Below are positions 1 to 64,000 of a stretch of 64,000 bases of DNA, in pieces (within the stretch, counting starts at the first letter, position 1; each line of letters opens with the position of its first letter). The stretch is taken from NCBI RefSeq assembly GCF_001886695.1, contig NZ_CP018097.1:62001-126000 (forward strand), in the 5' to 3' direction. The DNA is from Aurantiacibacter gangjinensis (GTDB taxonomy: Bacteria > Pseudomonadota > Alphaproteobacteria > Sphingomonadales > Sphingomonadaceae). Both the position numbers and the translations under genes were made by a program. The notes under the pieces were generated by a model. It worked only from the letters and a program-made list of their open reading frames with translations. It ran no database searches and was not told the DNA's origin.

Positions 1-449
1 GTCGCGCTGGTGATGCCCTGCGTTGCCTCGTCCGATCTGAGCTGCGCGTCTACCCGCACGACAAGCCGAGCTGTCCGACCGTTCGCCAATTCTTTGGGAA
101 TGGCGCATTCGAAAGGCAGCATAGGCGCGCTGCTCCGACCGACCGACACGCCATCCAGCCAGGCCTCGGCATAGTAATCGGCCGATCCGAAACGCAGAAC
201 GAGCTCATTTCCTTTCGCCGGTTCGGGAAGGAAAACATCGGTCTGATACCAACCCGCGCCGCAGAAATTCATATATCCGGCCTCGGCAAGCTGCTCGTTC
301 CAGCTTCCCGGTACCGCCACGTGAAAGGCCTCACTTTCGGCGATGCCCTTTTCCCAGTCGGGTCTCGTGCCCTCTTTTTCGAAAGCGACGCGCCAAAAGC
401 CCGACAGATCCCGCGCACTGCGGAACGAATTGTTTTGCGGGCCGATCAA
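1..449 (-). CDS. GH2-family glycoside hydrolase, N-terminal part (runs off window)
   Basis: Only about the first 149 codons lie in the window. The minus-strand reading gives a typical GH2 sugar-binding domain: 'LSGFWRVAFEKEG' near the start, 'VAVPGSWNEQ', then 'GAGWYQTDVF' and 'AEAWLDGVSVG'. I see no ATG upstream in frame; the best start is a TTG at 449 whose last two bases begin the kdgK stop (TTGA, 4-base overlap), so the gene is probably translationally coupled to kdgK. No signal peptide is visible with this start. The catalytic domain is outside the window, so the substrate cannot be read; by context a beta-glucuronidase or beta-galactosidase acting on oligosaccharides of an acidic polymer. 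Confidence 0.75.
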   Translation of the reverse strand, partial: MIGPQNNSFRSARDLSGFWRVAFEKEGTRPDWEKGIAESEAFHVAVPGSWNEQLAEAGYMNFCGAGWYQTDVFLPEPAKGNELVLRFGSADYYAEAWLDGVSVGRSSAPMLPFECAIPKELANGRTARLVVRVDAQLRSDEATQGITSA

Positions 450-1378
450 ACCGGCATCGCTTCTGCGGGAATGATGGCGCCGGGATGCATCACCACCTCG
501 CCTGCCAGCCTGTTCCCCGCCGCTGCTGCTTCCAGTGCGGTGGCCCCTGCGAGGTAGGCCGAGAGAAACCCTGCGTTGAAGGAGTCGCCCGCGCCCGTAG
601 TGTCGTAAGCATCGCGCGGCTGAGCAATGGGAACTCGCTCGGCGGTGCCATCTTTCGATGAGACGACGGCTCCTTCTGCGCCTACCTTGAGCACGACGAG
701 ATCGACGCCTGCATCGTGCCAACGGCGAATTGCTTGATCTTCATGTGTATCGCCGTGGAGCGCCCGCTCATCGTCGAATGTAGGAAGCGCGATGGAACAA
801 TGCCCGGCCATAGATGCGACTGCTTCGCGCGCGGCAGCAGGATCGGCCCATCCGCGCGCACGATAATTGCCATCGAACGCGACATGCCCTCCCCTGGCGC
901 GCACGGATCGAGCGAGCTCGGCAATCTGCGCTCGATAGTTCCTGTCGAAAAGTGAGAGCGTGATGCCAGAGAGGTAGAAAACGTCGGCTTCCGACGCATT
1001 CTGCAACGCTTGCGCGCTACCTTCAACTTCATGGAAGCCGCGGGCAGCCGAACTGTCGCGCCAATAGGTAAATGTGCGTTCTCCGCTGGCGTCTGTCTGG
1101 ATTGCATAGAGGCCGGGCAGGCGGTCATGATGAACGAGCAGGAGATCGTCGCAGACTCCCTCCGCAGTAAGAAAAGCCCGCATTGATGCGCTGTAGGGGT
1201 CTTGCCCGGTCGCACTCATGAAATGCGTTTCCAGTCCCAGCCGTGCGCAATAAATGGCCACATTGGCGCAGTCGCCACCGAAGCTGATGCTCCACATTTC
1301 CTGATCGGGAACGCGGCTCAGTTCGATCATGCATTCGCCGAAACAGACGATGCGCTGGCTTCGCTGTGGACCGGTCAC
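446..1378 (-). CDS. kdgK: 2-keto-3-deoxygluconate kinase (PfkB family)
   Basis: 310 residues, the usual length for PfkB sugar kinases. It would phosphorylate 2-keto-3-deoxygluconate (KDG) to KDPG, the last common step of the hexuronate pathways. Visible motifs are the N-terminal 'CFGECMIELS', 'FGGDCANVAIYCARLG' (PfkB signature 1 region) and the C-terminal ATP/anion-hole motif 'DTTGAGDSFNAGFL' with the catalytic Asp. The start is GTG at 1378, four bases after the manD stop; translation is probably coupled. It lies directly downstream of mannonate dehydratase, which makes KDG, supporting KDG rather than ribose or fructose as substrate. KDPG aldolase is not in the window. Confidence 0.9.
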   Translation of the reverse strand: MTGPQRSQRIVCFGECMIELSRVPDQEMWSISFGGDCANVAIYCARLGLETHFMSATGQDPYSASMRAFLTAEGVCDDLLLVHHDRLPGLYAIQTDASGERTFTYWRDSSAARGFHEVEGSAQALQNASEADVFYLSGITLSLFDRNYRAQIAELARSVRARGGHVAFDGNYRARGWADPAAAREAVASMAGHCSIALPTFDDERALHGDTHEDQAIRRWHDAGVDLVVLKVGAEGAVVSSKDGTAERVPIAQPRDAYDTTGAGDSFNAGFLSAYLAGATALEAAAAGNRLAGEVVMHPGAIIPAEAMPV

Positions 1379-1382
1379 CTCG

Positions 1383-2591
1383 TCACCAGTTCCACATCGT
1401 GCCGTCTTCCAGGCGCGCGACCGGCAGCTGCATTGGCTTGTAGGGATACTTGGCCGCCTCTTCCTCGTCGATATCGACGCCGTGTCCGGGCGTCTCGCCT
1501 ACCAGCAGGTATCCGTCCTCGAAGGCGTAGTTGTGGGGGAAGACAGCGTCGGTCTCCGGCGTATGCCGCATATATTCCTGTATGCCGAAATTGGGGACCC
1601 AGCTGTCGAAATGCACGGCCGTTCCCAGCGTCACGGGGGAGAGGTCGGTCGCACCATGGCAGCCCGTGCGAACCTGGTAGATTGCTGCGTAGTCAGCGAT
1701 GCGGCGCAGCCCGGTCACGCCGCCAGCACCGACAATGGTGGCGCGTATATAGTCGATCAGCTGTTCACCGATGAGATCCTTGCAATCCCAGATCGTGTTG
1801 AAGATCTCGCCGACGGCAAGCGGCGTGACCGTATGCTGACGCACAAGGCGGAATGCCTCCTGGTTTTCGGCAGGCGTACAATCTTCCATCCAGAAGAGTC
1901 TTGCAGGCTCGAGACTCTTGCCTAGCCGTGCTGCCTCTATCGGCGTGAGGCGATGATGTACGTCGTGCAGGAGATGGTGGTCGAAGCCAAACCGGTCGCG
2001 CAATGCCTCAAACAGCTTGGGCGCGTAGTCGAGGTAGCTGGTTGTATTCCAGAGCGTCTCGCTAGGGAGCGCGGCATCGGCTGGCTCGTAGTACAAGTCG
2101 CCCCGGCCGACGCCATAGGCGCCTTTCACACCGGGAATACCTGTTTGGGCGCGGATTGCCTTATATCCCATCTCGATATAACGACCTACTGCATCGACGG
2201 TCTCGTCGATATCGCCCCCATTGGCATGTCCGTACACCATCACGCGGTCGCGGCTCTTTCCGCCCAGCAGGTCGTAAAGAGGCATCTTAGCCGCCTTTGC
2301 CTTGATGTCCCAAAGCGCGACATCGACAGCCGCAATCGCACGCATGGTGACAGGACCTCGGCGCCAATAGGCGCCTCGATAAAGGAACTGCCAGATGTCC
2401 TCGATCCGGCGAGCATCCTTGCCTATCAGTGCAGGGCAGACGTGATCCTCGAGATAGGAAACGACGGACAATTCGCGGCCATTGAGCGTCGCATCCCCAA
2501 TGCCTGTCAGCCCGCCTTCTACCTCGATCTTGAGGGTGACGAAGTTGCGCCCCGGGCAGGTCACTATGACGCGTGCCGATTTGATCTGCAT
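1383..2591 (-). CDS. manD: D-mannonate dehydratase, enolase superfamily (ManD type)
   Basis: 402 residues, the same length I recall for the structurally studied Novosphingobium aromaticivorans ManD. It dehydrates D-mannonate to KDG in the cytoplasm. Metal ligands are visible at D210, E236 and E262; R147, Y159 and H212, the catalytic set described for ManD, are also at the expected numbers. Motifs include 'LLHDVHHRL', '[10 protein letters not shown]', 'AVGEIFNT' and the C-terminal 'MWNW'. It replaces the unrelated UxuA found in enterobacteria. A 170-base gap separates it from the sulfatase upstream and holds possible operator copies, so it may have its own promoter. Confidence 0.93.
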
Positions 2592-2658
2592 GTCGATTAT
2601 CCTCCCGCCGCCCGTTTGCGAGATGAAACGGATCGAGTTGTTTCTTTCACCGGGAGTA

Positions 2659-2693
2659 TTGGCCTGTCAAGTCTCAGACATCTGTCTTACCAA
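2659..2693 (-). promoter_or_regulatory. Candidate FadR-type operators upstream of manD
   Basis: The 170-base gap before manD contains TTGGCCTGTCAA (2659-2670) and CTGTCTTACCAA (2682-2693). Both resemble the TTGGYCTGACC motif found before gntR, the chemoreceptor and the TonB receptor, and the FadR-family consensus TNGTNNNACNA, each with one or two mismatches. They lie about 70-100 bases upstream of the manD start. A secondary promoter for manD-kdgK under GntR control is inferred. Confidence 0.4.
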
Positions 2694-2761
2694 TTTGCGA
2701 AGCATGCAGCTAGTCATGGACATACGATCGCAGACGGCTGCCACTGTCCCGAAACCGCGAC

Positions 2762-4390
2762 CTACCGGGCAACCGACCTCATCCAATTCTCATAGGCTTG
2801 GGCGAAAAGTTCGACACGCTCGGGATACAGGCCAGCGACATTCCGGGTTTCAAGGGGATCGGCGGCAAGATCGTACAATTCCCACGATACGGAATCGGCC
2901 TCGCCCGTTTCCGCGTGCGAAACGAGTTTCCAGCGACCCTCGCGCACCATCCGGCCACCGCCCCATTGATTGAAGATCGCGCGATCGGCTGGAGAGGTTT
3001 CGTCCGAAGGGATCAGCAGGCCCGACAGGTCGATACCGGCAAGCGCAGGACTATCCGGCTCCGGGCCAGCCGAAGGATCATATTCCCGCCCTGTCAGAGA
3101 AAGAAGAGTGGGGTGCAGGTCGATCAGATGCGCCGGCTCCGTCACGATTGCGCCTGCCTGCCCGACACGGTCCGGCCAATGGGCGATAAAGGGAACGAGC
3201 AGCCCCCCATTGAAGCTGTAATTCTTGTAATAGCGAAGCGGCGTGTTGGCGACCTCCGCCCAATTCCTGCGCAGGCTTGCCCAGCGGCCGACCGTTCCAA
3301 TCGGGTTTGCCGATCCGATATCGGTGCCCTCTTGGGTCAAGACCTCTTCCGCACTTGCGCCGTTGTCGGACGAGAAAATGATGAGCGTGTCGTCAAGCTC
3401 TCCCTGATCTTCGAGCCAATCCAGTACGCGGCCGATGTTGCGATCGAGATTGTCGATCATCGCCGCATAAACTTCCATCCGGCGCGCCTCGTCCTGCCGC
3501 TCCTGTTCACTGAGGCGCTCCCAGTCGTCCCATGCCGGATGGGGTCTTGGCGCTTCGGCAGCGATCAAACCCATGGCCGTCTGCCGCGCATATCTGGCAT
3601 TCCCGATGGCGGCGTATCCGGCATCGTAACGACCCTGATGGCGCGCGATGTCTTCCGGTCGCGCGTGCAGAGGATCGTGCGGAGAGGTGTAAGCAAGATA
3701 GAGCAGCTTCGGCTCGTCGCGATATTCGTCGAGCAACTCGATCGCCCAATCGGTAAAGGCGTCCGTCGCATAGAAATCGGCATCGGTACCGTACAAGCCG
3801 CGCCGACAGTCACGGTCGACGCACCACCAACGCCCATCCTCCTCCTTCCGCGCGGGCTCCGCCTCGCCCGCGCGTGCCTGCGTGCCCGGATTGAAGTAAT
3901 TCGCCGCCCCGTCACGCAATCCACGATATCTGTCGAACCCGCGATCCATCGGGTGGGTGGTGCTGTGGTGTTTCCCGACCATCAAGGTGCGGTATCCCGC
4001 TCCGCGCAGACTCTCTGCAATTGTCACGCCGCCCTGCATGGGCACGCGCGCCGACCTGTCCGTGCCGGTCTGCTGCGGATAAAGCCCGGTCAGCAGGGCG
4101 GAGCGAGAAGGAAAGCATTTGCCAGTGGAATGAAAATTGGTGAACCGCACACCGCGCGCCGCCAACCTGTCGAGGTTGGGCGTGGGGACCTCAGAGCCGT
4201 AGCAACCGAGATCGGCAAATCCCATATCATCGGCCAGTATTATGACGACATTGCGTGGTGCGGCCGGACGGGCAGAGTTTGCCATTCCGGCGCCGGACTG
4301 GCGAGGAGGAAGGGCTCCGTATGCCGCGAGCAGGCCGAGCATTCCAAGCACGGTCCGCCGGGCGAAAGTCGGTCTTTTTGCTATGCGCAC
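2762..4390 (-). CDS. Exported type I sulfatase
   Basis: 542 residues. The arylsulfatase signature with the cysteine converted to formylglycine is clear: C92-F-P94-S-R96 in 'GKCFPSRSALLTG', followed by 'LYPQQTGT'. Other family features are 'ILADDMGFADLGCYG' (metal Asp pair), 'MVGKHHS', and 'IIFSSDNGA'. The N-terminus 'RRTVLGMLGLLAAYGALPP' is a probable Tat signal, so it acts in the periplasm, presumably removing sulfate esters from oligosaccharides. Its start overlaps the end of the upstream enolase-superfamily gene by 10 bases. The maturation enzyme (anaerobic SME or FGE) is not in the window. A sulfatase in a uronate locus points to a sulfated, perhaps marine algal, polymer; this is inference. 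Confidence 0.9.
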   Translation of the reverse strand: MRIAKRPTFARRTVLGMLGLLAAYGALPPRQSGAGMANSARPAAPRNVVIILADDMGFADLGCYGSEVPTPNLDRLAARGVRFTNFHSTGKCFPSRSALLTGLYPQQTGTDRSARVPMQGGVTIAESLRGAGYRTLMVGKHHSTTHPMDRGFDRYRGLRDGAANYFNPGTQARAGEAEPARKEEDGRWWCVDRDCRRGLYGTDADFYATDAFTDWAIELLDEYRDEPKLLYLAYTSPHDPLHARPEDIARHQGRYDAGYAAIGNARYARQTAMGLIAAEAPRPHPAWDDWERLSEQERQDEARRMEVYAAMIDNLDRNIGRVLDWLEDQGELDDTLIIFSSDNGASAEEVLTQEGTDIGSANPIGTVGRWASLRRNWAEVANTPLRYYKNYSFNGGLLVPFIAHWPDRVGQAGAIVTEPAHLIDLHPTLLSLTGREYDPSAGPEPDSPALAGIDLSGLLIPSDETSPADRAIFNQWGGGRMVREGRWKLVSHAETGEADSVSWELYDLAADPLETRNVAGLYPERVELFAQAYENWMRSVAR

Positions 4391-5679
4391 GACTCCGTGA
4401 TCTGCTGCAGCGAAGACAGGTAATCCGGATCGAAGGTGATGCCCAGCCCCGCCCCCTGTGGCACCGGCAGCCGACCATCGCGTGCTACGAAACGGCCTCC
4501 GCCGAGCGTCATCTCGTAAGGCACTTCATCGGGATCACCCTTATATTCCTGGTAATCCGTCGTGTTTTCCAGAAGGCTGGCAAAATGGGTGGCATACAGA
4601 CTGCCGAGGCCTCTTCCGGAAATATGCGGTACGGTCTGCTTTCCCAGCAGCGCCGCCATCCGCGCGACACGCATGCTTCGCACAAGGCCGCCGAAATAAA
4701 TGAGATCGGGCTGCACGATCTGCAGCGAATCCGTCGCGAGATGCCATTCCAAGGCCCGCATGCTGGAGTCTTGCTCGCCTCCCGCGATCGGGACCGCAAG
4801 ACTGTCGGCGACGATCTTGTTTTCGATAAGATGATCGAACGGCACCGGCTCTTCAAAAAAGCCGTAATCGTGCTCCTCCAGCATACGACCGAAATGTAGC
4901 GCGGACTCCACATCATAAGACCCGTTGGCGTCGGCATATATCACCATATCTGGGCCGAAGGCGTCACGGACCATGGGTATCAGCGCGCTATCCCGTGCAT
5001 CACTCTGCTCCGTCTGGTGCATGCGCGCGCCGAGCTTGAATTTCACAGCCCGAGCGCCGCTTGTGCCGACGTCGCGCTGTAAACGCTCCACAACCCATTC
5101 GGCGCTCCGCTCCCTATCCCCGTTGGCGTAGTAGACACCCGTACTATCGCGAACCGGATCGCCCAACAGCCTGTTGATCGGAAGGTCCAAGCGCTTGCCA
5201 AACAGATCGAGCACTGCAAGTTCCAGCCGCGCGATGGCACTCCAGAACGGCAAGCCCTGCCACTTGTAATTGCTGTCTTCGAGATAGACACCTTCCAGCA
5301 AGGCCTCGTAGTCGCGCAGATCCTTGCCGATGAAGAAAGGCGCGATGCGATTTTGCAGGACAGGCCAGAAATCGGGGAAACGGCGATTATTCGTGAGCGT
5401 CCATCCCACACCGCCATCCGTATCCATGATCCGCACGAAATACTGATCGTCGCGCCTGAGGATGTCGATCCGCTCCACGATGATCGGCGTGTTTCCAAGC
5501 AGGCTGCGGCGCAGCACCGGCTGCGCTGCGACTGCGCGCAGACGCGCCACGAGATCGCGAGACGGGACCGCATCGGAAACTTGCTCTCGATCCGATGAAA
5601 ATGCCACGCGAGGAAGCGCCATGCCGCTCGCCGCAAGCGCCCCGATGCCCGAAATCCTGAATAAATCGCGGCGTTCCAT
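4381..5679 (-). CDS. Tat-exported enolase-superfamily protein (mandelate racemase group)
   Basis: 432 residues when started at ATG 5679, which has a strong ribosome site (GGGAGGTGGGA directly before it). A longer reading to 5880 is open but has no such support. The N-terminus 'MERRDLFRISGIGALAASG' is a twin-arginine signal. The catalytic barrel keeps the K-x-K pair (K213, K215 in 'VKFKLG'), D250 in 'YADANGS', E277 in 'FFEEPVPFD', E302 in 'AGGEQDSS' and H352 in 'PHISGRGLG', so it should be an active acid-sugar dehydratase, epimerase or cycloisomerase. Export of such an enzyme is unusual. First gene of the minus-strand unit with sulfatase, manD and kdgK. The exact reaction cannot be read from sequence. 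Confidence 0.8.
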   Translation of the reverse strand: MERRDLFRISGIGALAASGMALPRVAFSSDREQVSDAVPSRDLVARLRAVAAQPVLRRSLLGNTPIIVERIDILRRDDQYFVRIMDTDGGVGWTLTNNRRFPDFWPVLQNRIAPFFIGKDLRDYEALLEGVYLEDSNYKWQGLPFWSAIARLELAVLDLFGKRLDLPINRLLGDPVRDSTGVYYANGDRERSAEWVVERLQRDVGTSGARAVKFKLGARMHQTEQSDARDSALIPMVRDAFGPDMVIYADANGSYDVESALHFGRMLEEHDYGFFEEPVPFDHLIENKIVADSLAVPIAGGEQDSSMRALEWHLATDSLQIVQPDLIYFGGLVRSMRVARMAALLGKQTVPHISGRGLGSLYATHFASLLENTTDYQEYKGDPDEVPYEMTLGGGRFVARDGRLPVPQGAGLGITFDPDYLSSLQQITESCA

Positions 5680-5730
5680 TCCCACCTCCCTTTGCCTCAC
5701 CCAAAGCTTGCGTTCTGGCACCACCGAGGT

Positions 5731-5759
5731 ATTACCAATTAAAGATTTGGTCAAACCAA
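5731..5759. promoter_or_regulatory. Divergent promoter region with palindromic FadR-type operator
   Basis: Between the divergent genes starting at 5679 and 5869 lies TTGGTCAAACCAA (5747-5759), a perfect inverted repeat (TTGGT / ACCAA, 3-base spacer), with an extra half-site ATTACCAATT at 5731-5740. It fits the FadR-family pattern TNGTNNNACNA and resembles the ATTGGT...ACCAAT operators known for UxuR/ExuR. Control of both flanking units by the GntR protein of 19646-20389 is inferred. Confidence 0.55.
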
Positions 5760-5868
5760 TCTCGAGTGGAGTGTCGTTGTCCACTGGGGGTCGGCAAGCG
5801 CTGGCTTTGTATAACAGTCGCGGGGTTGTTCTCACATTCCCTTGGATAAATCGGTGCGAGCCGATTGA

Positions 5869-6840
5869 GTGAAGGAGCAACCGATTACCTCGGATCAGGG
5901 CGATGAGGCGTATTGGTCGGGAGAGATCGTAGTGTCAGAATATTTCTCGCATGCCGTTCATGCCGACGACTCGGTAGCATTGATGCTCTCGTCGCCGCGT
6001 GTGGGCGAACGATTCAAGCAAGTGGCACGCGACTATCCGTCCTTGATGCGAATGGGCTCCATTCAACGCGCGGGTCGCTTTCTCATCGAACCCGTGCTGA
6101 CGGATATTCGCAACCGCCCTGAAGACGCGCGCGGCGCGGCGTATGACCGGCGACTGGCGATCGCATTGTCGCTGCTTTCGCACATCGCGGCAGACAGCTA
6201 TTTCAAGCCTGTCTACCGGGAGATTGCGACCGAATATTACGACAACGAATATCGCCATTCGCCCAGCGACATGCGGATCATGCAGGATACGGCTTTGTGG
6301 CATTTGCGGCGCGAGATGCCCCTGGCCCAGAACGATCCGAAATATGATCCGCTCGTCTTCGAGCACGCATTGCGCTTTACATCGCAGCAATCGGCTGAAC
6401 AGGCGCGCCATTTGGAGCATATGTTCGGTGGCCTCATCGTCCAGCAATTGCTGCAGCTGCATGAGCTGTATCCTGAGGGTGCCGATGCTGGACGAATGCT
6501 CCGCGGCTACATCATCGCGCTCGATCCTATATATATCGATACCGCTCGCTATGCCGATCTTTCCGCTCAGCCGTACCTGAACCACGCGCAGCGCTATCTT
6601 ATCGAGCCGCGTTTCTATGATCCTGCCGACCCGTTCATCGCCTTGAGTGTCGATGTGCAAAACGGCGCAGACCCGGATCCCGACCGCTTGCAGGAAGCGA
6701 TGTCCACCGATCCAGCCACGCTATCGCAGTGGGGCACGTCTTTGCGTTTTGCCGTAGAATTTTTCGAGTCTGCTCAACGCTATGTCGACGGCGAAATTGC
6801 ACTCGGCGAATTCACCTCTTCCCTCGAATTGGAGGACTGA
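5869..6840 (+). CDS. Protein of unknown function, possibly distantly related to zinc-dependent phospholipase C-like proteins
   Basis: 323 residues, no signal peptide and no membrane segment that I can see; largely helical and rich in His and Asp. 'LSLLSHIAADSYFKPVYRE' resembles the 'L-x-H-x-x-x-D-x-x-x-x-P' element of the Zn_dep_PLPC group, but other zinc ligands are not obvious, so this is a weak hint only. The start is uncertain: GTG 5869 has little ribosome-site support, while GTG 5932 is preceded by GGGAGAG at 6 bases. It is divergent from the sulfatase unit across an operator and is followed two bases later by another orphan gene. A role in the uronate locus is by context only. Confidence 0.6.
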   Translation: MKEQPITSDQGDEAYWSGEIVVSEYFSHAVHADDSVALMLSSPRVGERFKQVARDYPSLMRMGSIQRAGRFLIEPVLTDIRNRPEDARGAAYDRRLAIALSLLSHIAADSYFKPVYREIATEYYDNEYRHSPSDMRIMQDTALWHLRREMPLAQNDPKYDPLVFEHALRFTSQQSAEQARHLEHMFGGLIVQQLLQLHELYPEGADAGRMLRGYIIALDPIYIDTARYADLSAQPYLNHAQRYLIEPRFYDPADPFIALSVDVQNGADPDPDRLQEAMSTDPATLSQWGTSLRFAVEFFESAQRYVDGEIALGEFTSSLELED

Positions 6841-6842
6841 AG

Positions 6843-7848
6843 ATGAACCTGATTTCCGGCAAATTTCACTGCGACCGGCGCACACTCTTGGGCGGGATCG
6901 CGGCCCTCTCCGCGTCACTGGCAATGCGGGCGACCGTCCTCGCGCAACGCGGGCGGTCGGCAACCGGGCTTCCACCATCGCTCATGCGCTCTGCGGTGAT
7001 CCACGATGCACTGGTGCTGCTGGTATCCGATGAAGATATGGACGGCGAATGGCAGGATGCCTTCATACCGCTGCCGCTCGAAAAGTCATGGGAATTCTCT
7101 TACGCTTATGGGAGCAGCGCTCTTGCAGAGCGTCGTGACCTGGTCTTCTCGGTCATCGCCCGAACGGCCGAGCAGTGGGAGGGGCGCGAAGAAGCCTATG
7201 GCGACCTGCAACGATACCGTGGCGGAATGGTCGAGCGCGAGCTCGTTGCTGGTGCCGGACTAGCTGCCGCCTTGGCGTCCGAACAGCAACTGACCGTTTT
7301 TCCGCAATTTGCAGATCCGATGGATCTCGACGCACATTATCTGTCGGGCATGCTCGGGCCGGAATTGCCTGGCGAGGAGATGATGGCCCGTCTCATTCGG
7401 CTTCAATTCGAGCGGGCGATGATCATGATGCATACTGTGGAACCCGACCTTGACGGGACGGGCAGCGACGATGCGATGGCAATGCACGCTGTCGACAATA
7501 TCGATGTCGGCGATGTGAACCGGTATCTCGACAGGTATGTGGAATGGGTACTTGGTGCGGATGATTTTTTCCGCTACTCTCGCAAGGCGCACGATTGCGG
7601 CAGCCGGCAACCGGGCCGCTGTCGCGGCGCTCTTCGATAAAGACGATGCAATTGTGCGCGCGGCGCGAGATTATCGTATCGGCCTCGGCACCCCCAGCAC
7701 ACCGGGGAGCTGGTCGGCGCAATCACCCGGTACAGCATTCGCGCGTTGTGTGCAGGCCGGCTATATGGCGACGCGACTGATGGTCGATGCAGCGCGTTAT
7801 CCGGATCGACGGGCAGAAGCCGAGCGAGACCTCGCCGCACTGCTCTGA
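6843..7848 (+). pseudogene. Tat-exported protein of unknown function, frameshifted at a T6 tract
   Basis: The first frame starts at ATG 6843 with a Tat-like signal 'DRRTLLGGIAALSASLA' and runs to a stop at 7640. The reading clearly continues in another frame to 7848: dropping one T from the six at 7565-7570 joins '...EWVLGADDF' to 'SATLARRTIAAAGNR' and ends '...ERDLAALL', giving about 334 residues. Either a genuine mutation, a base-call error or slippage explains this. I recognise no family. It follows the 5869-6840 gene by two bases and is presumably co-transcribed with it. Marked as broken because the frame as given is interrupted. Confidence 0.6.
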
Positions 7849-7887
7849 GGCTAACCTTCGGTCACAAGGACGTGTCTCCAAGGCGCG

Positions 7888-9267
7888 TTAGCGAGATACC
7901 CCGTCGCTGTCCAAGGGCAGGTCATACAGCACATCTTGCATGAACATGTCGGCACGCGTACTGGCGCCATGCTGTTCAACAATCGCGATGTCATTAAGAC
8001 TTAGGCCGCGAATATGGCCTAGGGCGAAGTGCGCATTTGCCGAGGAATAGTCCACGCTACCTCTCTGTCCCTCAATTTCAATATTGCCGCGCGGCTTGCT
8101 TGAAGCGGTAGCAAGATCGATCGGGCCGCTTACCGATATCGTTATGTTCTGTAGCGACAAACCTTCAATCGGCGCCTCAGGGTTGCCGGCGATAAGACTG
8201 GCCCCGCCAGTCATGATCGTCATGTCGCGGAATACGGTGTCGACTACCCTGCCGAGGGAGCGATCCGCGTCGCGCCGATCGATATCGATGAATATGGGGA
8301 ACTGGCGCAAGTGCCTGCCGCCGGTCTCTATATCAATGTTTTCAAAGACATTGTTTTGATGCATGCCGCCGTCGATCATGAAGATGGCTATGCCGTAGCG
8401 CGAATTCCGGATTTGCAAATTGCGGAAAACGGAGTTGGTCACGCCAACATGCGAGCTGGTGCCGAACTTCAAGGCCGCGTCATCGCTTTCGAGATAGCTG
8501 TCTTCGACAAGAATGTTGTCGACCGGTCGCTGACCGGATTTGAGGACAATCGCATCGTCTCCGGTACGAATATCAACGTCACTGATCCGCATATTGGAGG
8601 TATCGCGTATCTGTATGCCATCCGTGTTCGGGCTGCGGGGATCATTCCGGATGGTGATGCCCGTCGCACTTACATCCGAACACGCATGGAACCGCACAGC
8701 GTAAGCAGGCATGTTCGTCATGGTGATGCCCGAGAGGTGCGTATCCCGGCAATTCGCCAATTCGATGACAGGCCCGGGCCGCGGTAGTGTGGGTCGCCTC
8801 AGGCCGCTATCATAAAAATCCTCGTCCCAGAATGCCTCGCCATTGCCTTCGATCCGCCCTGCCCCATCGATCCGCAGCCCGGTTACACCATCGGCCAAAA
8901 GCGCAGCGCGTACGCTCGCCGTCCCTTCATCCTGCCGGATGATCGTTTCGGGGAACAACGCAATATCGGGGTGCAACGAAAGGACCGCGCCATCGTCGAT
9001 CAGGAAGGTCATGTTCGAGCCCAGACGCACGGTACCGGTAGACCAATCGCCGGCCGGCACCAGCACAGTACCGCCGGTTCCGGAACATTGATCGACAGCC
9101 TGCTGAATAGCGTCAGTGTCGGCCGATTCGTCTCTAGAAACAGCACCGAAATCGCGAATGTCGCAGCGCTGAGAATTGCTAGATGCACCGGCAGCAAGGG
9201 GGAATGCCAAAAGCGCAGTTAAGGCAGCGAGCATCCCGCCGACAAAGCGAGCCCAATGGCGCTTCAC
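7888..9267 (-). CDS. GH28 polygalacturonase-family enzyme, secreted
   Basis: 459 residues from GTG 9267, which overlaps the upstream GH2 stop (GTGA). The N-terminus 'MKRHWARFVGGMLAALTALLA' ending at 'AAGASS' is a Sec signal. The right-handed beta-helix typical of GH28 starts at 'CDIRDFGAV'. Catalytic Asp residues are present: N214-T-D216 ('SPNTDGI') and G236-D-D238 ('TGDDAIVLKSG'); H273 in 'SSHVG' fills the usual G/S-H-G position, and 'NSRYGIAIF' stands where R-I-K is usual. Hydrolysis of galacturonan-type or rhamnogalacturonan linkages in the periplasm is expected. Last gene of the long gntR-uxaC operon; 39 bases separate it from the convergent plus-strand gene. Confidence 0.85.
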   Translation of the reverse strand: MKRHWARFVGGMLAALTALLAFPLAAGASSNSQRCDIRDFGAVSRDESADTDAIQQAVDQCSGTGGTVLVPAGDWSTGTVRLGSNMTFLIDDGAVLSLHPDIALFPETIIRQDEGTASVRAALLADGVTGLRIDGAGRIEGNGEAFWDEDFYDSGLRRPTLPRPGPVIELANCRDTHLSGITMTNMPAYAVRFHACSDVSATGITIRNDPRSPNTDGIQIRDTSNMRISDVDIRTGDDAIVLKSGQRPVDNILVEDSYLESDDAALKFGTSSHVGVTNSVFRNLQIRNSRYGIAIFMIDGGMHQNNVFENIDIETGGRHLRQFPIFIDIDRRDADRSLGRVVDTVFRDMTIMTGGASLIAGNPEAPIEGLSLQNITISVSGPIDLATASSKPRGNIEIEGQRGSVDYSSANAHFALGHIRGLSLNDIAIVEQHGASTRADMFMQDVLYDLPLDSDGVSR

Positions 9268-11138
9268 GCTTCGCCCGCCTTTCTCCGGTAGAAATCTTGG
9301 AGGACAAAGAATGCCTGTTTCCTGCCGCCTTCGGGAGATACCAGTCCTTTCCGATTCCATAGATCCTGAAACCGACCGTGCCATCGCCGCGGCGAACGAA
9401 AATCCTTGAGCAACCAAGGCGCAAGACCAACGCATCCCGGCGTCGTTTCTACGACCTTCAGCGTTTCCTCGTAAAGCCAAGCCTGATAGTCTTCGGTCCA
9501 GCGTTCTTCCCGAGGGCCGCGGTGGCCATAAAGGGCACCCGCTCCGAACTCCGAAAACATCATCGGTTTTTCATAGCTGTTGCGGAACGAGACCTGCGAA
9601 ATTTCGCCAGGCGTGCGATTGCCGTACCAGCCCTCGTATTGATTGATCGCCACGACATCGAGGCTCTCACCAAGCGGATCGCGCACTTCGATGATACTCT
9701 CGCCGTCGCGCACGCCGCCGACATCGACGTTCTTGTTGAGCGCGGCGGTAATAAGGCGCGAAGGATCGAGCGATCGCACGTCGGCAATTACCGTTTCGAG
9801 AAAACGTGTCCTCTCTTCACTTTGCGGTGTTTCGTTAGCGACCGACCACATGACTACGCTCGCTCGCGATCGGTCGCGCATGACCAATTCCGTCATCATC
9901 TGCCGGGCGAGAGCCAAGGTGCGCGGGGAATCGTAGGCAATTTCCTCCCAGTAGACCGGGATTTCCGCCCAGAGCATGATCCCCATTTCGTCGGCCAGTC
10001 GAGCGACGTGATCGGCATGAGGGTAATGTGCCAGTCGCACGAAGTTGCAGCCAAGCGATTGCGCCTCCGCCAATAATGCCCGTGCTTCAGCCTGGCTGAC
10101 TTCGCGCGTCGCCTCTGGGCCGAAAGCCTCTTCATGCATGGAAATGCCGCGAAGGAATATCGGCTCGCCATTCAGCAGCACTTCGCGTCCTCGCGTTTCG
10201 ATCGTGCGCAAGCCTATGGCATCGATCAAGCGATCGCTCTGCGTTTCGACCGTCAGGTCGTAGAGCTGCGGAGCATCCGGTGACCAGCGGGTAAGGCCCG
10301 CAATCGCGATGCGAACAGTGGCGCGGCCCTCCGCATCGGTTTGCGCAGCATGCGTACCATTGGAACCGGAGAGTGAAACATCTAGCGAGGCATTGCCTGC
10401 GGATTGTCCGTCCAAAGCGATATCGACCAAAAGCTCGTCGCCATCGAGCCGCGCATACACGTCGCGAATATAGTTGGCCGGAACTTCCACCAGCCAGACG
10501 GAGCGGGTAATACCGCCCCAGTTTTTCCAGTCGAAATCGAGACCGGGAACGGTCTCTGGCCCGTGACGACTGTCTGCCCGGACCACCAGATCATGCACAC
10601 CGCTGCCGGTGCGCTGGAGAATATCGGTGATGTCCACCTGGAAAGGCGTAAAGCCGCCTTCATGCCGCGCAATTTCCACGCCGTTCAGCCATATCGTCGC
10701 TGCATAATTTACGGCTTCGAAATAGAGGATTTGTCGCAAACCCTGTTGCGGTCCCGTCTCCAGGGTTCGATAGAAATAGACCGGGCCGTCGTAGTAATGC
10801 AGCTCGGGCTCAGCGGTGTTCCAGTCGCCCGGAACGGTCATCTCGTCGCTTGACGACCATTCATATTCGATCAGCCCGGTATCGTCGGTCTCGATCCGGT
10901 TCTGCCAGAAAGATCGCCGCCCGGTGGGCTTCCTTCCCGCGACGTCGAAGGGATCGAGTATATAGCGCCACGTCCCGTCCAATGCCCGGCGCTCCCTTCC
11001 GGGCAGGTTGCCCAGTCCCAGCGTCGTCGGCGAAACACTGGCCTGCCCGAAAGCGACCCCGCCAGCAGCAACAAGCTGCACCGCTGCAATGGCCCCCAGT
11101 CCGCCTTTCAGCGTATTGCGGCGAGTAGCGCGCATCAC
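9264..11138 (-). CDS. GH2 beta-glucuronidase-like enzyme, Tat-exported
   Basis: 624 residues. The N-terminus 'TRRNTLKGGLGAIAAVQL' is a twin-arginine signal. Domain order is typical of GH2: sugar-binding jelly roll ('DGPVYFYRTLE', 'ATIWLNGVEIARHEGGFTPF'), an Ig-like domain, then a TIM barrel with acid/base E436 ('WSVANETP') and nucleophile E530 ('MMFSEFGAG'). The C-terminal N595-R-K597 is the N-x-K pair that in beta-glucuronidases binds the sugar carboxylate, which favours glucuronidase over galactosidase. GTG 11138 and ATG 11135 are both possible starts, each overlapping the upstream stop; GAGGGAAG lies just before. The enzyme would release glucuronate for TRAP import. Confidence 0.88.
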   Translation of the reverse strand: MMRATRRNTLKGGLGAIAAVQLVAAGGVAFGQASVSPTTLGLGNLPGRERRALDGTWRYILDPFDVAGRKPTGRRSFWQNRIETDDTGLIEYEWSSSDEMTVPGDWNTAEPELHYYDGPVYFYRTLETGPQQGLRQILYFEAVNYAATIWLNGVEIARHEGGFTPFQVDITDILQRTGSGVHDLVVRADSRHGPETVPGLDFDWKNWGGITRSVWLVEVPANYIRDVYARLDGDELLVDIALDGQSAGNASLDVSLSGSNGTHAAQTDAEGRATVRIAIAGLTRWSPDAPQLYDLTVETQSDRLIDAIGLRTIETRGREVLLNGEPIFLRGISMHEEAFGPEATREVSQAEARALLAEAQSLGCNFVRLAHYPHADHVARLADEMGIMLWAEIPVYWEEIAYDSPRTLALARQMMTELVMRDRSRASVVMWSVANETPQSEERTRFLETVIADVRSLDPSRLITAALNKNVDVGGVRDGESIIEVRDPLGESLDVVAINQYEGWYGNRTPGEISQVSFRNSYEKPMMFSEFGAGALYGHRGPREERWTEDYQAWLYEETLKVVETTPGCVGLAPWLLKDFRSPRRWHGRFQDLWNRKGLVSPEGGRKQAFFVLQDFYRRKAGEA

Positions 11139-12478
11139 GACGCTTCCCTCGTCAGGTATGCGTTCACATCCTCGCCGCGCATATCCCTGAGATACAGGCT
11201 GAGAAACCGAAGGGCGAATGTGGTGCCGACGTCGCGATTAAGCAGTTGCAGTCCGCCGCCTCTTTGCTTCTGCCTCGTATTGATGACCGCTCCGGCCAGG
11301 TTGGGGTCGGGATGGTCGCTGGCGAACCGATTGCGGATGATCCAATCGGCAAGGGTATCGATCGTCTCGTCGAATTCCGCATAACCGTATTCCTTCAACC
11401 GCAACATAAGGATGCCATTGAATGCGACTGAAGAACCCGTAACTTCTGCCCCATTCGTTTCACCATCGACAGTCGTCCGGTAATACAACGTCCCGTCATT
11501 GCGCATTACGCTCTGTGCCCAGCGCGCAGTGCGAGCCGCACCTTCGAGATACCGCCGGTCGCCCGAAATCTCGTATGCCTGCAGCAGAGCTTCGGCATTC
11601 CAGACATTGAAACGCGGATGGACCTGGCTGCCATCGGCATTGTTCGGTTCGAAATTGAGCCAGAGGCCGCTTTCATGCTGTCGTTCGAGAACGCTGTCGG
11701 ACTGGGCAAGGAAGCGGTCGCACCAGGCCTGCTCGCCTGTATGCCGACACATGTCCTCGAACAGAAATCCTTCGATGTTTGGGCGGGCCATCCTATTGAT
11801 GGGCAGCGTCTCCCGCGCGGCGCGCTCCGGATCGCGCGGAACACCCTGCGTATGAACATCCCAGTCGCGATAGACGAGGCCAGTTTGCGGCTCGATAATG
11901 TTGTAGAACAGCCATTCGCCGCCCGGGATATCATCAGGCACGCGGGTATTGTCCCATAGCCACCTGCCCGATCGGGTGGCCGAATTCGCATAGCGAGCGT
12001 CACCTGTCGCGCGCGAAAGAGCGAATAGGCCGGGAGTGCCGTCCGATATGGTGGTCCAGTTTATGAGATCGCCCAAGCGGTCGCCATGCGCTGCCCATAC
12101 GAGGCCGGCGAGCGGGTGCTCGCCCGCAAATTCCGTGGAAACCCACCAGTCGCCACCTCGCCTAGCCTTATCGATCAGGTCCGGTCGGTCCAGTACAAGG
12201 CCGGTTTCGAGAAGGCCCCAGATCAGCTGGCCGGTGTGCCAGTGCGTTTCGTAAGTGATCCACTCGCTGTCGACCACGGAATAATCGGCGCGGCCGCTGC
12301 CGTCTTCGGCGAGAAGGACATTGCCAGCAAAGACTGACATCTCTTCAAGCGCGCGGATGATTTCGGCTTCGCGCTGTTCATCGGCGGAAGAGGCGTCCAG
12401 CGCCAATGTATCGGAGGCCGGAAGGGTAGCGCACGCTCCGAGAGCGAGCGCGCAACACATGATGCTGAAAGACTTCAT
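11135..12478 (-). CDS. Lipoprotein with alpha/alpha-barrel glycosidase-like sequence
   Basis: 447 residues from ATG 12478, which shares its A with the uxaA stop (TGATG). The N-terminus 'MKSFSIMCCALALGAC' has a lipobox (LGAC), so the protein is membrane-anchored and periplasmic. The rest is helical with repeated hairpin motifs ('DGTPGLFALSRATGDARYAN', 'NVWNAEALLQAYEISGDRRYL'), as in six-hairpin (alpha/alpha)6 barrels such as GH88/GH105 unsaturated uronyl hydrolases. I cannot place the catalytic Asp with certainty, so the exact family is open. Its position between UxaA and the glucuronidase supports a role in oligosaccharide trimming. Confidence 0.6.
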   Translation of the reverse strand: MKSFSIMCCALALGACATLPASDTLALDASSADEQREAEIIRALEEMSVFAGNVLLAEDGSGRADYSVVDSEWITYETHWHTGQLIWGLLETGLVLDRPDLIDKARRGGDWWVSTEFAGEHPLAGLVWAAHGDRLGDLINWTTISDGTPGLFALSRATGDARYANSATRSGRWLWDNTRVPDDIPGGEWLFYNIIEPQTGLVYRDWDVHTQGVPRDPERAARETLPINRMARPNIEGFLFEDMCRHTGEQAWCDRFLAQSDSVLERQHESGLWLNFEPNNADGSQVHPRFNVWNAEALLQAYEISGDRRYLEGAARTARWAQSVMRNDGTLYYRTTVDGETNGAEVTGSSVAFNGILMLRLKEYGYAEFDETIDTLADWIIRNRFASDHPDPNLAGAVINTRQKQRGGGLQLLNRDVGTTFALRFLSLYLRDMRGEDVNAYLTREAS

Positions 12479-13992
12479 CAGACAACGGCTCCCATTTGCC
12501 AGGGTACGAATTCGAGATCGCCGAACCCCAGTTTTTCCGATTTCGATTCTTCGCCCGAAGCAGTCCTGAGAATCAGGTCGAAAATTTGCTCTCCAAGATC
12601 GTCGAGGCTCGCGCCTTCGAGCACTGGCGAGCAATCGAAATCCATGTCCTCATCCATGCGGCGCGCCATCGCCTTGTTCGACGCAAGTTTGATGCACGGC
12701 GCTGGCTTGGATCCGAACACGGAACCCCGCCCGGTCGTGAAGGCGAGCATATTCGCGCCAGCAGCCATCTGTCCTGTGGCGGAACAAGGATCGTAGCCCG
12801 GACTATCCATGAACACGAACCCGGTCTGGTCGATGTTCTCTGCGTAACGGAATACACCGCGCAAAGACATCGAACCCGATTTCGCTACCGCCCCGAGGGA
12901 CTTTTCAAGGATGGTGGTAAGTCCACCGGCAATGTTACCTGGCGAAGGGTTATTGTTCAGTTCGGCATTGTTGCGCGCCATATATTCGGCCCACCAATCG
13001 AGCCGCGCCTCAAGAGCGTCGCGAATTGCTTCGGATTTGGCTCGCGCGAATAGCAATTGTTCCGCCCCAAAGATTTCCGGTGTTTCGGAAAGGATCGCGG
13101 TCCCTCCCGACTGCACCAGCAGGTCGACTGCACGGCCCAAGGCGGGATTTGCTGTCACGCCAGACCAACCGTCGGAACCGCCGCATTGCAGGCCAAGGGT
13201 CAAATGCTCTGCGGATACCTCCTGGCGCGCCAATCCACTTTGCCCCTGGACAAGATCGCGAACGATCGCGCGCCCTGCCTCCACAGATTTTCGAGTGCCG
13301 CCCTCGTCCTGGATAGTCAGCGTTCGGAGCTCCACCCCGTTTCGCTTCGCCTTCTCTTCATCGGCGAAGCCGGAGAGTTGCATCATCTCGCATCCTAGGC
13401 CGACGACGAGCACTGCCGCGAAGTTCGGGTGGTGCAGATACCCTTCGAGCGTTCGACGCAGATTGTCCGTGCCGTCGCTGTCGGGCGTCATCCCGCAACC
13501 CGTCGTGTGGGTGAAGGCCACCACCCCGTCGACCGATGGGTTGTCTTCAAAAGCCGCTGCAGGGAAGGCTTCGGCGATAGCTCGCGCGACGGTCGCGGAG
13601 CAGTTCACACTGGTCAGGATGCCGATGTAATTGCGCGTCCCCACTCGCCCGGACGCGCGAGGATACCCTTGAAAGGTCGCCGCGCGAGAATGCAGGCTGG
13701 CCGCGTTCTGGCCGGGGTCGACGCGTCTGCGGACGTCACCCGTCCTTGCGCTGACATTGTGGACATGGACGTGTCGGCCGACCGCAATATCCGATGTCGC
13801 AACACCGATTATCTGCCCGTATTTAAGAATTGCCTGACCCGTGGCGATGGGGGAGACAGCAATTTTGTGCCCCGACGGCACATCGTCCTGCGCCTGCACG
13901 CCCTCATCCACAACATCTCCCGCCGCCACATCCTCGAGGCAGAGGGCGACATTGTCGGCAGCGTTCATTCGAAGAAGGCGAGGCGCTGCCAT
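12478..13992 (-). CDS. uxaA: Altronate dehydratase
   Basis: 504 residues, full length for the UxaA/GarD family. An N-terminal SAF-like domain (about residues 8-85, 'DDVPSGHKIAVSPIATGQAI') is followed by the catalytic region with 'GYPRASGRVGTRNYIGIL', 'FTHTTGCGM' and 'LGCEMMQLSGF'. It converts D-altronate to KDG, the galacturonate branch of the pathway. Three bases separate its start from the uxuB stop. Its presence implies that galacturonate is used, though the tagaturonate reductase UxaB that normally makes altronate is not seen as a separate gene here. Confidence 0.92.
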   Translation of the reverse strand: MAAPRLLRMNAADNVALCLEDVAAGDVVDEGVQAQDDVPSGHKIAVSPIATGQAILKYGQIIGVATSDIAVGRHVHVHNVSARTGDVRRRVDPGQNAASLHSRAATFQGYPRASGRVGTRNYIGILTSVNCSATVARAIAEAFPAAAFEDNPSVDGVVAFTHTTGCGMTPDSDGTDNLRRTLEGYLHHPNFAAVLVVGLGCEMMQLSGFADEEKAKRNGVELRTLTIQDEGGTRKSVEAGRAIVRDLVQGQSGLARQEVSAEHLTLGLQCGGSDGWSGVTANPALGRAVDLLVQSGGTAILSETPEIFGAEQLLFARAKSEAIRDALEARLDWWAEYMARNNAELNNNPSPGNIAGGLTTILEKSLGAVAKSGSMSLRGVFRYAENIDQTGFVFMDSPGYDPCSATGQMAAGANMLAFTTGRGSVFGSKPAPCIKLASNKAMARRMDEDMDFDCSPVLEGASLDDLGEQIFDLILRTASGEESKSEKLGFGDLEFVPWQMGAVV

Positions 13993-13995
13993 CGA

Positions 13996-15486
13996 TCAGC
14001 TTTCGACGGTTTCCGGGACAGCGAACGTGGCAACCGCGTCGGCTGCAGAGGTTTCCCCGATTGAGCAGTAGGCTTCGGTCAGATGCTGCACGAAAGCGTT
14101 ATCGGCAGGAAGGGCTTCGCCGAAGATTGCCGATATACCGAGTAGGTTGGCGACCTCACGCATACGGTCACCAGCAGCTTCCCTGAGAGCAGCAGCAGTC
14201 CGCGCCGCCAGCGGATCATCGACGATGTGTGTTTCGCCTGCATCATTTTTGCCAGCCTGCCAGTGCATCCAGCCAGCAAGCGCCATGACCAGCGCTTTCG
14301 GTACGCCGCGATCCGCCTCACGGTAAGCGCGGATGGTATTCAGCCAGCGTTGCGGAATTTTCTGGCTGCCATCCATCGCGATCTGGTGTGTGCGATGCTC
14401 CAGCGCGCTATTGGTGAAACGCTGGGCAAGCTGAGCGCGATAATTCTTCGCATCGAAACCATCAATTGGCTTCAACGTCGCTTCGGCTTCGTCCCAAAGC
14501 GCCTCGACCAGCCGCGAAAAGCCCGGTGCCGCCATGGCCTGATGGACATAGTGATGCCCGGCAAGCCCGCCGAGATAGGCAAGCGCGGAATGGGCGCCAT
14601 TCAACAGACGCAGCTTGACTAGCTCCCAAGAGGCAACGTCGTTCGTCATCTGCACACCAACTTCGTCAAGCGGAGGGCGACGATTGCAAAAATCGTCTTC
14701 CACGACCCATTGTGTGAAGGGCTCGGTTTTTACCAATGCCTCATCGCGAAGGCCCGTGGCGCTTTCGAAATTGTCCAGGTCCTCCTCGGTCGTTGCAGGT
14801 ACGATCCGGTCCACCATGGAGCAGGGAAAAGCCACCTCATCCTCGATCCATGTGGCCAGCGCCGGATCGACAGCTCTCGCTAGAGTCAGCACCGCCTCGC
14901 GGGTGCGCTTCCCGTTATCCGGCAAATTGTCGCAGGACAGGACCGTAAATGGCGCGATCCCGGCGGCTTTGCGCGCAGCCAGACCGGCGACGAGAAAACC
15001 CGGTGCCGTTTGCGGCGAAGCGATGTCGGCAATGTCGCCTGCAACCCCTTCGTCATCGAGATTGAGCGCCCCTGTCGCAGGATCGAGACAATAGCCCTTC
15101 TCTGTCACGGTGAGTGTCACCAGAGCGACATCGGAATGGGCGAGCGCCGATACGAGAGCGCTAGGATTTTCCGGCGCAACCATCACCTCCGCCACCGAGC
15201 CGACGATCTCGACCTGCTCCTCTCCGCCGTCACGGATGAGAACAGTGAACAACCCATCCTGCGGGTTCATCTGGCGAGACACAGCCGGCGAACGTAGGCT
15301 CGCTCCACAGATCATCCAGCCGTTATGCCCCGCTGAAAGCAGCGCATCGAAATAGGTCGCCTGATGAGCACGATGGAAGGCGCCGGTCCCCAGATGCAGG
15401 ACGCCACATGGCTGCGCTCGGTCATAGCATGGCGTGCGAGCTTCGGGGGGCACCATCGTCAAAGTGCTGCTAGCAAGACGGGTCAA
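13996..15486 (-). CDS. uxuB: Mannitol dehydrogenase-family hexuronate reductase (fructuronate reductase)
   Basis: 496 residues from a TTG start at 15486 that overlaps the dctM stop (TTGA). I chose it because 'LTRLASSTLTMVPPEARTP' matches the usual beginning of this family; the only ATG, at 15456, would remove ten conserved-looking residues. The NAD-binding start 'VLHLGTGAFHRAHQATY' and the C-terminal-domain lysine region 'VKLRLLNGAHSALAYLGGL' are clear. Expected reaction: fructuronate to mannonate with NADH. Since no uxaB is present, it may also reduce tagaturonate; that is inference. It sits between the transporter and uxaA. Confidence 0.88.
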   Translation of the reverse strand: MTRLASSTLTMVPPEARTPCYDRAQPCGVLHLGTGAFHRAHQATYFDALLSAGHNGWMICGASLRSPAVSRQMNPQDGLFTVLIRDGGEEQVEIVGSVAEVMVAPENPSALVSALAHSDVALVTLTVTEKGYCLDPATGALNLDDEGVAGDIADIASPQTAPGFLVAGLAARKAAGIAPFTVLSCDNLPDNGKRTREAVLTLARAVDPALATWIEDEVAFPCSMVDRIVPATTEEDLDNFESATGLRDEALVKTEPFTQWVVEDDFCNRRPPLDEVGVQMTNDVASWELVKLRLLNGAHSALAYLGGLAGHHYVHQAMAAPGFSRLVEALWDEAEATLKPIDGFDAKNYRAQLAQRFTNSALEHRTHQIAMDGSQKIPQRWLNTIRAYREADRGVPKALVMALAGWMHWQAGKNDAGETHIVDDPLAARTAAALREAAGDRMREVANLLGISAIFGEALPADNAFVQHLTEAYCSIGETSAADAVATFAVPETVES

Positions 15487-16763
15487 TTGAATTGCTCCGG
15501 AAGCCAAAGGGAAAGAGAAGGCAGATAAGCGACCAGAAGGAGGACGATCATAAGCGCGAGGTAAAACGGCCAAATCGTGCGGACGACCTGCTCAGGCTTC
15601 GCCTGCCCTACAGCGCAGCCGACGAACAGCACGGACCCCACAGGCGGCGTCACCAGACCGATCCCGAGGCTCAACATCATGATGATGCCGAAATGGACGG
15701 GATCGACACCCGTCGCCACTGCCACGGGCAAGAAGATCGGCGTGGTGATGATGATAAGCGGCGCCATGTCCATGAAAGCGCCGAGAACCAGCAGCACAAG
15801 CAGTATCATCAGCATGATAACCGCCGGATCTTGCGAAACGGCGGTCAATCCGCCGGAGAGCATTTCAGGCCCGTGCAGCAATGCGAAAAGCCAGCCGAAC
15901 ATGCCGGCCGTACCGATAATCAGCATCACCATTGCGGTTGTTCGCACCGCGCTGCTGGCAGCTTCGACAAAGGCTATATAGCCCAGCGAACGGTAGACAA
16001 GAACGCCAATCACGATGGTGTAGATTACCGCGACGGCAGAGCTTTCGGTCGGCGTGAAAACACCCAGCAGGATACCGAACACGATGATAAGCGCCGTCAT
16101 CAAACCGGGAAAGGCGGCGATCAGCGATTTTGTGAACGATCGCCATCCGGGAAAGGTGCCGCCCGGGTATCCACGCCTGATTGCAACGCGCCATGCGACG
16201 AACATCAAGGCCGCGCCTGCAAGCAGGCCGGGTACTATCCCCGCCAGGAACAGGTCGCCCACACTCACGCTCACCGGGGATGCTGCAGCATAAATGATCA
16301 TGTTGTGTGATGGCGGAATGAGTATGCCAAGAATCGCTGCCGTAATCGTGACGTTCACCGCGTAATCGGCGTCGTACCCCTTTTCCTTCATCATCGGCAT
16401 CAGGGTGGAACCCATGGCCGAAACACTTGCGACGGCCGAGCCGGAGACGGCGCCGAACATCATACTCGCGCCGACATCCACCTGACCTAGCCCGCCACGG
16501 GCACGGCCGAATGCACCTTCCGCTACGCGAACCAGCCGCTCCGCGATGCCGGTGCGCGCCATCAAATCGCCGGCGAAGACGAAGAACGGAATTGCCATGA
16601 GGGTAAAGACGTTCATGCTTGCCGCCATGCGCTGAAAGGCGACGACGACGGGAATGTCCAAAAGCAGAAAAGTCGCCACCGACGCAGCACCCAGCGCGAA
16701 GGCGACTGGCACACCGATGGCCAGCAGAACGGCCAGCAAAAGCAAGAGGACCGTCAGCTCCAT
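15483..16763 (-). CDS. dctM: TRAP transporter large membrane subunit DctM
   Basis: 426 residues, about 12 membrane segments, with typical DctM stretches 'LMAIPFFVFAGDLMARTG', 'MMFGAVSGSAVASVSAMGS', 'LGILIPPSHNMIIYA' and 'GIGLVTPPVGSVLFV'. It is the sodium-driven transport channel of a tripartite ATP-independent importer, here most likely for glucuronate/galacturonate given the flanking uxaC and uxuB. It overlaps dctQ by 10 bases and uxuB by 4. Confidence 0.93.
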   Translation of the reverse strand: MELTVLLLLLAVLLAIGVPVAFALGAASVATFLLLDIPVVVAFQRMAASMNVFTLMAIPFFVFAGDLMARTGIAERLVRVAEGAFGRARGGLGQVDVGASMMFGAVSGSAVASVSAMGSTLMPMMKEKGYDADYAVNVTITAAILGILIPPSHNMIIYAAASPVSVSVGDLFLAGIVPGLLAGAALMFVAWRVAIRRGYPGGTFPGWRSFTKSLIAAFPGLMTALIIVFGILLGVFTPTESSAVAVIYTIVIGVLVYRSLGYIAFVEAASSAVRTTAMVMLIIGTAGMFGWLFALLHGPEMLSGGLTAVSQDPAVIMLMILLVLLVLGAFMDMAPLIIITTPIFLPVAVATGVDPVHFGIIMMLSLGIGLVTPPVGSVLFVGCAVGQAKPEQVVRTIWPFYLALMIVLLLVAYLPSLSLWLPEQFN

Positions 16764-17239
16764 AGCGGCTCGACCTTCGATCCCTTGCGCTCGGCAAGAA
16801 TATGCTCACCGGCGAAGAACGCGATGATCACGCCTGCGACGGCCAGTGGCACATAGGACAAGCCCCGCGGCAGTCCGAGTGTCGGGATCGTATGCTCCCA
16901 TGTTTCCACTACGAGCTGGGCGCCGCCATACGCCATGGCGATACCGAAAGCGCCAACAATGGCGTGGCAGGCGATTGCCATCAGCTGGCGCCGTCCCTCT
17001 GCAAGGCTATCCTGCAGGATCGAGAGGCGAATGTGGAAACCTTCCCTCACCCCGGCAGCGGCGGCGAAAAGGATAAACCACAGCATCAGGAACAGTGCGG
17101 CCTGTTCCGCCCAGGCCGGTGCATTCGCCAGCAGATAGCGCGCCACCACCTGCCAGCCGATGATGGCTGTCATCATCACGAGCCCGAAAGCGGAAAACCA
17201 TAGCGACATGCGGCTGAGAAAGCGTGACAGAACGCTCAT
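16754..17239 (-). CDS. dctQ: TRAP transporter small membrane subunit DctQ
   Basis: 161 residues with four predicted membrane helices. The family hallmark is visible: 'GWQVVARYLLANAPAWAEQAALFLMLW', followed by 'GVREGFHIRLSILQDSL' (shown here in short parts only as family landmarks, positions about 28-80). It bridges the binding protein and DctM in the inner membrane. Start ATG 17239 overlaps the dctP stop (ATGA). Confidence 0.92.
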   Translation of the reverse strand: MSVLSRFLSRMSLWFSAFGLVMMTAIIGWQVVARYLLANAPAWAEQAALFLMLWFILFAAAAGVREGFHIRLSILQDSLAEGRRQLMAIACHAIVGAFGIAMAYGGAQLVVETWEHTIPTLGLPRGLSYVPLAVAGVIIAFFAGEHILAERKGSKVEPLWS

Positions 17240-18231
17240 AGGGCGGGATCCAGCGCCTGAATGTCGGCGACCAGCGCACGCATGTCGGGCGTGGCGACGA
17301 ACCTATCCCAGACAGGTTGCACCCTTTGCTGAAACGCAGAAATTTCAGGATTTGCCACCCGCACGCCGCTAGCCACGACGGCGGCGCGCGATTGCTCGAC
17401 CTTGGCATCCCATAGGCCGCGCATATAGGGAACGCTATCTTGCGCGCATTGCCGGATCAGCGCACGATCGTCTTCGCTTAACCTGTCCCAGCTTATGGCC
17501 GACATCGTAAGAATTTCCGGTGCCATCACATGGCGCGTCTCGCTGTAATACGGCGCAACTTCGAAATGCCGCGTGCTCTCGTAAGAGGGCCAGTTGTTCT
17601 CCGCACCGTCCACCGTGCCCTGCATCAATCCCTGATAGACCTCGCCGAAATCCATGGGGGTGGGATTTCCGCCGAGCGCACTGACCATCTCGACAAACAG
17701 ATCGGAGCTTTGCACTCTGATCTTCAGCCCGGCGAGATCTTCCGGCTCTTCGATCAATCGTTCGGTCGTGTAGAAACTTCGTCCGCCGCTGTCGTAAAAG
17801 CACAGTCCGATCAGGCCGTGCGGCTCCAGAGCGTCCAGGATGCGCCGCCCGGGTTCGCCGTCCATCGCGGAACGCATATGCTGCGTCGAACTAAACAGAA
17901 AAGGCAGCCCCGGCACGACCGTTTCTGGCACGATCGGGTTCAGTGGCGCGAGGTTCACCCGGTTCAGGTCAATTCCGCCAAAAATCGTGATTTCCAGGGC
18001 ATCCCGTTCCTGGCCCAGAACACCACCTGCGTAATGCTCGATAGCGAGCCGGCCGCCGCTGCGCTGCGCGAGCAATTCGCCCATGTGCTTGACGGCCTCG
18101 ACCGTCGGATAGCCATCGGGATGCGTATCCACGGCACGCAGCAGTCGCGCATCGCGAGACGCGCACCCCGCTGCGAGCATTGCACCGGCCGCCCCCATGC
18201 CCTGAATGGCCCGACGACGAGTGCAACTCAT
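17236..18231 (-). CDS. dctP: TRAP transporter substrate-binding protein DctP (predicted lipoprotein)
   Basis: 331 residues from ATG 18231, which shares one base with the uxaC stop. DctP-family landmarks are 'GGVLGQERDALEITIFGG', 'EEPEDLAGLKIRVQSS' with the conserved Arg that binds the substrate carboxylate, and 'FGEVYQGLMQGTVDGAENN'. The N-terminus 'MSCTRRRAIQGMGAAGAM' is followed by 'LAAGCAS': a twin-arginine motif plus a lipobox. Most DctP proteins are free in the periplasm; this one may be Tat-exported and membrane-anchored. It would deliver a hexuronate to DctQM. Confidence 0.92.
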   Translation of the reverse strand: MSCTRRRAIQGMGAAGAMLAAGCASRDARLLRAVDTHPDGYPTVEAVKHMGELLAQRSGGRLAIEHYAGGVLGQERDALEITIFGGIDLNRVNLAPLNPIVPETVVPGLPFLFSSTQHMRSAMDGEPGRRILDALEPHGLIGLCFYDSGGRSFYTTERLIEEPEDLAGLKIRVQSSDLFVEMVSALGGNPTPMDFGEVYQGLMQGTVDGAENNWPSYESTRHFEVAPYYSETRHVMAPEILTMSAISWDRLSEDDRALIRQCAQDSVPYMRGLWDAKVEQSRAAVVASGVRVANPEISAFQQRVQPVWDRFVATPDMRALVADIQALDPAL

Positions 18232-19640
18232 CACAGGCGGTAGGCAGCCTTGGCCAGATTGTATGTCAGATCCTGTGCGACGCGATGCGCATCGTCTTCC
18301 AGCATCCGATGCTCGGCAACCAGCCGGGCCAGAAAACCGCAATCCATCCGACGCGCAAGATCGTGGCGAGCGGGAATGGAGAGGAATGCGCGCGTATCGT
18401 CGTTAAAGCCGACGGTATTATAAAAGCCTGCGGTTTCCGTCGCTTGCTCACGGAAACGCCGCATCCCTTCCGGACTGTCATGGAACCACCATGGCGGACC
18501 GAGCTTCAACACAGGATAATGGCCGGCGAGCGGAGCGAGTTCGCGCGAGTACACCGTTTCGTCCAGAGTAAAGAGGATGACCGTCAAAGAAGGTTCATTG
18601 CCATAGCGGCTCAATAAGGGGCGCAAGGCGTCGACATAGTCGGTGCGCGTAGGGATATCTGCGCCTTTGTCGCGTCCGAACCGCTCGAACACCATGGCAT
18701 TGTGGTTTCGATGACTGCCCGGGTGAATTTGCATCACCAGACCATCATCAAGGCTCATGCGCGCCATCTCGACAAGCATGTGACCCCTGAAAGTCTCCGC
18801 CTCTTGAGCGGAACAATCGCCCGCAAGAGCTTTCGCGAACAGCGCTTCTGCTTCTGCGCGCGACAAATCGGCCGTGGCCGCAGTAGGATGACCGTGATCG
18901 CTCGACGTCGCCCCATGCCTTTTGAAATACTCGCGGCGGTCTATCAGCGCGTCGAGATACCCCTGATAATCAGTCGTCTCGAAGCCGGTTATCTCACCTA
19001 GTGTCCTGACATTCGCGGCGAACCCTTCGTAATCCGGATCAAGGACATTGTCGGGGCGGAATGCCGTGATGACTTTCTTGCCCCAACCATCGGCTTGAAG
19101 CTTGGCATGATGATCGAGCGGATCCAGCGGATCTTCGGTTGTAGCGATGACCTCTATATTGTATCGCTCGAACAAGGCGCGGGGACGATAAGCGTCTTCC
19201 TGCAATTTCGCATCGATCACGTCGTAATAGTGATCGGCAGTTTCCGCACTCAGCGTCTCTTCGAGGCCGAACACCTTCGAATACACCCAATCGTGCCAGA
19301 TCCGCGATGGCGTGCCATCGAACAGATGATAATTCTGTGCGAAGATGCGCCACACCTCGCGAGGATTGGCGGAGGTCCCCCCACCGGAGAGCGGCACACC
19401 CAGATCCTCCATGCGGATGCCCTGGCTATACAGCATGCGAAACACATAATGGTCCGGCGTGATCAGCAGATCGGCGGGGTTCGAAAAGGCTTCATTGTCG
19501 GCGAACCATGACGGATCCGTGTGGCCGTGCGGACTGATGATTGGGAGATCGCGTACTTCGGCATATAGCCGGCGCGCGATATCTCGCGTGGTCGGATCGG
19601 CCGGAAAAAGGCGATTTTCATTGAGTTCGAGCTTAGGCAC
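18231..19640 (-). CDS. uxaC: Glucuronate/galacturonate isomerase
   Basis: 469 residues, the normal UxaC length. It isomerises D-glucuronate to D-fructuronate and D-galacturonate to D-tagaturonate. The metal-dependent amidohydrolase-like fold is indicated by 'ISPHGHTDPSWFADNEAF' at residues 35-52 with the HxH zinc ligands, 'IWHDWVYSKVFG', and 'MQIHPGSHRNHN'. It starts six bases after the gntR stop and overlaps dctP at its end. Confidence 0.95.
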   Translation of the reverse strand: MPKLELNENRLFPADPTTRDIARRLYAEVRDLPIISPHGHTDPSWFADNEAFSNPADLLITPDHYVFRMLYSQGIRMEDLGVPLSGGGTSANPREVWRIFAQNYHLFDGTPSRIWHDWVYSKVFGLEETLSAETADHYYDVIDAKLQEDAYRPRALFERYNIEVIATTEDPLDPLDHHAKLQADGWGKKVITAFRPDNVLDPDYEGFAANVRTLGEITGFETTDYQGYLDALIDRREYFKRHGATSSDHGHPTAATADLSRAEAEALFAKALAGDCSAQEAETFRGHMLVEMARMSLDDGLVMQIHPGSHRNHNAMVFERFGRDKGADIPTRTDYVDALRPLLSRYGNEPSLTVILFTLDETVYSRELAPLAGHYPVLKLGPPWWFHDSPEGMRRFREQATETAGFYNTVGFNDDTRAFLSIPARHDLARRMDCGFLARLVAEHRMLEDDAHRVAQDLTYNLAKAAYRL

Positions 19641-19645
19641 CTAAG

Positions 19646-20389
19646 TCATTCTCCTAATTGAAACCGTCGGCGCTGACTGGCGACTTCGGCACGCGCACGT
19701 TCGACTGCCTCGGCCTCGGTCGCTTGGAAAACCATGTCGGCTACGCCGCGCAGATGGGTGCGCATTGCCGCCCGCGCGGCATTCGGATCCCGGTTCTTCA
19801 GCGCCGTCATCACCGCCATGTGCTCATCGATACGCGGCTTTATGCCTTCTGCCCTGACTTTCTCGAGGAAACGGACATTCTGCAGCGACTGGTTGCGTGC
19901 CTCCCACAGAGCCTCGACCGCCTGCTCCATCGCCGAATTCTTTGTCGCGGCGGCAATAGCCATGTGAAAGCGCCGATCCGCATCCTCCGACATGACGACA
20001 TCACGCCCGTTTTCGGTTTCCATCTCGGCAACGAGCGCCTCCAGCGCCATCACTTCGTCATCGTCGATATGTTGCGCCGCCAGCGCGGCCGCCTCACCTT
20101 CGATATGGGCTCGCGCCTCTAGAAGCTCGAACGGTCCGACATCGCGCTTGGCCGGCAAGCCCCGCTTGCGCTTGTCCGACCGGACAAAGACACCGGAACC
20201 GGTGACTACTTCTACCAGACCGTCTACTTCGAGTGCGATCAGGGCTTCGCGAATTGTCGGACGACTGACTTCGAAGCGCGCGGAAAGCTCCCGCTCCGAC
20301 GGCAATTTTTTACCCACCGGATGGCGACCGGCAACGATCTCGCCCGACAGGGCTTCAGCAATGCGTTCGTAAAGGCGTCTTTGCGCCAC
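19646..20389 (-). CDS. GntR-family transcriptional regulator, FadR subgroup (UxuR/ExuR-like)
   Basis: 247 residues from GTG 20389 with a GGGAGAGGG ribosome site. The N-terminal winged helix 'GKKLPSERELSARFEVSRPTIREAL' (about residues 26-50) and wing 'VEVVTGSGVFVR' are clear; the C-terminal all-helical FCD domain (about 80-235) holds 'DADRRFHMAIAAATKN' with a metal-binding Asp/His pair. It is the first gene of the uxaC-TRAP-uxuB-uxaA operon and its own promoter carries two or three TTGGTCTGACC-like palindromes, so it probably represses its own operon until a pathway intermediate binds. Confidence 0.92.
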   Translation of the reverse strand: MAQRRLYERIAEALSGEIVAGRHPVGKKLPSERELSARFEVSRPTIREALIALEVDGLVEVVTGSGVFVRSDKRKRGLPAKRDVGPFELLEARAHIEGEAAALAAQHIDDDEVMALEALVAEMETENGRDVVMSEDADRRFHMAIAAATKNSAMEQAVEALWEARNQSLQNVRFLEKVRAEGIKPRIDEHMAVMTALKNRDPNAARAAMRTHLRGVADMVFQATEAEAVERARAEVASQRRRFQLGE

Positions 20390-20778
20390 CAGCCCTCTCC
20401 CACTTGCAGCACCGAAATCGGTCTGACCGTTTCACGAGACACTGGCAGACCACTTATTCACGGTCAAGAAGTTGTCTGACCAGTTTCCGGCTGGTGGGAC
20501 GATTCTAGCGTGTCGGCTCGAAGAACGACTGCAACTGTCCGGTATCGCGCAGCTACCGAAATTCAAAACGCGATGAGGCTGTTTGCCTATGTCCGAGAAA
20601 TCTATCGCGTTCTTCGTGGAATAGGCGGGGCGGATGAAGAAGAATCACGCGGTGCGCCTTTGCGACTCTAAGGCAACCGCAAAGCACCGATCATGGCAAT
20701 GGACTGATTTGGCCTGACCGGAAACGCCTCTACATGCGAACACTTTTTGATCACGCAATCGGCGTAAGAAATTGCGTT
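20390..20778. other. 389-base intergenic region between gntR and the chemoreceptor gene
   Basis: No credible gene is seen here. It holds the gntR operators (20419-20482) and another motif copy, TTGGCCTGACCG, at 20709-20720, about 60 bases past the end of the chemoreceptor gene. The stretch 20490-20700 shows nothing I can name. Confidence 0.5.
20419..20482 (-). promoter_or_regulatory. Operator cluster upstream of gntR
   Basis: CGGTCTGACCG (20419-20429) is a perfect 11-base inverted repeat and TTGTCTGACCA (20472-20482) fits the FadR-family consensus TNGTNNNACNA exactly; a weaker copy TGGCAGACCA lies at 20443-20452. The near site is 30 bases from the gntR start codon and the far one 83 bases, a layout expected for an autorepressed promoter. 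Binding is inferred. Confidence 0.6.
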
Positions 20779-22173
20779 CTAGACGCCGTGATCCTCGGCA
20801 ATTTCCTGCTCCGCGATCATCGAGCGCAGCGAATTACTGTAGGCGCCTACATTGGCGGACAGCCGCGCCAACAGGTCTTCCACCCGCGCGAAATCCTCTT
20901 CGACTTCCTGCGACCGAGCTGTCATTTGGCCGGCAAAGTCGTCGATTGTGGATACCCCACCAAGAAGATGCTCGGCGCTGAGAAATGTCTCGGCAATAGC
21001 TTCCACGACGATGCGGAGATTCTGCAATTGGCTGTCGATCTCATTGCGCGAACTTTCCGTCCATTCACCAATCGTGCTCATTCGACGATTGATATCTTCA
21101 GCCGCGTCCACACTGTGTCTGGCAGCGGCGAGGATGTCTTCCGCCTGGATCTTGATATCACCCGCAGCAATCTGCGTTTTCGAGGCAAGTTCCTTCACTT
21201 CGTTCGCCACAACTGCGAAACCGCTTCCCGCCTGGCCTGCACGAGCCGCCTCGATCGTCGCGTTGAGGGAAAGTATCTGCGTTTGCTCGGCAATCGTCTT
21301 GATCAATTTGACGATCGACTGGATGCGCTTGCTGCTATCGCCCAGCTGGTCCGCATTGGAAGCCGCTGCATCTGCGCGTTGCCCGGCCACTTTGGCAGCA
21401 TCATCAGTCGAAGCGACGCTCGCCTGTACTTTGATAACAGCATTTTCGAGATGGACGAGCGTCGCCTTTGCTTGCTCCATGGCGGTCGCACTCTGCTGAG
21501 CCGATGCAGCCATGGTCGCGCTCGTGTCCTGCAATTCGCGAGACACTTCACCGGCACTCCCAGAACTCGATTTAAGCCGCTCTGCAGTTTCGGAAAGCTG
21601 CGCCACGGTTGCAAGCACACTGTCCTCGAATTCGACAGCTCGCTGGCTAATCTCCGACAGATAACGAGCATGCAGCGCCTCGTGCATCGAACCAACGAGA
21701 ATATCCGACTCGATGGAGGTCAGCATTCTGATCGCTCGGGCGGCGCGGGCCAGATCTTCACCTTCCATGGTTTCCAGTACGACTTTCATGGCCTCGCCAT
21801 ATGCGCACGAAACCATTGCCATACCGGTGCTGGGCGAAGCGTTCTTTGAGACGAGCAGGCGCCCGAAGCGCTGCGTGTAGGCGGCGAAGCTGTCGTCGAG
21901 CGGAGGCGTGAAGCGCGCGTGATACTGCGCCAAGGCGTCGGCACGCCCCGCCTCTCCAACGATCGTTTCGATCGCGCCTCCAAGCGCGGGATCCATCTTG
22001 GCGATTTCGAGCTGTCGCTGGAGAAAAGACTCGTAGTGCTCTTGTAGAATGCTGTTCAATCCGTGCAGCAATTCGGGCAGCCGGTTATCCGGATCGAATA
22101 GTCTCAGGCGTTCCCGCCATTCTCTTTTTTCCACGAACACTTCGCGTTCTGCGGCAATTGTTTGCGAAACCAT
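20779..22173 (-). CDS. Globin-coupled methyl-accepting chemotaxis protein (HemAT-like)
   Basis: 464 residues from ATG 22173, which has GGAGGGGGA immediately upstream. No membrane helix is visible, so it is a cytoplasmic receptor. The N-terminal about 165 residues resemble a protoglobin sensor: 'QYHARFTPPLDDSFAAYTQRFG' region with H85 as the probable proximal haem ligand. The C-terminal half is an MCP signalling hairpin with the tip 'QTQILSLNATIEAARAG' and 'GFAVVANEVKELA'. HemAT proteins sense oxygen. It lies between gntR and the TonB receptor, and its promoter contains the same operator motif, so aerotaxis or energy taxis may be tied to uronate use. No other che genes are here. Confidence 0.85.
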   Translation of the reverse strand: MVSQTIAAEREVFVEKREWRERLRLFDPDNRLPELLHGLNSILQEHYESFLQRQLEIAKMDPALGGAIETIVGEAGRADALAQYHARFTPPLDDSFAAYTQRFGRLLVSKNASPSTGMAMVSCAYGEAMKVVLETMEGEDLARAARAIRMLTSIESDILVGSMHEALHARYLSEISQRAVEFEDSVLATVAQLSETAERLKSSSGSAGEVSRELQDTSATMAASAQQSATAMEQAKATLVHLENAVIKVQASVASTDDAAKVAGQRADAAASNADQLGDSSKRIQSIVKLIKTIAEQTQILSLNATIEAARAGQAGSGFAVVANEVKELASKTQIAAGDIKIQAEDILAAARHSVDAAEDINRRMSTIGEWTESSRNEIDSQLQNLRIVVEAIAETFLSAEHLLGGVSTIDDFAGQMTARSQEVEEDFARVEDLLARLSANVGAYSNSLRSMIAEQEIAEDHGV

Positions 22174-22231
22174 TCCCCCTCCGATGCGCGGCTTGTTATT
22201 CAAGTGCATGCGCTAGGCATTGCTATTCGGA

Positions 22232-22242
22232 GGTCAGGCCAA
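22232..22242 (-). promoter_or_regulatory. Candidate GntR operator before the chemoreceptor gene
   Basis: On the minus strand the sequence reads TTGGCCTGACC, identical over 11 bases to the copy at 20709-20719 and close to the gntR sites. It is about 60 bases upstream of the receptor start at 22173, a reasonable promoter position. Confidence 0.5.
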
Positions 22243-22428
22243 TTGCAATATCAGACTGGCCGAATGGTTTCCGCCTTCGTGAAGATGGGTAGTCTGTAAG
22301 AGCTGTTTCGGCCTAGTGTGCGCCGCTTCATCCGGCGTGCATTGCGTGACCCAATAGTCACCAAACTGCAAAATTCCTTGACGTTATTCGTTTTTCGGGG
22401 TTTCAAACCCGCCTTACCAATGTAGTAA

Positions 22429-22463
22429 TTGGTCTGATCGCTAAGAGGCGACTGGTTAAACCG
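22429..22463 (+). promoter_or_regulatory. Operator pair upstream of the TonB receptor
   Basis: TTGGTCTGATC (22429-22439) and CTGGTTAAACCGG (22451-22463) both fit TGGTNNNACC-type operators, and an ACCAAT/ATTGGT inverted repeat spans about 22417-22432. The second site ends directly at the ribosome site GGAGGGAG, so a bound regulator would block initiation of transcription or lie in the leader. Regulation by the locus GntR protein is inferred. Confidence 0.5.
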
Positions 22464-22476
22464 GAGGGAGAGAACC

Positions 22477-25443
22477 GTGCATCCGCATCGCAAACGCACC
22501 TGTACATTTTCGGCATCGACGATGGCGCTTGCCGCCTGCCTGGCTTGGCAGCCGGCATTCGGGCAGGAACAGCAGCCCGCCGATCCGGAAGACGAACAAT
22601 CCGACGAGAACGTCATCATCGTCGAGGGCTTTCGCGGGGCGATCGAAAGCGCATTGGACCAGGAGCGCGAGGCAGACGGCCTCGTCTCGATCGTAACGGC
22701 CGACGATATCGGCCAGTTCGGCGATCCGACCGTGGCAGAATCGCTGCAGCGCATCTCTGGCGTGTCGATCAATCGCGAAAATGGCGAGGGACAGCAGGTT
22801 TCCATCCGCGGCCTTCCAACGGAGTTCGCGACCGTCACGATCGATGGCACGCGCCTCGGCACGTCGGATTCCAACATCAATTCGACTAATCTCGATTTCT
22901 TCTCCGCCGACAATCTGTCGCAGATCGAAGTCAACAAGACGTTGACGCCCGAGCAGGACGCCGATGCGATCGCCGGCTCCGTCAACCTTCAGTCGACCAC
23001 GGCCTTCCGCCGCGGGCGGGATGCGATCAGCCTCCGCGCGGAAATGGGGTATCAGGATCGCAACGAAGCGTTCAATCCTGCGATTTCCGGCGATATTACG
23101 CGCATATTCGATGTGGGATCGGATTCCCGCATTGGCATTGCCGCCGGTTTCGCATGGTCAGACCGCGATACTTTCACCGATCAGACGGAAGTGGGCGACG
23201 GGCTGTTCTTCCTCGTGAATGAAGGATCGCTGGAAGATCCGGAATACGACGACGCGGACGATTGCACCGATGAAGACACGGTCGAGTGCTTCCTTCGTCC
23301 ACGCGAATTCGATCTGCGTGTCGACGAACGCTCGCGTGAGCGGCTTTCGCTGAATGGGGCGCTGGAGTTCGAGACGGGCCGCACCCTGCTGCGCCTGATC
23401 GGCAATTATTCCACCGTGGATACGCTGCGCATCAATGACCGACAGACATTTGCGCTCGACAGGTCGAACCGAGACCGTGAGATCGACGATCTCGGCACGT
23501 TCTCGGGCAACATCACGGATGCGCGATCGGAAAGGCGCATTCGGCCACAAAATATCGACGACGAGGTTTTCACCATCGCTTTCGAGGGTGAGACCGGTTT
23601 CGGCACCGACTGGACGCTGTTTTACGGCGGCGACTATTCCAGCAACAGCCGTGTTTCGGACCAGACCGAAGGCCGTTTCCGCGCCGATGACATTCGACTG
23701 ATTTACGAAAACCTGTCGGCAGAAGGCGTCGATGTCGTTCTGGAGCAAGAGGACGATGACGAGGCGGACCCGAACGATCCGTTCGACTGGGAGTTGAATA
23801 ACGATCAGATCAACCAGCGATTTGAAGATTCCCAGGATGAGTTCGTCACGCTCTATGCCGATCTTCAGCGCGACTTCGCCCTTTTTGGCCGCGATGCGGA
23901 TATCAAAGTCGGCGTGCAAAACCGGTCGCGGGAACGCGATTTCGATTTCGACCGGTTCGAATACCTTGTCGACGATGCGCCATCGCTTGGAGATTTCGTT
24001 ATTTCCGACAGCCCGGACTTTACCCGTCTCGACATCTCCTACGGTGTCGACCGCGACCGGCTCTTTACCGCGCTCGATCAGCTTGTCGCCGGTGGCACGC
24101 TTCTCGGTCCCGAAGATCTTGGAAATGGCGTCATCCTGAATTCGATTGCTTCGGACTACACTGCGGAGGAGGATACGCTTGCAGGGTATCTGCAACTGAC
24201 CTTCGAACCTTTCGACAATGTCCAGGTAATTGGCGGTTTCCGCGTCGAGCGGTCGGAATTCTCGAGCACAGGATCGCGTGTGCGCGATGTCGAATTCAGC
24301 GCCGAAGCAACGGATGTTTTGGAGGACGCGCTTGACGATGGCGGCGTAGCGCAAGCGACGATCGACGCCTTTGTTGCCGGTCGCAGCGCCTTCGTTTCGG
24401 TCGATCCCTTCAGCGGCGAAAACTCTTACACCGAGTTTTTCCCGAGCCTGAACATCCGCTGGGAGCCGACGGACACGCTGGTCGTGCGCGCCTCCTACAC
24501 CGAGGGCCTCAAGCGGCCGGAATTCCGCGAAGCAGCAGCTATCCTACAATTCCGCGCGCGGGAACAGGGCCTGGATGAAGACACCTTGCAGGACATCATC
24601 GACGATGATTTCGGCGGATCTCTGGCGAGCATTGCCGAAGCCGAGGCAGCAATTGCTGCGGCTGTGGCCGAAGATGGCGACCCACGGTTCGAGAACGACG
24701 CTCCCGAAGTTCGCGACCCGACGCTCGATCCCCTGACATCGCGCAACTACGATGCTTCCATATCATGGTATCCGAGCCGGAATACCGCGCTGTCGGTCGC
24801 GTTCTTTTACAAGGAGATCAGCAACTTCATCTTCCCGGTCGGCATTTCCGGCGACGATGTGATCGATTTCGGCTTCGAACCGGATAGCGGCACTCTCGAA
24901 GGCGGCGGCGTCAGCCGTTTCACGACCTTCATCAATGGTGACGATGCCTCGATCTACGGCGTCGAACTGAATTACTATCAGGCTTTCACCTTCCTGCCCG
25001 GTCCGCTTTCAGGGCTGTTCATGCAGGCGAATGCCACCATCGCCGAAAGCGAAGCCTCGGCACCCTTCGTCGATCGTACATTTGCATTCCCCGATCAGTC
25101 GGACCTCATCGGAAACCTGTCTGTCGGCTGGGAAAACGATGTGTTTTCCTTCCGCGCCGCGGGTGTTTATCAGGGCGATCGTCTAAGGGGCCTGAACCAG
25201 GCTCAGCTAGACGACAGCAACGACCCGGCAGGGGATATTCTTGAGGAAGAGCGTTTCCAGCTGGATTTCAGCGCGCGCTACGAAGTGCTGGAGGACGTGC
25301 AAATCTATTTCGATGCGATCAACGTGCTCGAAGCCGAAGACAACCGCTTCTTCCGCGGCGATCCAAGCCTCAATGGCCCGATCTTCCAGGCGCTGGAAGA
25401 TTACGGTGCCACATACCAAATCGGCGTGCGTGCGCGCTTCTAG
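22477..25443 (+). CDS. TonB-dependent outer-membrane receptor (TonB_Xanth_Caul type)
   Basis: 988 residues from GTG 22477 with ribosome site GGAGGGAG. A signal peptide ends near 'AFGQEQ'. A plausible TonB box 'NVIIVEGF' precedes the plug domain 'ADGLVSIVTADDIGQFGD', 'VAESLQRISGVSINRENGEG', 'QQVSIRGL', a wording typical of the Xanthomonas/Caulobacter sugar receptors. The C-terminal barrel ends in 'YQIGVRARF' with the terminal Phe needed for BamA-dependent assembly. It would import oligo-uronides across the outer membrane. Terminator 25449-25482 follows; GH28 is next. Confidence 0.93.
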   Translation: MHPHRKRTCTFSASTMALAACLAWQPAFGQEQQPADPEDEQSDENVIIVEGFRGAIESALDQEREADGLVSIVTADDIGQFGDPTVAESLQRISGVSINRENGEGQQVSIRGLPTEFATVTIDGTRLGTSDSNINSTNLDFFSADNLSQIEVNKTLTPEQDADAIAGSVNLQSTTAFRRGRDAISLRAEMGYQDRNEAFNPAISGDITRIFDVGSDSRIGIAAGFAWSDRDTFTDQTEVGDGLFFLVNEGSLEDPEYDDADDCTDEDTVECFLRPREFDLRVDERSRERLSLNGALEFETGRTLLRLIGNYSTVDTLRINDRQTFALDRSNRDREIDDLGTFSGNITDARSERRIRPQNIDDEVFTIAFEGETGFGTDWTLFYGGDYSSNSRVSDQTEGRFRADDIRLIYENLSAEGVDVVLEQEDDDEADPNDPFDWELNNDQINQRFEDSQDEFVTLYADLQRDFALFGRDADIKVGVQNRSRERDFDFDRFEYLVDDAPSLGDFVISDSPDFTRLDISYGVDRDRLFTALDQLVAGGTLLGPEDLGNGVILNSIASDYTAEEDTLAGYLQLTFEPFDNVQVIGGFRVERSEFSSTGSRVRDVEFSAEATDVLEDALDDGGVAQATIDAFVAGRSAFVSVDPFSGENSYTEFFPSLNIRWEPTDTLVVRASYTEGLKRPEFREAAAILQFRAREQGLDEDTLQDIIDDDFGGSLASIAEAEAAIAAAVAEDGDPRFENDAPEVRDPTLDPLTSRNYDASISWYPSRNTALSVAFFYKEISNFIFPVGISGDDVIDFGFEPDSGTLEGGGVSRFTTFINGDDASIYGVELNYYQAFTFLPGPLSGLFMQANATIAESEASAPFVDRTFAFPDQSDLIGNLSVGWENDVFSFRAAGVYQGDRLRGLNQAQLDDSNDPAGDILEEERFQLDFSARYEVLEDVQIYFDAINVLEAEDNRFFRGDPSLNGPIFQALEDYGATYQIGVRARF

Positions 25444-25448
25444 TGAAG

Positions 25449-25482
25449 AGGACCGGGGCGTCGACCGATGCCCCGGTCCTTT
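25449..25482 (+). terminator. Intrinsic terminator after the TonB receptor
   Basis: A perfect 10-base stem, GGACCGGGGC (25450-25459) with GCCCCGGTCC (25470-25479), a 10-base loop, and a short T run after it. It lies 6 bases past the receptor stop. It also shows that the first in-frame ATG of the next gene (25468), which sits in the loop, is not a natural start. Some readthrough may feed the GH28 gene, since no clear separate promoter is seen. Confidence 0.75.
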
Positions 25483-25515
25483 CGTACTGAAACTGTAAAT
25501 AGCTGGATATTTCCT

Positions 25516-26934
25516 GTGCCAGACCGTCGCCAAGTCCTGATGAGCACCACGCTTCTTGCAAGCGTGCCATTCCTCCCGGGCTGCGTGACGCGCTCGGCAC
25601 CTGGCTTCCCGCTCGCCGATCCCTGGGCTGAGGCTGAGCGCATCGTCCAAAGCATTCGTACGGTGGACATCCCTCCCCGCGACTTTCCGGTCTTGGATTT
25701 CGGCTCGGCGGCCGATTTGGGCAGCGATATACGGCCGGCCATCACGGCAGCCATCGACGCCGCCCATGCAGCCGGGGGTGGCCGCGTGGTCGTTCCGGCA
25801 GGGGATTGGAATTGTGACGGGCCGATCCATCTGCGCTCGAACATCGCGCTGCACCTGTCCGAAGGTTCGCTTCTGCGCTTCCTGCCCACCGTTGAAAACT
25901 ACCTGCCGCCGGTGCGCACGCGCTGGGAAGGCACAGATGTCTACACCTATTCGCCGATGATCTACGCCGAAGACTGCGAGAATGTCGCGATCACCGGCAG
26001 CGGCGTGGTCGATGGCCAGGGCGAACAATATTGGCTGCCATGGCGCGAAACCCAAAATCCCATCAAGCGCGTATTGCGCGACATGGGCCGCGATGGCGTG
26101 CCAGTGGAAGAGCGGGTTTTCGTCGGTGAGCGGCGCCTGCGACCCTATTTCGTCCAGTTCAACCGGTGTCGACGCGTGCTGGTCGACGGTCCGGAATTTC
26201 GCAATTCGCCTTTCTGGATGATCCATCCGCTCTATTGCGAGGATGTCATCGTGCGGAATATCCGGTGTGTTTCCGAACACATCAATTCCGATGGTGTCGA
26301 TCCGGACAGCACCAGGCGCGTCCTGATCGAGAACTGCGATTTCAATGTCGGGGATGATGGCGTGTCGCTGAAATCCGGCCGAGACCAGGACGGTTGGCGG
26401 GTCGGCATTCCGACGCAGGACGTGGTCGTGCGCAATTGCGTGTTCAGCGGCAATACCGGCGGCGGCATGGCGATCGGCTCAGAAATGTCGGGCGGTGTGC
26501 GCAATGTCTTCGTCGACGGCTACCGCCTGCCACAAGCCAAGCACACGCTGTATTTCAAGGCCAATCTGGATCGCGGCGGCCGGATCAGCGATGTGTACAT
26601 CCGCAATATCGAGGCGGGCGCAACGAGATCGCTCCTCGTCTTCACCAATGACTATCACTCCTATCGCGGCGGAACATATCCGCCCGTGTTCGAGAATGTC
26701 CTTGTCGAAAACGTGCAGGTGGGGACCACGGGGGTCGGGATTTCCATCGACGGGCACGAAACGGCACCGGTGCGCAACGTCGTGCTACGCAACATATCCA
26801 TGGGCGCGGCCGAATACCCGCTGAAAGTCAGCAATGCGGAGAATGTCTCGCTGTCCCGCGTATCGGTCGGCGGACGGCAGCTTTCGCTCAGCGATGCCAT
26901 CCCGGTCGACAACGAGGCATTGGAGGGCTATTAG
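25516..26934 (+). CDS. GH28-family exo-acting lipoprotein, atypical active site
   Basis: About 472 residues from GTG 25516; the ATG at 25468 lies in the terminator hairpin. The N-terminus 'PDRRQVLMSTTLLASV' then 'PFLPGC' is a twin-arginine signal plus lipobox. Beta-helix landmarks are N257-S-D259 ('HINSDGVDPDS'), G279-D-D281 ('NVGDDGVSLKSG'), and 'IGSEMSGGVRNV', as in exo-polygalacturonases. The His of the usual G-H-G motif is missing: the sequence reads 'NTGGGMAIGSE', and R-I-K is 'YFKAN' with Lys kept. It probably cleaves galacturonic-acid-containing oligomers from an end. The gene ends six bases before a truncated RND gene. Confidence 0.83.
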   Translation: MPDRRQVLMSTTLLASVPFLPGCVTRSAPGFPLADPWAEAERIVQSIRTVDIPPRDFPVLDFGSAADLGSDIRPAITAAIDAAHAAGGGRVVVPAGDWNCDGPIHLRSNIALHLSEGSLLRFLPTVENYLPPVRTRWEGTDVYTYSPMIYAEDCENVAITGSGVVDGQGEQYWLPWRETQNPIKRVLRDMGRDGVPVEERVFVGERRLRPYFVQFNRCRRVLVDGPEFRNSPFWMIHPLYCEDVIVRNIRCVSEHINSDGVDPDSTRRVLIENCDFNVGDDGVSLKSGRDQDGWRVGIPTQDVVVRNCVFSGNTGGGMAIGSEMSGGVRNVFVDGYRLPQAKHTLYFKANLDRGGRISDVYIRNIEAGATRSLLVFTNDYHSYRGGTYPPVFENVLVENVQVGTTGVGISIDGHETAPVRNVVLRNISMGAAEYPLKVSNAENVSLSRVSVGGRQLSLSDAIPVDNEALEGY

Positions 26935-26939
26935 CAGTC

Positions 26940-28979
26940 ATGGGCGTTTACGGCATCAAGCTGGAACGCATGAGCCTTGCCACGCTGGTTATCGCGCTTG
27001 GTTTGCTGGTCGATAACGGCATCGTCGTCGCGGAGGATTTCAAGAAGCGCATTTCTGACGGGGTCGATCGGCGCGAAGCCGTGACTCAAACGGGCCGCGA
27101 ACTGGCCCTGCCTTTGCTCGCCTCTACCGCGACCACCGTGATGGTGTTCTATCCCCTGATTGCCTCGCAAGATGGATCGGCGGAATACACGCGCAACATC
27201 TCGATCGTTATCCTGATTTCGCTTTCCGTGTCCTGGCTGATCGCGATGCTGGTCACGCCCATGTTGTGTTACTGGTTTGCGCAGCCGGACAAAGAAGGTG
27301 ATGAGCGTAGCACCGTTCGAAAGAAGGTCGACAGTGCCTTCGACTGGGCGAACACCCGTTACGAAAAGCTGTTGCGCTGGGCGCTCGTCCACCGCGTGAT
27401 CTTCGTCGCCTCTATGGTTGCGGCATTGGTCCTGTCGGGGATGTCGCTGCAATTCGTACAGCAGAAATTCTTTCCGGCATCCGACCGTCCGCAGCTGCTG
27501 ATTTATGCCGATATGCCGGTCGGCACATCGAGCCGGGCGACAGATCGGATGATCCAGGATTTGTCGCAATTCATCGCCGACGAGGACCGGTATCCCGATA
27601 TCGAAAGCGTAGCATCTTACGCCGGTTTTGGCGGGCCGCGCTTTGTGCTGTCGCTTGCCCCGTCGGACCCGGCGCCCAACCGCGGCTTTTTCGTTCTCAA
27701 TGCCAAGGATGTGGAGGCCCGGGACGCGGCAGTGGAGAGCCTGCGCCGTGAATTGGCGGTCGCCTTCCCCGAAGCGCGGCTGCGCGTCACCGGCATGTTC
27801 CTGGGGCCGAGCGACCCCAATATCCTGCAGGTCCAGGTGCGCGGGCCCGACGACGCCGTGTTGCTCGAAACGGGTGAGAAACTCGCCGATATCTTCCGCT
27901 CCGTCGACGGAACGATCGATGTCTTTTCCGACTGGGAAAATCCATCGCTGCAATATGCCATCGAGCTGGATCAGGTTTCGGCACGTGCTGCTGGCATAAG
28001 CTCCGCCTCCGTCTCGAGCGCCTTGTCCGGTTTCTTCAGCGGTGTTCCCGCCGGCGTCTTCCGGGATGGTGACGACAACGTGCCGATCGTTATCCGCGCG
28101 ACCGATAGCGAGCGGACCGATCCGGGGGCTTTGGAAGGCGTGACCGTCGCGCGCGCCGACGGTCAGGCAGTCCCGTTATCCAGCGTGGCGCAGGCCTCGC
28201 TCGTGCCGCAGCAGGGACGCATCCATACGGAAGACCTCATCCGCACGCTCACCATCGAAGGGCGGCCTACGGCAATCACTCCGCAAGACATGGTGCCGAC
28301 GGTTCAAGAACAGATCGACGAACTCGAAGCCACCTTGCCGGCGGGCCACTTTATCGAGTGGGATGGCATCATCGCTGAAAGCGCCGAGGGCAATGAAGCG
28401 ATCTTCGGCGCGCTGCCGATAGTGATTGCCGCGATCATCATGCTACTGGTTGCACAGTTCGGCGGGTTTCGGCGGGCAGCGGTGATTTTCGTCACGATGC
28501 CATTGCTGCTGATCGGCGCGGCCATCGGCCTTCATATCATGCGCGCGGATTTCGGTTTCATGGTGATCCTGGGTCTGTTCGCGCTGATCGGTATTCTCAT
28601 CAACAGTGCCATCGTGCTGGTCGATCGCATCGATCTCGAACGCGCTGCGGCAGGTGACGAAGAACTGGAGCGGGATGTGGGAAATCCGCCTGAACTGAGC
28701 GGGCAGGATGAAGAGACGACAGACGCGAACGATCAGGATTCCGTGCTGACGAAGGCAATTATCAGCGCTTCCCTGCGCCGGTTCCGGCCGATTATCATGA
28801 CGACGATTACCACCGTCGTCGGTCTTTTGCCTCTGATGATCGCGCAGGACGTCCTGTTCTACGGCATGGCGTCAGTCATCGCGTTCGGACTGCTCGTCGG
28901 TACGGTGCTGACGTTAGGCGTCGTCCCCGTGCTGTATGCGTGGTTCTTCGGTGCGGAAAAGGAAAACGCCGCACGGTAA
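26940..28979 (+). pseudogene. RND efflux pump inner-membrane protein, 5'-truncated remnant
   Basis: 679 codons remain where the family has about 1,030. The frame begins at the TM4 motif 'MSLATLVIALGLLVDNGIVVAE' region (around residue 390-410 of AcrB) and then runs cleanly to the end, including the second periplasmic domain and 'GILINSAIVLVDRID'. Family similarity ('LLAVMGVYGI') even extends a few codons upstream of ATG 26940, into the 3' end of the GH28 gene, so the 5' third was lost in a rearrangement. The remnant lacks the first pore and docking domains and can hardly work as a pump. No membrane-fusion partner gene is present. Confidence 0.85.
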
Positions 28980-29174
28980 AAAGGCGCGCAGAATAGACCG
29001 GAGCTAGGTGCATTTAACAGATTGTATCGCCCCTGAGTTTTGCCGCACCCTGAACTTCACGACCCCACCGAAGGAACGGCGTCGAAACCAAGCAAACGCG
29101 ATTGCCGACACTGGCGATTTAGAACGCTCGACAAGCCCGATACGATCGCGCTCCATCTCCGGCGAAAATGGCCG

Positions 29175-29783
29175 TCACTCCTTGCGCAACAATTTTGTCA
29201 TCAGAGCGACGTAACTGTCGCGGTCGGTCCCTGACAGGTTTGACGCGTGCAGTTCGGTCGCATTCTGGACAAGGCTGGACGTCAGGGAGATGCTGAGCAA
29301 GGGACCTACGATCACCTGCTCCATCTCGCGCGGTGTCAGGTCACGAAACGTCCCATCGGCTATCGCGTCGGCGTAGATAGAGACCAATGCTGACCGAAAC
29401 CTGACGATGACCTTTTCATGAAAACCGCGGGCAATTTCCGGAACATCACGGCCCGCCTGCGCAAGCACGGTCAGTAATCGCCCCATCGAACCACTCAGGA
29501 TTGCGTCATGCGCATAGCCGAATGCTTCAAGAAGACGATGTTCAGCCGGTGTCTCCCGGTCCATTGCCAGTCTTTCGAGAGCCGATAGCGCGTCACCGGT
29601 ATCCACGGTGAGAGCCTGCACCAGCATGTCCTCTTTCGATGTGAAGTGGTGATAGAGACTGGCTTTGGAAATTTCCGCTCTGCGCGCGACCTCCGACATG
29701 GACGCGCCGGCATAGCCCCGTTCCATGAATACCCTCAGCGCGCATTGTGCGACCTGACGCCTGCGTAAAGTCTGTTCTTCCAC
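29175..29783 (-). CDS. TetR/AcrR-family transcriptional regulator
   Basis: About 202 residues from GTG 29783, chosen because it starts just ahead of helix 1 and has GGGAAG upstream; the frame is open to 29897. The N-terminal HTH 'AGASMSEVARRAEISKASLYHHF' region (residues about 27-50) is clear, followed by 'TSKEDML'. The C-terminal ligand domain resembles regulators of multidrug pumps. It faces away from the gene at 29851 across a palindromic operator, and lies beyond the truncated RND gene, whose original regulator it may have been. Confidence 0.87.
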   Translation of the reverse strand: MEEQTLRRRQVAQCALRVFMERGYAGASMSEVARRAEISKASLYHHFTSKEDMLVQALTVDTGDALSALERLAMDRETPAEHRLLEAFGYAHDAILSGSMGRLLTVLAQAGRDVPEIARGFHEKVIVRFRSALVSIYADAIADGTFRDLTPREMEQVIVGPLLSISLTSSLVQNATELHASNLSGTDRDSYVALMTKLLRKE

Positions 29784-29831
29784 TAGCTTCCCATACAGCG
29801 GCAGCCGAGCCGTAAGCAAATCGGGAACCGC

Positions 29832-29847
29832 CCGACCGATCGGTAGG
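29832..29847. promoter_or_regulatory. Palindromic TetR-type operator
   Basis: CCGACCGATCGGTAGG is an inverted repeat with seven of eight pairs, containing the perfect core ACCGATCGGT (29835-29844). This resembles operators of TetR/AcrR proteins. It lies between tetR and the divergent DUF892 gene, immediately before the first possible start of the latter. Confidence 0.55.
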
Positions 29848-29850
29848 TTA

Positions 29851-30381
29851 TTGGCGCTGAGGCAGATTAGAAAGGACAACGACATCAATATCACCAACGT
29901 GCACGAGCTCTACATCCACGGCATTCAGGACATGCGCACGGGCTGTCAGAAAACCTTCGATGGCGTGGAAGCACTGCGCGATGGCGCGACCGATCCCGAC
30001 ATTCGGCAAATGACGGAAGGCGGTCTCAATTCCATGCGGCAGGCAATGGATATGTTCGACGAAATTCTCGGACGACATGGAGCCGAGAAGGTCGAGACCG
30101 GCAACAAGGCGCTCAAGTCGCTGGGCGAAGAGGCGAGCGAGTGGGTTTCCGGCGACTATGCGAATGCGGCGTTGAAGGATCTGGCGATCATTGAAAAGAC
30201 GCGGAATATCGCTGCATATCCCGATGCCGGCTTCGAAGCATTCGCCAACCAGGCGGACGCCCTCGGTTATGATGAAGATGCGAAGGCTTTGCGCGGTCAA
30301 TACGGCCCTTCAATGAGCAGGGAGGAGCGCGATAAAAAGATGGCTGAGGTCGAGCAGCGCCTGCTGCAGGAAGCGATTTAG
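29851..30381 (+). CDS. DUF892 (YciF-like, ferritin-like) protein
   Basis: Up to 176 residues; 'NVHELYIHGIQDMRTGCQKTF' near the start and 'HGAEKVETGNKALKSLGEEAS' fit the DUF892 four-helix ferritin-like group, linked to stress responses in other bacteria. The start is unclear. TTG 29851 is the first in-frame candidate, but the best ribosome site, AAAGGA at 29871-29876, points to ATC 29884, and GTG 29899 is a third option. Divergent from tetR with a shared operator, so probably controlled by it. Confidence 0.75.
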   Translation: MALRQIRKDNDINITNVHELYIHGIQDMRTGCQKTFDGVEALRDGATDPDIRQMTEGGLNSMRQAMDMFDEILGRHGAEKVETGNKALKSLGEEASEWVSGDYANAALKDLAIIEKTRNIAAYPDAGFEAFANQADALGYDEDAKALRGQYGPSMSREERDKKMAEVEQRLLQEAI

Positions 30382-30412
30382 CCCTAGCTTAAATGATATC
30401 AGGGGACCGGAT

Positions 30413-31087
30413 ATGGCGGACCATGGCTTTACGCAGAAAAGCTTCGATTTCTCCGACGACTTGGCCGACAACAACCACAAGGAGTGGTTTCACGGGCACC
30501 AAGAGACGTTCGAGGAATATGTCGAGCAGCCGTTCTTGGAATTGCTTAGCGAACTCAGCAAGCGATTGTCCGACAGCCCGGTCCCCTTGCGCGGCAGCGC
30601 TGAAACCATGTTCCGGATGAACCGGGATGTGCGCTTCACAAAGGACAAATCGCCCTACAAAACGAGCATTTCCGCTGTGCTGACGCCTTCAGGCACGAAG
30701 CAGGAGAATGGCGGGCTGCTCTATGTGCAAATGGGCCGCGACGGCGGCTTTTGCGGGGCCGGTTGGTATAAACTCGATGCCGGCGAGCTAAAGCCGTTCC
30801 GCAAGGCGATGGTAAAGGACGCGGAAGCGTTTGACGACGTGCTTGCCGGGCTCGAGAAGGCCGACAGGTCGCTTACCAGCGAGGAGAGCCTAACCGCCAT
30901 GCCGCGTGGCTTCGAGGAGCATTCCGAACATCGTCATGCCGATCATCTTAAGCTGAAATCGCTACTCGTTTCCGAAGACCTGCCGAAAACCGCGTTCAAT
31001 CGCGGCGAGTCGATCGACCGGATCGCGGACCTCGCTTCGGACGCGATGCCGTTCCTAAAATGGGGCCGCGAAACTCAGACACGGTAA
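30413..31087 (+). CDS. DUF2461 / TIGR02453 family protein
   Basis: 224 residues from ATG 30413 with AGGGGA upstream. The family pattern is clear: 'DLADNNHKEWFHGHQETFEEYV', 'MFRMNRDVRFTKDKSPYKT' and 'GGFCGAGWYKLDAGELKPFR' (residues about 20-120). The family is widespread in bacteria but has no established function. It lies 31 bases after the DUF892 gene. Confidence 0.85.
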   Translation: MADHGFTQKSFDFSDDLADNNHKEWFHGHQETFEEYVEQPFLELLSELSKRLSDSPVPLRGSAETMFRMNRDVRFTKDKSPYKTSISAVLTPSGTKQENGGLLYVQMGRDGGFCGAGWYKLDAGELKPFRKAMVKDAEAFDDVLAGLEKADRSLTSEESLTAMPRGFEEHSEHRHADHLKLKSLLVSEDLPKTAFNRGESIDRIADLASDAMPFLKWGRETQTR

Positions 31088-31713
31088 CGCGTTATCGTCC
31101 CTGTCGATTGGCGATTACAGTCGATGGCTAAGAGAACATGCGGACCTTCGACATCGAGAGCCGCCTGATGGGCGGAAATTCAAGTCCAGTTTCCAAGGTC
31201 CAGCTTTACGGGACCGGGCGTGCACCATAGTTCGTCGGGCATGACGGTCGGACTGCCGACCCCGGTACCGACGAGACGATGATCGAACAGGTTCGTCGTC
31301 TCCGGGCATGGTTGGCTGATCGCGAAGCAGATTGCCTAGCCATTTCGCAGCTCGCAGCCGAAAACGGCATCATCACATCGTTCGTCACGCACGCGGCTTG
31401 GCTGGCCTCCCAGTCGACGCGGACTGTGGAAGCACTCTTCGCCAGAATCCAGGCTGCTCTCCTCACGAGCGACCGGCTGGGACGAAGCAACGTTCCCACC
31501 AGCTGGTCGGATCAGCGAGAACTTTTTAACTTCTAAGGCAGGAAAGCGCTGTAAAAGCCGGGGCCCGCCGAGAAGGTGAGAAGTGGGAGCCTTCTAAATT
31601 GCGCCCGATCGCGCTTAGATCCCATTCTATCCACCAGCGACATAACGTCTCGATAGCTAAGAGCCGGGGAAGAACATCGAACTGTCGACGCTTCTTTTGA
31701 AAGCTTTGGCAAT
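31088..31713. other. 626-base region with decayed sequence only
   Basis: Apart from the recombinase-like fragment at 31279-31536, I see no gene. Short frames on both strands in 31115-31499 are antisense or degenerate. The stretch 31537-31713 holds nothing recognisable before the tRNA 3' end. Confidence 0.5.
31279..31536 (+). pseudogene. Remnant of a site-specific recombinase C-terminus
   Basis: The 85-codon frame ('RRLRAWLADREADCLAISQLAAENG', ..., 'PTSWSDQRELFNF', positions about 6-85) resembles the C-terminal part of large recombinase/resolvase proteins common in sphingomonad mobile DNA, which end in '...W..QR..LGF' after a small HTH-like segment. The rest of the enzyme is absent and an in-frame stop lies about 45 bases upstream of 31279. 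It probably marks an old integration next to tRNA-Ser. The similarity is from memory and weak over the start. Confidence 0.45.
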
Positions 31714-31804
31714 TGGCGGAGAGGGAGGGATTCGAACCCTCGGAACCCCAGAAGGGCTCAACGGTTTTCGAGACCGCCCCGTTCGACCACTCCGGCACCT
31801 CTCC
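31714..31804 (-). tRNA. tRNA-Ser (anticodon CGA)
   Basis: On the minus strand the gene starts GGAGAGGTGCCGGAGTGG and ends CCTCTCC-G-CCA. The acceptor stem pairs 31798-31804 with 31718-31724; CCA is encoded at 31714-31716. The anticodon loop reads TCTCGAAAA, giving anticodon CGA for the UCG codon. A long variable arm (GAGCCCTTCTGGGGTTC) and T loop GGTTCGAATCC are as expected for a class II serine tRNA. Confidence 0.95.
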
Positions 31805-31956
31805 GCAAGACAGGTATCCATCGGACCTGAGGTCGATTGGGAAGCGCGGCAGTTAGCGAAGCGCCTTGCCCTTGCCAAGGGGGTTTCGCGCGAAAAATGG
31901 GGGACGAGCGGGCCGCGCGCCTTGTCGGCGCTGCAACGCACCATATATTTGCAATT

Positions 31957-32337
31957 ATGGATCGTTCGGAATTTTACTCTTCGCAAGCCGGTCGGCGCAT
32001 CGATGTGCCCCGGCGATCGCGCGCGCTCTTCGCCATCGGCGACGTGGTCAAACACCGGAAATACGATTTCCGCGGCGTCGTGTTCGATATCGATCCGGTC
32101 TATGCCAATTCGGAAGAGTGGTACGACCAGATCCCCGAAGACCAGCGCCCGCGCCGCGACCAGCCGTTCTACCACCTTCTCGCCGAGAATGACGAAAGCT
32201 CTTACGTTGCCTATGTCAGCCAGCAGAACCTGCTGATCGACAAGGATGGCGAGCCGATCGACCATCCGCAGGTGAATCAGCTGTTCGAGGATTTTCGCAA
32301 GGGCCGCTACATCCTGCGCCGCAGCCTGACGCATTGA
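31957..32337 (+). CDS. hspQ: Heat shock protein HspQ / YccV-like
   Basis: 126 residues from ATG 31957. The YccV-like domain is plain: 'FAIGDVVKHRKYDFRGVVFDID', 'QPFYHLLAEND' and 'YVAYVSQQNL' (residues about 25-105). In E. coli HspQ binds hemimethylated DNA and modulates Lon proteolysis. The longer open frame to 31837 reaches towards the tRNA and is not supported. Confidence 0.88.
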   Translation: MDRSEFYSSQAGRRIDVPRRSRALFAIGDVVKHRKYDFRGVVFDIDPVYANSEEWYDQIPEDQRPRRDQPFYHLLAENDESSYVAYVSQQNLLIDKDGEPIDHPQVNQLFEDFRKGRYILRRSLTH

Positions 32338-32392
32338 GCTGAAGCGTTCACCGCTGAACTTTCTCGCAATGGTTTGGTGATAAACCGACGCC

Positions 32393-32992
32393 ATGAGCCA
32401 ATGGCGCACGCCTTATAACGATCCGCTGGAAATCGCCTTGCAGCGCGAATTGCATCGCGGTGAGCAGGTCTTGTGGAAAGGCCGCGCCATACCGCGCACC
32501 AAATGGATGGATTTCGGCATCTATCTGTTCGCCGTTCCATGGACAGCGTTCGCTCTTTTCTGGACAGCGATGGCCTTCGCCGGAGTGGACGGCATGACCG
32601 AGGAAGGTGGGTGGCTCGGCTATGCCTTTCCGCTGTTCGGCGTGCCTTTCATCCTGGTCGGACTGGGCATGCTGGCAGCGCCTTTCCTGCCGCTATACAC
32701 TGCCCGAAACACTGTGTTTGCCGTTACCGACAAGCGGATGATCGAACTCAGGCTTGGCCGCCGGCTGACCACCAAGTCGGCGGACGGCAAAAATGCCACC
32801 GATCTGCATCGGATCGAAAGCCGCGATGGCAGCGGCACACTGATGGTCAGAGTCGGCTCCCATCGGGGGTCAGACGGCGATCACCAGATCGACCGTTTCG
32901 TGATCGGCGATATCGAAAGCGTGATGCAGGCAGAGGACGCCGTGCGCGAAATGCGGGAGCGGCTGCAGCGCATCCCGGCCCTCAGCTCTTGA
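32393..32992 (+). CDS. Membrane protein with PH-like domain
   Basis: 199 residues. Two membrane helices (about 42-65 and 78-100) are followed by 'YTARNTVFAVTDKRMIEL', a phrase typical of bacterial PH-domain (bPH2/DUF304-like) proteins. Function unknown. Its 3' end overlaps the convergent ABC permease gene by 11 bases. Confidence 0.65.
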   Translation: MSQWRTPYNDPLEIALQRELHRGEQVLWKGRAIPRTKWMDFGIYLFAVPWTAFALFWTAMAFAGVDGMTEEGGWLGYAFPLFGVPFILVGLGMLAAPFLPLYTARNTVFAVTDKRMIELRLGRRLTTKSADGKNATDLHRIESRDGSGTLMVRVGSHRGSDGDHQIDRFVIGDIESVMQAEDAVREMRERLQRIPALSS

Positions 32993-33881
32993 TCTTCCAG
33001 CCGCTTTTCAGCACGCGGTAGACGATCACGCCCAGCACCAGGTTCAACACGCCCACGCCGATGGCCGCGCTCACCACGTCGGCATTGGTGTTTCCGATAT
33101 CGCTTTCGCCGAGGAAGCCGAAGCGGAAGCCGGAGATCATGTAAAAGAACGGGTTTGCCATGCTGATCGCCTGGAAAAAGGGCGAAAGGTTGGAAATGAC
33201 GTAAAACGTGCCCGATAGCAGGCTGAGCGGCGCGACGACGAAATTGGTAATGGCGGCATTGTGATCGAACTTTTCCGCCCACACACTGGTCAGCAGGCCC
33301 GCCAGCGCCAGCATGGCAGACCCCATCAGCCCGAACCACACGATCGCCCAGGGATGCGCCGCCTGCAATTCGACACCGGGATAGAGCCACATGGCCAGTG
33401 CCACCGCCCCGCCCACCATCACGGCGCGCGTGATCGCCGCCATCACGATCCCGATCATCAGTTCCGCTTCTGAAAGCGGCGGCATCAGCAGGTCGATTAT
33501 GGTGCCTTGCAGCTTGCCCGACAGCAGGCTGAAGCTCGAATTGGCGAATGCATTCTGCATCATGCCCATCATGATGAGGCCCGGCGCAACGAAAGTGCCG
33601 AACGGAACGCCCAGCACTTCGCGCCCCGAGCGCCCCAGCGCCACGGTGAAGATTACCAGAAACAGCAGCGTCGTGACCGCCGGTGCCCAGACTGTTTGCG
33701 TCTGCACCTTGAGGAAGCGGCGGATTTCCTTAATATAGAGGCTCCACAGCCCGATCCGGTTGATGCCGGTGATCTGGGGCTCTCCCTTCGGCGCGAACTT
33801 GCGACCGGAATTGCTGCCGGTGTCGACAAACTCGGGCGTGTTCGCGCTCGTGGAAGCGGCAGCAGGTGCTTGATCGGCCAT
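32982..33881 (-). CDS. ABC-2 type transporter permease
   Basis: 299 residues from ATG 33881. After a polar N-terminus come 'LWSLYIKEIRRFLKVQTQTV' and six membrane segments with 'APGLIMMGMMQNAFANSSFS', typical of the ABC-2 family. The last helix ends near 'VYRVLKSGWKIKS'. The ATPase partner is not adjacent, so the substrate (drug, O-antigen or similar) is unknown. Divergent from gcrA with 79 bases between starts. Confidence 0.85.
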   Translation of the reverse strand: MADQAPAAASTSANTPEFVDTGSNSGRKFAPKGEPQITGINRIGLWSLYIKEIRRFLKVQTQTVWAPAVTTLLFLVIFTVALGRSGREVLGVPFGTFVAPGLIMMGMMQNAFANSSFSLLSGKLQGTIIDLLMPPLSEAELMIGIVMAAITRAVMVGGAVALAMWLYPGVELQAAHPWAIVWFGLMGSAMLALAGLLTSVWAEKFDHNAAITNFVVAPLSLLSGTFYVISNLSPFFQAISMANPFFYMISGFRFGFLGESDIGNTNADVVSAAIGVGVLNLVLGVIVYRVLKSGWKIKS

Positions 33882-33960
33882 GGGGGCGCGACTATCTGGA
33901 CACTGCCTGCTTGGCAAGGTGTCGGGCGAGCATGAACACGAACGGGATTTTGCGCGCAAT

Positions 33961-34647
33961 ATGAGCTGGACCGAAGATCGCATCGCCACCCTCACGAAGA
34001 TGTGGGAGGGCGGCAGCACCGCGAGCGAGATTGCCACCGAACTGGGCGGTGTTTCGCGCAATGCGGTGATCGGCAAGGCGCACCGCCTCGGCCTCAAGGC
34101 GCGCCCCAGCCCGGTCAAGGCCGGAGAGAAGAAGAATAAAGCCGCGCCGAAGAAAAAGGCCGCGGTGAAGGCACCTGCGGCGAAGTCTGCGCCGAAGAAG
34201 AAAGCGGCTACGCCGGTCGCGGCGCCGAAGCCTGCTCCGGCGCCAGCCGAGGCCAGGCCTGCCGCACCGCAGGCGAACAGCCAGCCGCTGCCGAACAAGC
34301 AGGACGACTTGCCCAAGATCGTCTCCTACGGTCCCGGCGGCTTCCTGCGACAGGGCCCGGGCGACCAGCAGGCACCGATCCCGCCGGCGCCGCCGCGTCG
34401 ACTGGTGCCGGCAAAGCCCAGCCCCGATATTGCCGACAAAACCAGCCTTCTCGATCTCAATGACCGCGTCTGCCGCTGGCCGATGGGGCATCCGGGAGAA
34501 CCTGACTTCCATTTCTGCGGCGAGAAGGTGAACCCCGGCTTCCCCTATTGCGTGGAGCATTGCGGCAGGGCCTATCAGGCACAGCTGCCGCGCGGTGCGC
34601 GCCGTCCCCCTCCCCCGCTACCGTTTGGCGGACCACGGGTTCGCTAA
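33961..34647 (+). CDS. gcrA: Cell-cycle regulator GcrA
   Basis: 228 residues from ATG 33961. The N-terminal HTH 'MSWTEDRIATLTKMWEGG' with 'SRNAVIGKAHRLGLKAR' is the GcrA DNA-binding part; the C-terminal domain that binds sigma-70 shows 'CRWPMGHPGEPDFHFCG' and 'PYCVEHCGRAYQ'. Between them lies a Lys/Ala/Pro-rich linker (about residues 50-130). GcrA acts with CcrM methylation in alphaproteobacterial cell-cycle control, so this gene fixes the class of the host. A terminator follows at 34665. Confidence 0.95.
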   Translation: MSWTEDRIATLTKMWEGGSTASEIATELGGVSRNAVIGKAHRLGLKARPSPVKAGEKKNKAAPKKKAAVKAPAAKSAPKKKAATPVAAPKPAPAPAEARPAAPQANSQPLPNKQDDLPKIVSYGPGGFLRQGPGDQQAPIPPAPPRRLVPAKPSPDIADKTSLLDLNDRVCRWPMGHPGEPDFHFCGEKVNPGFPYCVEHCGRAYQAQLPRGARRPPPPLPFGGPRVR

Positions 34648-34664
34648 CACGATTGCCATGATTG

Positions 34665-34696
34665 GCCCGCCATCCATCCCGGATCGGCGGGCTTTT
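34665..34696 (+). terminator. Terminator after gcrA
   Basis: GCCCGCC (34665-34671) pairs with GGCGGGC (34686-34692), inner ATCC/GGAT pairs extend the stem, and TTTT follows. It lies 18 bases past the gcrA stop. Confidence 0.75.
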
Positions 34697-34778
34697 CGTA
34701 TGCGCTTACCTTGCCAGCATGCCCTTTCGCTGCCAGCACCATCAGCAACTAATTTTTCTTAATCGGAGCCACGCCTTT

Positions 34779-35297
34779 ATGTCCTTTTCCCTCTACGAAG
34801 CCGTGATTCCGACACAGATCCAGATGCTACAGGCGGCGCAGGCCTGGATCGAGAAAGCCAAGGAATCCAGCCATTCCGAAAGCGAAATCGTGGAAGCGCG
34901 GTTGACGGACGACATGCTGCCTTTCGCGTTCCAAATTAAAAGCCTCGTCAGCCATTCGGTCGGTGCGGTGGAAGGTGTGCGAAAAGGCGTGTTCTCGCCC
35001 GATCTGGAACCCGCCGCGACCGAGCTGGAGAAGATGCGCCTCAATCTCGGGGCGGCGGAAAACACGCTGCGTGCCCTCTCGAAAGGGGAGGTCGACAGCT
35101 TTATCGGCAATGACATGCTGTTCGTGTTCGAACAGCGCGACATCCGGTTACCGTTCAAGGCAGAGGATTTCCTGCTAAGCTTCAGCCAGCCGAACTTCTT
35201 CTTCCATGCAACGACGGCTTATGCGCTGTTGCGGGCGAAGGGCCTCGGCATCGGCAAGGCGGACTTTACCGGCAAGCTGCGCATCCAGCGCGGATAG
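34779..35297 (+). CDS. DUF1993 family protein
   Basis: 172 residues from ATG 34779. 'MSFSLYEAVIPTQIQMLQAA' and 'LPNFFFHATTAYALLRAKG'-like C-terminal text ('SQPNFFFHATTAYALLR') are typical of DUF1993, a helical-bundle family related in fold to DinB-like proteins. No function is established. No operon partner; the next gene is convergent. Confidence 0.85.
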   Translation: MSFSLYEAVIPTQIQMLQAAQAWIEKAKESSHSESEIVEARLTDDMLPFAFQIKSLVSHSVGAVEGVRKGVFSPDLEPAATELEKMRLNLGAAENTLRALSKGEVDSFIGNDMLFVFEQRDIRLPFKAEDFLLSFSQPNFFFHATTAYALLRAKGLGIGKADFTGKLRIQRG

Positions 35298-35312
35298 GCA
35301 CCTACAGCCCTG

Positions 35313-36001
35313 CTACCGCGTCCGCATTGCGAACCAGATGGTGTGACGCGGACCCTTATTGTTGGGCCGGGCACGCACGGTTTCCACGCGCACATCCATG
35401 CCGCTGTCTTTCAGCCGCCGGGTGAACTTGTGATCGTCCGCCGCAGACCATATTGCCAGCACGCCGCCGGGGTTAAGAGCATCGCGCATCCGGGCGATGC
35501 CGGTGCGGGTGTAAAGCCTCTCATTTCCATCGCGCACAATGCCATCGGGGCCGTTGTCGACATCCATCAGGATGGCATCGAAGCGCGGCGTCGTGCCGTC
35601 GACCGCATCGTCCACCAGCGCCGCGACATCGGCCAGCACGATTTCCCCGCGCGGATCGGAAAGGCTTTCGCCTGTAAGATGCGCAAGCGGACCTTTCGCC
35701 CAATCGAGTATCTCGGGCACCACCTCGGCGACCACAACCTTTCCGGCTTCCGGCAGGGCGGAGAGTGTTGCGCGATAGGTAAAGCCCATTCCATACCCGC
35801 CGATCAGCACGCGCGGCGCCGCGGCGGTCACGCGCTCCAGCGTCAGCACGGCCAGCTGCTCTTCGCTGAACTGCATGCGCGTGCCCATCAGCTCGTCACG
35901 GCCCAGCATGATGATGAAATCGCGCCCGTGGCTGACGAGCGTCAGTGTGTCGCCGCCGGGTATTTGGGCGGTCGCTATCTCTTCACGGGGCAGCATCCGG
36001 G

Positions 36002-36005
<4 letters not shown>
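35313..36005 (-). CDS. Spermidine-synthase-like SAM-dependent transferase
   Basis: 230 residues. '[16 protein letters not shown]' is the SAM/dcSAM-binding loop, followed by '[14 protein letters not shown]', '[13 protein letters not shown]' and '[13 protein letters not shown]'. It belongs with SpeE-like enzymes that often lack polyamine synthase specificity. The start is GTG 36005, overlapping the rimK stop (GTGA), or ATG 35996. It is co-transcribed with rimK and the RimB-like gene. Confidence 0.8.
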
Positions 36006-36907
<902 letters not shown>

Positions 36908-36917
36908 GGGGCAACTT

Positions 36918-37376
36918 TCATGGTTTGTGGCCTTCGACCGGGCGCACGCCCTTCGACTGGAGCCAGGAATGGCCGGAGTCGACGACGAAGCGCCGCCTGA
37001 GGGCAGAACGCCCGATCAGCATCGGAAACTTCATCGCGGACCTGTCAGCAAGAGAGAATTCGGCACGAAACTGCACATCACCGATCCTCAGGGGCGTCTT
37101 CACGACATAGCGTTTCTGCGTCTCGCCATTGGAACTGGTGATACCCCGCAAGTCGACATGCACCGCCTCGCAAATCTGGCGCACATGCGGGCGTTCGAAA
37201 TCAACGGCGAAGCGCACGAACCGCTCTCCGTCACGTTCGAACTCTTCCAGCACTTCGGCATGGAGCGATGATGTGCGCGCACCGGTATCGATCTTGGCCG
37301 GCAAGCGGCTGAGGCCGAGATCGGGAAGATCGACATATTCGCGCCACCCAACGGCGAGCTCGGGGATTTTGACCAT
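36918..37376 (-). CDS. RimB-type retropepsin-like aspartic protease (ATP-dependent zinc protease family)
   Basis: 152 residues from ATG 37376. The catalytic motif is '[16 protein letters not shown]' with the single Asp of a dimeric retropepsin, followed by '[18 protein letters not shown]'. RimB removes or trims the glutamate tails that RimK adds to S6. Directly upstream of rimK with 10 bases between, as expected for a modification/trim pair. Confidence 0.88.
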
Positions 37377-37407
37377 GTCCCGCCATGCACCGCGTCTGCG
37401 CAAATGA

Positions 37408-37438
37408 AAAGGGCCGCGATCGCTCGCGGCCCTTTCCG
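37408..37438 (-). terminator. Terminator after pnp
   Basis: A perfect 12-base stem AAAGGGCCGCGA (37408-37419) / TCGCGGCCCTTT (37424-37435) with loop TCGC. On the minus strand it ends in a T run, 20 bases past the pnp stop. It may also stop transcripts from the other direction. Confidence 0.85.
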
Positions 37439-37456
37439 GTGTTCAATTTAGAAGGA

Positions 37457-39769
37457 TCAATCGTCCTTCAGGAAGGCGGGCATGTGGTCGTCGCCACCGC
37501 CTTTGTTCCCGCCATTGTCGCCGCCGCCATCGCGGTCACGACGCGGGCCGCGTCCACCACGGTCGCCGCCACGGCCACCGCCGCCGCCACGCGGGCCACG
37601 ACGATCGCCGCCGCGGCCGCCGCCGCCTTCACGCTTTTCACGCGGTGGGCGGGTGTCTTCCAGCTCTTCGCCGGTTTCCTGATCGACGACGCGCATCGAC
37701 AGGCGGACCTTGCCGCGCTGGTCAATCTCGAGAACCTTGACCTTCACGTCCTGCCCTTCAGACACAACGTCGGTCGGCTTCTCGACACGCTCGTTCTTCA
37801 TTTCGGACACGTGGACGAGACCGTCCTTGCCGCCCATGAAGTTCACGAAAGCGCCGAAGTCCACGATGTTGACGACCTTGCCGTTGTAGATCTTGCCGAC
37901 TTCGGCCTCTTCCACAATGCCTTCGATCCATGCCTTCGCGGCAGCGATCTCGTCTGCATTGGAAGAGCTGATCTTGATCGTGCCTTCATCGTCGATATCG
38001 ACCTTGGCGCCGGTTTCGGCCACGATCTCGCGGATCACCTTGCCGCCCGTGCCGATTACGTCGCGGATCTTCGACTTGTCGATCTGCATCGTCTCGATGC
38101 GCGGAGCGTGCTTGGACACTTCACCGCGAGCACCCGAAAGCGCCTTGGTCATTTCACCAAGGATATGCGCGCGGCCGGCCTTGGCCTGCTCCAGCGCGGT
38201 TTCCATGATTTCCTTGGTGATACCGGCCACCTTGATGTCCATCTGGAGCGAGGTGATACCTTTCTCCGATCCGGCCACCTTGAAGTCCATGTCGCCAAGG
38301 TGATCTTCATCACCCAGGATGTCGGACAGCACGGTGAAATCGTCGCCTTCGAGGATCAGGCCCATGGCGATGCCGGACACCGGACGCTCGATCGGAACGC
38401 CTGCATCCATCATCGACAGACAGCCGCCGCAAACAGTCGCCATCGAGCTCGAGCCGTTGGACTCGGTGATGTCGGACAGGATGCGGATGGTGTAAGGGAA
38501 ATCCTCATGGGTCGGCAGCACGGGGTGCAGCGCGCGCCATGCAAGCTTGCCATGGCCCGTCTCGCGACGGCTGGTGAAACCGAAGCGGCCCACTTCGCCG
38601 ACCGAATAGGGCGGGAAGTTATAGTGCAGCATGAAGTGGTTGTAGGAGAGGCCTTCCAACCCGTCGATCATCTGCTCGGCATCCTTGGTGCCCAGCGTGG
38701 TAGTGCAGATTGCCTGCGTTTCACCGCGCGTGAACAGGGCCGAACCATGCGTGCGGGGCAGCAGGCCAACCATCGCCTCGATCGGGCGGACCTGGTCGGT
38801 CTTGCGGCCGTCGATGCGCTGGCCGTCCTTCAGGATCGCTTTGCGCACGATGTCGCTTTCCAGCTTCTTCACCAGCTTCAGGCGGCCCATATATTCCGCC
38901 GGATCGCTCTCGGAGAGATCGGCGTAGTGGTCTCGCGCCTTTTCACGGGCTGCGTTCACCGCATCCTGACGGGCCGACTTGTCGGTGATCTTGTAGGCTG
39001 CAGCCAGATCGTCACCGATCACGCCGCGCAGTTCCTCGAGCGTGGCGGACTTGTCTTCCACCTTGTCGAGTTCCCACGGGTCCTTGGCGGCCTGTTCGGC
39101 AAGCTCGATGATCGCACCGATGACCTTGCGGCTTTCCTCATGCGCGAACATGACAGCGCCAAGCATTTCCTCTTCGGTCAGTTCCTTGGCTTCGGATTCG
39201 ACCATCATCACGGCGTCGTTCGTCGCCGCGACGACCAGGTCCAGGCGGCCTTCGTCGAAGATCGTGTTGACGCTGGGGTTCAGCACATAGTCGCCGTCGA
39301 CAAAGCCGACGCGCGCTGCGCCGATCGGGCCCATGAACGGCAGGCCGGAAATGGTCAGCGCAGCAGAGGCTGCAATCATGGCGACGATGTCTGGCTCGGT
39401 CTCGCCGTCATAGGAGAGAACCTGCGCGATCACGTTGATCTCGTTGTAGAAACCTTCCGGGAAGAGCGGACGCACAGGGCGATCCATCAGGCGGGAGGTC
39501 AGCGTTTCCTTCTCCGTCGCGCGGCCTTCGCGCTTGAAGAAGCCGCCGGGGATACGGCCCGCGGCGGAGAATTTTTCCTGGTAGTGAACGGTCAGCGGGA
39601 AGAAATCCTGCCCTTCCTTCACACTCTTCGCGGCGGTCACGGCGCACAGCACCACGGTTTCGCCATAGGTTGCCAGAACGGCGCCGTCTGCCTGACGGGC
39701 GATCTGGCCGGTTTCGAGGGTGAGGGTCTTTCCGCCCCACTCGATCGATACGGTTTTCTTGTCGAACAT
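37457..39769 (-). CDS. pnp: Polyribonucleotide nucleotidyltransferase (PNPase)
   Basis: 770 residues. Two RNase PH domains ('[17 protein letters not shown]', '[10 protein letters not shown]'-like '[15 protein letters not shown]'), the active-site Asp in '[20 protein letters not shown]', then KH ('[15 protein letters not shown]') and S1 ('[18 protein letters not shown]') domains are all present. The last about 60 residues form an Arg-Gly-rich tail ending 'PAFLKDD', probably the contact for RNase E or RNA in this group. It degrades RNA from the 3' end. Upstream neighbour is rpsO as in most proteobacteria. Confidence 0.97.
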
Positions 39770-39904
39770 AGTTTTCCTTCATGACCCGCGTGCCACATTG
39801 CAGCGCGGGGCCTACATTGTCCGGGTGAGCCGGCCCGGTCCGGTACGGAGCCCAGATTGGCCCCAAGGCGATGCCCGTCGAATTACGAGCGTCATCCTCA
39901 ATTT

Positions 39905-39985
39905 CGTCATCCCGGACTTGATCCGGGATCCATTTTCCAACTGCGCTGCTTGCGAGATGGATCCTGAAACAAGTCCAGGATGACG
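39905..39985. repeat. REP pair (inverted) between pnp and rpsO
   Basis: Two copies of one palindromic unit in opposite orientation: 39905-39932 (core CGTCATCCCGGACTTGATCC) and 39957-39985 (core AAGTCCAGGATGACG), about 80 bases overall. Similar in layout to the pairs at 45459, 46154 and 58004. Non-coding; transcribed it would fold into a long hairpin downstream of rpsO. Confidence 0.8.
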
Positions 39986-39996
39986 CAAAACGTAAA

Positions 39997-40017
39997 CGGC
40001 CCGCCAGTGGCGGGCCG
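39997..40017 (-). terminator. Hairpin after rpsO
   Basis: CGGCCCGCC (39997-40005) and GGCGGGCCG (40009-40017) form a perfect 9-base stem with an AGT loop, 10 bases past the rpsO stop. The following minus-strand sequence is moderately T-rich. In many bacteria such a hairpin between rpsO and pnp is a partial terminator or an RNase III site. Confidence 0.7.
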
Positions 40018-40027
40018 AACGTTCACG

Positions 40028-40297
40028 TCATTTACGAAGACCCAGCTTCTGGATCAGGGCGTTGTAACGCTCCAAATCCTTCTTCTTCAGATAGGCCAGC
40101 AAGCTGCGACGCTTGTTGACCATCTTGAGCAGGCCACGACGCGAATGGTTATCCTTGTGGTGGTCCTTGAAGTGCTCGGTCAGGTTGCGGATACGCTCGG
40201 TGAGGATGGCGACCTGAACTTCCGGAGAACCGGTGTCGCCCTTGCCTACAGCGTTGTCCTTGATGATTTCAGTCTTGCGTTCGGCAGCTACCGACAT
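40028..40297 (-). CDS. rpsO: 30S ribosomal protein S15
   Basis: 89 residues, the exact usual length. '[23 protein letters not shown]' and '[21 protein letters not shown]' (residues about 23-77) are unmistakable. It binds 16S rRNA helices 20-22. Located 23 bases after truB. Confidence 0.98.
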
Positions 40298-40320
40298 TGT
40301 ATTTCCTTCGCAGTATCGTG

Positions 40321-41388
40321 TTAGACGTTGAACCCCCGAACGACTTTCATCGTGCCCCCTTCGAGTTCCACCAGCGCTACCGGAACATCGCCCAGCTTCG
40401 CAAAGTACAGCCCGTCGGGATGGGGCAATCCGGAAACGACCCGGCCTTGTCTGGCCGCCTGCGCACTTTCCGGATCGAGAGAGAGGGCCGGGATACCGTC
40501 CAGCCCTGCCTCCAGCGGCAGGATATAGTCTTGAAGCGCTGCGCCCTTACCGATTTCGTTGAGATTGTCTAGCGAAATCGCCTGTTCCTGCGTGAACGGG
40601 CCAGCCTTGATGCGGCGCAGATAGATAACGTGCCCCAGCGTGCCAAGGGCATGCGCGATATCCCGTGCTAGAGAGCGGATATATGTGCCCTTGCTGACAT
40701 GAGCGACGAGCGTCGCGGTGTCCGCCAATTCCAGTGGTGCCTGCGGGTCGTAAGGGTCGGGGCGACCTGCGGTGGTCTGGAAGGCGCTGTCCACGGACTG
40801 AAAGTCCGTTCGTGCTGAGCCGGTGGCGCGATGCGCCGTCTTCGACTCCGAAGTACGATCTTCATCAGCCCCGCTATTTCGCCCTTCGACAAGCTCAGGA
40901 CGAACGGGGTGAAGCTCACGCACAGTCACCCGCCGCGTTTTCAGCTCGACCTCTTCCCCGGCCCGCGCCAGGTCATAGGCCCGCTTGCCGTCCACCTTCA
41001 GCGCGGAATATTTCGGCGGGACCTGGTCGATCTCGCCCGTGAAGTGTTCGCAGATCGCGGCAATGGCAGCACGCGGCGGGCGGCGGTCGCTGCGTGCCAC
41101 GACATCGCCTTCTGCATCCAGCGTGTCTGTCTCCTCGCCGAACTGGATGGTGAACTCGTACACCTTGTCGCTGTCCAGCATGCGGCTCGACAATTTCGTC
41201 GCTTCGCCCAGCGCGATGGGCAGAACGCCTTCTGCTGCGGGGTCCAGCGTGCCGCCATGGCCCACTTTAACTTTCGGATAGCCGCCTTCGCGCAGATTGC
41301 GTTTCACGGCCGCCACCGCTTGCGTCGAGCCGAGGCCCACGGGCTTGTCCAGAATGATCCACCCGTGCGGCGGCGTATGGTCCGTCAT
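40321..41388 (-). CDS. truB: tRNA pseudouridine-55 synthase, with a repeat-derived insertion
   Basis: 355 residues from ATG 41388, longer than the usual about 300. It makes pseudouridine 55 in the T loop of tRNAs. Catalytic D49 lies in '[18 protein letters not shown]'; '[22 protein letters not shown]' and '[19 protein letters not shown]' are also family text. Between '[11 protein letters not shown]' and '[15 protein letters not shown]' an extra stretch of about 50 residues is encoded by a REP pair (about 40799-40907), recognisable by 'RPELVEG'. The frame is kept, so the protein is probably active with a surface loop. Confidence 0.92.
40799..40907. repeat. REP pair inserted in the truB coding region
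   Basis: The right unit is 40881-40907 (core CTTCGACAAGCTCAGGACG) and the diverged left unit begins CCGTTCGTGCTGAGC at 40806-40820, in opposite orientation. The same unit occurs at 58005-58096. It is translated in frame as part of TruB. Confidence 0.75.
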
Positions 41389-41487
41389 GACAGGCAAGAT
41401 GGGGATGGGTTCACCAAGGGTAAAGACCCGCTTCGTTTAGCATGCTACGCGCAACGAAAGTCAGATTTGGGACCAGGGGTTTTGTAA

Positions 41488-43167
41488 ATGAGCGATGCAA
41501 ACGCCAGCGCCGGCACTGCCGCACCGCAAAAGGGCTTTCTCGGCTGGGTAGAGCGGACCGGCAACAGGCTGCCCGATCCGGTGTTCATCTTCTTCTATCT
41601 CATCATCGCGCTGGTCGCGATCTCGGTCATCAGCGAGCTTGCCGGGCTTTCCGCGCAGCACCCCACGACCATCGATGAGACGACGGGCGAGGCTTCCGTC
41701 ATCCAGGCGGCAAGCCTGCTCTCGCCTGAGAACATCCAGCGCCTGTGGGTGCAGATGCCCACGACCTTCACCCACTTCCATCCGCTGGGTTATGTGCTGG
41801 TGGTGATGCTGGGCGCAGGCGTTGCGGAACGGTCCGGCTTTTTTGCCGCCGGCATGTCTGCTGCGGTGCGCAAGGCGCCGACCATACTGCTGACCCCGGT
41901 GGTGGCGCTGGTCGCCATGCTCGGCAACCATGCGGCGGATGCAGGCTATGTCGTGCTGATCCCGCTGGCGGGCATCCTGTTCGCTGCTGCCGGTCGCCAT
42001 CCGCTGGCCGGGATTGCCGCAGCGTTTGCCGGTGTCTCGGGCGGCTTCTCTGCCAATATCTCTCCCGGCCAGCTCGACGCGCTGCTGTTCGGCATCACCG
42101 AAGAGGCAGTGCAGGCCAGCTCGCTGGACCCGGCCTTCACCACCAATATCGCAGGCAACTGGTATTTCATCGCCGTGATGACGTTCATCTACCTGCCAAT
42201 CATCTGGTACGTGACCGACAGGGTTATCGAACCGCGTCTTGGCGCGTGGAAAGGCGGCGCAGCGGCAACAGGCGGCGATGTGGAGCTGGCCGAAGGCTCC
42301 AGCCCCGATCCGGAAGAACATACCGGCCCGAAAGCTGCAAAGGGCCTGCGCTGGGCGGGCCTTGCCGCGCTCGGCGTAGTGGCCCTGTGGGCGCTAATGG
42401 TGTTTGCGCCCGGTACGCCGCTGATCGACGAGCAGGCCTGCCTAACGGAAACCGGCGCGAGAGTGGTCGATTGCTCGATCCATACCGAGCTCGATCCGTT
42501 CTACCGCTCGCTCGTCGCGGCTTTCTTCATCCTCTTCCTTGCCACCGGCTGGGCCTATGGCAAGGCGGCGGGTACCATCAACAATCACCGCGACCTGGTG
42601 AACATGATGGCGGAAAGCATGAAGGATATGGGCTATTACCTCGTCCTCGCCTTCGCTGCGGCGCATTTCGTGGAGATGTTCGAGTGGTCGAACCTCGGCC
42701 TGATCTCCGCCGTGCATGGTGCCGACGCGATCCGCTCCACCGGCCTGCCGCTACCGCTTGTGATCGGTCTGATGGTGCTGTTTGCCGCGCTGCTCAACCT
42801 CTTCATCGGTTCGGCGAGCGCCAAATGGGCATTGCTCGCTCCCATCCTCGTGCCGATGCTGATGCTGCTGGGCATCAGCCCCGAAGGCGCGACGGCTGCC
42901 TACCGCGTGGGCGACAGTGCGACCAACATCATCACCCCGCTGATGGTGTATTTCCCACTGATCCTCGTCTTCGCGCAGCGCTGGAAGAAGGATTTCGGCC
43001 TCGGTAGCCTCACCGCGATGATGATTCCCTACTCGATCTGGCTGCTGGTTTCCGGCGTTATCTTGATCGTGGCGTGGTTCTATCTCGGCATCCCGCTGGG
43101 GCCGGATGCGCCGGTCGAATATGTGCTACCCGATGCCGGGACTGCGATCGCTCCGGCGATGCAGTAA
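41488..43167 (+). CDS. AbgT-family transporter
   Basis: 559 residues, about 12 membrane segments. AbgT landmarks: 'GWVERTGNRLPDPVFIFFYL', 'VMLGAGVAERSGFFAAGM', 'NIAGNWYFIAVMTFIYLP' and 'SASAKWALLAPILVPMLMLL' plus 'VGDSATNIITPLM'. Members import p-aminobenzoyl-glutamate or export sulfonamides. No aminobenzoyl-glutamate hydrolase genes lie nearby. A second copy follows 20 bases later. Confidence 0.93.
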   Translation: MSDANASAGTAAPQKGFLGWVERTGNRLPDPVFIFFYLIIALVAISVISELAGLSAQHPTTIDETTGEASVIQAASLLSPENIQRLWVQMPTTFTHFHPLGYVLVVMLGAGVAERSGFFAAGMSAAVRKAPTILLTPVVALVAMLGNHAADAGYVVLIPLAGILFAAAGRHPLAGIAAAFAGVSGGFSANISPGQLDALLFGITEEAVQASSLDPAFTTNIAGNWYFIAVMTFIYLPIIWYVTDRVIEPRLGAWKGGAAATGGDVELAEGSSPDPEEHTGPKAAKGLRWAGLAALGVVALWALMVFAPGTPLIDEQACLTETGARVVDCSIHTELDPFYRSLVAAFFILFLATGWAYGKAAGTINNHRDLVNMMAESMKDMGYYLVLAFAAAHFVEMFEWSNLGLISAVHGADAIRSTGLPLPLVIGLMVLFAALLNLFIGSASAKWALLAPILVPMLMLLGISPEGATAAYRVGDSATNIITPLMVYFPLILVFAQRWKKDFGLGSLTAMMIPYSIWLLVSGVILIVAWFYLGIPLGPDAPVEYVLPDAGTAIAPAMQ

Positions 43168-43187
43168 GGCGCAGCGGAGAGGGCGGA

Positions 43188-44780
43188 ATGGCGGCAGGCA
43201 GCGCGCCGGCAGCGACACAATCCGGCTTCCTCGGCTGGATAGAGCGTACGGGCAACCGCTTGCCCGATCCGGTGCTGCTGTTCGTCTATTTCATCGCGGT
43301 GTTGATTGCGCTGTCGGTGGTCGCCAGCCTTGCCGGATGGTCCGCCGCGCATCCGGCGGAGATCGATCCCGACACCGGCACCTTCCGCATCGTCACGGTC
43401 GAGAGCCTGCTGAGCGAAGCCAACCTTCGCCAGCTTTTCACATCGGTCCCCGAAACGTTCACCCACTTCGCGCCGCTCGGCATGGTGCTGACCGTGATGC
43501 TGGGCGCCGGCGTGGCGGAGCGCTCCGGCCTGTTCACAGCCGCCATGCAGGCGAGCGTCGCGCGCGCATCGCGCTTCTGGCTGACGCCCAGCGTGGCGCT
43601 CGCCTGCATGATGGCCAACCACGCAGCCGATGCCGCTTTCGTCGTGATGATCCCGCTGGCGGGCATCATCTACCATGCCGCCGGACGCCATCCGCTGGTG
43701 GGCATTGGCGTCGCTTTTGCCAGCGTTTCGGGCGCGTTCAGCGCCAACCTGCTGCCTGGCCAGCTCGATGCGCTGCTGCTGGGCATTACCGAGGAAGCGG
43801 TGCAAACCGTGTTCGGCGCCTACACGGTCAATATTGCGGGCAATTGGTACTTCATCGCCGCGATGACGCTGGCTTACCTGCCGGTGATCTGGTTCGTGAC
43901 CGACCGCGTGGTGGAGCCGCGCCTTGGCCGGTACGATGCTGCCACCGCCAGCGCGGCAGCGGATGATGACGATGTCGGCAAGCCGCTGTCGCCGGGCGAA
44001 AAGCGCGGCCTGCGCAATGCCGGGCTGGTGGCGCTGGCGCTGGTCGCGCTGTGGGCGTTCCTCGTGCTCGGGCCGATACAGCCGCTGGTCGATCCCGATG
44101 CCCCACCAGCCGGTCGCCTGACGCCATTCTACCAGAGCCTGCTGCCCTTCTTCCTCCTCATCTTCCTGCTGCCCGGTTACGCCTTCGGCCGCGCGGCGGG
44201 CACGATCGGCGGGCATCGCGACTTGATCGCGATGATGAGCGAGGCGATGAAGGACATGGCCTATTACCTCGTGCTGACATTCGTGGCGGCGCATTTCGTA
44301 GCGATGTTCGCATGGTCGAACATGGGCATCGTGCTGGCGGTGGACGGGGCCGATGCGCTGAAAGCCAGCGGCCTGCCGATGTGGGCCATGCTGGTCGCCA
44401 TCGTGCTGTTCGGCGCGGCGCTGAACCTGCTGGTCGGCTCGGCATCGGCCAAATGGGCGGTGATGGCACCGGTCCTGGTGCCCATGCTGATGCTGGTGGG
44501 CGTATCGCCGGAAATGACGACCGCCGCCTACCGCGTGGGCGACAGCGCGACCAACATCATCACGCCGCTGATGGTCTACTTCCCGCTCGTGCTGATCTTC
44601 TGCCAGCGCTGGGTGAAGGAGTTCGGGCTCGGTAGCCTGACCGCGCTAATGATGCCGTATTTCTTCGGTATCATGACCGCCGGGCTGGCGATCACGATCA
44701 CCTGGGTGGTGTTCGACCTGCCGCTGGGGCCGGGCGTCAATGTGTTCCTCGATGCCTTGCCCGCGGCGGCGCAAAGTTGA
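43188..44780 (+). CDS. AbgT-family transporter, second tandem copy
   Basis: 530 residues from ATG 43188 (ribosome site GGAGAGGGCGGA). It is clearly homologous to the preceding gene along its length ('GWIERTGNRLPDPVLLFVYF', 'GAGVAERSGLFTAAM', 'SASAKWAVMAPVLVPMLML', 'VGDSATNIITPLMVYFPLVL'), but lacks a loop segment before the mid-protein helices. A tandem duplication followed by divergence; AbgT proteins form dimers, so the two could pair, which is speculation. Confidence 0.92.
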   Translation: MAAGSAPAATQSGFLGWIERTGNRLPDPVLLFVYFIAVLIALSVVASLAGWSAAHPAEIDPDTGTFRIVTVESLLSEANLRQLFTSVPETFTHFAPLGMVLTVMLGAGVAERSGLFTAAMQASVARASRFWLTPSVALACMMANHAADAAFVVMIPLAGIIYHAAGRHPLVGIGVAFASVSGAFSANLLPGQLDALLLGITEEAVQTVFGAYTVNIAGNWYFIAAMTLAYLPVIWFVTDRVVEPRLGRYDAATASAAADDDDVGKPLSPGEKRGLRNAGLVALALVALWAFLVLGPIQPLVDPDAPPAGRLTPFYQSLLPFFLLIFLLPGYAFGRAAGTIGGHRDLIAMMSEAMKDMAYYLVLTFVAAHFVAMFAWSNMGIVLAVDGADALKASGLPMWAMLVAIVLFGAALNLLVGSASAKWAVMAPVLVPMLMLVGVSPEMTTAAYRVGDSATNIITPLMVYFPLVLIFCQRWVKEFGLGSLTALMMPYFFGIMTAGLAITITWVVFDLPLGPGVNVFLDALPAAAQS

Positions 44781-44959
44781 CAAAGCTGACATCGTGACGA
44801 TCCGCCTTTTCCTTCTCTGAGGCGTGGAAACGCTTGGGTCTTGCCACTCGCGGCGAAGTTGACACTTTGCCGGAGAAAAACAGCCAATATGCTAAGGATG
44901 GGAAAGAGCTGGCGCGACCATGGTGGCGTGCCCGGCTTGTAGGAAAGGACGAAGCCTTC

Positions 44960-45454
44960 GTGCCTAAGACACTCGCCATCATCTGGTACAGCGCGACGGG
45001 TGGCAGCCGCCAGCTGGCGGAGGCCGCGCGTGACGGCGCGCTGGATGCCGGCGGTGTGGATGTGCGGTTTCTGCCCGCGCTGAAAGCGGAGGCGGACGAT
45101 GTGCTGGCGGCGGATGGCTACATCTTCGTTTGCCCTGAAAACCTCGCGGCGATTGCAGGCGGGATGAAGCTGTTTTTCGACCGCACCTATTATCCCTTGC
45201 TGGGCCGCATCGAGGGGCGACCCTATGCGGCGATGATCTGCGCCGGATCGGATGGCACGAACGCGCAGAAGCAGCTTGAGCGGATCGCGACCGGCTGGCG
45301 GCTGAAACGCGTGGCGGACACCAGAATCGTCAATGTCGATGCGCAGACGCCGGAGGCGATCATGGCGGAGAAAACTATCGGCGAGGATGCGCTGGCGAAG
45401 GCGCGCGAGATGGGCGCGATGCTGGCTGCGGGACTTGAGGTTGGGGTGTTTTAA
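44960..45454 (+). CDS. Flavodoxin-like / NADPH-dependent FMN reductase-like protein
   Basis: 164 residues from GTG 44960 with GGAAAGGA upstream; the open frame continues to 44834 without clear support. 'LAIIWYSATGGSRQLAEAA' is a flavodoxin-type phosphate loop and 'CPENLAAIAGGMKLFFDRTY' fits the second FMN loop. Role unknown; probably a quinone or flavin reductase in the cytoplasm. Confidence 0.75.
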   Translation: MPKTLAIIWYSATGGSRQLAEAARDGALDAGGVDVRFLPALKAEADDVLAADGYIFVCPENLAAIAGGMKLFFDRTYYPLLGRIEGRPYAAMICAGSDGTNAQKQLERIATGWRLKRVADTRIVNVDAQTPEAIMAEKTIGEDALAKAREMGAMLAAGLEVGVF

Positions 45455-45458
45455 TCAT

Positions 45459-45550
45459 CGTCGGCCCGGACTTGATCCGGGCCCGGGCTTCTTTTGCTTC
45501 ACCGCGTCCAGCCATAGAAAGCCTTGGCCCGGATCAAGTCCGGGCCGACG
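45459..45550. repeat. REP pair with perfect 25-base inverted arms
   Basis: Arms at 45459-45483 and 45526-45550 are exact reverse complements (core GTCGGCCCGGACTTGATCC). The element fills the gap between the convergent flavodoxin-like and tdk genes and may serve as a bidirectional terminator. Confidence 0.85.
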
Positions 45551-45558
45551 TAAGAAAC

Positions 45559-46137
45559 CTACCGATACAGCCCCAACTCCTCCGCAAAATGCCGCCGACA
45601 CAGCGCGACATAGCGTTCATTCCCGCCGATCTCGGTTTGCCTGCCCTCGCCCACAGCCTCGCCGCTTTCGGTAACGCGCAAGTTCATCGTCGCCTTTCGC
45701 CCGCAATGGCAGACCGCTTTCAGCTCCACCAGCGCATCGGCAATGCCCAGCAGCACTGCCGAGCCGGGGAAGAGATCTCCTCGAAAATCGGTGCGCAGGC
45801 CGTAGCACAGCACCGGGATATTCTCGGCATCGGCCAGCCGCGCGCATTGCCATGCCTGCGCGGCGGTGAGGAATTGCGCTTCGTCCAGCAGCACGCAGGC
45901 AGGCTTGCCGCCTTCGCGCTGCATGACGGCGGTGTGGATATTGGTGCCGGGCGTATAGCGGTGCGCGTCCGCTTCCAGCCCGATACGGCTGGCGATGGCG
46001 GCATCGGCGCGCGTGTCGATCGCGGCGGTCCACAGCATGGTGTCCATGCCGCGCTCGCGATAATTGAAATCCGCCTGCAGCAGCGTGGTCGATTTGCCCG
46101 CATTCATGCTGGCATAGTAGAAATAGAGTTTGGCCAT
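45559..46137 (-). CDS. tdk: Thymidine kinase (type II)
   Basis: 192 residues from ATG 46137. Walker A 'YASMNAGKSTTLLQ', the 'VLLDEAQFL' Walker B, the lasso region 'YGLRTDFRGDLFPGSAVLL' and the zinc-binding 'CHCGRKATMNLR' are present. It phosphorylates thymidine for salvage. Followed by the perfect REP pair at 45459-45550. Confidence 0.95.
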   Translation of the reverse strand: MAKLYFYYASMNAGKSTTLLQADFNYRERGMDTMLWTAAIDTRADAAIASRIGLEADAHRYTPGTNIHTAVMQREGGKPACVLLDEAQFLTAAQAWQCARLADAENIPVLCYGLRTDFRGDLFPGSAVLLGIADALVELKAVCHCGRKATMNLRVTESGEAVGEGRQTEIGGNERYVALCRRHFAEELGLYR

Positions 46138-46153
46138 GAGGCCCCTTCCCGAC

Positions 46154-46246
46154 CCGTCATGCTGAACTTGTTTCAGCATCCATCCACCAGCCCGCGACCA
46201 AATCGCAGGTGGAGAAATGGACCCTGAAAGAAGTTCAGGGTGACGG
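46154..46246. repeat. REP pair between rbfA and tdk
   Basis: Inverted units at 46154-46183 (core CCGTCATGCTGAACTTG) and 46217-46246 (core AAGTTCAGGGTGACGG). Same architecture as the other pairs, but a distinct sequence family. Confidence 0.78.
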
Positions 46247-46263
46247 CAATTTGGGAGGTCGGG

Positions 46264-46656
46264 TTATTCCCCGTCCAGATCGCGCCGCACTTTGGGATCA
46301 TCCAGCAACTGGTCGATCCGGCTTGCTTCGTCGAAACTCTCGTCGCTGCGAAATTGCAACTTCGGCGCGAATTTGAGGCCGAGGCGCTGGGCGACTTCAC
46401 GCTGGAAAAAAGCAGTGTTGGTTCGCAGAGCCTTGACGATCACATCCTCGTCCTCACCCAGCAGCGGCTTCACATAGACCTTCGCATTGCGCAGGTCGGG
46501 TGACATGCGAACTTCCGTGACAGAGATGTTGGAGGCGCGCAGCGTATCGTCATGCGCCTCGCCCCGGGCCAGCAATTCTGACAGGATATGGCGCACGCGC
46601 TCACCCACTTTCAGCAGGCGGACGGACTGGTCTTCGGGTTTGGAGTGGCGAGCCAT
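46264..46656 (-). CDS. rbfA: Ribosome-binding factor A
   Basis: 130 residues from ATG 46656, sharing one base with the upstream stop (TGATG). KH-like RbfA text: '[18 protein letters not shown]', '[19 protein letters not shown]' and '[20 protein letters not shown]'. It helps 30S maturation, especially the 5' end of 16S rRNA. Part of the rimP-nusA-infB operon. Confidence 0.93.
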
Positions 46657-47090
46657 CAGGCTGCACCCGTGTTCTTGGGCACGCTGGCAGACGGCCATTC
46701 GGTCGCCATCGCGGTGGCGGTGGCACGCGCGCACAGCTTGCCGTCATTATCGAACATTTCCGCCTCAACGAAGGAAATGCGCCGACCGGCCTTCACCGGG
46801 CGCGCTTTCACGGTCAGCGGCTTCATCGCGACGGGGCGTAGCAGCGACAGATTGATGTCGAGCGAGAGTTGCAGCTTGCCGCCCGTGCCCAGATAGACCG
46901 CCGCGCCCATCGCCTCGTCCATGAAGCCTGCAATCAGCCCGCCCTGCACGCAGCCGCGCATGTTCGCGAAGCTCTCCGGCGGGGTGAACGCCATCTCCAC
47001 AGTCTTCGTGTCCTCATCCATGGAGACGAAAGTCGCGCCCATCAGCTTTGCCGAGGGCCATTGGAGGACGGGGGCGGATTGGTCGGTCAT
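46656..47090 (-). CDS. PaaI-type hotdog thioesterase
   Basis: 144 residues from ATG 47090, with GGAGGAG at nine bases. '[20 protein letters not shown]' is the PaaI-type catalytic helix region; '[16 protein letters not shown]' follows. Acyl-CoA hydrolysis is expected; the substrate is unknown. Its insertion between infB and rbfA is a lineage-specific operon guest. The ribosome site overlaps the base of a strong hairpin (47103-47128). Confidence 0.85.
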
Positions 47091-47102
47091 GGTCACAAAC
47101 TC

Positions 47103-47128
47103 CTCCCCTCCCGCGAGCGGGAGGGGAG
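47103..47128 (-). promoter_or_regulatory. Strong hairpin between infB and the thioesterase gene
   Basis: CTCCCCTCCCGC (47103-47114) pairs perfectly with GCGGGAGGGGAG (47117-47128), loop GA. It lies 7 bases after the infB stop and its distal edge overlaps the purine-rich ribosome site of the next gene. No T run follows, so partial attenuation, mRNA stabilisation or translational control are all possible. Confidence 0.5.
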
Positions 47129-47134
47129 CCTAGA

Positions 47135-49645
47135 TCAAAGCGTGCGCTCTTCCTCGTTCACCTCGAACACTTCAAGCTGGTCGCCCGGCTTGATGTCGTT
47201 GGTGTCCTCAAGGACCACACCGCATTCCAGACCCGCGCGGACCTCGTCCACATCGTCCTTGAAGCGGCGCAGCGAAGCGATGGTGGTGGCCGACACGATA
47301 ACGTCTTCGCGGGTGAGGCGAGCGTGCAGACCCTTGCGGATAACGCCTTCCTCCACCAGCAGACCGGCCGCCTTGTCCTTCTTGCCTGACTTGAACACCT
47401 CTTTCACCTCGGCGCGGCCGACCACGTTCTCGACCTTGAGCGGGCCAAGCTCGCCCAGCAGTTCCTTCGTGATCTCGTCGGTCAGGTGATAGATCACATC
47501 GTGATACATCATCCGCACGCCGTCGCGCTTCACCAGGTCGCGAGCCTTGGCATTGGGGCGCACGTTGAAGCCGATGATCGGCGCCTTGCTCGCCGCCGCC
47601 AGTGTCACGTCGCTTTCCGTGATGGCACCCACGCCCGCATGCAGGATGCGAACCTTGATGTCGTCATTGGAAAGATTGTGCAGCGCGGAGTTGATCGCTT
47701 CCACAGAGCCCTGAACGTCGGCCTTCACCACAACAGGATATTCGATCACCTTGGCGGTGTTGAACATCGTATCGAAGCTGGTCGGCGCCAGCGCAGTGCG
47801 CTTTTCGGTCGCCTTTTCCTGACGGTATTGGGCGACTTCACGGGCGCGCTGTTCGTTTTCGACAACGGTCAGCTTCTCGCCAGCTGACGGTACGCCGCCT
47901 AGGCCAAGGACTTCCACCGGCACCGATGGCCCGGCTTCCTTCACCTGCTTGCCCTGGTCGTTCACCAGTGCGCGCACGCGGCCGCTTTCGGTGCCCACCA
48001 CGAAGGTATCGCCGCGCTTCAGCGTGCCGCGATTGATCAGCACGGTGGCGACGGGGCCGCGGCCCTTGTCGAGCTGTGCTTCCACCACGGTCGCCTCGGC
48101 ATCGCGGTCCGGCCGCGCCTTCAGCTCCAGCAATTCCGCCTGCAGGTGGATTTTCTCGATCAGTTCGTCGAGCCCCGCGCCGGTCTTGGCGGAGACTTCC
48201 GCATCCAGCACATCGCCCGACATCTCTTCCACGATCACCTCGTGTTCCAGCAGGCGGGTGCGGACGTTGTTGGCGTCGGCCTCAGGCTTGTCGATCTTGT
48301 TGATCGCCACGATCAGCGGGACATTGGCCGATTTGGCGTGATTGATAGCCTCGATCGTCTGCGGCATGATGCCATCGTCGGCAGCCACCACCAGCACCAC
48401 GATATCGGTGACATTGGCACCGCGCGCGCGCATTTCGGTGAAGGCGGCGTGGCCCGGCGTATCGAGGAAGGTAATCTTCGACTTGTCCTTCGCGGTCACT
48501 TGGTAGGCGCCGATATGCTGGGTGATGCCGCCCGCTTCGCCGCGCGTCACATTGGTCTTGCGCAGCGCATCGAGCAGGCTGGTCTTGCCGTGATCGACAT
48601 GGCCCATGACTGCCACGACCGGCGGACGCGGTTTTTGCGTCTCTGCGGGATCGTCGTCCTCGGTCGATACGATATCGACATCGGCTTCGGACACCTTCTG
48701 GATCTTATGGCCGAACTGCTCGACCAGCAGCTCTGCCGTGTCCTGGTCGATCGTCTGGTTGACGGTGACGGGCATGTCCAGATTGAACAGCTCCTTCACC
48801 AGGTCGGCGCCCTTTTCGCCCATGCGCTTTGCCAGTTCGCCAACCGTGATGGCTTCGGGCACGACCACGTCGCGAACCTGCTTTTCGCGCGGCTGGCTGG
48901 AGCCGCCGCCCTGTGCGCGGCGCTCTTTCTCGCGCGCACGCTTGAGCGCGGCGAGGCTGCGGGCACGGCGGCCCTCATCCTCGTTCAGCGCCTTGTTGAC
49001 CGTCAGCTTGCCGCGACGCTTGTCGCCGCCACGCTCGGGCCGCGAAGGCTTCTTCTCTTCCTTCTTCTTTTCCGGACGCTTGATTTCCGGACGGGCGACA
49101 GGCGTGAACTTGCGCGCGGCAGGGCGCGACGGCGTATCGTCGGCAGCAGCGCCTTCGGGCGGCGCTTCATCGGCACCCTGCTCGGTTTCCGCCGCAGCCT
49201 TGGCGTCGGCTTCCGCCTGCTTTTCGGCTTCTTCCCTCGCCTTGGCGTTATCCTCGGCGCGCTTCTTCTCGTCCTCGGCAGCCTTCTTGGCCTGCTCTTC
49301 CTCGCGCTTGCGCGCTTCCTCTGCCTGGCGCAGCCGGTCTTCCTCTGCCTCGCGCTGGAGACGAGCGACCTTTTCCTGCGGGGTTTCGCCCGCAGGGGCG
49401 GCCTTCTTGGCAGGCGCAGGCTTGGCCTTCGGCTCCTCTGCAGCGGGCGGAGGAGGCGGAGGCGGAGGGGGCGGAGGCGGCGGCGCTTCGCCCGGCTTCA
49501 CGAGCTTGCGACGACGCTTCACCTCGACCGCGACCTTGTTCGTGCGGCCATGGCTGAAGGTCTGCTTGACCTCCCCACCATCGACCGAACGCTTCAGGCC
49601 AAGCGGCTTGCGGGTGCGCTTCGGAGTGTCGTTTTCTTCGCTCAT
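47135..49645 (-). CDS. infB: Translation initiation factor IF-2
   Basis: 836 residues. A long charged N-terminal region (about 1-260) with a run of ten or more prolines near residue 55 and Ala/Glu/Lys-rich coil is followed by the IF-2N helix, then the G domain: '[17 protein letters not shown]', '[17 protein letters not shown]' and '[11 protein letters not shown]'. The C-terminal domains bind fMet-tRNA. Placement after nusA-ylxR is the normal proteobacterial order. Confidence 0.97.
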
Positions 49646-49700
49646 ATGCTCGTACTAATCCTTCAAAATCAAACAGTCACGCAAGGCCTTGTCGGCTGCG

Positions 49701-50411
49701 CTATTCGCCAGCCGGCGGGCTTAGTGACGGAGCCGCTTCACCGGCCCCCAAATACATCTGCAAGCGCGCCAGCGGGACCGATACCCGCTGCGCCGATTTC
49801 GCATCGGCGAGCGCCAGGTGGACGACATTTTCGCGGCCCAATGCCACAGACAGGGCCTGCCGGTCCAGTGGCAGGGTCTCGCCGTGGCGTCCGGACCCTT
49901 CCTCATCCAGCCCGACGCGCCAGGCCTGGTCCAGCTTTCGCCGCCCGTCCTCTTTCGCATCGGCTGCATGATAAAGCGCCGCCACCTTGCCCATGCGGGC
50001 ATCGTTGGCGATCCTGTCAGACCCCAAGATAAGGCGTCCGCTGCGCATTTCGAGACCCAGCCTGTCCAGCAACGCCTTTTCCAGCGCACCGGCAAGGCGA
50101 ACAGGCAAATCGGCGGGTATTGCAAGCGCGCCGGTCTTGAAGGCGCGGGATAGCGCGCCTTTCAGCCTGCCGCTGGCAATCGCGTCCTCCAGCTCCTGCC
50201 GCGACACGCCGATCCACGCACCGCGACCCGGCGCCTTGGCATTGGCATCGGGCAGCACATCGCCATCGGGAGAGACGGCCAGGCGTACTAGTTCGTCCCT
50301 CGCCGCATTACGGCCGGTGAGCACACAGCGCCGCTCGCTCCCCGCATCGCGCGGGGAGGCAGCGCCCTCGGTTTCAGGCGAACCTAATGGGTCATGTGGA
50401 GGATTCCGCAT
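49701..50411 (-). CDS. YlxR (DUF448) RNA-binding protein fused to an L7Ae-like domain
   Basis: 236 residues. The N-terminal 'ERRCVLTGRNAARDELVRLA' to 'PGRGAWIGVSRQELEDAI' is the YlxR/DUF448 domain; the C-terminal part ('SGRLILGSDRIANDARMGKVAALYHAADA') resembles ribosomal L7Ae/YlxQ-like proteins. In other bacteria the two are separate genes between nusA and infB. It overlaps the nusA end by 20 bases. A role in RNA or RNase P interaction is known for YlxR relatives. Confidence 0.87.
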   Translation of the reverse strand: MRNPPHDPLGSPETEGAASPRDAGSERRCVLTGRNAARDELVRLAVSPDGDVLPDANAKAPGRGAWIGVSRQELEDAIASGRLKGALSRAFKTGALAIPADLPVRLAGALEKALLDRLGLEMRSGRLILGSDRIANDARMGKVAALYHAADAKEDGRRKLDQAWRVGLDEEGSGRHGETLPLDRQALSVALGRENVVHLALADAKSAQRVSVPLARLQMYLGAGEAAPSLSPPAGE

Positions 50412-52065
50412 CGGCGGCCTCCTCTGCTTGGGACTCGGAAGTATCGGCAGCAGGCGCTGCCTCTTCTTCGTCCTCGAACCAGTGCGCGCGGGCGGCCATG
50501 ATGATCTCGTTGCCCTGCTCTTCGCTCAGGCCGAAGGCGCCAAGAACGCCGCCCTTGTCCTGCTCGCGCTGCGGGCGACGCACGGGCGGTCCGCCAGCGG
50601 CATCGTTATTGCGGCGACGCGGTGCTTCGCGCTTCTTGGCGATCAGCTCGTCCGTGGCGAGATCGGCCAGATCGTCCAGTTCCTTGATGCCGGCCTTGCC
50701 CAGCACGACGAGCATCTGCTCGGTCAGATGCGGGATATCGGCCAGCGCATCTTCCACGCCAAGCTCGCGGCGCTGTTCGCGGAAAGCGGCTTCCTGCCGT
50801 TCCAGCGCTTCCTGCGCGCGGCTCTGCAATTCCTCTGCCAGCTCCTCGTCGAACCCTTCGATCGTGGCGAGTTCTTCCAGCTGCACATAGGCGACTTCTT
50901 CCAGCTCTGCGAAGCCTTCGGCCACCAGCAGCTGCGAGAGCGTCTCGTCCACGTCCAGTTCGTCTTCGAACATTTTTGAGCGCATGGCGAATTCCGCGCT
51001 GCGCTTTTCCGAGGCTTCTTCCTCGGTCATGATGTCGATCTGGCTGTCGGTCAGCTGGCTGGCGAGGCGCACATTCTGGCCGCGGCGACCGATGGCGAGC
51101 GACAGCTGGTCATCGGGCACGACGACTTCGATGCGGCTTTCATCCTCGTCCAGCACCACGCGCGATACGGTGGCGGGCTGGAGCGCATTGACGATGAAGG
51201 TGGCCGTATCTTCCGACCACGGAATGATGTCGATCTTCTCGCCCTGCAATTCCTGCACCACGGCCTGCACGCGGCTGCCCTTCATGCCGACGCAGGCGCC
51301 GACGGGATCGATACTGGAATCGTGGCTGATGACGCCGATTTTGGCGCGGCTGCCCGGATCGCGCGCAGCGGCCTTGATCTCGATGATGCCGTCGTAAATC
51401 TCCGGCACTTCCTGCGCGAACAGCTTGCGCATGAAATCGGGATGCGCGCGGCTGAGGAAGATCTGCGGGCCGCGATTGTTGCGCTCCACCTTGCTGATGA
51501 GAGCACGCACACGCTCGCCCACACGGGCAGCTTCGCGCGGGATCTGCTGGTCGCGGCGGATCACACCTTCGGCACGGCCCAGATTGACGATCACATGGCC
51601 GAATTCGACCGACTTGATCACGCCGGTGATGACTTCGCCCGCGCGGTCCTTGAATTCCTCGAACTGGCGCTCACGCTCTGCATCGCGGACCTTCTGGAAG
51701 ATCACCTGCTTGGCGCTCTGCGCGTCGATGCGGCCAAGGTCGTCCATGGCGGGCAGCGGGTCGACGATGAAATCGCCTACCTTGCTGCCGGGCTCCAGCT
51801 TTTCGGCCTGCGCCAGGTCGACCTGCTTGAAATAGTCTTCGACGTCCTCGACCACTTCGACAACGCGCCACAGGCGCAGGTCGCCGGTCTGCGGGTCCAG
51901 CTTGGCACGGATATCGTTTTCCTGGCCGAAACGCGCACGCGCGGCCTTCTGGATCGCTTCTTCGAGGGCTTCGATCACGATGCCCTTGTCGATCATCTTT
52001 TCCGATGCGACCGCAGTGGCGATTGCAAGCAGTTCTGCCTTATTGGCGGAAATGGGACTGGCCAT
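50392..52065 (-). CDS. nusA: Transcription termination/antitermination factor NusA
   Basis: 557 residues with N-terminal RNA polymerase-binding domain, S1 ('[22 protein letters not shown]'-region, about 130-200), KH1/KH2 ('[20 protein letters not shown]', '[17 protein letters not shown]') and acidic C-terminal repeats containing helix-hairpin-helix text '[20 protein letters not shown]'. Start ATG 52065 abuts the rimP stop with one shared base. Confidence 0.97.
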
Positions 52066-52625
52066 CAGTCGTTGACCTCTTCTTCCTGTTCGAGTTCTTC
52101 AATATCTTCGACGCCCGATAGATCGAGCGGCTGTGTAGCAGCAATCAGCCTGTCCGTCAGGATCAGCTGCGCCGAGTGGACCTTGGAAAGCGGCACGGCA
52201 ATCCTGCCGGCCTGCTTGTCCTCAATGGTGACGATATCGCCTTCGATGCCGACCAGTTCGCCGGTCAGCTGGCGGTGCCCGTCAACTTTCTCGATGAGCG
52301 AAATCTTCGCCTCGTGCCCTGCCCAATTGGCGTAATCCTTGGCGCGGGTCAGCGGACGGTCGATGCCGGGGCTGCTGACTTCGAGGTTGTAGGCCCCTTC
52401 CACCAGTTCGACGCCTTCTTCCTCCAGCGCATCCACGCGGTCGGAAATGGCGCGCGACAGCTGGGCGCATTGCTCGACGACCAGCTGCCCGGTTTGCGGG
52501 TCTTCGGCCATTACCTGCAAGGTGCGCTCGTCGCCCGAACCCGTCATCTTCACGCGCACGAGTTCGAAGCCGAGCGCTTCGGCCTCGGGTTCGATCACTT
52601 GTGTCAGGCGCGCAATATCGGCCAT
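52065..52625 (-). CDS. rimP: Ribosome maturation factor RimP
   Basis: 186 residues from ATG 52625 (GGAGA five bases before). 'ALGFELVRVKMTGSGDERTL', 'QCAQLSRAISDRVDALEEEG' and 'YNLEVSSPGIDRPLTRAKDY' are clear RimP text. First gene of the rimP-nusA-ylxR-infB-paaI-rbfA operon. The acidic tail (last about 15 residues) is a local feature. Confidence 0.95.
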   Translation of the reverse strand: MADIARLTQVIEPEAEALGFELVRVKMTGSGDERTLQVMAEDPQTGQLVVEQCAQLSRAISDRVDALEEEGVELVEGAYNLEVSSPGIDRPLTRAKDYANWAGHEAKISLIEKVDGHRQLTGELVGIEGDIVTIEDKQAGRIAVPLSKVHSAQLILTDRLIAATQPLDLSGVEDIEELEQEEEVND

Positions 52626-52791
52626 CGGGTCTCCGTTATATGCAGACATCCTCGTGACAAAAGCGGCTCGGTGCCGGCCCCTCGCGGCGCCAGCGCTACT
52701 GTGTCACGACAATGTCGGGATGGATGGCCAGATAGGCGGCATGCGCGGCTTTGGCAAGCCCTATTGCCGCAATGTTGACGGGGAGCGCGGA

Positions 52792-53316
52792 CTAATTGCG
52801 CCGGGCGCCGCGACCGCGGGAAATTGTCCCGCTGGGGGTTGCCGCCTCTTCTGCCTCTCGCGCGGTTTCGCTGCGCATATCGTCGAGCGCGCTGCTGCCC
52901 CAGCCGCCGGCATCGTCGAGATAGAGGTCCGCCACCGGATCGCCGAAGGAGCCGACGACATAGTCGTCTTCCGCAGCGGCCATCGGCACGGGATCGAACA
53001 ATGCATCGGAGCTGGCGTCTGCAGCATCGGTTTCGGCCGTCACGGCCAGACTGTCCGGGCGATCGGCATCGCTGCCGCCAATGCCGCCCAGCAGGAAGAA
53101 CAGCACCACGATGATCGCGACGATGAAGATCACACCGTTGATCACCGCCGCACGCTTGTCGACACGCGCTGTAGGGCGGCGGATCGAGGAGGCCGGTTCG
53201 GCGAGAAGGACGGGTGTCTTGGGCATAGGCTTATTGGTCCGGACCAGCATTGAGCCGATCACGGACAAACCATTTATGACTGCGATTGGTAAACAGACCC
53301 TTAGCGCGCGGTCCAT
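52792..53316 (-). CDS. Small membrane protein of unknown function
   Basis: 174 residues if started at ATG 53316, which has AGAAGG six bases upstream; ATG 53250 or 53226 are alternatives. One sure membrane helix ('AAVINGVIFIVAIIVVLFF', about residues 56-74) is followed by an acidic, low-complexity periplasmic or cytoplasmic part ending in a basic tail. I recognise no family. It lies 21 bases after pspF on the same strand and may be co-transcribed. Confidence 0.6.
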   Translation of the reverse strand: MDRALRVCLPIAVINGLSVIGSMLVRTNKPMPKTPVLLAEPASSIRRPTARVDKRAAVINGVIFIVAIIVVLFFLLGGIGGSDADRPDSLAVTAETDAADASSDALFDPVPMAAAEDDYVVGSFGDPVADLYLDDAGGWGSSALDDMRSETAREAEEAATPSGTISRGRGARRN

Positions 53317-53337
53317 TATGAACCTTCTTGCGAGCGG

Positions 53338-54360
53338 TTAGCCGTCCGACAATCCGTGCTTCTTTATGCAGTGGCGCAGCTGGTCGTAGCTGAGGCCAAG
53401 CGCCTTGGCGGTCTGGCGCTGGTTCCAGCGATTGGCGGCGAGCGCGTGCTCGACGATGGCTTTCTCGTGGTCGTCGACCGCAGCGCGCAGGTCGTCGACC
53501 TTCTCAAGGCGCGGGGTGATGGTCGGGGTAGCGCCATTGGCGGCAGGAGCAGCCTCCTTGGCGGGCGTGGCGGTGGAAAGCGGCTTCCACGGCGACTCGA
53601 ACGGGTCGAACACAACCTCACCGATGGGCTGTTCCCAGCTGTCCCAGCGATAGACGGCGCGCTCCACCACATTGCGCAATTCGCGCACATTGCCGGGCCA
53701 GGGATGATTTTCCAGCTGGCTGGATACGGCGTCGGCGAAGCCCGGCCATTCGTCCCACCTGAGCTCTGCGGCCATGCGCCGACCGAAATAGTCGGCCAGC
53801 ACTTCGATATCGCCTTCGCGCACGCGCAAGGGCGGCAAGGTGATGACTTCGAAACTGAGCCGGTCGAGCAGATCCGGGCGGAAGGTCCCTTCCTGCGCGC
53901 GGCGCGGCAGGTCTTCATTGGTGGCGGCAACGATGCGCACATCGACCTTGGTCGCGCGGCTCGATCCGATGCGAGTCACCTCGCCATACTCGACTGCGCG
54001 CAGCAGCCTTTCCTGCGCGCCCATGGAAAGCGTACCCAGTTCGTCGAGAAATAACGTGCCCCGGTCGGCTTCCTCAAACCTGCCTTCCCGCGCTCTGGTA
54101 GCGCCTGTGAACGCACCCTGTTCGTGGCCGAACAATTCGGCTTCGATCAGCGTTTCGGGCAGCGCCGCGCAGTTCATGGTGACCAGCGGCTCTTCCCAGC
54201 GATCGGACAGGCGGTGAAGGCGCTCGGCAATCAGTTCCTTGCCGGTGCCGCGCTCTCCGATCACCAATACGGGGCGCGCCATGGGGGCAGCACGGCTCGC
54301 CCGCTCCACCGCGTCGAGGAAGGCGCCGGACTGGCCGATAAACTGGTTTTCCCGATCCAT
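53338..54360 (-). CDS. pspF: Phage-shock sigma-54 activator PspF
   Basis: 340 residues from ATG 54360. No receiver domain: the AAA+ domain begins at once, as in PspF. 'VIGERGTGKELIAERLHRLS' is Walker A, 'EQGAFTGATRAREGRFEEA' holds the GAFTGA loop that contacts sigma-54, 'GTLFLDELGTLS' is Walker B, and 'HPWPGNVRELRNVVERAV' the arginine-finger region. The C-terminal Fis-type HTH is 'RQTAKALGLSYDQLRHCIK'. It activates the divergent psp promoter at 54460-54476. In other bacteria PspA inhibits PspF through the W56 loop region. Confidence 0.93.
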   Translation of the reverse strand: MDRENQFIGQSGAFLDAVERASRAAPMARPVLVIGERGTGKELIAERLHRLSDRWEEPLVTMNCAALPETLIEAELFGHEQGAFTGATRAREGRFEEADRGTLFLDELGTLSMGAQERLLRAVEYGEVTRIGSSRATKVDVRIVAATNEDLPRRAQEGTFRPDLLDRLSFEVITLPPLRVREGDIEVLADYFGRRMAAELRWDEWPGFADAVSSQLENHPWPGNVRELRNVVERAVYRWDSWEQPIGEVVFDPFESPWKPLSTATPAKEAAPAANGATPTITPRLEKVDDLRAAVDDHEKAIVEHALAANRWNQRQTAKALGLSYDQLRHCIKKHGLSDG

Positions 54361-54412
54361 GGCCGAGATATAGTGAAATTTCCCAATGCTTGGCAATAGG
54401 CGCCAATCGCCT

Positions 54413-54448
54413 TTTCCGGAAAGGAGTCAAAATCCGCAGATTTCTGCG
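54413..54448 (+). promoter_or_regulatory. Palindromes that may serve as PspF upstream sites
   Basis: TTTCCGGAAA (54413-54422) and CGCAGATTTCTGCG (54435-54448) are perfect inverted repeats in the pspF-psp gap just upstream of the sigma-54 promoter. PspF binds enhancer-like sites in this interval in enterobacteria, though usually farther upstream. Function inferred. Confidence 0.4.
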
Positions 54449-54459
54449 CCTCGCGCAGT

Positions 54460-54476
54460 TTGGCACGCTTCCTGCA
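54460..54476 (+). promoter_or_regulatory. Sigma-54 promoter of the psp operon
   Basis: TTGGCACGCTTCCTGCA has GG at -24 and GC at -12 with exactly ten bases between, matching the consensus TGGCAC-N5-TTGCA with one mismatch. Transcription should begin near 54486, just ahead of the 50-codon gene at 54512. The divergent pspF supplies the activator. Confidence 0.85.
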
Positions 54477-54511
54477 ATTCATCGGACAGAAAGGGAATTG
54501 GAGGAAACACA

Positions 54512-54664
54512 ATGTTCGATCAACGCTTCTTCACCAGCAAACTCGGCCACGCCGCCATGGTGAGTGTGGCCGCGATGATCGCGTTCACGATCTTTGTCGG
54601 CATGGTGCCCGCACCCGAAGCGCAGACGATGCTGATCGGTGCGCCTGTCGTGGAGCTGGCGTGA
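54512..54664 (+). CDS. 50-residue membrane peptide, first gene of the psp operon
   Basis: Starts at ATG 54512 with ribosome site GGAGGAAA. One hydrophobic segment ('MVSVAAMIAFTIFVGMV', about residues 16-32) follows a short basic, aromatic head 'MFDQRFFTSKLGH'. It is the first gene after the sigma-54 promoter. Its stop overlaps a possible GTG start of a longer PspA (GTGA). I know no named family; it may be a new small Psp component. Confidence 0.65.
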   Translation: MFDQRFFTSKLGHAAMVSVAAMIAFTIFVGMVPAPEAQTMLIGAPVVELA

Positions 54665-54801
54665 GCGACAAGACCCCCAACCCGTTGACGCCGCTGGGCG
54701 GAAGGGCGATGCCGGTAGGCACGCGTCTCGATCGCGAGATCGAGCGTATGCGTACCAGCCCTACGCCGACGGCCAACTCGCTTAATATCGGAGGACCCTT
54801 G

Positions 54802-55500
54802 ATGGGCATTTTCTCTCGTACCCGCGATATCATCGCTGCCAACTTTACCGAGCTTCTCGATCAGGCGGACGACCCGTCGAAGATGATCCGGATGATCATC
54901 CTGGAAATGGAAGAGACGCTGGTGGAAGTGCGGGCCAGCGCCGCGCGCACGATTGCCGACCAGAAGGAAATGCATCGCCATACGGTGAAGCTGGACCGCT
55001 TGCAGGCCGACTGGACCGAGAAGGCCCAGCTGGCGCTCAGCAAGGATCGCGAAGACCTGGCGCGTGCTGCGCTGATGGAAAAGCGCAAGGCTGCCGACAC
55101 GGCCGATCAGCTGAAGCAGGAGATCGCTGTGCTGGACGATGCGCTGCGCGCTTACGAACAGGACATTGCCAAGCTGCAGCATCGCCTGCGCGAAGCCCGC
55201 AGCCGGCAGACGCAAATCTCCGCCCGTCTCGAAAGTGCTGAAAACCGCGTCAAGATGCGCAGCCTGATGACGAGCGACCGCATGAGCGATGCCCATGCCC
55301 GCTTCGACCAGCTGGAGCGCCGCGTCGATTATGCGGAAGGCCATGCCGATGCCCTTGGCATCGAAAGCGGCCAGAAGAGCCTCGCCGATGAATTCGCCGC
55401 CCTCGAAGGCAGCGACAAGGTGAATGACGAACTGGAAGCCATGAAGCGCGCGCTGCGCCACCCGGACAAGGGCGCTGACGCTGGCAGCAAGAAAGACTGA
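54802..55500 (+). CDS. pspA: Phage shock protein A
   Basis: 232 residues from ATG 54802 with GGAGGACCC upstream. The amphipathic first helix 'MGIFSRTRDIIAANFTELL' and the long coiled coil ('DPSKMIRMIILEMEETLVEV' onward) are as in PspA/IM30, an ESCRT-III-like membrane-repair protein that also restrains PspF. The same frame is open upstream to GTG 54661, which has GGAG five bases before it and overlaps the previous stop; that form would carry 47 extra residues. Confidence 0.94.
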   Translation: MGIFSRTRDIIAANFTELLDQADDPSKMIRMIILEMEETLVEVRASAARTIADQKEMHRHTVKLDRLQADWTEKAQLALSKDREDLARAALMEKRKAADTADQLKQEIAVLDDALRAYEQDIAKLQHRLREARSRQTQISARLESAENRVKMRSLMTSDRMSDAHARFDQLERRVDYAEGHADALGIESGQKSLADEFAALEGSDKVNDELEAMKRALRHPDKGADAGSKKD

Positions 55501-55511
55501 GGGAATAGACC

Positions 55512-55817
55512 GTGGACAATCTGACCGGAATTTTGATCGTCGCCTGCATCTTCGTGGGCCTGCCATGGGTGATCATGCACTACATCACCAAGTGGAAGAC
55601 CGCCGCCACCATCACCACGGATGACGAGGCGCTGCTGGAGGAACTCTACCAGCTCGCCAAGCGCCTGGATGAGCGGATGGACACGGTAGAGCGCCTGGTC
55701 GCATCCGACAATCCCGATTTCCAGCCCCCGCGCCTGCAGCACGATCGCAGTATCGACAACGTGCCGCTTCGCGAACTGGAGGAAATGCTCGCCGAGAAGA
55801 AAGGAGAACGCGCATGA
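55512..55817 (+). CDS. pspB: Phage shock protein B
   Basis: 101 residues from GTG 55512. One N-terminal helix 'ILIVACIFVGLPWVIMHYI' is followed by the PspB coiled coil 'LYQLAKRLDERMDTVERLVA' and 'SDNPDFQPP'. The C-terminus is longer than in E. coli. PspB and PspC sense inner-membrane stress and release PspF from PspA. Overlaps pspC by 4 bases. Confidence 0.93.
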   Translation: MDNLTGILIVACIFVGLPWVIMHYITKWKTAATITTDDEALLEELYQLAKRLDERMDTVERLVASDNPDFQPPRLQHDRSIDNVPLRELEEMLAEKKGERA

Positions 55818-56191
55818 ACACCCCCCGCACCACGCTTTACAGGGACCGCCGCAACGGCAAGATCATGGGCGTATGCTCCGGCATCGCCGACTACACCGGG
55901 ATCAATGCCCTGTGGGTCCGCCTGATGGCCGTCTTCCTGCTCTTCGCGACAAGCGGTTCCATCATCCCCTTCTACCTGATCGCCGGCCTGCTGCTGAACA
56001 ACAAGCCCGCGCATCTCTACACCGCGCCGGATGAAACGCAGTACTGGCAGCGCGTGCGGCAGAGCCCCAAGCGCACCGCCCGCGAAATCCGCGCGCAGAT
56101 GAAGGATATCGACCGGCGCCTGGCCAGCGTAGAAAACTACTACGTCTCCGCCAATCCGCGCCTCTCGCAGGAAATCGAACAGCTGCGCTGA
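55814..56191 (+). CDS. pspC: Phage shock protein C
   Basis: 125 residues. 'TLYRDRRNGKIMGVCSGIADYTGI' and 'LWVRLMAVFLLFATSGSIIPFYLIAGLLL' (residues about 6-62, quoted in part) define the PspC domain. The C-terminal tail is a short coiled coil 'KDIDRRLASVENYYVSANP' like the one in the following proteins. It starts inside the pspB stop (ATGA). Confidence 0.93.
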   Translation: MNTPRTTLYRDRRNGKIMGVCSGIADYTGINALWVRLMAVFLLFATSGSIIPFYLIAGLLLNNKPAHLYTAPDETQYWQRVRQSPKRTAREIRAQMKDIDRRLASVENYYVSANPRLSQEIEQLR

Positions 56192-56232
56192 ACGCTTCTG
56201 CTCAACATGAATACAAATGAGGGACCGAAATC

Positions 56233-56541
56233 ATGGAGTATATGGCCCTGCTTATCCCGCTAGCTCCGTTCATAATGGTCGTGCTGATAGTGTGGATGAA
56301 CAATCAGAAGAAACTTGCTGAGAAACAGCTAGATGCAACAGCAAGCTCCAGCGCTGAAAAGGCTGCGCAATATGCAAGCCGCGTGCAGCAGCTGGAGGAC
56401 CGGGTGCAGGTACTGGAGCGGATTGTGACCGACCGCGGCTATGACGTCGCCACCCAGATCGAGGCACTGCGCGACACCCGCGAAACCGAGGATCGCGATG
56501 CCGGCGTGCCACTTAACCTCGCCCGTAAGGAGAAAGCATGA
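56233..56541 (+). CDS. PspB-like small membrane protein 1
   Basis: 102 residues. An N-terminal membrane helix ('MALLIPLAPFIMVVLIVWM') is followed by a coiled coil and the motif 'VQVLERIVTDRGYDVATQ' then 'IEALRD'. The same layout returns in the next genes, and the motif resembles the end of PspB ('DTVERLVASDN'). It ends in 'GVPLNLARKEKA', echoed in the next protein. The stop overlaps the next start (ATGATGG). Confidence 0.8.
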   Translation: MEYMALLIPLAPFIMVVLIVWMNNQKKLAEKQLDATASSSAEKAAQYASRVQQLEDRVQVLERIVTDRGYDVATQIEALRDTRETEDRDAGVPLNLARKEKA

Positions 56542-56888
56542 TGGATTGGGGAGGACCGACTTTCGTCGTCCTGCTGGTTGCGATCAGCACCATCGGATGG
56601 CTCGTCAACAACTGGATCCGCGCCAAGCACGGCTATTCGCTGGAAGACGAATGGGGCGGCATGACCGAGCCCACCGAAAAGCGCAGCGACAGGGAATTGC
56701 GCGAGCAGAATGCCAAGCTGGTTGAGACGCTGGAGAAGATGCAGGACCGCATGGTCGTGCTGGAGCGGATCGTGACCGACAAGGGCTATACCGTCGCCGA
56801 GGAAATCGAGGCGCTGCGCGACCGCCCGGTGCGTGAGACCCGCGACAACGGCGTACCGCTGAATATCGAAACGAAGGAGCGCGTGTGA
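56538..56888 (+). CDS. PspB-like small membrane protein 2
   Basis: 116 residues from ATG 56538 (or 56541). Membrane helix 'TFVVLLVAISTIGWLVNNW', linker with 'YSLEDEWGG', then 'MVVLERIVTDKGYTVAEE' and 'IEALRD', ending 'GVPLNIETKERV'. Closest to copy 1 in its tail and to copy 3 in its helix/linker ('NNWIRAKHGYSLE' versus 'NTWIRVKNGYPLE'). Confidence 0.8.
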   Translation: MMDWGGPTFVVLLVAISTIGWLVNNWIRAKHGYSLEDEWGGMTEPTEKRSDRELREQNAKLVETLEKMQDRMVVLERIVTDKGYTVAEEIEALRDRPVRETRDNGVPLNIETKERV

Positions 56889-57196
56889 TGGATTATCTCG
56901 GATATGTCGGCCTTGGTATCGGCTGCGGTTTCATCGCGCTGGCCTGGGTGGCGAATACCTGGATCAGGGTGAAGAACGGCTATCCGCTGGAAAACAGCTG
57001 GGGCAAGGCGATCTACCCCAAGAACGACCAGGCCGTGGAGCGCGTGAAGCTGCTGACGCAGGAAAACGCCGCGCTGCAGGCAGAGCTCGGCTCGTTGAAA
57101 GATCGCCTCGCCAATGTGGAGCGGATCGTGACCGATGGCGGCTACCAGCTGTCCCACGAGATCGACCGCCTGCGTGACGAGCGGGGAGTGAACTGA
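56885..57196 (+). CDS. PspB-like small membrane protein 3
   Basis: 103 residues from GTG 56885 or ATG 56888. Helix 'VGLGIGCGFIALAWVANTW', linker 'VKNGYPLENSWGKAIYP', coiled coil, then 'LANVERIVTDGGYQLSHE' and 'IDRLRDERG'. Four-base overlap with copy 2 and one-base contact with copy 4. Confidence 0.8.
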   Translation: MMDYLGYVGLGIGCGFIALAWVANTWIRVKNGYPLENSWGKAIYPKNDQAVERVKLLTQENAALQAELGSLKDRLANVERIVTDGGYQLSHEIDRLRDERGVN

Positions 57197-57492
57197 TGGA
57201 TTGGGATCTCGTCGTCATCTTCGGCTTCATTCTCCTCATCATCGCGATGGTCCTGCCCTTCGCCTATGTCGTGAACCAGCGGGTCCAGCAGCACGAACAG
57301 AAGAAGCTGGAGCTGCAGGCGCGGATCGAGGAAGCCAAGGCCGCACAGGCCGTGCAGCCGACCGAAACGCAGGCTGCGCTGGAAGACCGGTTGCGCGTGC
57401 TGGAGCGGATCGTCACCGATCCATCCAATGACCTCTCACGCCAGATCGAGGATCTGCGCACTCTGGATGCGAGGCAGGAGACCGCGCAATGA
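57196..57492 (+). CDS. PspB-like small membrane protein 4
   Basis: 98 residues from ATG 57196. Helix 'LVVIFGFILLIIAMVLPFAY', coiled coil 'QHEQKKLELQARIEEAKAAQ', then 'LRVLERIVTDPSNDLSRQ' and 'IEDLRT'. Stop overlaps the next start (ATGA). Confidence 0.8.
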   Translation: MDWDLVVIFGFILLIIAMVLPFAYVVNQRVQQHEQKKLELQARIEEAKAAQAVQPTETQAALEDRLRVLERIVTDPSNDLSRQIEDLRTLDARQETAQ

Positions 57493-57725
57493 GCGTATGG
57501 GCGGCAATCGTTCTGGTCGTGCTGATCGTCGTGGTTGCGCGAGCCTACCATGTGCGGCGCGGCAACGGCCTGGCCGATGAAGAACGCAGCGCGCTCGAAC
57601 AGGAGCGCGACGAAGCCCGCCGCGAGCGCGAGGCGCTGAAGAAGAGGCTGGAAGTGCTGGAACGCATAGCCACCGACCCCGCCCGCCGCACGGCGGACGA
57701 AATCGAAAAACTGCGCGACGAGTAA
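57489..57725 (+). CDS. PspB-like small membrane protein 5
   Basis: 78 residues from ATG 57489. Helix 'SVWAAIVLVVLIVVVARAY', a strongly charged coiled coil ('EERSALEQERDEARRERE'), then 'LEVLERIATDPARRTADE' and 'IEKLRDE' at the very end. A compact version of the same design. Confidence 0.8.
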   Translation: MSVWAAIVLVVLIVVVARAYHVRRGNGLADEERSALEQERDEARREREALKKRLEVLERIATDPARRTADEIEKLRDE

Positions 57726-57748
57726 TCACAGGCAACCGCAGGAAGGAT

Positions 57749-57994
57749 ATGACCATGACGCAAATCGACCTTCTGATCGCAGCCAGCACCCTTCTTGCGC
57801 TGGCCATGCTGACTGCCGCAGCTCTGCGTGGCTGGCATGGATGGCTGGCTCTTAAGAACCGCGAGCTGGAGATGCTGCGAACCGCGCCCGAACTCGAAGG
57901 CGGATCGAGCGAAGGCATGGCCCGCATCGAGATCGCCAGCTTGAAAGAGCGCATCCGCAAGCTGGAAGCCATCGCAAGCGGCGTCGATCTCTAA
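57749..57994 (+). CDS. PspB-like small membrane protein 6 (divergent)
   Basis: 81 residues from ATG 57749 (or 57755), after GGAAGGA. Helix 'LLIAASTLLALAMLTAAAL', then a shorter coil with 'SLKERIRKLEAIASGVDL'. The LERI(V/A)TD motif is reduced to 'LEAIASG', so this is the most diverged member. It ends the array; a REP pair follows. Confidence 0.7.
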   Translation: MTMTQIDLLIAASTLLALAMLTAAALRGWHGWLALKNRELEMLRTAPELEGGSSEGMARIEIASLKERIRKLEAIASGVDL

Positions 57995-58003
57995 GCCCCC
58001 CAC

Positions 58004-58096
58004 CGCTCATCCTGAGCTTGTCGAAGGATTGCCTTTTCTTCTATCGCAGCGCCGAAACCGAAGGGCAGCCCTTCGACAAGCTCAGGGCGAACGGAG
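58004..58096. repeat. REP pair between the PspB-like array and sufE
   Basis: Inverted units 58004-58027 (core CTCATCCTGAGCTTGTCGAA) and 58069-58094 (core CCCTTCGACAAGCTCAGGG). Same family as the element in truB. Its right end (ACGGAG) coincides with the ribosome site of sufE. Confidence 0.8.
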
Positions 58097-58103
58097 TGTT
58101 TTT

Positions 58104-58511
58104 TTGAGATCCTTGCAAGACATTCACGAAGAATACGATTTCCTTGAAGGCGATGAACGCTATCGGCTACTGATTGAACTGGGCCGCGAGCTGGACGCGA
58201 TGCCCGATGCGCTCAAGACCGATGCGACGCTGGTGCGCGGGTGCTCCGCCTCTGTATGGGTTTATCCCACCGGCGAGAGCGACAAGCTCCATTTCCTTGC
58301 AGACAGCAATGCGGCGATCACAAAGGGCATTGTCGCGCTTGTCATCGCCGCCGTGCAGGATCGCCCGGCTGCCGAGGTGGCGGATATGGATGTGATGGGC
58401 GCCCTCGCCCCGTTCGACCTGAAAAACCAGCTTTCCTCCAACCGTACGCAGGGCGTGCCCAATATGATCGCGCTGGTGAAAGAACACGCCGCGCGGATCG
58501 CTGCCGCCTGA
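58104..58511 (+). CDS. sufE: SufE-family sulfur acceptor
   Basis: 135 residues from TTG 58104; this start gives 'MRSLQDIHEEYDFLEG', the normal beginning of SufE, and no ATG fits. The acceptor Cys is C47 in 'LVRGCSASVW'. SufE takes persulfide from the cysteine desulfurase SufS for Fe-S cluster assembly. Other suf genes are not here. The ribosome site lies in the end of a REP element. Confidence 0.9.
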   Translation: MRSLQDIHEEYDFLEGDERYRLLIELGRELDAMPDALKTDATLVRGCSASVWVYPTGESDKLHFLADSNAAITKGIVALVIAAVQDRPAAEVADMDVMGALAPFDLKNQLSSNRTQGVPNMIALVKEHAARIAAA

Positions 58512-58512
58512 C

Positions 58513-58863
58513 ATGGCGCGGCCGCTCTGGCTGGCGGCAGGCCTGTTCTTCATGGCGCTGGGTTGGCTGGGTATGATCCTGCCGGGTCTGCCGGGCTTCG
58601 TATTCCTGATCGTCGCGGCCTGGTGCTTCGGCAAGGGCAGTCCGCGCTGGCAGGCATGGCTGCTAAGCCATCCCGCCTACGGCCCGCCTCTGCGAGACTG
58701 GCGAGACCATCGCCGCATCTCGCGCCGTGCCAAGATATCCGCCATAGCTTTCATGGCGCTGGCGGGCGCGCTTACCACGTGGTTGATAGGCTTTCCGTTT
58801 GCCTTGGTAACAATCCTCGTTCTGCTGGCGGTTGCCCTATGGATTTGGACGCGCGCCGAGTGA
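58513..58863 (+). CDS. DUF454 (YbaN-like) membrane protein
   Basis: 116 residues with three or four membrane helices. 'LGWLGMILPGLPGFVFLIVA' and 'WCFGKGSPRWQAWLLSHP' are the family pattern. Function unknown. Starts one base after the sufE stop. Confidence 0.87.
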   Translation: MARPLWLAAGLFFMALGWLGMILPGLPGFVFLIVAAWCFGKGSPRWQAWLLSHPAYGPPLRDWRDHRRISRRAKISAIAFMALAGALTTWLIGFPFALVTILVLLAVALWIWTRAE

Positions 58864-58954
58864 AAGGGCACAGACTTAGGACCGTGCTCGGAACAGACCG
58901 CTCGCCAAGCCGTTGAAAATGCATACGGACGGGATACTGCATACGGAGTTTCCC

Positions 58955-59113
58955 ATGAATATTCTTATTCTTATCGCCACCATCCTGCTGCCGCCATTGG
59001 GTGTGGCTGCAAAGCACGGTCTGGGTGGCACGACACTGCTGAATCTCGTGCTGACGCTTCTGGGCTTCATCCCCGGCGTGATCCACGGACTCTATGTGAA
59101 TTACGCCCGCTAA
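58955..59113 (+). CDS. YqaE/Pmp3-family proteolipid
   Basis: 52 residues from ATG 58955 (CGGAG upstream). 'LLPPLGVAAKHGLGGTTLLN' and 'LTLLGFIPGVIHGLYV' are the two-helix Pmp3/YqaE/UPF0057 signature. Linked to membrane potential and salt stress in other organisms. Terminator at 59142-59180. Confidence 0.88.
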   Translation: MNILILIATILLPPLGVAAKHGLGGTTLLNLVLTLLGFIPGVIHGLYVNYAR

Positions 59114-59141
59114 CGGCGGCCCGCATGATCGCGGCGAATTC

Positions 59142-59180
59142 AAAGAGGCATCGGGCATCGCGCCCGGTGCCTCTTTGTTT
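59142..59180 (+). terminator. Terminator after the Pmp3-like gene
   Basis: AAAGAGGCATCGGGC (59142-59156) pairs with GCCCGGTGCCTCTTT (59162-59176) with one mismatch, loop of five, followed by a T-rich run. The minus-strand gene 59187-59549 ends six bases beyond, so it may act in both directions. Confidence 0.82.
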
Positions 59181-59186
59181 GTCGCC

Positions 59187-59549
59187 TCAAATTTCGGTGG
59201 AGGCGTCTCGCGTCATCGTGAAAGGCCCGCCATCATGCGGGAGCTTCCACGTGCCGGTGATCGTATCGCCATCCGCAGCTATTTCGCCCGCATATTCGAC
59301 TGCGGATTTGTAGATCTCGCTGCTTTCCAGATAGGTCTTGGTAAAGGTGATCCGGCGCCCCTCGCGCGATCCCTTGATTTCCGCCCGAACTGACTGAAGC
59401 GCCATTTCATGCTCTTCGATCACCATGCCCGACAGCACGCCATCCCGTTCGAAAATTTTGGCCTTGAAGGGATGATCGCCCGCGTCGGGAGAGGAAAAAT
59501 ACTGGAAACTGCCGGTCCACAGGCCCTTGATGCTCGATTGATCGGACAT
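59187..59549 (-). CDS. Conserved-looking protein of unknown function
   Basis: 120 residues, no signal or membrane segment. 'IKGLWTGSFQYFSSPDAG', 'FERDGVLSGMVIEEHEM' and 'ITGTWKLPHDGGPFTM' suggest a small beta-barrel of repeated strands, like lipocalin-type or GrlR-type folds. Not identified further. It is 17 bases after crtZ on the same strand. Confidence 0.65.
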   Translation of the reverse strand: MSDQSSIKGLWTGSFQYFSSPDAGDHPFKAKIFERDGVLSGMVIEEHEMALQSVRAEIKGSREGRRITFTKTYLESSEIYKSAVEYAGEIAADGDTITGTWKLPHDGGPFTMTRDASTEI

Positions 59550-59566
59550 GCCCCCCGCCCCTTTTT

Positions 59567-60067
59567 CTAAAGCGATGCGCTGTCGCGCAATTTCGCTGTC
59601 CCCGCTTCACGCTGCCGGCGCAGCTCCGCCTTCAGCTTTGCCGGATCGCGCGCGAATACGAAGCCGAAGCTGACCCCACCTTCCTTGCCGACCGTCGCAT
59701 GGTGCAGCTTGTGCGCCTGCACCAGCCGCTTGGCATAGCCGCGTTTGGGCACCCAGCGGAAATAGCGCTGGTGCACCAGTCCATCATGGATGATCGTGTA
59801 GATCAGGCCGTAAATCGTGATGCCCATGGCGAACCACCACAGCGTGTCCGATACGAAATAGCCGATGGTGAACATCGCCACCACGATGCTGCCGAAAACG
59901 ACGGCGAACAAGTCGTTCTTCTCCAGCTTGTTGTCGTGCGGCTCGTGATGGTCGCGGTGCCATGCCCAGCCCCAGCCGTGCATCACATATTTATGCGCCC
60001 ACCAGGCGAAGAACTCCATGAAGACGACCGCCGACAGGACGGTGACGAGGATGGCTGGCACGCTCAT
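59567..60067 (-). CDS. crtZ: Beta-carotene hydroxylase CrtZ
   Basis: 166 residues from ATG 60067, which overlaps the crtW stop (ATGA). The di-iron histidine boxes are 'HKYVMH' (H25-H30), 'HRDHHEPH', 'HDGLVH' and 'HKLHHA'. It adds 3-hydroxyls to the beta-ionone rings. With CrtW it gives astaxanthin or related ketocarotenoids. The open frame continues upstream through crtW but is only an overlapping frame. Confidence 0.94.
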   Translation of the reverse strand: MSVPAILVTVLSAVVFMEFFAWWAHKYVMHGWGWAWHRDHHEPHDNKLEKNDLFAVVFGSIVVAMFTIGYFVSDTLWWFAMGITIYGLIYTIIHDGLVHQRYFRWVPKRGYAKRLVQAHKLHHATVGKEGGVSFGFVFARDPAKLKAELRRQREAGTAKLRDSASL

Positions 60068-60840
60068 GCTGTGGTTTCCGAAATCATTTCCTGTCGCCGC
60101 TTGGCAGGCAGCTGCCACCACGGCACATCCGGATGGCGGTGATGCTCCAGATGATAGCCGAAATGGAAGCAGGTGGCGAGGCTGAGCCAAGCAGGATAGG
60201 CGTTGGAGCGCGCATTGTGACGGTCTGCGAAAGCGGCATCCTCTTGCCGGTGCGGGCGATAGGTGCCGAAATAAAACAGCTGCAGGCTCGATGCGATGGC
60301 GGGCAGGCCGTAAACCAGCACAATCTGCACCATCGGCACGCCCACCAGCAGCCAATAGACCGTCACCACGCTCGAGACGAAGAGGATGGACGGCCAGCCG
60401 AAATACCGCCGGAAGAAGGTTCCATACCAGCGCGCCGCGGATCGCGGATTGTCGGCATCGAAATCGGGATCGCCGCGCGTTCCGGCATGGCGGTGATGGT
60501 CGTAATGCGCAGCGCGCATCTTGCGCCAGGCAAAGCCGGCATAGAGGAACAGCAGCACGCCGCCGATAGCGGAGTTGAGCGTGGGCCGTCCCGGTGCGAG
60601 CGAGCCATGCATGGCATCGTGGCACACGATAAACACGCCGACCGACAGCCAGCATTGCAGCGCGGCAACGGCCAGCGCGACGGGCCAGTTGCTCCAGCTG
60701 ATCTCGTAAATGAAGATCGCCCAGACATGCACAGCCAGCCACAGCCCCGCGATCAGCGCGGCCAGGGTAAGCCCGATGGCAGTCTGCGTGCCTTTCGCCC
60801 TTGGCAAGGGCGCAGCGCGTATGATGGAAGTATCGGTCAC
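60064..60840 (-). CDS. crtW: Beta-carotene ketolase CrtW
   Basis: 258 residues. Histidine boxes 'HDAMHG', 'HYDHHRHAG' and 'HFGYHLEHHRHP' of the membrane fatty-acid-desaturase-like fold; four membrane helices. It inserts 4-keto groups. The crtW-crtZ pair without the rest of the crt cluster indicates a split carotenoid pathway. Confidence 0.94.
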   Translation of the reverse strand: MTDTSIIRAAPLPRAKGTQTAIGLTLAALIAGLWLAVHVWAIFIYEISWSNWPVALAVAALQCWLSVGVFIVCHDAMHGSLAPGRPTLNSAIGGVLLFLYAGFAWRKMRAAHYDHHRHAGTRGDPDFDADNPRSAARWYGTFFRRYFGWPSILFVSSVVTVYWLLVGVPMVQIVLVYGLPAIASSLQLFYFGTYRPHRQEDAAFADRHNARSNAYPAWLSLATCFHFGYHLEHHRHPDVPWWQLPAKRRQEMISETTA

Positions 60841-60907
60841 GATAGGTCTGATATACTATCTATCGCGGCGGAATTGAACCTAACCAAAATGCCGCCCCGC
60901 AACCGGC

Positions 60908-61324
60908 TCAGCTTTCGGCAGCTTTCCCGGGCAGGCCGAAATAGGTTTCCGCAATCTCTCGGCTGATGCGCGCCGGGCGTAGCGTTTCGCTATCGATGCA
61001 ACACCACATGCTCTGCACTTCGGCCAGCACCTCTTCGCCGCGCATGATAACGGTGTTGTAGAAACTGCGCGCGCCCTTGATTTTTTCGAGCACGGTTTCG
61101 GCAATCACATCGTCATCGAGGAATGCCGGGCGGCGATAGGTGATCTCGTGCTTGATCGCGACCCAAGCCTTGCTGGCCACCTCTTCGGCAGGCGCCAGCT
61201 TTTGCCAGTGCTGCAGCACGACATCCTGCACCCAGTTCAAATATCTGGAATTGTTCACATGCCCCATGAAGTCGATATCATCGGGCAGGATCTTGATCGG
61301 AATCGCAAATGGTTTGGCTGACAT
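60908..61324 (-). CDS. 4HBT (YbgC-like) hotdog thioesterase
   Basis: 138 residues from ATG 61324. 'DIDFMGHVNNSRYLNWVQDV' is the D-x-x-G-H-V-N-N active-site loop of YbgC/FadM-type acyl-CoA thioesterases; 'HEITYRRPAFLDDDV' follows. Located upstream of crtW on the same strand with a 67-base gap. Confidence 0.88.
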   Translation of the reverse strand: MSAKPFAIPIKILPDDIDFMGHVNNSRYLNWVQDVVLQHWQKLAPAEEVASKAWVAIKHEITYRRPAFLDDDVIAETVLEKIKGARSFYNTVIMRGEEVLAEVQSMWCCIDSETLRPARISREIAETYFGLPGKAAES

Positions 61325-61498
61325 GCCTGTCAATTAGACCGAAAGCCTTCGAATTGCATGAAGAAATGTGCCGCTTGCGCAATTTTTCTGCCGGCCTTGC
61401 CCTACCTGACAATTCCCGAACATAGCCATACGGGTTTCGTTCATAATTGGAGCGATATTTCTGAACGCCTGCTCGACAAATGCTTGAGAGGACGTGTC

Positions 61499-62023
61499 AT
61501 GAAAAAGAATTTTAAAATACTCGCCGCCGCCCTGACGCTGCCGCTGGCCATCAGTCTTGCGGCCCCCGCGAGTGCCGCTTCTGCCGAAAGCTATTCCGCC
61601 TATGGCCAGGATCGCTGGGGCGATGATGATGACGACGACGACGATGATCGTTACGAACGCCGCTATCGCGGAGATCGTGGCGATCGTTGGGATCGCCGGG
61701 GCCGCTACGACGATCGCCGCGCACATTATGAACGCCGCGGTGTGCGCGGCCATCGCCAGATCGAGCGCCGCCTTAACCGGCTTGCATCCGACATTCGCCA
61801 TGCGCGGCGAAACGGAGCTATCACGCGGAACGGAGCGCGTGCGGCGTATGATCGTCTCAATACGGCGGAGAGAGCCTATCGCAATTTTGCGCGAAATGGT
61901 CTGAGCCGCAGCGATATACGAGCAATCAACGGGCGCATTGATCAAGCCTATTATACGCTTGATCGCATACGCTATAGCCGCGACCGTCGCTATGACGATC
62001 GCCGCGGTTATCGCCGCTACTGA
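61499..62023 (+). CDS. Exported Asp/Arg-rich low-complexity protein
   Basis: 174 residues from ATG 61499. A Sec signal ('ILAAALTLPLAISLAAPASA') is followed by a run of nine Asp, then a long Arg/Asp/Tyr-rich region ('RYERRYRGDRGDRWDRRGRY') and a helical part with 'IERRLNRLASDIRHARRNG'. Similar basic-repeat exported proteins are common in Sphingomonadales, with unknown function. The Asp tract and Arg-rich repeats could bind metal or polyanions; this is conjecture. Confidence 0.75.
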   Translation: MKKNFKILAAALTLPLAISLAAPASAASAESYSAYGQDRWGDDDDDDDDDRYERRYRGDRGDRWDRRGRYDDRRAHYERRGVRGHRQIERRLNRLASDIRHARRNGAITRNGARAAYDRLNTAERAYRNFARNGLSRSDIRAINGRIDQAYYTLDRIRYSRDRRYDDRRGYRRY

Positions 62024-62102
62024 CGGTACGAATGTCTGATTGCTTGCAAGCGGGGAAGGATTCCTCACTTGCTCGCTTTTGGCGGTCCGCTAGACAGCCG
62101 CG

Positions 62103-63536
62103 ATGGCCAGCAAACCGCGCACTCTTTATGAGAAGATCTGGGATGCTCATGTGGTGGAGCGCCGCGAGGACGGCACCTGCCTCATCTTCATAGACAGGCA
62201 CCTCGTTCACGAAGTTACCAGCCCGCAGGCGTTCGAGGCGCTGCGCATTGCCGGCCGTCCCGTCCGCCGGCCTGAACTCACTCTGGCCGTGCCCGACCAC
62301 AATGTGCCCACCACGCCGCGTCTTGACCAGAATGGCGTAGCTATCCCGATTGCCGACCCACAAAGCGCCCAGCAGCTTGCCGCGCTGGAGAAAAACGTCG
62401 CCGATTTCGGCGTGCGCTATTTCAGCGCGACCGGTCGTGAGCAGGGCATCGTCCATGTCGTGGGGCCGGAGCAGGGGTTTTCGCTCCCCGGCAGCACCAT
62501 TGTTTGCGGCGACAGCCACACCGCCGCCCATGGCGGGATCGGCGCGCTGGCCTTCGGCATCGGCACCAGCGAAGTCGAGCACGTCCTTGCCACCCAAACC
62601 CTGCTGCTGAAGCAGAGCAAGACCATGGAAGTGCGCGTGGAAGGCGAGTTGGGTTTCGGCGTCACCTCGAAAGACCTGATCCTGCACATTATCGGCGCCA
62701 TCGGGACTGCCGGCGGCACCGGTCATGTGATCGAATATCGCGGCGCTGTGTTCGAGCAGATGAGCGTCGAAAGCCGCCTGACCGTCTGCAATATGAGTAT
62801 CGAAGCAGGCGCGCGCGCCGGGCTGATCGCTCCGGATGACACGACGTTCGCTTATCTCAAGGGTCGGCCTTTCGCGCCGTCGGGCGAGGAGTGGGGCGCG
62901 GCGCTGCGCTATTGGCGCACCCTGCAAACCGATCCGGGCGCCGAGTTCGATCGCACCGTCACTATCGACGCCGCCGATGTGGAGCCGACCGTCACGTGGG
63001 GCACCAGCCCCGAGGACACCGTGGCGATCGGCGGCACCGTCCCCTCGCCCGAAAGCTTCGCCGATCCGTCGAAGCAGGACGCTGCTCGCGCCAGCCTCGA
63101 CTATATGGGCCTCGCACCCGGTACGCGCATGACCGCAGTCGAAGTCCAGAATGTCTTTATCGGCAGCTGCACCAATAGCCGCATCGAGGATATGCGCGCA
63201 GCCGCCGCCATCCTGCGAGGCCGCAGGAAGGCCGACAACGTTCGCTGGGCCATCGCCGTGCCGGGGTCCGGCCTGGTGAAAGCGCAGGCGGAGGCGGAGG
63301 GACTGGACCGTATCTTCAGGGATGCAGGGGTGGAGTGGCGCGAACCGGGCTGTTCGGCCTGCCTTGGCATGAACCCCGACAAGGTGCCCGCCGGAGAACG
63401 CTGCGCTTCCACCAGCAATCGCAATTTCGTGGGAAGGCAGGGCCCCGGCTCACGCACCCATCTGATGAGCCCAGCCATGGCAGCGGCCGCCGCCGTCACC
63501 GGACGCCTTACCGATGTGCGTGAATTGCTGCGCTAA
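62103..63536 (+). CDS. leuC: 3-isopropylmalate dehydratase large subunit
   Basis: 477 residues. Aconitase-family text: '[19 protein letters not shown]', '[20 protein letters not shown]' (Fe-S Cys), '[17 protein letters not shown]' and '[11 protein letters not shown]' (two more Fe-S Cys). It isomerises isopropylmalate in leucine synthesis with LeuD. A 53-codon gene separates it from leuD. Confidence 0.97.
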
Positions 63537-63574
63537 TGCTTGCAACGCGCTGCCTGTGGTAGCATCTTGATCGC

Positions 63575-63736
63575 ATGACAGACGACATCAAGAAAAAGGC
63601 CGCCATCGCCGGTGCGGCGATCGGTTCCGCAGCCGTGGCTGCCGCGCTTCTCTATGTGAACAAGCGCAAGAAAAAAGCCGAGGAGCCGGGCCAGCTCCCG
63701 CCTATCCCCAGCGGCGAGAAACCGGAAACGGACTGA
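63575..63736 (+). CDS. 53-residue membrane protein between leuC and leuD
   Basis: ATG 63575 to TGA 63736, sharing one base with the leuD start (TGATG), which supports translation. '[20 protein letters not shown]' is an Ala/Gly-rich membrane helix after 'MTDDIKKK', followed by '[12 protein letters not shown]'. Such one-helix proteins occur between leuC and leuD in sphingomonads; function unknown. Confidence 0.7.
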
Positions 63737-64000
63737 TGGACGCGCTGACCTGTGTCGAAGGCCGCGCCATTCCTTTCGGCCGGAAGAATATCGATACCGA
63801 TCTCATCATTCCGGCGCGCTGGCTGAAAACGATTAGCCGCGAGGGATTGGGCGCAGGCGCTTTCGAAGCGGTGCGGGCCGAAGACCCGGACAATGTTTTC
63901 GACCAGCCGCAATATGCGGGCGCGCCGATCCTGATCGCGGGCGACAATTTCGGTTGCGGCTCCAGCCGCGAACACGCCGCATGGGCGCTGCGCGACATGG
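63736..64000 (+). CDS. leuD: 3-isopropylmalate dehydratase small subunit (partial)
   Basis: About 88 codons before the window ends. '[22 protein letters not shown]' region and '[21 protein letters not shown]' are definite LeuD text. Partner of LeuC. Start ATG 63736 overlaps the preceding stop. Confidence 0.96.

Follow-up and report, generated by a model that had tools for sequence, protein, structure and literature searches.

The analyzed window is a 64,000-nt stretch of the Aurantiacibacter gangjinensis chromosome. It contains a pspFABC gene set followed on the 3′ side by an array of six small genes, o1–o6, which spans positions 56233–57994 (Table 1). The array begins 41 nt after pspC. Adjacent genes overlap by 4 nt at o1/o2, o2/o3 and o4/o5 and by 1 nt at o3/o4, and o6 follows o5 after a gap of 23 nt. 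The gene 3′ of o6 is presumably a sufE-like gene. The initial annotation had reported six consecutive small genes of 78–116 residues, each with one N-terminal membrane helix and a cytoplasmic coiled coil, the first five overlapping or touching. The sizes and overlaps are borne out by the open reading frames and the hydrophobic N-terminal stretches by Kyte-Doolittle profiles, and the overlapping layout of o1–o5 recurs in relatives.

Table 1. Genes and sites of the psp locus and the adjoining array (window coordinates).
Feature	Position	Strand	Remarks
pspF-like sigma-54 activator gene	53338..54396	-	ORF, start uncertain; divergent from the operon; matched at the same place in relatives; name from sequence and context
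sigma-54-like (-24/-12) promoter site TGGCACGCTTCCTGCA	54461..54476	+	motif match
50-codon hydrophobic ORF	54512-54664		between sigma-54-like site and pspA
pspA	54802..55500	+	TIGR02977 272.6 bits (cut-off 242.95)
pspB	55512..55817	+	GTG start; TIGR02976 92.0 bits (cut-off 51.7); PF06667 75.9 bits (cut-off 25.6)
pspC	55814..56191	+	TIGR02978 128.2 bits (cut-off 104); last ~36 residues form a tail related to the array module
o1	56233..56541	+	102 aa; one TM helix and tail module; most PspB-like array member
o2	56538..56888	+	116 aa; TM, juxtamembrane HGYxLExxWG, tail module
o3	56885..57196	+	103 aa; GTG start; TM, GYPLExxWG, tail module; nearest of the array to the PspC tail
o4	57196..57492	+	98 aa; TM and tail module
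o5	57489..57725	+	78 aa; TM and tail module
o6	57749..57994	+	81 aa; TM and a shortened, strongly conserved tail, RIEIA-LKERIRKLEAIASGVDL; distantly related, closest to o5 and o4

All six array proteins carry an N-terminal hydrophobic stretch (best 19-mer Kyte-Doolittle value 1.86–3.04), and in each of them basic residues follow. According to the positive-inside rule, a basic flank after a membrane helix places the remainder of the chain in the cytoplasm. The tails of the array proteins are predicted to be cytoplasmic because basic residues follow the helix. Each protein thus looks like one N-terminal membrane helix joined to a cytoplasmic helix, in the same orientation as PspB.

The sigma-54-like site upstream of pspA is expected by chance at a mean of 0.11 per shuffled window. 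A looser sigma-54-like pattern is present within 600 nt 5′ of pspA in 37 of the 45 relatives having upstream DNA, compared to 81 of 2000 random 600-nt pieces from the same loci; in one relative (L031), it lies at an odd place, -18. No terminator-like site was found on the + strand in 54380–58600. Among neighbouring gene pairs of relatives ending in o1–o5, 139 of 176 touch or overlap, a count that leans upward as the starts were picked by a script favouring a ribosome site, ATG and the expected length. The layout of a translational unit, as initially proposed, is supported by these pairs. From these sequence features, we infer that o1–o6 form one transcript; the promoter-like site and the operon layout would make the array a PspF/sigma-54-controlled set. 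A 17-nt perfect inverted repeat (CCTGAGCTTGTCGAAGG; 58011–58027 and 58070–58086) is located between o6 and the sufE-like gene. It may be a repeat element, or the psp transcript may end there. The hydrophobic ORF 5′ of pspA is matched at ≥40 bits in 15 of 50 relatives and has no family match above cut-off in the Pfam and NCBIfam scans, and a similar-looking ORF was seen by eye 5′ of pspA in L127. It is possibly a further small Psp protein.

The products of o1–o5 have in common a part of ~32 residues, in which a zipper-like stretch precedes the motif (L/V)ERI(V/A)TD and then EIExLR. The initial annotation had five proteins ending in LERI(V/A)TD..(D/E)I(E/D).LR. Proteins o1, o2 and o4 do contain LERIVTD and o5 contains LERIATD, but o3 has VERIVTD, and in o1, o2 and o4 the chain runs past the motif. 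The full motif is present in the orthologues of o1 (45/45), o2 (48/51), o3 (46/46), o4 (37/37) and o5 (47/47). With mutual hhalign probabilities of 95.7–99.9%, o1–o5 are paralogues keeping one tail. These alignments used a subset of 27 of the 50 loci, and that of o4 kept only members scoring >80.

The two ends of these proteins differ in their conservation. Between paralogues of one locus, the module is 0.48 identical; the N-parts are 0.29 identical versus 0.28 for shuffled sequences (356 pairs, o4-type members below 80 bits and the 3 of 51 o2 members without the motif being dropped). The o2/o3 N-parts exceed other paralogue pairs (0.39 identical). Among orthologues, N-part identity is 0.35–0.61. 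Since paralogue N-parts are at the shuffled level and orthologue N-parts are at 0.35–0.61, every gene has an anchor that is conserved within its own group, and the tail is common to all. In the orthologue alignments, GYPL..WG is invariant in o3 and HGY in o2, both beside the membrane helix. In a tree of 98 proteins, the five groups require 5 label changes (minimum possible 4); the tree unites o3 (100/100) and joins o2 to o3 (100/98), with 36 of the 95 inner branches unresolved.

The module is specific within the window's own genome. A search with the pooled module recovered the five array genes at E ≤ 1.9e-13, followed by PspC (E 0.19) and o6 (E 0.39), neither of them significant, and then by a match at 1.38. 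The o3 profile ranked o3, o2, o1, o5 and o4 first; the tail of PspC came next (E 0.009), with noise starting from 0.65.

The sixth protein retains only the first half of the motif, LKERIRKLEAIASGVDL, and the full motif is found in 0 of 49 o6 orthologues. Its C-terminal end is nearly invariant (RIEIADLKERIRKLEAIA.GVDL). By hhalign, o6 matches o5 at 94% and o4 at 77–85%, and its scores against PspC (9–12) are not above controls. As judged from these comparisons, o6 is a separate, strongly conserved and weaker relative that is securely linked only to o5 and o4.

The initial annotation proposed that the array proteins are PspB-like and that their motif echoes the C-terminal part of PspB and the PspC tail. 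A relation to Psp proteins is upheld by profile searches, both by matches to PspB and PspC models and by hhalign to the PspC tail. The PspB-like label is only partly upheld. Protein o1 passes PF06667 narrowly (27.3 versus a cut-off of 25.6 bits) and scores 28.9 versus 51.7 bits in TIGR02976; o2–o6 are below the cut-offs of both models, and none of the six reaches the 51.7 bits of TIGR02976. Protein o5 resembles PspB, matching TIGR02976 at E 6.3e-5, below cut-off. In scans of the o1, o3 and o5 orthologue sets against 18,950 NCBIfam models (E ≤ 0.01), o1 orthologues match TIGR02976 in 21 of 27 cases and TIGR02978 in 20 of 27, o5 orthologues match TIGR02976 in 9 of 28, and o3 orthologues match TIGR02978 in 21 of 25, via the second half of the PspC model. 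In each of the three sets, a PspB/PspC model is the commonest match (21/25 for o3, 21/27 for o1, 9/28 for o5).

Profile comparison places o2–o5 closer to the C-terminal tail of PspC than to PspB. Against PspC, hhalign gives 94.6–95% for o3, 82–89% for o4, 78–81% for o2 and 77–81% for o5, and the scores (33–49) exceed those of controls consisting of reversed profiles of other families (≤24.5), reversed self (≤29.9) and PspA (≤25.3, the value for the PspA coiled coil with o1). The o1/PspC comparison (6–10%, score 21–23) is within the control range. All PspB/array pairs are <50%, with scores of 14–29 for o1–o5. Thus, of the proposed echo, the relation to the PspC tail stands, but the shared part is nearer the PspC tail (95% for o3) than PspB. 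From these comparisons, we conclude that the array tail belongs with the PspB/PspC tails and is nearest that of PspC.

The PspC tail (TIGR02978 positions ~81–121) has the same two-part construction, RLAxVExxYVSxNPRLxxEIExLR in PspC compared to RLANVERIVTDxGYQLTHEIExLR in the array. However, the array proteins have one helix only and lack the PspC domain, with no match to PF04024 in o1–o6 at E ≤ 10 (Pfam scan) and with TIGR02978 matched in its second half only, and (L/V)ERI(V/A)TD replaces VExxYVS of PspC. The array proteins resemble PspB (PF06667/TIGR02976) in size, in their predicted single N-terminal helix, basic flank and zipper-like stretch, but the window's PspB lacks EIExLR, which forms the second half of the tail, and a true pspB is also present at the locus. 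PspD, PspG and PspM are small, psp-regulated accessory proteins located at the membrane, features that the array members probably share. The PspD and PspG models have no match to o1–o6 in the Pfam and NCBIfam scans, and the PspM model matched one of 28 o5 orthologues (E 0.0065).

An AlphaFold model of o3 contains helices 3–31 and 48–101 (mean pLDDT 71.0, pTM 0.32), and one of PspC has a helix break at 114 (mean pLDDT 63.8, pTM 0.34), both at modest confidence. In the o3 model, helix 48–101 is unbroken, with no turn at the TD of the motif, although the sequence had suggested one. PDB sequence searches returned no solved PspB or PspC structure.

In all six array genes, dN/dS is far below 1, with medians of 0.13, 0.17, 0.10, 0.16, 0.18 and 0.12 for o1–o6, respectively, a largest single array-gene value of 0.39, and medians of 0.08 for pspB and 0.05 for pspC (5 to 11 orthologue pairs per gene, from loci other than the window). 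Chance ORFs are rejected by the dN/dS values of 0.10–0.18 and the conserved gene order. The commonest order, pspB pspC o1 o2 o3 o4 o5 o6, is found exactly in 19 of 50 loci, which were fetched with o2 and are biased to array carriers. Absences among these loci, some of whose contigs end early, number 20 for o4, 6 for o1, 5 for o3, 3 for o5 and 1 for o6; o4 is the member most often missing (20/50) or multiplied (6/50).

The array is nearly confined to one family among the genomes sampled. At the level of the order, an o3 search matched 69 of 147 genomes, comprising 62 of the 64 in the window's family and seven of 83 outside it, the latter being weak matches (E 1.4e-4 to 0.009). At the class level, the module has a match at E ≤ 0.001 in seven of 289 genomes, four of them from the window's family; the G180 match corresponds to the tail of PspC. 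PspB is matched in 32 of the 289. Within the family (149 genomes), PspC is found in 139 and the tail module in 136, with 1–7 copies per positive genome (mean 3.6). Both are present in 135 genomes, PspC only in four (G471, G487, G503 and G520), the module only in one (G490, 66% complete) and neither in nine (Fisher 9e-11, relatedness ignored; limits of E 1e-6 for PspC and 1e-4 for the module, with domain-only PspC matches of G053 and of G503, at a contig end, counted as present). Among the 150 module matches listed, of 484, 148, from 84 genomes, share the contig and strand of PspC and lie downstream of it by no more than 1791 nt, and the other two are both in G490. The linkage to psp that had been proposed is therefore seen in most relatives, and the absence of linkage that the initial annotation would have taken as a refutation is not observed among the listed matches.

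The o1 profile matches 7997 of 7998 scored candidates at E ≤ 1e-3. Among the 120 matches listed, the named ones are mostly called “hypothetical protein” and some “Phage shock protein B”. Annotation of the o1 and o5 orthologues is inconsistent, as UniRef names some “Phage shock protein B” and NCBI “hypothetical”. One o1 homologue (P0038), 61% identical to o1, is labelled as from the cyanobacterium Leptolyngbya sp. 15MV and probably reflects sphingomonad contamination of that assembly.

Several genomes depart from the common arrangement. G053 (100% complete by estimate, ~40 contigs) has no PspB match even at E ≤ 1, using a profile that finds PspB in 7 of 7 other genomes searched alike. Its PspC of 88 residues stops after the PspC domain and is tailless, and o1- and o5-type genes then follow. 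In G319 and G414, which are from another family, pspABC is followed by two o1-type proteins. In G319, the tail of one is of the PspC type (0.54 identical to that of its own PspC, 0.23 to PspB), and the tail of the other is of the PspB type (0.64 identical to PspB, 0.36 to PspC). By profile comparison, the o1 profile matches the PspB-tailed protein at 97.5%, and the PspC profile matches the PspC-tailed protein at 80.8%. In G487 and G520, o6 is the sole array-type match after pspABC, and G471 has pspABC alone, with no array match after pspC. Two o5-type genes in G327 (L117, 2727–3209) lie ~80 kb away from the psp operon of that genome (L121), next to what we take to be dut- and coaBC-like genes. 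G070 has one o5-type gene, with no psp gene within the 5.5 kb read. Judging from these o5-type genes, linkage to psp is not a requirement of the tail in every genome.

A 2024 survey (PMC11237479) refers in one phrase to “PspB duplicates” in psp operons, citing a single accession (AOL22920.1) as an example, and, in the sections considered here, describes the PspC tail as PspB-like and a divergent PspB fused to PspC. These duplicates may include array members, but the same sections mention neither an ordered set of several genes nor orthologous groups, their distribution or o6, and the words sphingomon and erythrobacter are absent from the main text. The portions considered of PMC9241875 say only that all its strains carry psp genes, those of PMC11186258 report changes of PspA/B/C in Zymomonas under stress, and in those of PMC9239133 the words sphingomon and alphaproteobacteria do not occur. 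Among the titles and abstracts searched, which covered few subscription papers, none was found on the array as a set or, besides the Zymomonas work, on sphingomonad psp expression. New here are a conserved set of one-helix proteins that bear a Psp tail and the almost exclusive occurrence of this set in one family among the genomes sampled, as well as a separate o6 and tail exchange in G053 and G319/G414.

The function of the array can be considered in light of PspB and PspC. Interactions between the cytoplasmic domains of these two proteins reportedly silence the response. As described in the parts of PMC5596341 and PMC3068692 considered here, PspB and PspC associate in the membrane as a complex. 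Once the system is switched on, the C-terminal cytoplasmic domain of PspC binds PspA and PspF is released (PMC5596341). Contact with PspA requires the PspC zipper, residues 77–98 in E. coli (PMC5596341, PMC3068692), E. coli PspB and PspC interact via their membrane regions, and whether the PspC tail lies in the periplasm or in the cytoplasm was a matter of dispute (PMC3068692). By analogy, and with moderate confidence, we propose that the different membrane anchors in the array all present the same constant tail and that this tail engages PspA, PspB or PspC, serving to anchor or tune PspA under PspF/sigma-54 control. Membrane stress would induce the operon and fill the membrane with extra tails. 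By homology to the PspC tail, these may bind PspA or pair with the tails of PspB/PspC. PspA bound in this manner would be held at the membrane, so that the response is prolonged or tuned, and the place or time at which each tail becomes available would depend on its particular anchor.

We think that this anchoring and tuning of PspA is the most likely outcome, with anchor-specific inputs as the main rival. According to the latter, the array would act mainly on the input side as a combinatorial sensor, each anchor sensing a different membrane state or protein and signaling through the common tail, singly or in heteromers with PspB/PspC. The anchors fit such a role, being no more alike between paralogues than shuffled sequence (except o2/o3) yet conserved among orthologues, with the invariant GYPL..WG and HGY residues set beside the membrane helix; the copy number of 1–7 and the interaction of E. 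coli PspB and PspC through membrane regions are also in its favor. However, a first signal could not come from the array if it is made only after psp induction, and we consider a mainly input role unlikely. A role in output only, as a stoichiometric PspA-docking layer or a PspA titrator whose anchors differ merely by drift, would account for the constant tail, the variable copy number and the place behind a psp promoter-like site. It is at odds with the conservation of the N-parts within orthologous groups (0.35–0.61) and with the partly fixed order (19 of 50 loci), which makes the members look other than interchangeable, and we give this reading a similarly low probability.

Two further explanations concern what the proteins are. 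Plain PspB duplicates are rejected on the grounds that the tail is nearer PspC, with o1 as a partial exception. Alternatively, these could be generic one-helix coiled-coil proteins of the FtsL/FtsB/ZapB kind that share the operon, their likeness to PspB/PspC being low-complexity helix similarity. Single scans do give weak ZapB, FtsL and bZIP matches, some with better E-values than PspB/PspC (ZapB with o3, 3.6e-5, Pfam), and the PDB searches gave nothing below E 0.088 and only coiled coils and alike at E 0.09–1. Across orthologues, however, PspB/PspC models are the most frequent NCBIfam matches of o3, o1 and o5, and the linkage to psp and the co-occurrence with PspC in the family also speak against such an origin. 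In the window's genome, the o3 and pooled-module searches found no other match above noise; on this specificity, a generic coiled coil is rejected, and we regard it as very improbable.

Beyond the anchoring and tuning of PspA, we raise a broader proposal tentatively, as possible rather than likely: the sphingomonad PspB/PspC tail may be a separable cassette carried on several anchors in a multi-input Psp system, in which tails in trans can replace those of PspB/PspC, as in G053. The array bears on the question of how membrane stress is sensed by PspB and PspC and passed on to PspA. Most sampled genomes of the family keep one tail on several anchors, which provides natural and directly testable separations of “sensor” and “tail”, and G053, in which PspB and PspC have apparently given up their tails to other anchors, is a natural test case. 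Our results also suggest that many proteins now called hypothetical are components of the Psp system.
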